A model generated the notes under the pieces. The model saw only the letters and a list, made by a program, of their open reading frames with translations. It was not told where the DNA came from and ran no database searches. Both the position numbers and the translations under genes were made by a program. Source: a virus. From it: 31,309 bases of DNA. Positions 1-31,309 of this stretch are shown here, in pieces (the stretch's first letter is position 1; the number at the start of each line of letters is the position of its first letter). The stretch lies in IMG/VR virus record IMGVR_UViG_3300043470_002871, positions 1 to 31,309 of that record, one strand, 5' to 3'.

Positions 1-612
1 TTTAAAATATTTAACCCTGATCAAGTAAGAGTAGTCTTGGAATGGAATCATAAAGGTGAAATTATCCATAATAGATTTGTTGATAATCCTGAGTTTTGGA
101 CCTCTCAAATTGTACATACTAAACATACTGAAATGGCAGTTGCTCCAAAACCAGGAATAAGACTTGGCCCAACTAATAAAATAAGATATTGTGAAAAATT
201 CAAATATCTAATATCAATTAATAAGATTGTGCCTACTGACTATTTAACTATTATGGAATTAATGTCATTTGGTAAATCAAAAGGTGGAACTTATCGTGGA
301 CAGAATGGAAATGATGACCTTGCTATGACTTGCGTAAATCTTTCTCCATTTTTTGACTCTACTCAATATTGGGACCTAGGTACCTTAACCTATGAAGCAA
401 CTCCAGCAGAATATCGTAAGGAGCTTGAGGAGAAAATATTTAATCTATTTAGATCAGGTAATAGTAAACCTCTATATGATTATGAAACTTTGCATAGTGT
501 AAATGCTCCAAAAAATGGTGCAGATAAAGATCAAGGTTCTCGTCAACATGTATTTGATCTAGACGGTTTACAAAAAATGCAAAAAATTAAAAATAAATTT
601 TTTAAAGATTAA
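1..612 (+). CDS. Terminase large subunit, C-terminal nuclease part (5' end outside window)
   Basis: The reading frame is open from base 1, so this is the 3' part of a longer gene; the first in-frame start-like codon (TTG at 37) is internal. The remaining 203 residues match the end of T4 gp17-type terminases. A segment KFKYLISINKIVPTDYLTI (strand then helix) is followed by a glycine-rich stretch and GNDDLAMTCVNL, the DDLxM motif that supplies an acidic metal ligand of the RNase H-like nuclease. Terminase cuts concatemeric DNA and pumps it through the portal into the prohead. The last ~60 residues are a polar tail after the nuclease core. The ATPase half is not in this window. The call rests on motif and layout, not alignment. 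Confidence 0.8.
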   Translation, partial: FKIFNPDQVRVVLEWNHKGEIIHNRFVDNPEFWTSQIVHTKHTEMAVAPKPGIRLGPTNKIRYCEKFKYLISINKIVPTDYLTIMELMSFGKSKGGTYRGQNGNDDLAMTCVNLSPFFDSTQYWDLGTLTYEATPAEYRKELEEKIFNLFRSGNSKPLYDYETLHSVNAPKNGADKDQGSRQHVFDLDGLQKMQKIKNKFFKD

Positions 613-661
613 AACTTTTTTAGTATCATAGAATAGAAAATATTGTATAATTCTTAATATT

Positions 662-967
662 ATGAAAACTCTTAAATTTCAAGGTGATATTGCATTAGAT
701 GAAGTATTCAATCAACACAAGATAGAAATATACAATAATCTATTGAATTCAATACGAGAAAATTATCAGGATGAATCGAATTCTGAAATAACAATTGTTA
801 CTATCTCAATAAACGAGAATGATTACACAATTAATTTGACACGGGATAAATTTGTAAGTGGACTTGAGGGTGCAATTACTTTTTATGAATCTTGTGAAGA
901 ATATGAAAAATGTGCAGAATGTTTAAGTATAATAACTGCACTTAAAAAAAATAAAGCGGAGGTATAG
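662..967 (+). CDS. Hypothetical small phage protein (101 aa)
   Basis: Not recognised. A predicted helix at the N-terminus is followed by beta strands (residues 43-60, EITIVTISINENDYTINL) and a C-terminal helical pair containing CEEYEKCAECLSIITAL, with three cysteines at fixed spacing. The helical tail pattern (acidic-Tyr-Glu-Lys-Cys-Ala) resembles helices found at the ends of many small phage proteins that bind a partner. It sits between terminase and the sigma factor, 6 bases before the latter, so it is probably cotranscribed with it. The AT-rich 49-base leader contains TATCATAGAA, which recurs before the gene at 4683. Confidence 0.6.
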   Translation: MKTLKFQGDIALDEVFNQHKIEIYNNLLNSIRENYQDESNSEITIVTISINENDYTINLTRDKFVSGLEGAITFYESCEEYEKCAECLSIITALKKNKAEV

Positions 968-973
968 AAAATT

Positions 974-1600
974 ATGGGGTATGAGTCAGCGAACACACAA
1001 ATTAACGAGAGAATTCAGGAAATATCAGAAAAATTACTAAAGAAGAAGTGCACAGAGACAGAAAGAAATGAATTAGCCGCATTAATTTATCCAAAATTAA
1101 AATATTATATTTGGAAATTTTGCAAAAATGATTTTGATACAGAGGAGGCACTGCAATTTGCTCTAAAAAAGATTTTTAAAAATATTGCTCAATTTGATTT
1201 TGAAAAAGGTAGATTTACTACCTGGATTTATACAATTGCTCGCAATGAAACTTTATATTATCTACACCATCTAAAAAAGCATTCACATTACGATATTGAT
1301 ACGCTTTATTCAAAAGTAGATAAACCAGATGAATCAGCTGATGACCTAAACAGTTTTACCGATATTGATGATATTTATAAAACAACGGTTGATGAAATTC
1401 TCTTAATTGAAGATCCTCTCTTAAAAAATATTGCGATCGATAAAATGATCAAAAATAAAAAGGTTAGACAGATAGCTCTCGATTATGAAATAAATGAGAA
1501 TACTGTAAAAACCAAACTTCGTAAAATTAGGTCAGATATTAAATTTTCTGTACTAAAGAAAAATCCTCAATTTGAGGAAAAAATAAAAGCCATACTATGA
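974..1600 (+). CDS. ECF-like RNA polymerase sigma factor
   Basis: A 208-residue protein with two sigma-70 domains. Region 2 spans about residues 36-103, including [19 protein letters not shown], the region 2.2-2.4 core that binds the beta' clamp and melts the -10 element. A region 4 helix-turn-helix spans about 145-190, with [19 protein letters not shown] as recognition unit. This is the ECF architecture. T4 uses a divergent sigma (gp55) for late promoters, and this protein has the same F-D-x-x-K-x-x-x region 2 layout plus a full region 4. The stop overlaps the next start by 4 bases (ATGA). Inference: it may direct late transcription from the TAAATAAT boxes in this window. GGAGG lies 13 bases before the start. 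Confidence 0.82.
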
Positions 1601-2061
1601 TACTTAACTATCTTTCTCCAACTAAAGTATATCAAAAGCTTTCAGTTTCAATTGAAGAATTATCAAATTACAGCCGATTTAAAAAAATAGTTTTTGAATT
1701 AAATGAAGAGGGTAAACTAGAAGCTCTTGGAATTAAAGTAGATTCTGATTCAAATATGTATATTGGAATTGACTTAAATCCTGAATTATTGCTCTATTCA
1801 GACACTTCACAAGAATCAGTTGAGCTTCGACTAGTTTCTGAAAAAATGAATAAGTACAATGATTTTCTAACTAGAGAAGGCATTCTTGATGCAATTCGAG
1901 TTGATTATGAAAGAATTCAAAGTCCTGAATATTATGGATATATCCTAAAAATAGGATTTAATTTTAAAAAATATAGAAGATTTGATTTCATCTATTCGCT
2001 TTCCTATTTCTCAATTATAGCATTAGGTATTTCATTTGGAATACTTTCTTTAATTCAATAA
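1597..2061 (+). CDS. Tail-anchored membrane protein, unknown
   Basis: 154 residues. The start ATG overlaps the sigma factor stop (ATGA), so translation is probably coupled. Residues 1-125 are a soluble mixed alpha/beta region. A single transmembrane segment lies at the very C-terminus ([20 protein letters not shown]), giving a tail-anchored layout. No family recognised. A membrane protein coupled to an ECF sigma gene recalls anti-sigma factors, but those normally have the soluble domain before a central membrane span and a recognisable fold, which I cannot show here. An alternative is a structural or assembly protein associated with the inner membrane. Function unknown. Confidence 0.6.
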
Positions 2062-2072
2062 ATAAAAAAAAA
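2059..2072 (+). promoter_or_regulatory. TAAATA-type upstream box
   Basis: TAAATA followed by an A-run, 22 bases before the ATG at 2081, overlapping the stop of the previous gene. It is a weaker member of the TAAATAATAAAAA family seen before several genes here, because the second AAT is replaced by A. Confidence 0.35.
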
Positions 2073-2080
2073 TACATAAT

Positions 2081-2374
2081 ATGAAAAACAAATTAGAACT
2101 TTTTATTGATTCTCACTATAAGAAAATATTTTTCTTCCTGTTAATTGTAATCTTTGTTAATACTTGCGGTAATCCAAATAAATCCCTAAATAAGAGAGTT
2201 GATCAATTATCAAATAAAATCGATTCACTAGAATCAATTATTGTAACTAATAAAGACCTAAAATTAGAGGGCCTTAAGTCAGAAAAAAGAATGATTCAAT
2301 CAACTGACCGAAAAATATTAGACGTTACTCGTCAAACTGAAATTGATAAAGAGATTTCAGAATTAGAAAAATAA
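2081..2374 (+). CDS. Membrane-anchored or lipoprotein-like coiled-coil protein
   Basis: 97 residues. A basic N-terminus is followed by a hydrophobic stretch at about residues 15-28 ending in VNTCGN, which could be a lipobox cysteine (Cys30) or a plain transmembrane anchor. The rest is a heptad-rich helix (NKRVDQLSNKIDSLESI, then charged helix to the end). Short anchored coiled coils of this kind occur among phage spanins and holin partners. Nothing here proves lysis function. It lies between two other membrane proteins (1597 and 2384). Confidence 0.6.
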   Translation: MKNKLELFIDSHYKKIFFFLLIVIFVNTCGNPNKSLNKRVDQLSNKIDSLESIIVTNKDLKLEGLKSEKRMIQSTDRKILDVTRQTEIDKEISELEK

Positions 2375-2383
2375 TTAATCCCA

Positions 2384-3178
2384 ATGATTACTTGGATAAA
2401 ACAAAATAAAGAATCAATTATTAGGCTAGCATTTCTTGTGCCAATCCTATCAGTTGCAATTATATCAATTTCTCACGTAGTTCGATGGTATGATCTAGCT
2501 AATCCTATGAGCTGGGCAATATACTTATCAATTGCAGTAGAAGTAGCAGCGCTCTCCTCAATTGCTGCATCATCAGTTAGAGTAAAAGGTTTCTCAGTAT
2601 GGTTTGTGTTTATTATTGTGACACTGATTCAATTTATTGGAAATATCTATTTTAGTTATACTGAAATAGATATTAATTCAAAGGAATTTAAAGACTGGGC
2701 AGAATTAACCTTTCCGCTCTTTGATTCATTTAGTGATACATCAGATCTTGTTTCTCAGCGTAGACTTCTTGCAGTTCTAGAAGGAGGTCTTCTTCCTCTA
2801 ATCTCATTGACATGTTTACACTTTTTTATTAAATATGGAGACCGTGATTTGGAAACTCCAATTGTCTATACTGAGGAGGAAAATATAGAAGAGCCTATTG
2901 AGCCAACTGAGGATTATGAAAAATCTGACCTGTCTAAAGAAGCTGATCGTGTTTGGGAAACAGCTGATCGTTTAAGAAAAGAAGGAAAACTTCCTGAAAT
3001 AACTGAGGAAGACCGCGTATCTGAACCTTCTGCTCTAGCTAATTCACAATATCGAAATGAAGAAATTATTAATAAGGCAACTTCTATTATTAAAAATGCT
3101 GAGCCTATTAAAAAGACTAAGCTTTCACAAGCTAATAAATTTCCACTAGATCATAATAATAAATTACGATTAGGTTAA
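2384..3178 (+). CDS. Polytopic membrane protein, unknown
   Basis: 264 residues. About four hydrophobic spans fall in the first 150 residues (around 13-32, 43-62, 70-90 and 130-148), and a short loop with a FSDTSDLV-like acidic patch lies before the last one. Residues 155-264 are a long charged cytoplasmic-type tail rich in Glu, Lys and Pro, with EADRVWETADRLRKEGKLPE. No enzyme motif seen. The arrangement (small helical membrane domain plus disordered tail) would suit an inner-membrane factor, but holin or superinfection-exclusion roles are guesses only. It follows the coiled-coil membrane protein by 9 bases. Confidence 0.6.
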   Translation: MITWIKQNKESIIRLAFLVPILSVAIISISHVVRWYDLANPMSWAIYLSIAVEVAALSSIAASSVRVKGFSVWFVFIIVTLIQFIGNIYFSYTEIDINSKEFKDWAELTFPLFDSFSDTSDLVSQRRLLAVLEGGLLPLISLTCLHFFIKYGDRDLETPIVYTEEENIEEPIEPTEDYEKSDLSKEADRVWETADRLRKEGKLPEITEEDRVSEPSALANSQYRNEEIINKATSIIKNAEPIKKTKLSQANKFPLDHNNKLRLG

Positions 3179-3180
3179 AA

Positions 3181-3194
3181 TAAATAATAAAAAA
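3181..3194 (+). promoter_or_regulatory. Late-promoter-like box TAAATAATAAAAAA
   Basis: TAAATAATAAAAAA begins 23 bases before the ATG at 3204, in the 25-base gap after the membrane protein gene. The same string and spacing recur before 5898, 16303, 21425 and 21847. It resembles the T4 late -10 element TATAAATA. Confidence 0.55.
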
Positions 3195-3203
3195 TATTAT
3201 TTA

Positions 3204-3731
3204 ATGGTACCTAATTTAAACGAGATTTGTGACTGCTGTGGTGGGTACGAAAATCAGCCAATTCTTCAATTATTTGACAATAAATGTTTTGGTATCGTTG
3301 ATGGAAAAGATATAAGTGAAGAATTTTGCATAAAAGACTTTGCTTTTCCAACTGATGGGTATTCATGTGTAGGTATTACACTAGAGGCAGATGGTGGAAC
3401 AACTACTCTATTTAATAATAACTTACCTCAGCCACCGGTTGAGCTTGAAAGTGGAAAAGCATACGCTAGAGGAATCCTGTTAAAAATTACATATCCGACA
3501 AATGATTCAAATTCAGAAGAAATTTCATTTGTTAATAAAAATATGATTTTGACAATAGAAACATATGATGGTGTCTCTACGGATTATCCAATATACAACT
3601 TTTTTGCTATCTTTTGTAATCCAAAATCAAAAGTACCCGCGGATATAATAAATAAAATAGAGATAACTAATCCAAATGCTGACTATCCAGTTCGAATATC
3701 TGCATTAGTTTTATTTGGTAACGCAATATAA
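3204..3731 (+). CDS. Putative beta-rich virion protein
   Basis: 175 residues, no family recognised. A cysteine cluster near the N-terminus (CDCCGG at residues 9-14) is followed by alternating beta-strand-like segments with many Gly, Asn and Thr. The end, ADYPVRISALVLFGNAI, looks like the last strand of a jelly-roll or Ig-like fold. It starts behind a TAAATAATAAAAAA box and opens a run of genes that includes a baseplate protein, so a structural role (tail, neck or head decoration) is inferred. Its stop at 3731 lies 13 bases before the next start. Confidence 0.6.
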   Translation: MVPNLNEICDCCGGYENQPILQLFDNKCFGIVDGKDISEEFCIKDFAFPTDGYSCVGITLEADGGTTTLFNNNLPQPPVELESGKAYARGILLKITYPTNDSNSEEISFVNKNMILTIETYDGVSTDYPIYNFFAIFCNPKSKVPADIINKIEITNPNADYPVRISALVLFGNAI

Positions 3732-3744
3732 AAAATTAAAGGAA

Positions 3745-4152
3745 ATGACAAATTACGCAACTGAGATAATTAGTTTAGAGGCAAATACAAACTATAGACC
3801 AACTTTTATCCGAACAGATAAAAGGATACCTGCAGGTCAGCCTACATCATTAGGTTATGTACAAATTGGTGAACTTTCACAAGAAGGAAATGCAAAGGGA
3901 CCAATTTTCAAAGTAGAATTTGCAGATCTTAGTAGTATTGAAACTGCCGAATACGTAAAGATTTGGGGTCTAGATAACGATAATACAAATGCTCCAATAT
4001 ATCCAATTACATATCTTCAAGAGTGGAGACCAATTATTGACATATATTTACAAAAATTTATTTTTTGTGATTCAGCTGGAGTAGAAATAGATGAAACTGG
4101 AAACTATGCTGTGTTTGGATATAAAAGAAAAACAATGCCTACTGTTTACTAA
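3745..4152 (+). CDS. Putative structural protein, unknown
   Basis: 135 residues from the ATG at 3745, preceded by AAAGGA. A longer frame opens at a TTG at 3715 but would overlap the previous gene. Beta-rich composition: a run of strands such as TSLGYVQIGEL and GPIFKVEFADL, then AEYVKIWGLDNDN and a C-terminal GNYAVFGYKRKTMP. No catalytic motif. The stop overlaps the next start by one base (TAATG), so it is probably translated together with the 4152 gene. Likely a small virion component by position, not by homology. Confidence 0.6.
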   Translation: MTNYATEIISLEANTNYRPTFIRTDKRIPAGQPTSLGYVQIGELSQEGNAKGPIFKVEFADLSSIETAEYVKIWGLDNDNTNAPIYPITYLQEWRPIIDIYLQKFIFCDSAGVEIDETGNYAVFGYKRKTMPTVY

Positions 4153-4619
4153 TGGAAAGGATCAACGAGTTTAATACAGGTGCAGCAATGCCATCAAAAG
4201 ACTTTGCAAGAGGTCTTCCTTTTTATGGAACAAAGGGAGATTTTAATTTTACAGTAGGGCGAAGTCAATTTACTCCAGGAATATCTATAAAGCAAACTCC
4301 TCTTGCTGATATGTCTATCAAAGGAGATCCTGGATATACTCCATTTGACTTAGCTATAAGTAAATTAAGATTTTATTATAAACCTGGAGATAGGGTTAGA
4401 GGGACCATTGTAAACTCACAACTTACTTCTGAAAATGGCCGAGTAATTATTGGTAAGCTTGATAAAATTGAGCCGAATTATTCAAATAATACTATTCGAG
4501 CATGGGTAAAAAATCCATCTACACTAGAATGTACTGAAATCTATGTTGACACAATTGAAAGAATTTATGAGAGTGTTTCATCTAAAGCTTTAACGTTTTC
4601 CCAATTTGTAAATTCTTAA
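4152..4619 (+). CDS. Small putative virion protein with SH3-like core and C-terminal LTFSQF motif
   Basis: 155 residues. A flexible N-terminus rich in Gly and Phe is followed by a compact beta region beginning KPGDRVRGTIV, the common opening of SH3-like barrels, and NTIRAWVKNP. The last residues, KALTFSQFVNS, closely resemble the aromatic peptide (xLxFxxFxN) found at the N-termini of several other proteins in this window, but here it is at the C-terminus. It starts by TAATG overlap with the gene before and is followed by the 63-base gap holding a hairpin. Function unknown. Confidence 0.6.
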   Translation: MERINEFNTGAAMPSKDFARGLPFYGTKGDFNFTVGRSQFTPGISIKQTPLADMSIKGDPGYTPFDLAISKLRFYYKPGDRVRGTIVNSQLTSENGRVIIGKLDKIEPNYSNNTIRAWVKNPSTLECTEIYVDTIERIYESVSSKALTFSQFVNS

Positions 4620-4630
4620 GTAACTTTTAT

Positions 4631-4640
4631 TATCATAGAA
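4631..4640 (+). promoter_or_regulatory. TATCATAGAA, shared with the leader at 624
   Basis: The ten bases TATCATAGAA occur at 624-633 and again here, in both cases shortly after a stop codon and inside an intergenic leader preceded by ACTTTT. It could be part of an early or middle promoter. Two copies in very AT-rich DNA are weak evidence. Confidence 0.25.
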
Positions 4641-4646
4641 CCAATC

Positions 4647-4682
4647 AATAGTTTTTGTATATAAAATAAAAAACTATTTTTT
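4647..4682 (+). terminator. Hairpin with T-run directly before the 4683 start
   Basis: A 10-base stem (AATAGTTTTT at 4647-4656 with AAAAACTATT at 4669-4678) is followed by T residues that run up to the ATG at 4683. The 12-base loop contains TATAAAAT, a late-promoter-like box. It could terminate transcription from the 3204-4619 unit, or hold the next start codon in a structured leader. The stem is A/T-rich and therefore weak. Confidence 0.4.
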
Positions 4683-5672
4683 ATGGCACCACCAAAAATC
4701 AATGAAGAAGAGGCTGCTCGCTTTTTACAAGAACAGGATAAACTTCATGGGGTAAACAATATTGAGGTTATTGAAGAAGTATCTACACCTCAGCCATCTC
4801 TTGGTAAAATTGGAGGGTATCAAGATTCTCCAGAGTTATCTGCTGCTTCTGAATCTCCTTGGAAATTATTAGACCTTAGATCTCTTCCTTCACAGGGATT
4901 ATTTTATCCACTAGGTACCGAACTATTACTAAGGTCAGCTAAAACTAAAGAAATTCGTCACTGGTCAACAATCGATGAAAATGATCCACTTGATGTTAGA
5001 GAAAAAATTAATTTTGTTCTAAATGCATGTACTAAGATTAAAGTACTTGGTGGAAGACCTTTAAATTTTAATGATTTTCTAGAAATTGACAGATACCATA
5101 TCTTATTTAGACTTTATGAACTTACTTTCCCAAATCAGGAAAATAAACTTTGGGCTAATATTAAATGTGATCATGATGGTCATCTAAATCGAACTCAAGT
5201 ATTGAGTGCAAATTTAAAAGGTTTTAAATATCCTACTGAATTAATGAAATGGTATTCTGAGGAGGATCGATGTTTTAAAATAGTTTCTGAGAAACTTGGT
5301 GAAACTTTTTACCTGTATCTACCAACAATAGGTGTTGAAAACAAATTTAGATTAAAGAAGCAGGATGATATAGCCAAAGGCGTAGAAATAGATGAATCTT
5401 TTTATGAATTTGGGCCATATCTAATTAAAGATTGGAGAGTTGTTACTAACTCATCGCTTACTGACCTAAAATTTAGTTCAAATACATGGCAAGACAATAA
5501 ATTTATTGTCATACATAAGTTTACTAAATTATTAAAAGAGGCAAGTCTAAATAAAGTATTGAGCATTTGTGAAAAATGTAAAAATACCACGGAGAGCCAC
5601 ATTTTTTTGGAGGGAAGCTTCACTGTCAAAGATATTTTCATTATTTCAGCTGGACTTGATGAACTTATTTAA
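4683..5672 (+). CDS. T4 gp26-like baseplate hub protein
   Basis: 329 residues. The first ~55 are acidic and disordered. Then comes SLPSQGLFYPLGTELLLRSAK, the opening seen in the T4 baseplate protein family (gp26 type), followed by VREKINFVLNACTKIKV, a helix conserved in that family. Two candidate zinc-binding pairs are present: KCDHDGH near residue 160 and CEKCKN near residue 300. In T4, gp26 is part of the baseplate hub assembly. Family members are often near 200 residues, so this version is long. It overlaps the next gene by 14 bases, as baseplate genes often do. Assigned by motif memory; a profile search would settle it. Confidence 0.6.
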   Translation: MAPPKINEEEAARFLQEQDKLHGVNNIEVIEEVSTPQPSLGKIGGYQDSPELSAASESPWKLLDLRSLPSQGLFYPLGTELLLRSAKTKEIRHWSTIDENDPLDVREKINFVLNACTKIKVLGGRPLNFNDFLEIDRYHILFRLYELTFPNQENKLWANIKCDHDGHLNRTQVLSANLKGFKYPTELMKWYSEEDRCFKIVSEKLGETFYLYLPTIGVENKFRLKKQDDIAKGVEIDESFYEFGPYLIKDWRVVTNSSLTDLKFSSNTWQDNKFIVIHKFTKLLKEASLNKVLSICEKCKNTTESHIFLEGSFTVKDIFIISAGLDELI

Positions 5673-5877
5673 GCTTAATAAAGACTTGGCATTGAAGCTT
5701 AACCAATCGTTTGATACCCTATATGAAATGGAATACATGGAATATTCTCTACTCTTAAATATCGTAAATGATGAGATAGATAAAAAGAATAATCCGGATG
5801 ATGTATTCACTAACATAATGAGCGGTAACAATCAGCCATTAAAAGTTAATCTTCCTGATAACCTAAAACTTAAATAA
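5659..5877 (+). CDS. Small helical protein after the baseplate gene
   Basis: 72 residues from the ATG at 5659, overlapping the end of the gp26-like gene by 14 bases. The GTG at 5569 in the same frame would give a longer product but overlaps more deeply. It is mostly helical: ALKLNQSFDTLYEMEYMEYS then LLLNIVNDEIDKKN. In T4-like genomes a short helical product often follows the gp26 gene and may be a chaperone or hub-assembly factor. I cannot assign it to gp51 or another named product. The stop overlaps a TAAATAATAAGAAA box. Confidence 0.55.
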   Translation: MNLFKLNKDLALKLNQSFDTLYEMEYMEYSLLLNIVNDEIDKKNNPDDVFTNIMSGNNQPLKVNLPDNLKLK

Positions 5878-5888
5878 ATAATAAGAAA
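5875..5888 (+). promoter_or_regulatory. Late-promoter-like box TAAATAATAAGAAA
   Basis: TAAATAATAAGAAA starts 23 bases before the ATG at 5898 and overlaps the stop codon of the previous gene. It differs from the commonest form of the box at one position. Confidence 0.5.
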
Positions 5889-5897
5889 TATCACTTA

Positions 5898-7532
5898 ATG
5901 GCAATTACAAATTATACAGTATCTAACTTTTTTGTTAATGCATGGAATACTGCACTAGCTAGAAAGCTTGCCCCAATTAATAGTGAAAAGTCATATTATC
6001 AAACTAATTATTCTAGTGCTATTAAAAAACTAGATAAGTATATTCTTGACACTAAATTAAGTGAGGCCGATTCAAAAAAGGCACGAGATACATTTAATTC
6101 ACAATATCTTCCAAGTGGCCGTGGTGATAAATTTAGTTATAATAATCCTGAATATCTTAAATTAAATGAAAGCATTTATCAATGGGATATACTTGGATTA
6201 CCTGAATTACTAACTAATTGGCAAGATAGTGAAATGGCAGTTTCTCCACTTACTCTACTTGACCCAAAAGATACCTGTTTAACTGATTTAGCAAATATTA
6301 AAGATTCAATAAATCAAGTTGATCCTAATTTTACTGGAAATTTAACTGCAAGTATTGTATCAACATTAAGAGTACCGCTATTATCTACTCAAGTAGTTGA
6401 TACTAATACTATTGTTTCTGAATATAATAAGTATATTCAAAGTATTTCTTCTGCCTCTTCAATTAATGAATCAGGTACTCAAACTAAGCCGGTCGACCAG
6501 TCAATGTCCTCAATAAATTCATTAGCTGAAAAAAAGAAAAAATCTTTACCTGAGACAAAGAGTCCAATTAATGAGACTATTCCAAATAAAAGCGCAACTA
6601 CTTCTACTACAAGTTTAGATGGCGGAGTTACATCAAAGACTGGTGAACTTCGAGAAGAAAATATTTTGGAGCCAACTTCTAGTCAAGCTGTAAATATTAA
6701 TCTTGAGTCCAAGTCTGGTGAAAGTAAACCTGTGAGCTCTACTTCAAACACTAGTACTATTTTAAATACTTCAAATTCAACTACTGTAAATGATGTAAAG
6801 TCTGTTTCTTCAAACACAAATAGTCCATCAAATACCTCAGGTAGTATCGGAGTAACCGGAGATAAGAATATATTAAAGGTTGAAAATACAAATAATCAAT
6901 CTTCATCTAGTACAGTAAATGAGAATAAACCAGAAAAAGAAAAAGGTGGATTCCTATCTAAAGTAGGAAATTTTGCAAAGAAGACAGGAGCCGTTTTAAA
7001 TCTACCATCTATTGGCGAACTTGGAGAACAGGCAAGGGGCCTATTTGGAACAACTGGGTCAAATATTAGTTCAAGGGTATCTGAAGTCAAGAATTCATTT
7101 TCAACCGCTTTGTCAAATAGTCCAGTAAACTCTTCAAATATTGATAATACTAAGAGTACTATGTCGGTTGCACCAAATGAGTCGACCGTTTCAAACACTG
7201 AAAAAATTCTTAAAACTGAGACTCAAAATTCAATGAAAGTTGAGCAAAAATCACCAGCAGTAGCCATTGCATCTACTCCAGCAAAAGTTGTAAGTAATCC
7301 AGCTGAGTCTATTACATCGACTGCTGTTTCAAATACTGCTAATTCTCAAACAACATCATCTCCGCAAAGCACAACTACAAATACTGCTCAAAATACTAAA
7401 GCTGTGAATCAACCAAGTGTTTCTCCTTCTGAAATTGGAGTAAACATTGATATTAGCCAATTGGCACAATCAATTGCTAGGCTTGAAAGAATACTGGTTA
7501 GCGGAATTGAGGTTACAATTAAAGAAACATAA
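5898..7532 (+). CDS. Large Ser/Thr/Asn-rich putative virion protein
   Basis: 544 residues in three parts. Residues 1-190 are ordered and helical, with NSEKSYYQTNYSSAIKKL and a PxLLTNW segment. Residues ~190-500 are low-complexity and dominated by Ser, Thr, Asn, Val and Lys, interrupted by a Gly/Phe helix (GGFLSKVGNFAKKTGAVLNL) around residue 352. A C-terminal helix, VNIDISQLAQSIARLERIL, closes it. The low-complexity stretch would act as a flexible linker between a docking domain and a C-terminal oligomerisation helix. It lies directly behind the baseplate genes and a late-type box, so a baseplate or tail role is likely. No family recognised. Confidence 0.6.
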   Translation: MAITNYTVSNFFVNAWNTALARKLAPINSEKSYYQTNYSSAIKKLDKYILDTKLSEADSKKARDTFNSQYLPSGRGDKFSYNNPEYLKLNESIYQWDILGLPELLTNWQDSEMAVSPLTLLDPKDTCLTDLANIKDSINQVDPNFTGNLTASIVSTLRVPLLSTQVVDTNTIVSEYNKYIQSISSASSINESGTQTKPVDQSMSSINSLAEKKKKSLPETKSPINETIPNKSATTSTTSLDGGVTSKTGELREENILEPTSSQAVNINLESKSGESKPVSSTSNTSTILNTSNSTTVNDVKSVSSNTNSPSNTSGSIGVTGDKNILKVENTNNQSSSSTVNENKPEKEKGGFLSKVGNFAKKTGAVLNLPSIGELGEQARGLFGTTGSNISSRVSEVKNSFSTALSNSPVNSSNIDNTKSTMSVAPNESTVSNTEKILKTETQNSMKVEQKSPAVAIASTPAKVVSNPAESITSTAVSNTANSQTTSSPQSTTTNTAQNTKAVNQPSVSPSEIGVNIDISQLAQSIARLERILVSGIEVTIKET

Positions 7533-7533
7533 T

Positions 7534-7785
7534 ATGAAAGAAACACTAGAGGGTCAATTACACAGTATGTACTTGACATATTCAGCAATAAACCACCAAT
7601 TTCTAAGAATAGAAAAAGAAGCAGCTCAGCTTGAGTCAGAAAGAAAGATAGTTAGCGACGTACTTAAAAATACTAGAGAACTAGAAAAAGAGGTAATAAA
7701 TAAACTAGAAGAATTAATTGGAAAAAAATTAAACCCAGACGATATTCTTGAAATAATTAAAGACTATGAACAAAGAGACAATTAA
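7534..7785 (+). CDS. Small coiled-coil protein (83 aa)
   Basis: Start taken at the ATG at 7534, one base after the previous stop. Upstream in-frame codons lie inside the previous gene. Nearly all residues are helical with heptad spacing (FLRIEKEAAQLESERKI and LEKEVINKLEELIGKKL). The final part, LNPDDILEIIKDYEQRDN, is a second helix. It looks like a prefoldin-like or chaperone-type helical hairpin. It overlaps the next gene by 20 bases. Function unknown. Confidence 0.6.
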   Translation: MKETLEGQLHSMYLTYSAINHQFLRIEKEAAQLESERKIVSDVLKNTRELEKEVINKLEELIGKKLNPDDILEIIKDYEQRDN

Positions 7786-8554
7786 TCGCATATTTAATGC
7801 ACTATTATTAATCATTATTTTAATAATGATGGTTCGTATGTGTAACATACAAAAGGATGCAATTAATGAAACTACTGCTCTTAAAAAATCAATTATTGCC
7901 TCAGATAAGCTTACCAAGGAGGCAGAAGGCCAATATGCAAAACTAGTAGATTATTATAAAACTGAAAGGGATCTAATTAATGATATTAAGGAGAATAATA
8001 TTGAGTTATACAAAACAATTAAGAAACAAGATGAACGTCTTCTTAGTATTACAAATGCAGTAATTACTCTTGATAAAAAGGTAGTTCAGGGATTTGCACA
8101 AGTTGATCCAGTTGATACCAATAATCTTAATCTTTCATTAAAATACCCAAATGAAAAAGAACCATTTGTTTTTTGGGATGGATTCGTAAATAAAAATACC
8201 GCTGCATATCGTGGAACATTTTCATTTGGTAAACTTCCAATTAAAGTGATTCTTACTGAGGAGTCTAGAGGATTATGGAAAAGTAGAATCGTTGGTCCAG
8301 AGTGGCTAAAGGTTGATTCAATGTCAATCTTAAGTATTCCGCCTGAAGAGTATACTACCGTTAAGCCTAAAAATTTACAATGGCTAGTCGGTGGATCATA
8401 CTACTATGGATTAAATTCAAATGATAATGCAGTTGGTCTTAACTTAGGAGTAAACCTATTTGATCGACATAATATCTTAATTGGAGCAAATACTCGTCAA
8501 CAAGTAAGTTTTGGATACATGTATAAAATTAAATCATTTAAAAGAACCAAATAA
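7766..8554 (+). CDS. N-anchored coiled-coil protein with beta-rich C-terminus (possible spanin-like)
   Basis: 262 residues. A transmembrane segment (ALLLIIILIMMVRMC) at residues 12-26 is followed by a long helix to about residue 110 with repeated Lys/Glu heptads. A beta-rich domain ends in alternating strands: LVGGSYYYGLNS, VGLNLGVNLF, HNILIGANTR, QVSFGYMYKI. The last part looks like outer-membrane-barrel hairpins of Bacteroidota. An inner-membrane anchor, a periplasm-spanning coiled coil and an outer-membrane-type end would suit a spanin that joins the two membranes at lysis, but this is inference. No catalytic motif. It overlaps the previous gene by 20 bases and is followed after two bases by 8557. 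Confidence 0.6.
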   Translation: MNKETINRIFNALLLIIILIMMVRMCNIQKDAINETTALKKSIIASDKLTKEAEGQYAKLVDYYKTERDLINDIKENNIELYKTIKKQDERLLSITNAVITLDKKVVQGFAQVDPVDTNNLNLSLKYPNEKEPFVFWDGFVNKNTAAYRGTFSFGKLPIKVILTEESRGLWKSRIVGPEWLKVDSMSILSIPPEEYTTVKPKNLQWLVGGSYYYGLNSNDNAVGLNLGVNLFDRHNILIGANTRQQVSFGYMYKIKSFKRTK

Positions 8555-8556
8555 TA

Positions 8557-10560
8557 ATGGCACAGAGCAGATTCATAAATTTATCTTCATATTGTATTGC
8601 TGAGTATGAATTTGAACCACTAGGTTCTCCTAATTTCGTCAGTGATGATTTTATATTTGTTGAAAATTCAATAACTGGAGGACACCAAATATTTAATACT
8701 GATGCCTCATACAACACTCTAAAAAATATTAAGGATTTATCAGTTATCTCAATTGGTGGAAATACTTATGCTTATCTAGATAGTGAGAAAGTTCCAGATT
8801 ATCTTTCATATAATTCAAATCTAACCCCAACTACCCTGTCAGGATATAATGTAGTAATGGACAAAGTTCGATTCCATTTTATTTCAGGTTTTGAATTTGA
8901 TAATTTTAAAGCACTAATTCTCTCTATTTCCCATACTGAAAGTAATGGGACAACGAATATCTTTTCAAATATTCTAGTTGCTCCTGAAACAATTTCACAA
9001 TTAATTATCTTTAACCCAAAACCTTTATTTTTATCAAATGCAGTATACGATAGATATATTGATATTTATGTACCTTCTATTAAAAATATTAATGAGGATT
9101 TTGTAACTGCACCAATTCCAGCATTGACCTTTGCTGCAGCTATTACACCAAGTGAAACTACTCCAGTTGGATTTATTTACAATAACCCAATTACTATTAC
9201 TCTACTTGAGTGTGAAACAAAAAAGACTATTTACACTAATAGTTTAACTTCATATGATTCATATGAGGCATCTAATGTATTTACTGCAAGTGTTTCTCAA
9301 AGTAATGAATTTGATACGGTTGGTGCATATGTTAATGAGGCAGTCAATGGTGACTATTTAGAATTCTATTTAACGTTTAGTTCTCAATTTCCAGGAGAAT
9401 TAATCTCTATCCTAAACCGTAGAAATCCAGCAGACGACTGGATTATTGTTCATCAATTAAGTGTTTTTGAACAAGTTGGATCATCTTTCATAAATACTTC
9501 AAGATTAGTATTTTTTCAAGAGGATTCATATGACGAGCCTAATGTATTTAGACCAGTTCTTAAAAATGCAAATGAAGCAATCAGTATGTCAATTGACTAT
9601 ATTGCTCGATTAACCAATAGAAGAAACGGGGAACAAATTATTCGAGAAGCTTCTTTTAGTTTAATTTCTCCAAAAAAATACGGTAAAAATTTAATTAATC
9701 TTCCTCTTTTAAATAAACCACAGTCTCAAAAAGTTTATAATAAAATTATTAAAAACAATTTTGAAACAACTCGACTTTTTATTGAGCCTACTCCAGTTGG
9801 ATCACAACCAGTAGTTACGCCGAATACTCCTACTCAAATAACTGAAGTTATTCGTACTGAGTTTGTGCCAATCTTTTTTAATAATAATAATATTTCTATT
9901 TCCAATACAAATTCAATGATAACTTCTTCAAATTCAACAGATGAGGTAATTTTTGGTCCAGGAAAATTAAGATTTATTCTTTCTCCATTTGACAATTTAC
10001 TTAAACTAAAAGTATTTACTGAGGCGACTTTGGCAAATGCTGAAAATTCTCTTGTCCCATTAGACTTAAATATAAATTCTCCAAAATACCGATTAGTTTT
10101 TGAAACAAGTGCAGGAAAAATTCCGATTGATAATGTAAATGACTCAAATCAGGAAAATTTATCAACTGGTCAAGTAACATTTAATATTTCCAAAAAAGAT
10201 AGCGAAGCTATTACTAATTCAACTATTCGATCAGTTTATTTGACTTCAGTTTCACAAGATGGTAGAGAAACATTAATATACTCTGGTGAATGGAGAAAAC
10301 CTAGTGAGCAATCTGATGTTGACTTTGCAATATCTCAAGCAAAGGCTGATTCTGCTGCAAACAAAAATACATCAAGTATTCTTACTGAAATTAAAGATAG
10401 ATTATCAAAAATCACTAAGGCTGATCTTGCAAATAAAGTTGAACTTACTTCAAACATTAAAAATAAAGGTGAGGTTCCAATCGTAAATAGATTTGGCACA
10501 ACTAACTCAAAGGCAATTAGAACAAACGTATCTAATACATCATCACAGCTTAAACCTTAA
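8557..10560 (+). CDS. Large beta-rich putative tail or baseplate protein
   Basis: 667 residues. Apart from residues ~590-667 the protein is predicted beta-rich with many Asn, Ser, Thr and aromatic residues, typical of tail or baseplate proteins. There is a Pro/Thr linker near residue 410 (FIEPTPVGSQPVVTPN) between an N-terminal and a C-terminal beta region, with the strand-like segment VIFGPGKLRFILSPF after it. The last ~75 residues are charged and helical (FAISQAKADSAANKN, then KDRLSKITKADLANKV). No receptor-binding, lyase or peptidase motif seen. It is translated right after the anchored protein at 7766. Position supports a virion role. Confidence 0.6.
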   Translation: MAQSRFINLSSYCIAEYEFEPLGSPNFVSDDFIFVENSITGGHQIFNTDASYNTLKNIKDLSVISIGGNTYAYLDSEKVPDYLSYNSNLTPTTLSGYNVVMDKVRFHFISGFEFDNFKALILSISHTESNGTTNIFSNILVAPETISQLIIFNPKPLFLSNAVYDRYIDIYVPSIKNINEDFVTAPIPALTFAAAITPSETTPVGFIYNNPITITLLECETKKTIYTNSLTSYDSYEASNVFTASVSQSNEFDTVGAYVNEAVNGDYLEFYLTFSSQFPGELISILNRRNPADDWIIVHQLSVFEQVGSSFINTSRLVFFQEDSYDEPNVFRPVLKNANEAISMSIDYIARLTNRRNGEQIIREASFSLISPKKYGKNLINLPLLNKPQSQKVYNKIIKNNFETTRLFIEPTPVGSQPVVTPNTPTQITEVIRTEFVPIFFNNNNISISNTNSMITSSNSTDEVIFGPGKLRFILSPFDNLLKLKVFTEATLANAENSLVPLDLNINSPKYRLVFETSAGKIPIDNVNDSNQENLSTGQVTFNISKKDSEAITNSTIRSVYLTSVSQDGRETLIYSGEWRKPSEQSDVDFAISQAKADSAANKNTSSILTEIKDRLSKITKADLANKVELTSNIKNKGEVPIVNRFGTTNSKAIRTNVSNTSSQLKP

Positions 10561-10612
10561 TCTAAATAATTAGTTTTATAAAAAAGACTTAATAAACTTA
10601 AGTATTTGTTGA

Positions 10613-10628
10613 GATAAATAAAAAAAAT
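10613..10628 (+). promoter_or_regulatory. GATAAATA A-rich box before 10642
   Basis: GATAAATA followed by an A-run, with TAAATA starting 27 bases before the ATG at 10642. It is related to the TAAATAATAAAAA boxes, with a slightly longer spacing. The 81-base gap also holds a weak inverted repeat (ACTTAA/TTAAGT). Confidence 0.4.
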
Positions 10629-10641
10629 AATAATACACTAA

Positions 10642-12237
10642 ATGAAAGGCTCTGTAAATACAATATTAGCTGGGATTAAAGAAAATGCCTCACTTAATTC
10701 AGAACCGCTTGTAAAAATTTTAACTGACTCAATTGACAAATCAATCTCATTAGGAGAATCTGAAATGAAAATTTATGAAAATTTAAAAAGTGGACTTAGC
10801 TCAATTAATAAGATAGTTAATAACTCTAATTTAACTGCTATTTTAGAGCAATTTACTAAATTAGAAACTACTCCTGATTCTAAAACTGTTGAGATTGCTA
10901 AAAGAGCTAATCTTATTCAAAAACTTCAAGTAATTCGTGAATCTAAATCTGGATCAAATCCAATTATTAGTTCTCAAATCCAAGTATTTGAATCATATTT
11001 GAATAGTGGAACTCCTGATTTTGCACTATGCGAAGGATTTATTCAATTTTTCTCAAATCATAAATACGATTCAACAATTAAAAAAGAGGTTGCAAAAGTA
11101 GAAAAGTACCTTGCTGAAAATACTTCTACTCTACTATTCTTAAATACTATTTATAGTATGGATTCAATGGCAAGTCAACAATACTCTACTGTTAGTACTG
11201 ATCTTAAGAATATGCTAATTGCTGAATCATATACGTCAGACATTCTTAAATTAAAATATGGAACCGCCATTCCATTAGTTAATCAGCTTGTAAGCGATTT
11301 AAGAGTTCTTGAGTCTCAAACAATGGGTTATTTTACACTAGGTGAAGGAGACTCTTTTACTAAAGTAACGAACATGATCACCCCAGCGACTAAAGCTAAA
11401 GACGGAATGATTCTTTATATGGATAACCGTTTTGTTTCAATCCGTGAATCCAGAGGATTAACTGGTAAAGAAACTAATGTGTATATTGATGGAACATTTA
11501 AAATTGCTGAAGTTGATCCTAATTACGTAAAAGAAAAATTTCCAAAATTCTATAAAGTTGCTGAATCGTTTGCAACACTAGGATTTAAGAAAAATCTTGA
11601 TGGCACTGGAGTTGACTCTGCATCAATTAGAAATTTTAATATTAGTTTCAAAACAAACGAAAATAAAGAGCTTGATCTATATCTAAATGAATCTAAGATT
11701 TCTAATTTAGACGATGTTAATTTAATGGAGGCACTTGCACTAGAGAGCACAGTAATTAAAGACAGAGTAGTTACTCTTTTTGAAAATTCAAGTAATCTTT
11801 TTAACTTTGACTTTATTAAAGAATTAACAAATGATCGCACTATGAGTGAGGCTCTTGTTCTTAAACTAAATGAAGAATTCTATATTTGTGAAAAATTAAA
11901 TTCAGCTGAAAGAGATTGGAGAAAAGTTGATGAACACGCTCTTTATGAATTCTGTATGAATAAATTTAATTACGATATCAGCACAATCTTTAAAACTAAG
12001 ATTGATGAAAAAATTGAAGCATTCAAAAAAATTGAAACTAGAAAAAATGCTATTTCTGTAGATATTTCTAAATTAGAGGAGACTATGGAAAAACTTCAAG
12101 CTGCTATTTCTAATCCAGATTTAGATTCAGCGGCAGTTAAAAAACTTACAGGTATTAGAGAATCAATCGAAGCATCAATTACCTCTCTTAAAAATGATTA
12201 TGTTGGTTTAGACTTATTCAAAAAAGAAGTAAAATGA
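10642..12237 (+). CDS. Helical putative structural or internal virion protein
   Basis: 531 residues, largely alpha-helical. The N-terminus MKGSVNTILAGIKENASL contains an [LI]xE site (IKE). A central region (residues ~225-300) has beta character with DGMILYMDNRFVSIRESRGL and TNVYIDGTFKIAEV. A long coiled coil closes the protein (ISKLEETMEKLQAAISNP, then SIEASITSLKNDYVGL). Size and helix content would suit a core, scaffold or tail-sheath-associated protein. No family recognised. Its stop overlaps the start of a 38-residue lipoprotein gene (ATGA). Confidence 0.6.
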   Translation: MKGSVNTILAGIKENASLNSEPLVKILTDSIDKSISLGESEMKIYENLKSGLSSINKIVNNSNLTAILEQFTKLETTPDSKTVEIAKRANLIQKLQVIRESKSGSNPIISSQIQVFESYLNSGTPDFALCEGFIQFFSNHKYDSTIKKEVAKVEKYLAENTSTLLFLNTIYSMDSMASQQYSTVSTDLKNMLIAESYTSDILKLKYGTAIPLVNQLVSDLRVLESQTMGYFTLGEGDSFTKVTNMITPATKAKDGMILYMDNRFVSIRESRGLTGKETNVYIDGTFKIAEVDPNYVKEKFPKFYKVAESFATLGFKKNLDGTGVDSASIRNFNISFKTNENKELDLYLNESKISNLDDVNLMEALALESTVIKDRVVTLFENSSNLFNFDFIKELTNDRTMSEALVLKLNEEFYICEKLNSAERDWRKVDEHALYEFCMNKFNYDISTIFKTKIDEKIEAFKKIETRKNAISVDISKLEETMEKLQAAISNPDLDSAAVKKLTGIRESIEASITSLKNDYVGLDLFKKEVK

Positions 12238-12350
12238 AATTAATTATTATAATTATTATTTCAATTGCCCTATCTGCTTGTGCATCTTCACATAGTACAC
12301 AATGTGATGCTTACTCACAAAATCAAACTAGTGAGGCTAGCCATTCATGA
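12234..12350 (+). CDS. Tiny lipoprotein (38 aa)
   Basis: An ORF below usual length limits. The start overlaps the 10642 stop as ATGA and its stop overlaps the 12347 start as ATGA, so all three are translationally coupled. The product is a canonical lipoprotein precursor: MKLII, a hydrophobic run of Ile, then LSAC (lipobox, Cys16) and a 22-residue polar mature part with a second cysteine in QCDAYSQNQ. It would be lipidated and anchored in a membrane. Very short phage lipoproteins can be outer-membrane spanin subunits or superinfection-exclusion proteins; which one is unknown. Confidence 0.7.
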   Translation: MKLIIIIIISIALSACASSHSTQCDAYSQNQTSEASHS

Positions 12351-12634
12351 TCAAGCGAGTATTATCATATCAGGATTTTATAGGTGACTCTCTAAAGGAG
12401 TCACTTGATCCTTATCATGAAACGCGAAGAAAATTTAAAATTGGAGATCAAGTAAAAGTTAAAGACCGTTCTGGCAAAATTACTGCATTTGATGGAAAAG
12501 AATATCTTGTCCTAGTTGGAAGTAAAAATGAAAGAGTTAAAGAAGATCAAATTGAAAAGATTACTAATTCCAAGAAAAAGCAAAAGAGGCCAACTCGTAA
12601 AAAACAACCTATTGAAAAATTAATAAAAATATAA
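12347..12634 (+). CDS. SH3/KOW-like small protein with capsid-targeting-like N-terminus
   Basis: 95 residues. The N-terminus MIKRVLSYQDFIGDSLKESL resembles the T4 capsid-targeting peptide (aromatic-x-x-Phe-Ile, then an [LI]xE site at LKE). Residues ~30-70 form a small beta barrel of the KOW/SH3 type: FKIGDQVKVKDRSGKITAF, then YLVLVGSKNERVKEDQI. The tail is strongly basic (KKKQKRPTRKKQP), as expected for a DNA-contacting internal head protein. Coupled to the lipoprotein gene by ATGA and followed at once by a terminator. Packaging into the head is inferred. Confidence 0.6.
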   Translation: MIKRVLSYQDFIGDSLKESLDPYHETRRKFKIGDQVKVKDRSGKITAFDGKEYLVLVGSKNERVKEDQIEKITNSKKKQKRPTRKKQPIEKLIKI

Positions 12635-12660
12635 AGGATATTCTTTGAGTATCCTTTTTT
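12634..12660 (+). terminator. Rho-independent terminator after the SH3-like gene
   Basis: A 7-base stem AAGGATA/TATCCTT with a 9-base loop is followed by six T residues ending at 12660. It begins at the stop codon of the gene at 12347 and closes the virion block. Confidence 0.75.
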
Positions 12661-12707
12661 AATATTTGAATATTTTTAGTATAATATTACTAAAATAAAA
12701 TTCAATT

Positions 12708-12983
12708 ATGAAAAGTTCTATTAAAATTGGGCCTATTCAAAAGGCTAAACCTACTGATGACCGAGCAGCGGTTATTAGTGATCGTATTTCTAAAATGAAA
12801 GTTGGAAACTTTTTTGAAGTAACTGGTCTTTCTACAAAAAACGACGTTCTAAACTTTAGAGCATCTCTTCAATATTTTTCAAAGAAAAAAGAAGTTCGTA
12901 TCATAACTTCTATGAAAAATGGAGTTCTTAAAGTTGAAAGAGTAAAATCTGATAAAACTAAAGAGTTATCCGAAGTAAAATAA
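12708..12983 (+). CDS. Hypothetical small protein (91 aa)
   Basis: Basic, mixed alpha/beta: a disordered start with IGPIQKAKPTDDRAAVI, then a helix-strand core (SKMKVGNFFEVTGLSTKN, RASLQYFSKKKEVRIITSM, NGVLKVERVK). The helix-then-basic-strand pattern resembles small phage proteins with a DNA- or RNA-binding core, but no family is recognised. It has its own leader after a terminator: TTTTTAGTATAATATTACTA at 12673-12692 contains a TATAAT-like stretch that may be a promoter. The next gene starts 16 bases downstream. Confidence 0.55.
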   Translation: MKSSIKIGPIQKAKPTDDRAAVISDRISKMKVGNFFEVTGLSTKNDVLNFRASLQYFSKKKEVRIITSMKNGVLKVERVKSDKTKELSEVK

Positions 12984-12999
12984 TATTAAATACTTTTAA

Positions 13000-13800
13000 A
13001 TGGATACTCGAATAGACTTCAACACAGCCAAAAAGTTTGATCAGCTTGAATTGATTGATTGGAAAACAAAATACGGAGATTTTCAATTCTATATCCGTAA
13101 AGGATTGAATGAAATCAAATATAACGTTGGTACAAATGTTTCAAAAAGCCCAAAAAGTGGAGAATACATTAAGCCGTTAACCTCTTCTGCATATGGACCT
13201 GAAATGGACGTAAATGGAGTATTTAATCAAGAGGATACTTGGTTAGATATAGGTGGACATATTGGATTATTTGCAATTCGCATGGCTAGACAATTTCCTA
13301 GAATTAAGGAAGTTATTTCATATGAGGCTCTTCCACACAATGCTTCTTTTGCTATTGAAAATATCAAAGTAAATGGTGTTGAATCAAACTGTTCAATTGT
13401 ACAAAAAGCAATTGTTCCAGGAGAAGAAGAATCAATTGACTTCTTTATTTCAAACGATTCAGGAAAGCACTCAATTCTTCCAATTAGAGGTCGTGAGATC
13501 TTACATGTTCCAGCAATCAATATCAATGATGCAATTAATGAACATGGTGCAACTGCTATCAAAATGGACGTTGAAGGTGCAGAATACGAATTAATCAAAG
13601 CTGTGACTGATTGGTCAAAAGTAAGAGTCATTATTATTGAATATCACTTTATGTATAAACCATTAAAGACAAATCGTGTTCAAAAATTCCAAGAGATCAC
13701 CTCTATTCTTGAACAAAACTTTGATGTTGTTCGTAAAATTGAAGCAGTAGAATATGGTAAAAACTTTATTACTCATATTGTTGCTTTGAAAAACGATTAA
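13000..13800 (+). CDS. FkbM-family SAM-dependent methyltransferase
   Basis: 266 residues. Motif I for S-adenosylmethionine is DTWLDIGGHIGLF (residues 79-91). The acidic ribose-binding position follows in ISYEALP (107-112), and the family signature IKMDVEGAEYELIK lies at 187-200. FkbM enzymes O-methylate sugars and small molecules, and homologues occur in T4-like marine phages. The substrate could be a glycan on the virion, the host surface or a modified nucleotide. It lies between the small basic protein and a glycosyltransferase, so a shared glycan pathway is plausible but unproven. A strong terminator follows. Confidence 0.85.
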   Translation: MDTRIDFNTAKKFDQLELIDWKTKYGDFQFYIRKGLNEIKYNVGTNVSKSPKSGEYIKPLTSSAYGPEMDVNGVFNQEDTWLDIGGHIGLFAIRMARQFPRIKEVISYEALPHNASFAIENIKVNGVESNCSIVQKAIVPGEEESIDFFISNDSGKHSILPIRGREILHVPAININDAINEHGATAIKMDVEGAEYELIKAVTDWSKVRVIIIEYHFMYKPLKTNRVQKFQEITSILEQNFDVVRKIEAVEYGKNFITHIVALKND

Positions 13801-13820
13801 TTTTAATTGATAATCAGAGA

Positions 13821-13850
13821 ATGAGCACTAATTATTTAGTGCTCATTTTT
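13821..13850 (+). terminator. Strong rho-independent terminator after the methyltransferase
   Basis: An 11-base perfect stem, ATGAGCACTAA (13821-13831) with TTAGTGCTCAT (13836-13846), around a 4-base loop, followed by T residues to 13850. Confidence 0.9.
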
Positions 13851-13893
13851 GGTTTAGTTAAAAACCCAATACTTAAATAAAGTAAAAGAAACT

Positions 13894-14961
13894 ATGAAAA
13901 GTTTATATGCATATTATGGATTACTCGATCTACATAACATCGATTCTCCAGGACATTCACTATATCAAATAGGATTAGTTGATTCATTGCGTGAATCATA
14001 TGGTGAAACAAAATTTGATTTCTATTCATACTACCCAGAGGAGATAATTAAGGCTGCTAAACTAGAGGCATTTCCATCAACTGAACTTGGCAAGCTTTTT
14101 TATAAATATCGAACTAATTTATTTGATCAGCCAATCCATAATATTGATGAGCTTTTAATTAAAATCAAAGCAAAGGAATATAATAAATTATTTCTAAAGG
14201 CACGTTTTAGAAACCTGTCAAGTCTTTCTAAGAAATGGAAAGATGCTAGAGAATTTGAAGACATTATCACTACTGCATTTAATGCAGGATATTCAAAGAA
14301 TGAAATTATTATTCTAGATACTGATCTTTCTTTATCTGAAAGATTTCTTTCAAATTATGGAGCAATGATTACCGTTATTGTTCCTTCTATCCATATTCCA
14401 GGGGTATCTAATACATTTTTAAAAGAATGTGTTGATCTACATACTACTCAACGTAAACTTGGCATGGGAAGCGTTTTTTACGGAAATATTGATACTTCTA
14501 AATATAAAAGCGGAAACTCTAAAAGTACAATTTTACCTGATGTTTTAAGTTGGGTAAATAGCTTTCATAATATTAAAGGCACATATGATCCATTCTATTT
14601 AATTTGTAAAGAGAATGATTTTAAAGATTTTTCAAATGTTAAAGAGAATACTCATCATATAGAGAGAAATAATCGACCTAAGATTTGGGAAACTCTTGAG
14701 AATTCTCGTATTATGTTAAACATAACTAAGGATAAGTATGACAATACTAAATTTATTCCAGCTAGAATATTTGAGGCCATGGTTTTTGGAATGATCCCAA
14801 TATCATATAAATTTGATTTTTTATGCAAAGCTTTTTCATTTAATAATGTAACTGAGCTTATTGAAATTTATCTCTATTTGTCTGATTGCACAGAAGATGA
14901 TCTAAAACAAGCATATCTTCATTTTGTTAATAGTTACCTATCTCATATCAATCATAAGTAA
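13894..14961 (+). CDS. GT-B glycosyltransferase resembling T4 beta-glucosyltransferase
   Basis: 355 residues. The C-terminal nucleotide-sugar region reads ITKDKYDNTKFIPARIFEAM (277-296), then GMIPISYKFD. This matches the layout of T4 beta-glucosyltransferase, where a DKxYNDNFITLRxWETM stretch precedes the buried UDP-binding Glu. Upstream, GSVFYGNIDTSKYKSGN (residues 192-208) fits the first strand and sugar-binding loop of the second Rossmann domain. In T4 the enzyme glucosylates hydroxymethylcytosine in DNA. The thymidylate synthase in this window keeps the dUMP-type Asn, so any modified base must be made elsewhere, and a virion or host-glycan target is also possible. Standalone between two late-type units. 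Confidence 0.55.
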   Translation: MKSLYAYYGLLDLHNIDSPGHSLYQIGLVDSLRESYGETKFDFYSYYPEEIIKAAKLEAFPSTELGKLFYKYRTNLFDQPIHNIDELLIKIKAKEYNKLFLKARFRNLSSLSKKWKDAREFEDIITTAFNAGYSKNEIIILDTDLSLSERFLSNYGAMITVIVPSIHIPGVSNTFLKECVDLHTTQRKLGMGSVFYGNIDTSKYKSGNSKSTILPDVLSWVNSFHNIKGTYDPFYLICKENDFKDFSNVKENTHHIERNNRPKIWETLENSRIMLNITKDKYDNTKFIPARIFEAMVFGMIPISYKFDFLCKAFSFNNVTELIEIYLYLSDCTEDDLKQAYLHFVNSYLSHINHK

Positions 14962-14983
14962 TTAACATCACAGTATATATAAT

Positions 14984-14991
14984 TATAAATA
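14984..14991 (+). promoter_or_regulatory. Exact T4-type late promoter octamer TATAAATA
   Basis: TATAAATA ends 9 bases before the ATG at 15001, with only a 39-base gap after the glycosyltransferase gene. This is the exact T4 late -10 octamer. The very short distance to the start would give a near-leaderless message. Confidence 0.55.
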
Positions 14992-15000
14992 ATATGCTGT

Positions 15001-16278
15001 ATGAAAAAAATATTTTTGATATTAATATTATGCTATACTTATTTTATAGCAAATTCACAATGTTCTCAATATCAAGTATATGAAAGTTTCGGATCAGCTT
15101 CTGTACCTACTCAAGGTGGAACATGGTCTCAAAATTCAGTACTAACTGTAACTTCTCCTATTAAAACTGGTCTACGTGCGATTGGATTTAATGGAACTGG
15201 CGATTGGATTAGAACTCCTCAAATTGCATCTCCAGGAATATTTTCATTTTGGTATCGACGCAGTACAAATACTACTGCTTGGAGTTGTGTTATTGAAACA
15301 TCAACTAATGGTACTACTTGGGTTAGTCGAGGAACTATTTCGTCAATAACTGCAACATATCAACAATACACTTTAAATTTATCTTCACTTAATTTATCTA
15401 ATGTTTTTATTAGAGTTAGAGATACCCGTTCCTCTGGTGCACAGGAAAGATATATTGATGATATGTCATGGACATCATTAAATTCATCTCAAAATACTCT
15501 GCTTCCAATACTAGGAAATTGTACTCAATCTGTTACTTCACAATTTACACTTATCGATCAAGGAAGTTATCTTGAATCATATAATAATAATCTAAACCAA
15601 GTAGTTACTTTTACTGCTGCTGATCCTACTAGGAAATTAGAAATTAATATTAGTAGTTTAAATATTGAAACTGCATATGATTCTCTATACGTATATGATG
15701 GAGCAACTACTTCTTCACCAGTACTTGCAGCACTAAGTGGTACTCAATCAAATTTATCATACGTAACAAGTACATCAAATGGTAAATTAACAATTAGGTT
15801 CAAGACAGATGTTTCAAATATTGGGACATGGACAGGGTTTGAGGCAACTATTAACCAAGTATTAGCATTACCCGTTGAACTTTTATATTTTACTGGAGTT
15901 GATTTTACTAGTTATAATCTTTTGGAATGGGCAACTGCTTCTGAAAAAAATAGTGAATATTTCGATTTACAAAATAGCACAAATGGTACTTATTGGACAA
16001 GTCTAATTACAATGCCTTCTGCAAATAATTCAAATTCTCTATTAAAATATAAATGTACACACTATAATCCATCCCAAAGATTAAATTATTATCAGCTTAT
16101 TCAATACGACACAGACGGCGAATATAAAACATATGGACCTATTATTATTGATAATACGTATAAGATAAAAAAAGTTGTTAAATTAATTAATACTTTGGGC
16201 CAAGAAGTAGATCAAAATGCTACTGGAATTTTAATTGAAGTTTATGAAGACGGTTCAATGAAACGAATAATTAAATAA
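15001..16278 (+). CDS. Secreted adhesin-like protein with CUB-like domain and T9SS-type C-terminus
   Basis: 425 residues. A Sec signal peptide is present (MKKIFLILILCYTYFIANSQ). Residues ~25-155 look like the cleaved-adhesin/concanavalin-type domain of Bacteroidota surface proteins (YESFGSASVPTQGGTWSQ, then IGFNGTGDWIRTPQI). Residues ~172-285 are CUB-like (AYDSLYVYDGATTSSPVLAA ending in GTWTGFEATI). Next comes ALPVELLYFTG and a fibronectin-like segment (LLEWATASEKNSEYFDLQNS), common in T9SS cargo. The final residues VVKLINTLGQEV...GILIEVYEDGSMKRIIK match the type IX secretion sorting domain (LGQEV motif and basic VxEDGxxxRxIK end). T9SS is confined to Bacteroidota, so this marks the host and suggests export by the infected cell. 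Confidence 0.75.
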   Translation: MKKIFLILILCYTYFIANSQCSQYQVYESFGSASVPTQGGTWSQNSVLTVTSPIKTGLRAIGFNGTGDWIRTPQIASPGIFSFWYRRSTNTTAWSCVIETSTNGTTWVSRGTISSITATYQQYTLNLSSLNLSNVFIRVRDTRSSGAQERYIDDMSWTSLNSSQNTLLPILGNCTQSVTSQFTLIDQGSYLESYNNNLNQVVTFTAADPTRKLEINISSLNIETAYDSLYVYDGATTSSPVLAALSGTQSNLSYVTSTSNGKLTIRFKTDVSNIGTWTGFEATINQVLALPVELLYFTGVDFTSYNLLEWATASEKNSEYFDLQNSTNGTYWTSLITMPSANNSNSLLKYKCTHYNPSQRLNYYQLIQYDTDGEYKTYGPIIIDNTYKIKKVVKLINTLGQEVDQNATGILIEVYEDGSMKRIIK

Positions 16279-16294
16279 GATAAATAATAAAAAG
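16279..16294 (+). promoter_or_regulatory. Late-promoter-like box GATAAATAATAAAAAG
   Basis: TAAATAATAAAAAG starts at 16281, 22 bases before the ATG at 16303, immediately after the stop of the secreted protein gene. Confidence 0.55.
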
Positions 16295-16302
16295 TTTTTT
16301 GT

Positions 16303-18123
16303 ATGCAGGATTTTGCACTAAATGAAAATCAAATATCTCAATTTGATACTTTAAATAAATTTTTTGAAGAAAACCAATCATATTTATCTAAAATACTTAC
16401 TTTTGATAGTGTGGTAAATGAGGCACATGCATTAAAAGTAATAGAATCAAATATTCCAGAAAATTTAAGATTCGATCTTCACCTTAGCATGATCCTAAAA
16501 GAAGGGGCTACCACGCTAACTGACTATTATAAATCAATGACTGGTGGAACTAATTATATTTTAGAAGCCGCTCGAAAAATATTTCCAGAAAATCAAAAGA
16601 TTACTGAATCTATTGAAAGCTTTAGAGAATATTTAGGTTCATTACTTGTAGAACAGAGCATGGCTCTAGATGGTCGCTCAATGGGTGCGTCTGGTTTTGA
16701 TGCGGCTCTTACCGGAGGAATATTAAAGCCACGAAAAAGCAGTAGCTTTTGGACAACCTTAAAGAGTCTTTGGGATGCCGTTACTGAGGGAGGGTCAGTT
16801 ATTGGAATTATTCAATTTATAATTGATATAATTGGATTAGTTGGAGATTTTATTTTTCCAGGAGTAGGCGTAGTTGCAGATGTTTTAAATGCAATAATTT
16901 ATGCAATTAGAGGAGAATGGATGCTATGTGCAATTTCATTAATTGCTGCTGTTTTAATTGGTGGAGGTGATGCTTTAAAATTACTAAAGGGTGCTGCTCG
17001 ACCAGCTGAAAAAGTATTTATGGCAAGCGTAAAAGGAGAAAAAGCGGCAGTTGCTGAACTTGCTAAAGTTCCAGCAAAAGAGAGAGGCGGTGTTGTAAAA
17101 CTTCTTACATATATTTTTGGAAATATTGGAAGCGCTATAGGAAAAGGAATTTCACTAATTGGTAAATTCTCTGAAAGCTTTGGTAAGGTAACCAAAGTGG
17201 TTCCTGGACTAGGTAAAGGATTAAACTGGATATTTGATGGTCTTGGTAAAACTCTAAAAACGTTTGGAGAAAAAGTGACCTTATCTAGCGCTAATTTTAA
17301 ACTTGCAACAAAAGCAGCTAAAGAAACTGCTGCAGTTAGTATTGATGCTGCTGTAAAAGCTGGCGGTGACTTTGTTGTAGATGGACCATGGATAATTGTA
17401 AAAGATTCAGCTGGTAAACAAATTGGAAAATATCCAGCTAAGCAAATTGAAAAGGTTAGCGGCCAGACTATTGCTGAATTAACTTCTAAAAAAGCAGGTC
17501 AAACTGTGAGTAAAGAAGTTGCTGAAAAAGCATCAAAAAGTGCAATAAAAGCAAGCTCAAGTGGTTCACTAAGAAAAAGAATGTATGCATATTTCAAGAC
17601 AAATCCATTATTTAAGGGATCTAGTCGATTTATGAAAGATTTACCATTCTTTATAGGTAAGCAGGTTTATAAATTAATTTTTGGTAAAGAGTGGACTAGC
17701 GGTGCTGGTAGTGAATGGACTCGAGAAGAAGTTGAAGGTCATGGAAATGGTGCATTAAATGGCTGGATTAATGATAGGTTAAAAGCTGAACGTGAAAGAA
17801 CAGGTGCAACATATCTTCCATCATTAATGTTAGACTCAACCGATAAAGAAACAGTTGATAAAATTACAGAATATCAAAATCATTTTGCTAAAATGCATGG
17901 TCAGCCTACTATTATGCAAGTAGTAACTAAAAATTATGATTCAGATAAAGCGGATGATGAATTTGATGAATTCTTCAATGGCGTTAAAAAAGGAACAATT
18001 ACTCGAGGCGGATCTAAAGATATTGTTAGTCATCAAGATGCAGATCGCTCCCTAATTGGTGAAAGTCACTCTCCTCTATTAAAAACAAAAACAATATTAA
18101 GTTTTTCAGACTTTAAAAAATGA
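16303..18123 (+). CDS. Large hydrophobic putative internal virion or DNA-ejection protein
   Basis: 606 residues. Near the N-terminus, residues 30-44 read SKILTFDSVVNEAHA, which looks like a capsid-targeting peptide with an [LIV]xE site (VNE) but sits 30 residues in. Two long hydrophobic helices span ~165-225 (IIQFIIDIIGLVGDFIFPGV and WMLCAISLIAAVLIGGGDAL), resembling the pretoxin-like helical hairpin of polymorphic toxins and the internal proteins of some tailed phages. Residues 240-470 are a Lys/Ala-rich helical region with short Gly-rich hydrophobic patches. The end, TKTILSFSDFKK, repeats the aromatic motif. No enzymatic signature. A head-internal protein that enters the host membrane with the DNA is the favoured reading. 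Overlaps the next gene by ATGA. Confidence 0.6.
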   Translation: MQDFALNENQISQFDTLNKFFEENQSYLSKILTFDSVVNEAHALKVIESNIPENLRFDLHLSMILKEGATTLTDYYKSMTGGTNYILEAARKIFPENQKITESIESFREYLGSLLVEQSMALDGRSMGASGFDAALTGGILKPRKSSSFWTTLKSLWDAVTEGGSVIGIIQFIIDIIGLVGDFIFPGVGVVADVLNAIIYAIRGEWMLCAISLIAAVLIGGGDALKLLKGAARPAEKVFMASVKGEKAAVAELAKVPAKERGGVVKLLTYIFGNIGSAIGKGISLIGKFSESFGKVTKVVPGLGKGLNWIFDGLGKTLKTFGEKVTLSSANFKLATKAAKETAAVSIDAAVKAGGDFVVDGPWIIVKDSAGKQIGKYPAKQIEKVSGQTIAELTSKKAGQTVSKEVAEKASKSAIKASSSGSLRKRMYAYFKTNPLFKGSSRFMKDLPFFIGKQVYKLIFGKEWTSGAGSEWTREEVEGHGNGALNGWINDRLKAERERTGATYLPSLMLDSTDKETVDKITEYQNHFAKMHGQPTIMQVVTKNYDSDKADDEFDEFFNGVKKGTITRGGSKDIVSHQDADRSLIGESHSPLLKTKTILSFSDFKK

Positions 18124-18965
18124 AATTAAAGAATTTTAAAAAATATTCAAGCTTTTATTCAAAGGATCCTAAAAACTTTGAAAAAAGAATAGCATTTGCT
18201 TCTAGCACTCCTATGGATCTTTCTATTTTTGAATGTGTCTCAACTAGTGATTCAGCATTAACTATAGCAAAAGATATTCCAGTAATATCGTGGAAAAACT
18301 TTAGTTTTGGAATAAATGAAAGTTTTTGTAGTACTGTCTATAATCAAGGAACACTTCCACATAGAAAAGAAATAATTGATGCATTTAAAGAGGAAGAATT
18401 TATTCCAAAAATTATAAAGGATCGATCTCTTGTTAAAAAGATGAATTTTCCAATAATTGGTGTTTTTGGAGAAAATGAAGAAGAGTTTAAAACATTTGGA
18501 AAATTTAAAAAATCCGAAACATTTTTTAATCACTTTAAAGAAAAACTTGTACCTACCTCTAGATTTGAAATCCTAGTTACTAAGGATGAACCTATTCATG
18601 TACAAAAGAAAATAAATAACACCTCATTTGATGTTGATCTAGATCGCTGGAAACACTTAGGGGAAGCTTCAGATATTTGCAATAAGATACACTCAAAATA
18701 TTCTCCTGATTTCTATATAGTTAATCTACTTGAAGCAAATGGCCAGCTCTATTTAGAGTCAGTTAATCAAGATGCTCAGCTTACTCCATCACAGGGTATA
18801 AAACTATATGAATCTGCATATCAAAATTACTATCAGGCCGGCTTGCCTTCATGGTTTAAAAGAAAAATATTTGAAGATCATGTAAAACCATACTATGCTA
18901 AAAAATATTATGATTCATTATTATTTAAGCCAAGTGGTACAATTGACTATTCAAAATATATTTAG
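18120..18965 (+). CDS. ATP-grasp-like protein, possibly virion-associated
   Basis: 281 residues. The N-terminus MKLKNFKKYSSFYSKDP is aromatic/basic like the capsid-targeting group but lacks a clear [LI]xE site. The middle has FPIIGVFGENEEEFKTFGKF, then SRFEILVTKDEPIHVQKKIN. The C-terminal half reads DFYIVNLLEANGQLYLESVN, the pattern (D-hydrophobic strand-GxxYLExVN) that closes ATP-grasp domains, where Glu and Asn bind Mg-ATP. I do not see an unmistakable glycine-rich ATP loop, so it may be a degenerate member. The start is coupled to the 16303 gene by ATGA. Substrate unknown. Confidence 0.5.
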   Translation: MKLKNFKKYSSFYSKDPKNFEKRIAFASSTPMDLSIFECVSTSDSALTIAKDIPVISWKNFSFGINESFCSTVYNQGTLPHRKEIIDAFKEEEFIPKIIKDRSLVKKMNFPIIGVFGENEEEFKTFGKFKKSETFFNHFKEKLVPTSRFEILVTKDEPIHVQKKINNTSFDVDLDRWKHLGEASDICNKIHSKYSPDFYIVNLLEANGQLYLESVNQDAQLTPSQGIKLYESAYQNYYQAGLPSWFKRKIFEDHVKPYYAKKYYDSLLFKPSGTIDYSKYI

Positions 18966-18971
18966 GATTAC

Positions 18972-19454
18972 ATGTTAAATTTTAATGAATTTATAAATGA
19001 AGATTGGAATGATCTTCCGATCTCTCAAAGAATTGCAGCAGGAGTTGCAATCATCTATGATAACAAAATACTATTAGTTCACCCAACTGGTGCATCGTGG
19101 CAAAAAGGAACTTGTGGAATACCGAAGGGTAAACTTGAAGTTGGCGAAGATTTAATGGAAGGTGCAATTAGAGAACTTTTTGAAGAGACGGGTATTTTAA
19201 TTACCCCAGATCAATTAGATCCAGAACCAAATAGAGTTGATTTCTATAGAGGAAATAAAACAAATGGTCAACTAATCTATTTTGTATGCAATATTCAAGA
19301 GCTATCTGAAATTGGATTAGAATCAGAGCGCCTATCTAAATCTCAATTACAATTAGAGGAGGTAGACTGGGCTAAATTTGTATCAGCTAATGATGCATAT
19401 CCAATAACTTCAAGAAGTCAATTAATTATCATTGATCGTCACCTAAATAAATAA
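18972..19454 (+). CDS. Nudix hydrolase with capsid-targeting-like N-terminus
   Basis: 160 residues. The Nudix box is complete: residues 53-75 follow the pattern GX5EX7REUXEEXGU, from GKLEVGE through RELFEETGI. This motif binds the metal that hydrolyses nucleoside diphosphate linkages. The N-terminus MLNFNEFINEDWND precedes the domain, which begins at IAAGVAIIYDNKILL (residue 21); it resembles T4 internal-protein targeting peptides, with INE as the candidate protease site. T4 packs enzymes such as Alt with its DNA. Substrate could be ADP-ribose, NADH, capped RNA or a modified dNTP. It follows the ATP-grasp-like gene by 6 bases. Confidence 0.9.
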   Translation: MLNFNEFINEDWNDLPISQRIAAGVAIIYDNKILLVHPTGASWQKGTCGIPKGKLEVGEDLMEGAIRELFEETGILITPDQLDPEPNRVDFYRGNKTNGQLIYFVCNIQELSEIGLESERLSKSQLQLEEVDWAKFVSANDAYPITSRSQLIIIDRHLNK

Positions 19455-19461
19455 CTAAAAT
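19448..19461 (+). promoter_or_regulatory. TAAATAACTAAAAT box before the endolysin
   Basis: TAAATAACTAAAAT starts 29 bases before the ATG at 19477 and overlaps the stop of the Nudix gene. It has one changed base in the second AAT (AAC) relative to the common box. Confidence 0.35.
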
Positions 19462-19476
19462 ACTTCTATTTCTAGT

Positions 19477-20847
19477 ATGCTTAAATTTAATACATGGTCT
19501 AGCTTAACTGAAGGAGTTGTTGCATTTGATCCAGCTGCAAATTATCCAGATAAACTTTTTGGATATACTGTCGGATCTGTCGATACAGCAGCAGTTGTTC
19601 CTGGAGGAGAAGGCGGAGACTGGGGAGGAAGTATGCCGAGAGCTTTATGGTTTGCTAGAGTAGCTGATGATTGGGCTGCAAGTAAAGGCAAGACTAAGAG
19701 TTTAATCATGTCTCAAAAAAGATCCAGAGTATTAACTGCTTCTGGAAATACTTCTGATCACTTTAAAGGAAATAGTAATGCATATGCAGTAGATATTGCA
19801 GCTTCTGGTGCAACTGGCGATGCTCTACTTGCCCATATCATGCAAAAATTTGGTCACCCTGAATATCGTGGAGGATCTTGGTTTGATATTAATAAAAATG
19901 GATATCGTTATCAAATAGGCTGGAAAGTAAAAAATCACTTTGATCATATCCATGTTGGAGTAAAAAAAATTGGATCTACTAGAAATAATTTTTCAAATTC
20001 TGGAAATACACTTGGCGCGAAATTATTAAATAATCCAAATATTCGTCAATGGTTCAATACGAATATGCCAGGAATTGCATCAACTCTTACTCCTGAAATG
20101 CTTGATCAAGCTCTAATTGATAATCCTCAACATTTTGAATGGTTTAGAACAACATTTAGTTTAAATAGTAATGGTGATCCTGATTCAAGTGGATTCAGTA
20201 AAAAGATAAAATCTAATTATACTGGACAAGCAGCTTCTAATATTGATCTTCTAGTTAATGAAATGACTGCAAATGGAATAACTAATAAATATGCAATTAT
20301 TGGTATGCTTTCAACTATTGGAAAAGAGAGCGGCTTTATTCCAAAAAATGAAATACCGTATACTGATACTGATAATTCAAGAATTAGAAAAATATTTGGC
20401 TCTAGAGTAAAAGATTTAAGTGATGCTGACTTAACTAAATTAAAAAGCAATCCATCTAAATTTTGGGATAGAGTATATGGACCAGATGATCCAACTGGAA
20501 AATCTCAACAGTATGGAAATACTAATCCTGGAGATGGAGAAAAATATTTAGGCCGAGGATTTAATGGAATAACTTTTAAAAGCGGTTATGCAAAATATGG
20601 AAAAATTGTAGGAATTGATCTTGTCTCTAATCCAAATCAATTAAATGATCCTAGGATTGCATCAAAAGCGGCAGTTGCTTTCTTCTTAAATGGAATAAAG
20701 GCTAAGGGGGTTGATCCTAACTCATTTACAAATAAAAGAGATGCAATTCGTGCATTTGTACAGGTAAATGCAGGTCTAGGCACAAATATTGAAGGCTCTG
20801 AAACTTTAGCAAATGCTGAAAAGGTTTCCAATAACTTTACCTTATAA
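19477..20847 (+). CDS. Bimodular peptidoglycan hydrolase: M15-like peptidase plus GH19-like muramidase domain
   Basis: 456 residues. Residues ~55-165 form a zinc peptidase like the D-Ala-D-Ala carboxypeptidase group: SDHFKGNSNAYAVDI holds His95 and Asp106, and HFDHIHVGV holds His157 and His159, giving the H-D-H set. Residues ~255-440 match GH19/lysozyme-type endolysins: STIGKESGFIPKNEIPY contains the candidate catalytic Glu284, then GDGEKYLGRGFNGITFKSGY, the conserved loop before the second half. The two domains would cut peptide stems and glycan strands. The N-terminus MLKFNTWSSLTEGVV carries a targeting-like peptide with LTE before Gly, so some of the product may be head-packed or virion-bound. 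No signal peptide: release would need a holin. Confidence 0.85.
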   Translation: MLKFNTWSSLTEGVVAFDPAANYPDKLFGYTVGSVDTAAVVPGGEGGDWGGSMPRALWFARVADDWAASKGKTKSLIMSQKRSRVLTASGNTSDHFKGNSNAYAVDIAASGATGDALLAHIMQKFGHPEYRGGSWFDINKNGYRYQIGWKVKNHFDHIHVGVKKIGSTRNNFSNSGNTLGAKLLNNPNIRQWFNTNMPGIASTLTPEMLDQALIDNPQHFEWFRTTFSLNSNGDPDSSGFSKKIKSNYTGQAASNIDLLVNEMTANGITNKYAIIGMLSTIGKESGFIPKNEIPYTDTDNSRIRKIFGSRVKDLSDADLTKLKSNPSKFWDRVYGPDDPTGKSQQYGNTNPGDGEKYLGRGFNGITFKSGYAKYGKIVGIDLVSNPNQLNDPRIASKAAVAFFLNGIKAKGVDPNSFTNKRDAIRAFVQVNAGLGTNIEGSETLANAEKVSNNFTL

Positions 20848-20895
20848 TAAAACCTGACCAGAGTATTGAGTTTAATAGTTTAAAATATTAAACAT

Positions 20896-21387
20896 ATGTC
20901 TGAAGAAACAACACAAATCGAAGAACAAGAAGTATTAATTGAAGATACTCAATCTGAAACTATGCCAGAAACTGATGGAGTAGTTGAGGAGCCTCAAGCT
21001 GAACTTAGCGAATTAGATAAGGCCATTCAAGCTAGAATGGGTCATTTTGAAATTAATATTTCGCCAGCTGATCTTAAATTCATCAAAAATTTATTAAATA
21101 ATAAAATTGAGTGGAAAGGTGCAAATGAAGCATATTTAATGCTAATGGCTATTCTTTCTATTTCAAGTGAACTTAAAGATCGTGATTCATCTTCAGTTGA
21201 GAGAATAAAAGTACACCTACCATCAACTACTCTAGAATCAATTAACTTTTTCTTAAATCGAGTAACAGGTAAAGGTGAGGAGTCTGCACATAGACTATTT
21301 GCAATCTCTATGCTTCTTCGTCCATCTATGGAGGAAATTAAAAAACTTGATAATCTTATTGAAAGTTTACAATCTGAAAAAAATTAA
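20896..21387 (+). CDS. Acidic N-terminus helical protein, unknown
   Basis: 163 residues. The first 40 residues are Glu/Thr-rich and disordered (ETTQIEEQEVLIEDTQ). Then comes LDKAIQARMGHFEINISPAD and a helical core rich in Leu and Ile (EAYLMLMAILSISSELKD, FFLNRVTGKGEESAHRLF, SMEEIKKLDNLIESLQSE). An acidic arm on a helical bundle is common in prohead core or chaperone-type proteins. No family recognised. Neighbours are the endolysin and the acidic pair at 21425/21847. Confidence 0.6.
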   Translation: MSEETTQIEEQEVLIEDTQSETMPETDGVVEEPQAELSELDKAIQARMGHFEINISPADLKFIKNLLNNKIEWKGANEAYLMLMAILSISSELKDRDSSSVERIKVHLPSTTLESINFFLNRVTGKGEESAHRLFAISMLLRPSMEEIKKLDNLIESLQSEKN

Positions 21388-21397
21388 TTTGTCACTA

Positions 21398-21413
21398 GAT
21401 AAATAATAAAAAA
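21398..21413 (+). promoter_or_regulatory. Late-promoter-like box GATAAATAATAAAAAA
   Basis: TAAATAATAAAAAA starts at 21400, 25 bases before the ATG at 21425, in the 37-base gap after the 20896 gene. Confidence 0.55.
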
Positions 21414-21424
21414 AGTTTATAGAA

Positions 21425-21763
21425 ATGAGAGTAAAGAACTTTGCAGGATTTATGAAAACTCGTAAGATGAATGAATCTGAATATTATGGTGATAATGAAG
21501 AGTATAATGATCAGGAAGCTGGTTATTATGGAGCTAATCCAGAAGACGAAGAAGAACCGATTGAAGGCGAAGGCGGTGAAGAGGGAACAGAGGAAGAGCC
21601 AGCAGAAGAATTAACACTAGAAGATCTTAAAGCAATGATTGATGATCTTACTGAAAGAGTTAAAAATCTTGAGCCGGAAGAGGAAGAAGAGCCAGCTGAA
21701 GGCGAAGAAGGTGAAGAAGGAGAAGAGCCAGCTGAAGGTGAAGCTGCTCCAGACGCTAAATAA
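21425..21763 (+). CDS. Very acidic putative prohead core protein with targeting peptide
   Basis: 112 residues. MRVKNFAGFMKTRKMNESEY opens it: a basic/aromatic targeting-like peptide with MNE before Ser, the T4-type prohead protease context. The rest is dominated by Glu, Gly, Pro and Ala. It has two near-repeats (EEPAEGEEGEEGEEPAEGEA) and one helix, LTLEDLKAMIDDLTERVKNL. Extreme acidity with a cleavable start is typical of T4 core proteins such as gp67/gp68, which are degraded to peptides in the mature head. It shares the C-terminal helix with the next gene (21847), indicating duplication. Ends 27 bases before the hairpin of a terminator. Confidence 0.6.
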   Translation: MRVKNFAGFMKTRKMNESEYYGDNEEYNDQEAGYYGANPEDEEEPIEGEGGEEGTEEEPAEELTLEDLKAMIDDLTERVKNLEPEEEEEPAEGEEGEEGEEPAEGEAAPDAK

Positions 21764-21789
21764 GTTAAGCACACAATAATATAATAATT

Positions 21790-21818
21790 AAAAGCGAATG
21801 GAAACATTCGCTTTTTTT
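21790..21818 (+). terminator. Rho-independent terminator with GAAA loop
   Basis: An 11-base stem, AAAAGCGAATG (21790-21800) with CATTCGCTTTT (21805-21815), around a GAAA tetraloop, followed by T residues to 21818. Confidence 0.9.
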
Positions 21819-21822
21819 ATTT

Positions 21823-21838
21823 TATAAATAATAAAAAG
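21823..21838 (+). promoter_or_regulatory. Late-promoter-like box TATAAATAATAAAAAG
   Basis: Starts with an exact TATAAATA (21823-21830) and continues as AATAAAAAG-type sequence. TAAATA begins 22 bases before the ATG at 21847. It lies directly after the terminator, the arrangement expected of an independent promoter. Confidence 0.65.
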
Positions 21839-21846
21839 ATCCCTTA

Positions 21847-22161
21847 ATGAAATTACAAAAGTTTTCAACATTTGCTAAATCATACACTATTAGAGAAAAT
21901 TCAGATCTTGATTGGAGTGATAAAAATTGGGATGAGGCTGGAGTAGATGGAGAAAATCCACCAAACAATGGACTTGAAGGAACAAGTGCATATACTGGTG
22001 ATTACTATGCTGGAGACTATGGTGAAACTTCAGATGAAGATCAGGACCAAACTGACGATGGTCTTGAAAAAAAGAAAAATAGTGTAACCCTTAGTGATAT
22101 TAAAGCAAAAATTACTGACTTAACTGCTCGCATAAATAAAATTAGTAAATCTAAGAAATGA
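21847..22161 (+). CDS. Acidic protein, paralogue of 21425
   Basis: 104 residues. The start MKLQKFSTFAKSYTIREN has the aromatic peptide and an [LI]xE site (IRE). The middle is Asp/Gly/Tyr-rich (TGDYYAGDYGETSDEDQDQ), comparable with the Tyr/Gly/Asp patch GDNEEYNDQEAGYYGANPED in the 21425 protein. The C-terminal helix VTLSDIKAKITDLTARINKI aligns with LTLEDLKAMIDDLTERVKNL there, so the two genes arose by duplication and then diverged in linker composition. Probably a prohead core or internal head protein. Stop and next start overlap as ATGA. Confidence 0.6.
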   Translation: MKLQKFSTFAKSYTIRENSDLDWSDKNWDEAGVDGENPPNNGLEGTSAYTGDYYAGDYGETSDEDQDQTDDGLEKKKNSVTLSDIKAKITDLTARINKISKSKK

Positions 22162-22595
22162 GTCAATTTATAGAAAAATTACCAATTATTTTATTTGAAT
22201 CATATTGCCGAAAGGTAGATATTGATGGTAAATCAATTAATGTAACACTTTCAGGAGTTGACTTGAAATTAAAAGTTGCATCTACTCAAGAGAGCCAATC
22301 TAAGGGATATATGGATGCTGATAAATCTCCTTTAGATAATGAGGGAATTATTTTTGTATATGACGATGATCAGCCTCTTTCTTTTTGGATGAAAAATGTA
22401 AAATTTCCATTAGATATAATATTTTTCGATAGCTCAATGGAATATATTGAGCACTATACTATGGAGCCTGGTCATGACGTAGAAGAGAAAAATCTTCCAA
22501 AATACAAGTCTACAAAACCTGCAAGATTTGCAGTAGAGCTTCCTTCGGGTTGGTGTGAAAAGAATATGAAGCCTAATTGTAAACTTTCCTTTTAA
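22158..22595 (+). CDS. DUF192-family protein
   Basis: 145 residues. Matches the DUF192 pattern: LKLKVASTQESQSKGYMDAD (early strand and the RGLM-like turn), GIIFVYDDDQPLSFWMKNVK (the FxF-x-FWMKN signature), FPLDIIFFDSSMEYIEHY, and ARFAVELPSGW at the end (the parYvLElpaG position). DUF192 is a small beta-barrel family of unclear function in bacteria, also found in T4-like marine phages. The first 20 residues, MSQFIEKLPIILFESYCRKV, precede the domain and may be a targeting tail. It is coupled to the acidic protein at 21847 by ATGA and followed by a hairpin that overlaps the ligase leader. Confidence 0.8.
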   Translation: MSQFIEKLPIILFESYCRKVDIDGKSINVTLSGVDLKLKVASTQESQSKGYMDADKSPLDNEGIIFVYDDDQPLSFWMKNVKFPLDIIFFDSSMEYIEHYTMEPGHDVEEKNLPKYKSTKPARFAVELPSGWCEKNMKPNCKLSF

Positions 22596-22619
22596 TTTAG
22601 TATTTTAACTAAAAGGAAA
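22585..22619 (+). promoter_or_regulatory. Perfect inverted repeat covering the ligase ribosome-binding region
   Basis: TTTCCTTTTA (22585-22594) and TAAAAGGAAA (22610-22619) are perfect 10-base complements around 15 bases. The right arm contains AAGGA, the only good Shine-Dalgarno-like string before the ligase ATG at 22624. No T-run follows, so an RNA hairpin that hides the ligase start is more likely than a terminator. Confidence 0.4.
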
Positions 22620-22623
22620 AACT

Positions 22624-23928
22624 ATGCGCCATACAGAAGACTTTCGAGAACTTCGAAAATTTGTCAATGAGATGAATTCATCCAATTCTACTAATCATAA
22701 AGTAGAGGTTCTTACAAAATACCAATATCATCCATTCATTAAACGTGTTCTATTCTATACATATCATCCGTACTGGAATTTTGGATTAACTTCAGCTAAT
22801 CTTAAGAAGAGACATGATCTTATTGCACCGTCTGAAATATACGATGACTTCTTTATGATGTTAGATGATTTCAATGAGCGTAATATGACCGGTCACTCTG
22901 CAATTGAGGCAATGAATCGCTTTATTAAAGATTATGGAGCATGGTCAGATCTGATTTATCAAGTAATTGATCGTAATCTTGAGACTCGAGCAACAGTCAC
23001 TCTAATCAATCGAGTTAATCCCAAGTTTATTCCAACATTTGATGTTGCTCTAGCCCATGATGCAGCAAAAGTAAAAGGGGTAGATATTTTTGATGGTACC
23101 TGGTTTGTTTCCAGAAAATTAGATGGAGTTCGATGTATCTGCTTTGTTCATGGAGATGACATACGATTCTTTTCACGTAATGGTAAAGAATTCCTTACTC
23201 TTGGAAAAGTTGCAGAGGAAATAAGACGTCTGGGGATCACTGATCTTGTTTTAGATGGTGAATTATGTCTTATGAATGAAGATGGATCAGACGACTTCCA
23301 GGGAATCCTGAAACAAATTCAACGTAAAGATCATACTATTGAGAACCCAAGATACCAAATTTTTGATATTCTTCAGGCTGGTGAATTTGCAGGAGATCAA
23401 GAATCTCCACTATTTTCTACTCGAATTGAGTGTAGGGAACAGTGGTTAGGCGATCTTTCATCATCAACCATTTTAGAAATGCTTCCTCAAGTAAGAATTA
23501 AAGATGAGGATGCTCTTGAGGAGTTAAAGTCCCAATCAAAAGATTCAAATTGGGAAGGTTTAATTGCTAGAAAAGATACTACTTATTCTTCTGGTCGATC
23601 TAAACATATGCTAAAAATCAAAGAATTTTTTGATGATGAATACGTTGTGACTGGACTTATTATGGGACCTCAGCGAGTAATTGTTGAAGGTAAGGAGATT
23701 GAAGAGCAAATGTTAAGTGCAGTTACAATAAATCATAAAGGTTCTCAAGTTCAAGTAGGTAGTGGATTTACAATAGATCAACGTCGTAACTATTATCAAA
23801 ACACTTCTGAATTACTTGGAATGACAATAAGCGTGCAATACTTTGAGGAAACAACCGATCAACATGGAAACAATTCTTTAAGATTTCCAGTGTTTAAAGG
23901 GAACCATGGAAAAACTCGCAGTATATAA
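22624..23928 (+). CDS. ATP-dependent DNA ligase
   Basis: 434 residues. Motif I is K165LDGVR (FVSRKLDGVRCICF), with Lys165 the adenylated residue. RFFSRNGKEF corresponds to motif Ia. Motif III/IIIa lies around VLDGELCLM (209-217), motif IV is EGLIARK (311-317) and motif V is MLKIKEFF (329-336). The C-terminal 100 residues form the OB-fold domain, with VVTGLIMGPQ and SGFTIDQR. An N-terminal helical domain of ~130 residues is present. Seals nicks during replication and repair, as T4 gp30 does. The upstream inverted repeat may control its translation. Confidence 0.95.
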   Translation: MRHTEDFRELRKFVNEMNSSNSTNHKVEVLTKYQYHPFIKRVLFYTYHPYWNFGLTSANLKKRHDLIAPSEIYDDFFMMLDDFNERNMTGHSAIEAMNRFIKDYGAWSDLIYQVIDRNLETRATVTLINRVNPKFIPTFDVALAHDAAKVKGVDIFDGTWFVSRKLDGVRCICFVHGDDIRFFSRNGKEFLTLGKVAEEIRRLGITDLVLDGELCLMNEDGSDDFQGILKQIQRKDHTIENPRYQIFDILQAGEFAGDQESPLFSTRIECREQWLGDLSSSTILEMLPQVRIKDEDALEELKSQSKDSNWEGLIARKDTTYSSGRSKHMLKIKEFFDDEYVVTGLIMGPQRVIVEGKEIEEQMLSAVTINHKGSQVQVGSGFTIDQRRNYYQNTSELLGMTISVQYFEETTDQHGNNSLRFPVFKGNHGKTRSI

Positions 23929-23932
23929 TAAC

Positions 23933-24232
23933 ATGTCATTTAATAAGAAGAGAATACCTGAACTTGCTGAATTAAAAAGAAAACATGAGGAGCTTGGAGA
24001 TTCATATCTAGATCAATTTTTGTCCAGTGATGTGACTATTGGCCCAATTGATTCAAGTAAATATTTACACGATTTTATTATCTCAAAGAACCTAGCTAAA
24101 GTTGAAGTAATACCTCAAGTACTTTCTCTTCTAAAGGAAGCAAAGGATTTACTTCTTAATCGAGCTAGTTCAAAATACACAGAAGATTTTAATGATCTGC
24201 AAAAATTAATTAATTCAATAACCAATAAATAA
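23933..24232 (+). CDS. Small helical protein, unknown
   Basis: Taken from the ATG at 23933 (99 aa), four bases after the ligase stop. An ATG at 23906 gives 108 aa but overlaps the ligase. Helices dominate: PELAELKRKHEELGDSYLDQ and IPQVLSLLKEAKDLLLN, then DFNDLQKLINSI. A short DVTIGPIDSSKYLHDF links them. No family recognised. Position between ligase and the DUF4494 gene suggests a nucleic-acid-metabolism block, but nothing in the sequence shows function. Confidence 0.55.
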   Translation: MSFNKKRIPELAELKRKHEELGDSYLDQFLSSDVTIGPIDSSKYLHDFIISKNLAKVEVIPQVLSLLKEAKDLLLNRASSKYTEDFNDLQKLINSITNK

Positions 24233-24238
24233 TAGAGT

Positions 24239-24439
24239 ATGTACTACATCGCAAAAGTAAAGTTTGAGACAATTGATGATCAAACTGGAAGACCAAAAAA
24301 GATTTATGAACAATATCTAGTAGACGCTGGATCAATTTCAGAAGCTGAAGAGTTACTAAAAGAAAGATTCAAAGATTCAATTGCTGAGTTTTCAGTAGTG
24401 AGTGTAGTTGAGTCAAAAATCATGGGAGTAGTTAAGTAA
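24239..24439 (+). CDS. DUF4494-like protein
   Basis: 66 residues. MYYIAKVKFETIDDQTGRPK followed by YLVDAGSISEAEELLKERF matches the DUF4494 pattern (YYxxKVxYEKxxEDGxxKK...YLVDAxSFTEAE) of Bacteroidota and their phages. Small alpha/beta fold, function unknown. The product ends one base before the next ATG. Its presence is another pointer to a Bacteroidota host. Confidence 0.7.
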   Translation: MYYIAKVKFETIDDQTGRPKKIYEQYLVDAGSISEAEELLKERFKDSIAEFSVVSVVESKIMGVVK

Positions 24440-24440
24440 T

Positions 24441-24746
24441 ATGAAGAGGATGCCAACCAGAACTGCAGAACGCGTATATGATGTGTTGTGCAAGTTTGCA
24501 GAAGCAAACCCAAATTATTACGAAAAAGAAACTTTTGTTTTCCATTTTGGTGTCCTAGGAACAACTGCATCAAGTTATACACTTAATTGTATGGACGATG
24601 CACAAAGAACCTTTCATTGCAGTGCAGGTGGAAAGATGAGAGTTGATGGAACCAACTCTGGTAGAGTTAATGGAATTCTTTGGAAAATGTCTGAAGAGTT
24701 AACTTCTCAAAAATTAGAAATGGATGAAGTTTCAAGTACCAATTGA
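24441..24746 (+). CDS. Hypothetical small protein (101 aa)
   Basis: Starts MKRMPTRTAERVYDVLCKFA, then a strand-rich centre (TFVFHFGVLGTTASSYTLNC and MDDAQRTFHCSAGGKMRV) and a helical end. Cys and His are scattered without a clear metal-site spacing. Similar small proteins are widespread among tailed phages, but I cannot name a function. It overlaps the next gene by 23 bases in another frame. Confidence 0.55.
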   Translation: MKRMPTRTAERVYDVLCKFAEANPNYYEKETFVFHFGVLGTTASSYTLNCMDDAQRTFHCSAGGKMRVDGTNSGRVNGILWKMSEELTSQKLEMDEVSSTN

Positions 24747-25152
24747 AAAAGATTTAGCTTTTATTCAGGAATTTTTTACTCTAATTTCAGAAAATATTTC
24801 TGATCTTTCTCAAGAGTATGAAAAGCATCCAAATAAAATTATCTTTACCGGACGACTTGGAAAAGAACTTTTAAATTTAATTCAAGAAAAAGAATGGAAT
24901 TTTAAAGGATTTAATCTTGAGAGCGCTAATAGTACATTAGACGCTCTCATTTTTAAATATAGTGCCCCGCTTACTCAAGTGGATGGGCGAATGAGCCCAA
25001 TATTTGATGGAGGTACTCTACATGGAAAAGAGATAAATGGAATCCCTGGACCAGAAACAACCCAAAAAATTATTTCAACCTATGCTTCTCCTAGTTTTAT
25101 ATTAGAGAGAACAGTAAGACCTGAAAAAAGAATATTATTAGTTAGAAGATGA
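24724..25152 (+). CDS. Hypothetical small protein (142 aa)
   Basis: Start ATG at 24724 inside the end of the previous gene (23-base overlap). Mixed alpha/beta: FIQEFFTLISENISDLSQEY helix, FTGRLGKELLNLIQEKEW, SPIFDGGTLHGKEINGIPG, and a C-terminal basic stretch RPEKRILLVRR. No recognised family. The stop overlaps the phosphoesterase start by 4 bases (ATGA), so the two are probably made together. Confidence 0.55.
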   Translation: MKFQVPIEKDLAFIQEFFTLISENISDLSQEYEKHPNKIIFTGRLGKELLNLIQEKEWNFKGFNLESANSTLDALIFKYSAPLTQVDGRMSPIFDGGTLHGKEINGIPGPETTQKIISTYASPSFILERTVRPEKRILLVRR

Positions 25153-25670
25153 GTATTGTTCGATTTATTGCAGATTTACATCTTGGTCATGAAAATATGG
25201 CTAAACGCCGCGGTTTCAAATCAGTTGAGGATCATGATAACTATATTATTTCACAATGGAATTCAGCAGTAAATAAAAGAGACCTTACCTATATTCTAGG
25301 TGATATTACAATGGAATCATCTAAAGAATATCCAAAACTAGATCAACTAAATGGTCGAAAAATAGTAGTTGGCGGAAATCATGATAAGGCAAAGCATACT
25401 CTTGAACTCTTAAAATATGTAGAATCAGTTACTGCAATGGTTAAATACAAAGGTATTTGGCTAACACATTGTCCTGTTCATCCACTAGAGCTAGAGTATA
25501 GAGTATCCCGAAATATCCATGGCCATATCCACTCAAAATCAGTTGAAAAAGACATTTATCTTTTTGGATTTAAGTTATTTTCTCGAGTTGATCGTCGCTA
25601 TCATTGTGTATCATGTGAACATGTAAATTTTATTCCTAAGACTCTTAACGAATTAGGAATAACCCGATAA
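25149..25670 (+). CDS. Calcineurin-like metallophosphoesterase
   Basis: 173 residues. All family metal-binding motifs appear in order: D9xH11 in ADLHLGH, GD at 51-52 (ILGDITM), GGNHD at 75-79, His107 in THCPVH, and GHIH at 125-128. Small phage members of this family act as phosphodiesterases or nucleotide phosphatases. The final ~25 residues carry VSCEHVNFIPKTL, usual for the short phage type. Could act in nucleotide metabolism or RNA end repair; substrate not shown. Coupled to the previous gene by ATGA. Confidence 0.9.
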   Translation: MSIVRFIADLHLGHENMAKRRGFKSVEDHDNYIISQWNSAVNKRDLTYILGDITMESSKEYPKLDQLNGRKIVVGGNHDKAKHTLELLKYVESVTAMVKYKGIWLTHCPVHPLELEYRVSRNIHGHIHSKSVEKDIYLFGFKLFSRVDRRYHCVSCEHVNFIPKTLNELGITR

Positions 25671-25683
25671 AAAAGAAAATATT

Positions 25684-25920
25684 ATGAAAACTATTAAAGT
25701 ATGTGTGGGAGTAGGCACAAATCAATTTTTTCCAGAGTATGTGACTATTGAGTTACCTGATGAACCTATTCAAGACGGCCCATGTAATTTTGACCATAAT
25801 GGAGAGTGCTTAATCTGTGACTGTTGGAGTTCAAATTGTGCCTATTCTCGATATGTAGATCAGGATTATACTTTTGAATCTAGAGAAGAGTTAGAAAAAA
25901 TGTTTAATCTCCATGTATAA
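25684..25920 (+). CDS. Cysteine-rich small protein (78 aa)
   Basis: 78 residues with six cysteines. Five are concentrated in PCNFDHNGECLICDCWSSNC, which also holds a His: spacing C-x7-C-x2-C-x-C-x5-C. This could bind one zinc ion. The rest has a beta-strand opening (TIKVCVGVGTN, EYVTIELPDEP) and a short C-terminal helix. No family recognised. 13 bases follow the phosphoesterase gene, and 53 bases lie between its stop and the 25974 start. Confidence 0.55.
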   Translation: MKTIKVCVGVGTNQFFPEYVTIELPDEPIQDGPCNFDHNGECLICDCWSSNCAYSRYVDQDYTFESREELEKMFNLHV

Positions 25921-25973
25921 AATTAGAAGAAGGCTTCTTAAATATATCCTATTAAAAATAAAATTTGGACATT

Positions 25974-26345
25974 ATGAATAAAGAACAAGAGGAGATATTT
26001 GATGAAGTTTATTTGGCTTATGCAGATAGTCATTGGACTCCACCATCAAACCCAAACGGAAAACTTTTAAGTGAACAATTATTTGGTGTAATCCCTATAG
26101 AGCATTCTAAAAAAAGTTTTATTAATGAAATTAAAACTAATCCTAAATTTTCTAAAAAATGGGGACTAACGATTAAAGAACGAGGGTTGAGTTTAGAAGA
26201 AAGAGAAACTCTTTTACTAGAAATCGATGATACATTTAGAACATCTACTATGCAGGAAGTAAAACTTGTATTAGATGAATATAATATCCCAACCAAACTA
26301 ATCACAATAACATACAACGATAAAACACTTGAAAGTTATGAATAA
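25974..26345 (+). CDS. Paralogous cassette protein A with SLEER/NIPTK module
   Basis: 123 residues from the ATG at 25974 (MNKEQEEIFDEVYLAYADSH). Residues 49-64 read FINEIKTNPKFSKKWG, closely like a segment of the thymidylate synthase in this window. Residues 71-123 form the module GLSLEER...LDEYNIPTKLITITYNDKTLESYE. The next gene's start lies 8 bases inside this one. Protein A and B share their first residues, module position (residue 71) and C-terminus, so they are tandem duplicates. Function unknown; the sequence reads as a host for the module rather than as a known enzyme. Confidence 0.6.
   Translation: MNKEQEEIFDEVYLAYADSHWTPPSNPNGKLLSEQLFGVIPIEHSKKSFINEIKTNPKFSKKWGLTIKERGLSLEERETLLLEIDDTFRTSTMQEVKLVLDEYNIPTKLITITYNDKTLESYE
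26184..26342 (+). repeat. SLEER/NIPTK module, copy A
   Basis: Encodes residues 71-123 of the 25974 protein. Starts GGGTTGAGTTTAGAAGAA at 26184, includes AATATCCCAACCAAAC, and runs to the stop. The corresponding module in copy B has the same reading frame and offset. Confidence 0.7.
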
Positions 26346-26349
26346 AGAA
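26286..26349 (+). repeat. Gene-end/gene-start junction repeat, copy 1
   Basis: 64 bases from ATCCCAACC through the stop of gene A and the first codons of gene B. By hand count about 59 of 64 bases match 26656-26719. The shared string ends in GAAAGTTATGARTAAAGAA, where the stop (TAA) of one gene lies 3 bases after the ATG of the next in another frame. Confidence 0.8.
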
Positions 26350-26715
26350 CAACAAGATTTATTGGATAAAGCATATGAGAATTATTCAAAGGAATATGAA
26401 AAGGATAATTCTATTGGGATGTGTCTTTTAGTTGCACGATTGGATGGTAAAAAAACCTACAGAAAACCCGACAAAGAAATGTTTGTTGGTTTATGTACTT
26501 CCGATAAAACATTCTCTGAAAAGTGGGGATTAAAGATTGAAGAACGTGAGTTGAGTTTGGAAGAGAGATATGATTGGTTTACCAAAACATATAACAAAAA
26601 TTTAACAAGAAGTACTAACCAATATGATATGGAAGATATATTGAATACCAATAACATCCCAACCAAACTAATCACAATAACCTACAACGATAAGACAATA
26701 GAAAGTTATGAGTAA
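26338..26715 (+). CDS. Paralogous cassette protein B with SLEER/NIPTK module
   Basis: 125 residues from the ATG at 26338 (MNKEQQDLLDKAYENYSKEY), 8 bases inside gene A. The earlier TTG at 26329 is part of gene A's end. Residues 49-65 read FVGLCTSDKTFSEKWGL, and 71-125 form the module ELSLEER...ILNTNNIPTKLITITYNDKTIESYE. It aligns with protein A at the same residue offsets. The insert in the middle (residues 30-45) differs, showing divergence after duplication. The stop is again followed 8 bases back by the next gene's ATG. No known function. Confidence 0.6.
   Translation: MNKEQQDLLDKAYENYSKEYEKDNSIGMCLLVARLDGKKTYRKPDKEMFVGLCTSDKTFSEKWGLKIEERELSLEERYDWFTKTYNKNLTRSTNQYDMEDILNTNNIPTKLITITYNDKTIESYE
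26548..26712 (+). repeat. SLEER/NIPTK module, copy B
   Basis: Encodes residues 71-125 of the 26338 protein. It starts GAGTTGAGTTTGGAAGAGAG and ends with the junction repeat. Its first 21 bases differ from the TS copy at 28045 at two positions. Confidence 0.7.
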
Positions 26716-26719
26716 AGAA
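26656..26719 (+). repeat. Gene-end/gene-start junction repeat, copy 2
   Basis: Same 64-base unit as 26286-26349, covering the stop of gene B and the first codons of the 48-residue gene at 26708. Confidence 0.8.
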
Positions 26720-26854
26720 GAAATGTTATTTGAACTTAAACCTTGTAATCAATGCTCACATGCTTGTGTTGAAGGACAGATTAATGTTAAATGTCCTTTT
26801 GATTTAATGGTGGAAGATTTAATAAACAACGAAACAATAGAAAGCTATGAGTAA
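26708..26854 (+). CDS. 48-residue cysteine-rich protein in the cassette array
   Basis: Short ORF: MSKEEMLFELKPCNQCSHAC, then VEGQINVKCPFDLMVED and an end LINNETIESYE. Four cysteines (13, 16, 20, 29) and one His (18) could bind one zinc ion. The last eight residues, NETIESYE, mirror the ends of genes A and B, so the gene is framed by the same junction at both ends: it starts 8 bases inside gene B and its stop is followed 8 bases back by the 26847 ATG. Support is the shared junction and intact frame, not homology. Confidence 0.6.
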   Translation: MSKEEMLFELKPCNQCSHACVEGQINVKCPFDLMVEDLINNETIESYE

Positions 26855-26858
26855 AGAA
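26834..26858 (+). repeat. Partial junction repeat, copy 3
   Basis: 25 bases, ACAATAGAAAGCTATGAGTA plus AAGAA, match the end of copy 2 except one base (C for T). This copy lacks the preceding ATCCCAACC part. Confidence 0.7.
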
Positions 26859-27143
26859 GATCAAAAATTAGTTGGTTATATTATATATGACATTTGGACT
26901 TATAATACAAGTTCAGATAGGGGACAAACATGGCAAACTCAAACAATTATACCAGAAGTTCATTGGAAACATAAAATATATTTAACAGAAGCTTCAGCCA
27001 ATGAAGCAGCTAAACATATTATAGGTAAGGATAATTTACATAAAGCCGTAATAATACCAATCTATGCAAATAAAAATGAGTTAAATAAGGTAAAAGACGA
27101 ATGGAACCACTTAAAAGAAATCATCAATGAACAACCTAGATAA
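26847..27143 (+). CDS. Hypothetical small protein before thymidylate synthase (98 aa)
   Basis: Starts MSKEDQKLVGYIIYDIWTYN, so its first four residues equal those of the 48-residue gene, consistent with the shared junction. Mixed alpha/beta core: a Trp/Thr-rich strand region (RGQTWQTQTIIPEVHWKHKI), then helix EASANEAAKHIIGKDNLHKA and strand VIIPIYAN. Lys/Glu-rich helical end. The last 17 bases overlap the start of thymidylate synthase. Unknown function; translation coupling to the synthase is likely. Confidence 0.55.
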   Translation: MSKEDQKLVGYIIYDIWTYNTSSDRGQTWQTQTIIPEVHWKHKIYLTEASANEAAKHIIGKDNLHKAVIIPIYANKNELNKVKDEWNHLKEIINEQPR

Positions 27144-28302
27144 ACAATACACAGCATTACTCCAAGACATTCTTGATAACGGTGTAAAAAAAGAAGATAG
27201 AACTGGCACAGGAACACTTTCAGTATTCGGAAGACACATACGTCACAAGATGTCAGATGGTTTTCCATTACTTACTACAAAGAAGATGCCATTCCGTCTT
27301 ATAGCAACAGAGTTGTTATGGTTCTTACGTGGTGATACAAACATTAAGTTCCTTGTTGATAATAATTGTCATATTTGGGATGGTGATGCTTATAAGAACT
27401 ATTGTGAACAGCAATCAAGACAATTGATCAAAGGTTGTACTTATCAAGAATTCATAAACAAAATCAAAACAGATACGGAGTTTGCTAAGAAGTGGGGTGA
27501 ATTAGGTCCAATTTATGGGGCACAGTGGAGAGCTTGGGGAGGATATGATAAGATTCCATCTGGATATAACCATGGTTCAGTAACTCATTATAGAGACGTT
27601 CCTAAGAATGACCAAATCGCAAACTCAATTAATCTACTTAAAACAGACCCAGATTCAAGACGTAATAGAGTTAGTGCTTGGAATGTTGGAGACTTAGATG
27701 AAATGGTGCTTCCGCCATGTCATACAGATTTTCAGTTTTATACAAGAGAATTAAGTTGGAAAGAAAGATGGGAGCATTATTTGAAAACTACTAATAATGA
27801 GGACTGTCTATCAGAGAAACAATTAGATAGTATTAATTATCCTAAGCGAGCAATCTCTTTAATGTGGAATCAACGTTCAGTAGATACATTCTTAGGTTTA
27901 CCATTCAACATTGCTTCTTATGGATTATTATTAGAAATCATTGCAAAAGAAGTTAATATGGTTCCAGATGAATTGATTGGAAACTTGGGTGATGTTCACT
28001 TGTATTCAAACCATATTGAACAAGCAAAAGAACAAATTGGTAGGGAGTTGAGTTTAGAAGAAAGAAAGGAAATCTACGAAAAAGAATACACCGATGGTAT
28101 GAAAGTTCAGAACGATGAGTGGTTAGAATCTAAGTTAAAAACAAGAGATATCCCAACCCGAACAAGAGAACCATATCCACTACCATTATTAGACATTCAC
28201 CCAGGAATACTTGATTATGATATGGAAAAGTATCCAATTGGACTCTTTGAAATTAAAGATTATCAATCACATCCACATATTAAAGCACCACTTTCAAATT
28301 AA
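27127..28302 (+). CDS. thyA: Thymidylate synthase with two in-frame module insertions
   Basis: 391 residues. Catalytic Cys198-His199 is in LPPCHTDFQFY. The Arg pair and dUMP phosphate site is DPDSRRNRVSAWNVGDL (174-190). Asn261 in FLGLPFNIASYGL selects dUMP rather than dCMP, and the end reads HPHIKAPL. E. coli TS is ~264 residues and L. casei ~316; here the extra length comes partly from a small-domain insert (about 89-124) but mainly from two stretches, residues 208-241 (ELSWKER...LDSINYPKR) and 307-345 (ELSLEER...DIPTR). Both match the module in genes A and B. Neither breaks a core strand or catalytic residue, so the enzyme is probably active. Makes dTMP from dUMP with methylenetetrahydrofolate. 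Starts 17 bases inside the previous gene. Confidence 0.92.
   Translation: MNNLDKQYTALLQDILDNGVKKEDRTGTGTLSVFGRHIRHKMSDGFPLLTTKKMPFRLIATELLWFLRGDTNIKFLVDNNCHIWDGDAYKNYCEQQSRQLIKGCTYQEFINKIKTDTEFAKKWGELGPIYGAQWRAWGGYDKIPSGYNHGSVTHYRDVPKNDQIANSINLLKTDPDSRRNRVSAWNVGDLDEMVLPPCHTDFQFYTRELSWKERWEHYLKTTNNEDCLSEKQLDSINYPKRAISLMWNQRSVDTFLGLPFNIASYGLLLEIIAKEVNMVPDELIGNLGDVHLYSNHIEQAKEQIGRELSLEERKEIYEKEYTDGMKVQNDEWLESKLKTRDIPTRTREPYPLPLLDIHPGILDYDMEKYPIGLFEIKDYQSHPHIKAPLSN
27748..27849 (+). repeat. SLEER/NIPTK module inside thymidylate synthase, copy 1
   Basis: Encodes residues 208-241, from GAATTAAGTTGGAAAGAAAG. The peptide ends LDSINYPKR, aligned with LDEYNIPTK of gene A. The TS sequence resumes at ISLMWNQRSVDTF. 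Confidence 0.6.
28045..28158 (+). repeat. SLEER/NIPTK module inside thymidylate synthase, copy 2
   Basis: Encodes residues 307-344, from GAGTTGAGTTTAGAAGAAAG to ATCCCAACC, the same 5' and 3' strings as in genes A and B. Flanked in the protein by GRE and REPYPLPLL, so the Arg-Glu pair appears on both sides. Confidence 0.7.
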
Positions 28303-28306
28303 AAAT

Positions 28307-28513
28307 ATGGAACGAGAAATAGATTTTAAAAAAATAAATTCTAACATATCAAATCATCTTCAGTTAATTCAATATATTGGAGACTTATCTGATATTGGAA
28401 ATGAGATAGGCATTGCTATTGGGAATTCATTAGAAAATATGAATAGTGATGAAATTGATTTATTTATTGCTGGGTTTAAACATGGAGTCAGCTTAACAAA
28501 TGGCACTCACTAA
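28307..28513 (+). CDS. Small helical protein (68 aa)
   Basis: Start at the ATG at 28307, four bases after the thymidylate synthase stop. Upstream in-frame ATGs lie inside that gene. Helical: FKKINSNISNHLQLIQYIGD, then IGNEIGIAIGNSLENMNSDE and LFIAGFKHGVS. No recognised family. Ends 17 bases before the next gene. Confidence 0.55.
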   Translation: MEREIDFKKINSNISNHLQLIQYIGDLSDIGNEIGIAIGNSLENMNSDEIDLFIAGFKHGVSLTNGTH

Positions 28514-28530
28514 AATTAAACATAAAGAAA

Positions 28531-29340
28531 ATGAGAATATTTAATTTAAGAAAAATAAAAGATCGTAGAGAAGTGTACTGGAAAAATGATTGGTTAGAAT
28601 TTCATCCTGAATTTAGAATGGCTAATTTTAGGGTTGAAAAAGCAGGTTACTTTGACAGTCGACCTCAAGTAAATTTTTCATTAACTACTCTACTTGGAAT
28701 GATTGGGCTCCTAATCTCACCATTCGTGGGCATCTGGTTTGCTATTTCGATGTTGTCTATTATTCTATTTATACCATGGGGACAAGCATATCTAAAGCTC
28801 CCATTTAATACTGGAATAGATGAATGTGACCCTCCACGCTGGGGATTCTATTTCTATGGAGAGGGTAAAAGGATTCCAGATAATTTTGTAATTTGTAAAG
28901 GGGGTGAAACTAAACATATTGAGTTGCCTTGGGCACTGGATTGGGTACGAACTTCTAGAATGGCAAAGGACGGCTCATGGTTACATGAAAGAAGAGGAGA
29001 TCGTAAACGAGGAATTGAACATGATTGGTGGAGTGACGAGGCACAAGCAAAATTGTGGAAAGAGACTCATCCATATCAATATGTATTAGGCGACGGTCGA
29101 ATCCAGGACAGATTAGCTGCAATTATCGTAGAGGAGAGAGAATGGAGACCTATATGGTTTAGATGGACGAGCCTCTTTGCAAAAATTAGAACAAGTATTG
29201 ATATTGAATTTAGTGGAGAGGTAGGTGAGCGGGAAGGTTCATGGAAAGGTGGAACAATTGGTTGTAGCTGGGATCTTCTTCCTGGAGAGAGTCCAGTTGA
29301 GTGTCTACGTCGAATGGAAAAGGAGAGAGTTTTTAGATAA
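28531..29340 (+). CDS. Conserved phage membrane-associated protein (269 aa)
   Basis: A basic N-terminus (MRIFNLRKIKDRREVYWKND) is followed by one long hydrophobic region, LTTLLGMIGLLISPFVGIWF to about residue 90, that can form two short spans. A soluble part with many Trp, Asp and Arg follows: DPPRWGFYFYGEGKRIPDNF, GDGRIQDRLAAIIVEEREWR. The end KGGTIGCSWDLLPGESPVEC looks like a conserved phage tail of unknown function. No enzyme motif found. It may be an anchored replication or DNA-associated factor; I only know similar sequences as unannotated phage proteins. Confidence 0.6.
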   Translation: MRIFNLRKIKDRREVYWKNDWLEFHPEFRMANFRVEKAGYFDSRPQVNFSLTTLLGMIGLLISPFVGIWFAISMLSIILFIPWGQAYLKLPFNTGIDECDPPRWGFYFYGEGKRIPDNFVICKGGETKHIELPWALDWVRTSRMAKDGSWLHERRGDRKRGIEHDWWSDEAQAKLWKETHPYQYVLGDGRIQDRLAAIIVEEREWRPIWFRWTSLFAKIRTSIDIEFSGEVGEREGSWKGGTIGCSWDLLPGESPVECLRRMEKERVFR

Positions 29341-29371
29341 CCATCAAAATAGTATTATAATAAAAAAGAAG

Positions 29372-29548
29372 ATGAAAACAATAAGAGTTGATTTAGAGAT
29401 ACTTTCTCAAATATTACCAGAATCTGCCCTAATTCCAATACTTCCTAGAAAAAAGAAGAAGGCACTAAAGAAAAAAATATCACGACAATTAGTTGATCTT
29501 GCGCTTGACTATGAAAATGGTCACCAATCTAAATACACATATGAGTAA
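29372..29548 (+). CDS. Basic small protein (58 aa)
   Basis: Taken from the ATG at 29372, with GAAG just before it. Sequence: MKTIRVDLEILSQILPESAL, then a Lys-rich helix RKKKKALKKKISRQL. Its end SKYTYE and the next gene's start form an ATGAGTAA overlap of 8 bases, the same kind as in the cassette array at 26.3-26.9 kb, though the upstream sequence is different. Function unknown. Confidence 0.55.
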   Translation: MKTIRVDLEILSQILPESALIPILPRKKKKALKKKISRQLVDLALDYENGHQSKYTYE

Positions 29549-29891
29549 TACAGAAACACATTTTGGAAAACTTCGAAAAGTAGATTTTGAAGGAGTAACA
29601 GTAGAACAATGGTGTGAAGCCAAGTGTCTAGAATTAGGAAAGACTGAGCGTGCATCATATAATCACTCATGGAAAGAGGAGTTTATAGATTTAGAATATG
29701 AAAAATACTTCTCGATTGGAGATGAGATTTGGGAAGCCTTTGATCACGTTCAATGTAGTGATGGTGATGATATTTATCATATGCAAAAGAATGAAGATGG
29801 AACGATCACCTTTGTGATGCAATTTTATAATGGTGGAACCTGTCTCTCTGAATGTATTGAAGAAGAATTAGAAAAAATAAATAAATCATGA
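29541..29891 (+). CDS. Acidic small protein (116 aa)
   Basis: Start at the ATG at 29541, 8 bases inside the previous gene. It contains VEQWCEAKCLELGKTERASY, a helical stretch with two Cys, then WKEEFIDLEYEKYFSIGDEI and a beta-rich end HMQKNEDGTITFVMQFYNGG followed by a C-terminal acidic helix. No family recognised. Overlaps the next gene by 4 bases (ATGA). Confidence 0.55.
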   Translation: MSNTETHFGKLRKVDFEGVTVEQWCEAKCLELGKTERASYNHSWKEEFIDLEYEKYFSIGDEIWEAFDHVQCSDGDDIYHMQKNEDGTITFVMQFYNGGTCLSECIEEELEKINKS

Positions 29892-30076
29892 AGTTTACAA
29901 TAGGTTTTGTAGATACTGATCCAGACACTGGAGAAGAATATCCTTTTGTTAAAATGTGTGACTGTGATTCTGACTGGGCTGCAAATTGGATTGTTAGTGT
30001 ATTAAAAAGAGATCTAGGTGAGCATGCAGATCAACCTAATCGAGAAATAAAATTAAAAACTGATGAAAATACTTAG
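29888..30076 (+). CDS. Small acidic protein (62 aa)
   Basis: MKFTIGFVDTDPDTGEEYPF with a DPDTG turn, then a Cys-rich patch (VKMCDCDSDWAANWIVSVLK) and a charged tail. Both ends overlap neighbours: ATGA at the start and 14 bases at the stop. No recognised function. Confidence 0.5.
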   Translation: MKFTIGFVDTDPDTGEEYPFVKMCDCDSDWAANWIVSVLKRDLGEHADQPNREIKLKTDENT

Positions 30077-30323
30077 ACCTGAAGTTGAAGCGTGTATCAT
30101 GATTGGTGGTGGGCTTCAAGACATGTTTGATAATGTAATAAAAGTCTTATTTAATATTACAGATGATGAATATGATTTTATTGCAGAAACTGCAAATGAT
30201 GAAGAACTAGACGTATTCTTGACTGCCCTCGGTAACCTGGAAAAGGGTTCAAGCTTTAGCGAACGCCGAAAATCTCTTGAACTTAGAAACAGAATGTTAA
30301 CCCAATTTAATAATGGAAAATGA
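30063..30323 (+). CDS. Hypothetical small protein (86 aa)
   Basis: Start ATG at 30063 lies 14 bases inside the previous gene. It begins MKILRPEVEACIMIGGGLQD, then helical and acidic: KVLFNITDDEYDFIAETAND, ELDVFLTALGNLEKGSSF, SERRKSLELRNRMLTQF. No recognised family. The stop overlaps the next start (AATGATG). Confidence 0.5.
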   Translation: MKILRPEVEACIMIGGGLQDMFDNVIKVLFNITDDEYDFIAETANDEELDVFLTALGNLEKGSSFSERRKSLELRNRMLTQFNNGK

Positions 30324-30619
30324 TGAATAGTTTAAAAGAATCATCATATATGAAAATATATGATGCTGCTGAAAAGATACTTGGAAGTAAACCTATTTAT
30401 ATCTTAGGTGCAATGGTTGATCGAACTTCTCCAGTAACTGATAAAAAACTTGAAGCTTTAGCTGAATATGCAAAAGGATTTGATGGAGACTCTGATCGTG
30501 GAAAATTAAGAACTATGCTAGTTATTCTTAAGCCTTATAAAGATCACCCAATTATTAAAGAAACTGCTGAACTCTTAGCTAATCAATTAAGAGCAGGGAG
30601 CACAACTGGTGTTATCTAA
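30320..30619 (+). CDS. Hypothetical helical protein (99 aa)
   Basis: Two ATG codons (30320 and 30323) compete for the start; the first gives 99 aa. Helix-rich with a Gly/Asp turn: KESSYMKIYDAAEKILGSK, IYILGAMVDRTSPVTDKKL, DRGKLRTMLVILKPYKDHPI. It ends one base into the thioesterase ATG (TAATG). Function unknown. Confidence 0.5.
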   Translation: MMNSLKESSYMKIYDAAEKILGSKPIYILGAMVDRTSPVTDKKLEALAEYAKGFDGDSDRGKLRTMLVILKPYKDHPIIKETAELLANQLRAGSTTGVI

Positions 30620-31053
30620 TGGAATTCTTAAACTCACACCCAATCAAGAAATCAGATCTTGGTTTTCATGGAAATCTATTCGGTGGAAAACTTCTTGCCT
30701 GGATTGACGCAGCTGCTGCTGGATATGCCATGCAACTTTGCGATACTCCACGAATAGTAACTGTTTCAATCGATAAATGTTTTTTCGAAAAACCAGCAAA
30801 AGAGGGCCAGCTTCTAAAAATATACGGACGCCCTTCTGAAATTGGAAATACTAGCATTACTCTATACATGGAAGCTAGAGCACACAATGTATATACCGGA
30901 AAGCAGATAATTGTTCTTCGAACTCAAATCAAATTTGTAAGAATTGATGAAGAGGGAAATCCTATTCCGATTGGAGAAAAAGGTAGAATTAGAATTAAAA
31001 ATTTAATTGATACAGCGCACAGTGATGCAATCTCAAAAATTAGTGCTGAGTAA
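30619..31053 (+). CDS. Hotdog-fold acyl-CoA thioesterase
   Basis: 144 residues. Motif H17GNLFGGKLLAWIDAAAA matches the YciA/acyl-CoA hydrolase pattern (NxxGxxFGGxLLxxxD), with Asp30 the candidate catalytic residue. The central strands read PRIVTVSIDKCFFEKPAKEG, LLKIYGRPSEIGNTSITLYM, and IIVLRTQIKFVRIDEEGNPI. Hotdog thioesterases release acyl groups from acyl-CoA and change lipid pools. In a phage this may affect membrane composition or feed metabolism during infection. Starts by TAATG from the previous gene. Confidence 0.8.
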   Translation: MEFLNSHPIKKSDLGFHGNLFGGKLLAWIDAAAAGYAMQLCDTPRIVTVSIDKCFFEKPAKEGQLLKIYGRPSEIGNTSITLYMEARAHNVYTGKQIIVLRTQIKFVRIDEEGNPIPIGEKGRIRIKNLIDTAHSDAISKISAE

Positions 31054-31088
31054 TTATTCTTCCAGATATATAAATTAAAAGGTTAAAT

Positions 31089-31309
31089 ATGCCTAACCGC
31101 TGGGTCAAATTATTTGAAGATTTTTCAAATCAACAAACTCTTACAGTTTACCACAATAGTCCATCAAAAATAGATGAATTTACGTCTAGACCAATATGGG
31201 CTTCTCTAGAATTAGATGAGTCACTGGCCTTCTATGATAATTCTATGGAAACGATTGGAGAAAGTTATCTATATGAGATTGTAGTAAAAGGAAATTTTGA
31301 ATGGGATAT
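31089..31309 (+). CDS. Start of a putative packaged ADP-ribosyltransferase-like protein (runs off the window)
   Basis: 73 complete codons visible. MPNRWVKLFEDFSNQQT has the aromatic targeting-like peptide (KLFEDF). The next part, LTVYHNSPSKIDEFTSRPIW, then SLELDESLAFYDN and GESYLYEIVVKGNFEWD, fits the start of ART-fold toxins (YHxT-type strand, then an S/D-rich strand and a following VYEVxVKG strand). T4 Alt is a head-packed ADP-ribosyltransferase with such a peptide, so this could be an analogue. The catalytic Glu is beyond the window, so the assignment is tentative. Confidence 0.4.
   Translation, partial: MPNRWVKLFEDFSNQQTLTVYHNSPSKIDEFTSRPIWASLELDESLAFYDNSMETIGESYLYEIVVKGNFEWD

Follow-up and report, generated by a model that had tools for sequence, protein, structure and literature searches.

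A gene of a T4-like Bacteroidota phage probably encodes a cargo protein that is made late in infection, exported through Sec and carried by the type IX secretion system (T9SS) to the surface of the infected cell, where it would display swappable binding domains. We put the probability of this reading as a whole at roughly two in three. The gene lies in a 31.3 kb virus record that was analysed over its full 31,309 nucleotides and is called the window below. From the domains of the protein, its signal-peptide pattern, a promoter motif, a conserved slot whose occupants are exchanged, and links of its C-terminal parts to bacterial proteins, we infer T9SS dependence, a surface location and a benefit of the cargo. 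The features used in the argument all lie on the plus strand.

13000-13800, plus strand: FkbM-type methyltransferase of the left border region (67-97% identity in relatives)
13894-14961, plus strand: glycosyltransferase-like gene, immediate left neighbour, conserved (PF13524, 0.0018, below cut-off)
14984-14992, plus strand: TATAAATAA at -17 to -9 relative to the ATG, putative late promoter element of T4 type (positional enrichment, conservation)
15001-16278, plus strand: the whole gene for the putative exported cargo, 425 aa, ATG start, in the conserved slot
15001-15057, plus strand: Sec signal peptide, cleavage expected before Gln20 (hydropathy and the Bacteroidota Q-rule)
15058-15495, plus strand: N-terminal passenger domain, all-beta (provisional), residues 20-165, exchanged among relatives
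15520-15843, plus strand: CUB domain, residues 174-281 (PF00431; Foldseek to CUB structures)
15868-16155, plus strand: FN3-fold domain with LPVELLYF at its start, residues 290-385 (AlphaFold2, FN3 matches)
16156-16275, plus strand: short C-terminal tail, residues 386-425, candidate variant sorting signal (homology to Flavobacteriales tails)
16303-18123, plus strand: 606-aa protein encoded directly to the right of the slot, conserved in relatives

The gene and its domains

The open reading frame and the signal peptide described in the initial annotation are both present, the N-terminus being hydrophobic and followed by Q20. The frame is not a chance one, because full-length relatives occur in other virus contigs at 51-66% identity and dN/dS is ~0.06 (0.0072/0.112) in one closely related pair. 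The CUB-like domain described there is borne out by a Pfam search, in which PF00431 matches residues 174-281 with an E-value of 1.8e-7 and 31.9 bits, above the gathering cut-off of 21.4. Foldseek agrees, aligning the model of this region with the neuropilin CUB domain 4gza_H (TM 0.80 on target, 2.7 A). The AlphaFold2 model of the full-length protein is weak (pLDDT 71, pTM 0.41) and was used for the CUB region alone; its confidence is low at residues 12-60, so that the all-beta assignment of the N-terminal domain is provisional. The C-terminal module was modelled well (pLDDT 92) and gave FN3 matches at Z ~10-11 in a structure comparison that covered module residues 1-99 rather than the tail alone. 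A domain had also been called adhesin-like, a label with no model behind it. No adhesin family scores on the window protein in NCBIfam, Pfam or PHROGs, its folds being of binding type; PHROGs returned no match for the protein, and NCBIfam no match of any kind (E up to 1).

Export and the Q-rule

In Bacteroidota, a Gln directly follows signal peptides cleaved by signal peptidase I, a pattern known as the Q-rule (PMC5837995). Every one of 57 distinct N-termini in the family has Gln at residues 17-24, in most cases preceded by Ser or Thr. Among control ORFs that start with a hydrophobic stretch the figure is 17 of 57, and 22% would be expected from the frequency of Q. By this pattern the family members would be signal peptidase I substrates, and they appear to carry the Sec signal peptide that is one mark of T9SS type A cargo.

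The Q-rule pattern argues strongly for export and against a part of the virion. A virion fibre, which had been named beforehand as the alternative that would speak against secretion, is unlikely, since none of the 57 distinct N-termini lacks a signal peptide with the Q-rule. One version of this alternative is a decoration protein on the capsid like T4 Hoc, which likewise joins a conserved C-terminal part to variable Ig-like domains and has the same general architecture (PMC10385173) as the proteins described here, with variable beta-rich domains on a constant C-terminus. The position of the gene downstream of a homologue of the gp23 capsid gene, often by 147-153 bp, in 43 loci of the largest backbone group (defined below) also speaks for such a role. 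Unlike Hoc, the proteins here have a signal peptide, needless for a virion part assembled in the cytoplasm, and a C-terminus related to bacterial export tails; moreover, the gp23 link was not seen in four of the five backbone groups in the stretches examined. We consider a Hoc-like role very improbable.

A short C-terminal tail linked to bacterial secretion

The initial annotation called the C-terminus typical of type IX sorting. By eye this is true: the two strings that it cited, LGQEV and EDGSMKRIIK, occupy residues 399-403 and 416-425 of the 425-aa protein, the 40-residue tail of which ends in LINTLGQEVDQNATGILIEVYEDGSMKRIIK. The curated models do not follow. In the proposed search with TIGR04183/TIGR04131-type sorting domains, neither of these models nor PF18962 scored on the window protein (E up to 1 for NCBIfam, 0.1 for Pfam), and the type B models TIGR04131 and PF13585 gave no match, so by curated models the C-terminus is neither type A nor type B. 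Type C C-terminal domains (CTDs) have ~100 residues (cl41395, PMC10202324). Conserved CTD motifs include the L-beta3-beta4 glycine and a C-terminal motif (PMC11285876); in the module, 50 sequences without exception have glycine at positions 111 and 120. In the tail-bearing proteins tested, the short tail falls outside every NCBIfam and Pfam model. Like type A cargo (TIGR04183 / PF18962), the window protein has a Sec signal peptide, what appears to be a conserved NxLGxEV stretch and a basic C-terminus, and its tail follows an FN3 domain of the kind that precedes type A CTDs in bacteria. Unlike type A CTDs, the tail lacks a YPNP start, has ~40 instead of ~75 residues and scores with neither model. 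We therefore describe it as a short variant tail of ~40 residues that would depend on T9SS.

Evidence for this dependence came from bacterial genomes. Of 247 Bacteroidota genomes, 105 encode the FN3 part of the module, and SprA, the T9SS translocon on which, with PorV, secretion of type A cargo depends, is present in 105/105 of these versus 85/142 of the genomes without the FN3 part (p = 4e-17). In ~40 bacterial proteins inspected, a canonical T9SS CTD nearly always follows the FN3 domain directly. Of 196 Flavobacteriales genomes searched, 64 have the short tail at E 0.05 and 53 have it at 1e-4. It reaches at least 37 copies per genome in genomes of 1-2 Mb; loci L164-L193 exemplify these small genomes. 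Alignment with hhalign scored phage against bacterial tails at 99%, and tails against canonical CTDs at 65% over just 19 columns around NxLGxEV. In the loci inspected, the bacterial tails end 0-5 residues from the C-terminus of proteins that are otherwise unrelated and mostly have a signal peptide. A SprA match is present in 52 of the 53 tail-bearing Flavobacteriales genomes versus 107 of 143 others (p = 4e-5), and canonical CTDs too are present in all 35 tail-bearing genomes tested. The SprA correlations are confounded by lineage, as most of the SprA-negative Flavobacteriales listed have ~0.6 Mb genomes.

These exported proteins of small-genome Flavobacteriales, which have no family name, resemble the phage proteins in their homologous tail and signal peptide and differ in carrying other passengers, with no FN3 domain seen before the tail. 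None of the bacterial genomes sampled showed a junction of FN3 domain and short tail, and no cellular protein of exactly that build therefore stands in support; the combination may be phage-made. In streamlined Flavobacteriales, the short tail itself may be an undescribed sorting signal.

A protein exported by Sec could instead act without T9SS, remaining in the periplasm or taking another outer-membrane route, with the tail serving folding, dimerisation or anchoring. This explanation accounts for the failure of every curated T9SS model on the protein and for the short motif that is all the tail and canonical CTDs have in common. It sits poorly with the recurrence of the tail at the extreme C-terminal end of many exported proteins that are unrelated to one another, as expected of a sorting signal, with the presence of SprA in nearly all tail-bearing genomes, and with the FN3 domain preceding canonical CTDs in bacteria; we judge it unlikely. 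The context of the FN3 domain, the multi-copy tail and the co-occurrence with SprA probably point to T9SS, despite the formal failure of the models.

A late-type promoter motif

The initial annotation placed an exact TATAAATA nine bases before the ATG, and the octamer was located there, at 14984-14991. Its bare count in the window (7 vs 6.5 expected) shows no enrichment and was dropped as promoter evidence in favour of a positional test. Of 39 genes, 12 have the core ATAAATAA in the 60 nt upstream of them, where 1.9 are expected. None of 2000 simulations reached 12; 15 copies are on the plus (coding) strand and 1 on the minus strand. TATAAATAA recurs 5' of the slot gene in relatives L010, L012, L014 and L017, and GATAAATAA or AATAAATAA is found in that position in L024 and L025. 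In the window, GATAAATAA is also found at 16279-16287, before the 606-aa gene, and a protein with sigma-70 region 2 is encoded at 974-1600. The pattern appears to fit a T4-type late promoter. Of the earlier suggestion that the phage has its host export a surface protein late in infection, Sec export and late timing are thus in keeping with the signal peptide and the late-type motif, and passage through T9SS would be the further step.

A different element, TATTTATTA, is conserved ~15-25 nt before the target ATG in gp23-linked loci (e.g. L129, L106, L133) and is perhaps the late promoter of that lineage.

A conserved slot with exchanged occupants

Using the neighbours at 16303-18123 and 13000-13800 as baits, 18 further virus contigs were recovered. 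In contigs that show both borders, the slot, flanked by the glycosyltransferase-like gene and the 606-aa gene, is either empty or filled by a single exported-type protein. The window, L010 and L017 have CUB-type proteins there (53-58% identity), and L014 has a partial one; the occupant is a 766-aa Ig-like protein in L015, a PPC-like protein in L012 and another type in L024 and L025. The slot is empty in L021, L022, L026, L027 and L029. Several independent virus contigs share this slot and its neighbours, which supports the earlier assignment of the gene to a phage. As T9SS-type proteins are normally cellular, we also weighed whether the gene is bacterial and its contig misassembled or misclassified; this synteny refutes that, a T4 gp23 capsid gene is present in 25 of 34 records checked, and the chance of such an error is negligible.

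The C-terminal module is kept at 35-55% identity while the passengers change, and the opposite is seen too. The passengers of L024 and L025 are 85% identical and their modules 46%; between the window and L008, a contig with another backbone, the values are 76% for the passengers and 54% for the modules. The phages thus appear to exchange passengers and tails at a fixed slot by recombination. A scan of cellular contigs gave two long relatives of the passenger (39-43%) and no donor.

Several further observations concern the surroundings of the slot. The FkbM-type methyltransferase (13000-13800) is 84-97% identical in most relatives, above its immediate neighbours. Between the methyltransferase and the glycosyltransferase, several relatives have a gene of ~145 aa (SPYLLLQEIYNEHPWRVLVC...) that is absent from the window (e.g. 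L015:7279-7719, L024:7294-7719, L025:7294-7719) and by eye recalls an HhH-GPD DNA glycosylase. In a second phage lineage (L008:9314-14402), MoxR-like ATPase, vWA-type and GroEL genes directly follow the exported-protein gene. Elsewhere in the window, the ORFs at 25965-26345 and 26329-26715 adjoin and have nearly the same ends (IPTKLITITYNDKT.ESYE), making them a likely paralogous pair.

Distribution among phages

The window phage is called T4-like because L010, its 176 kb relative, carries a capsid gene of the T4 gp23 family; on this sequence relationship, we take the window to be from a T4-like phage of Bacteroidota. An IMG/VR scan with the module found 363 loci encoding it. The best 80 of the 363 were fetched and, with nine slot and related loci, make up the 89 examined, which shared neighbours divide into five backbone groups (45, 22, 12, 7 and 3 loci). 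All 80 fetched loci have short tails, a result that is partly built in, since the query contained the tail.

Across 33 non-redundant gp23-linked loci, gp23 identity predicts neither the passenger (rho -0.009, p 0.84) nor the tail module (rho 0.0005). Thus, L162 and L098 have identical gp23 and passengers that are 38% alike, and L133 and L127 have identical modules and unrelated passengers. Single-linkage clustering merged most multi-domain passengers, and counts from it stop at 50 non-redundant passengers.

Among 50,697 records, the window protein matches just four huge metagenomic phages and no cultured phage, and a homologue from the gp23 group matches the same four. These phages, of 634, 636, 642 and 462 kb, carry the FN3 module, and all four also have canonical T9SS domains (PF18962/TIGR04183), with three records over the Pfam cut-off and L004 over that of TIGR04183 (32.7 bits). 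In L033 and L034, both huge phages, the gene with the canonical domain lies closely downstream of a DnaJ-like gene.

Relation to known phage cargo

Phage T9SS cargo is already known. In Cryophage, a circular 76 kb phage, an endoglucanase, a glycoside hydrolase and a PA14 protein bear type A domains, and in 2020 this variable cargo was described as a unique case (Bellas et al. 2020, PMC7468147). As in Cryophage, the genes described here are phage genes for highly variable cargo with C-terminal sorting elements; unlike in Cryophage, they belong to T4-like phages and combine a short tail, fixed slots and binding domains. BACON-domain gut phages encode T9SS-domain proteins upstream of the head section (PMC6949934). 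They share with the present phages T9SS-type proteins near structural genes, and differ in being another phage lineage, in which the T9SS proteins were reported as annotation only. Four features go beyond these precedents: the setting in T4-like phages, the slots, which stay in place in five backbone groups while their contents are hypervariable, a short tail that no model consulted recognises, and the match of this tail to the multi-copy tail of small-genome Flavobacteriales.

Proposed mechanism and implications

In the proposed mechanism, a late phage gene would make the cargo protein, which host Sec and signal peptidase I would bring to the periplasm with an N-terminal glutamine exposed. 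The C-terminal FN3 domain and short tail would then hand the cargo to the host T9SS, for display on the infected cell or delivery to its surroundings. The functional part would be the N-terminal one, in this protein the all-beta and CUB domains, with surface glycans or proteins as its most likely ligands. The preferred use is that the infected-cell surface is modified so that competing phages or fresh progeny would not be lost on it.

The T9SS-exported protein could also benefit the phage by adhesion, gluing infected cells to neighbours or particles and so leaving progeny near new hosts, or by altering gliding. Its CUB, FN3 and Ig-like binding domains would suit this use, and adhesins are among the T9SS cargo of gliding bacteria (PMC12618676). 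The lack of any adhesin-family score counts against adhesion, which in silico is indistinguishable from surface shielding; we hold it possible but on the unlikely side. Adhesion or aggregation is ranked just below shielding against progeny loss or other phages and is nearly as likely. The exchange of passengers and tails at the slot would be expected under diversifying pressure from varying surfaces or competitors, and the free swapping of passengers fits a role that would face either.

A gene kept in the same place with swapped parts suggests that surface remodelling of infected cells may be a common and fast-evolving phage strategy. We propose, tentatively and at somewhat under even odds, that the locus is a hypervariable late surface-display cassette of T4-like Bacteroidota phages, with a related form in the largest known phages, in which the constant end is an unmodelled short T9SS signal and the passenger is swapped like a tail-fibre tip. 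The idea of phage cargo is extended here to five backbone groups, most with T4-like capsid genes, and to related domains in phages of more than 630 kb, and the cargo loci appear to recombine as freely as host-range genes. If the main reading is true, remodelling of the infected-cell surface would be a main arena of conflict between phages and Bacteroidota, and a small export tag that none of the family libraries consulted contains would mark secreted proteins of phage and host alike. If the cassette proposal is also true, phages would have a general strategy for re-dressing the infected Bacteroidota cell, and the short tail would represent a new class of T9SS signal.
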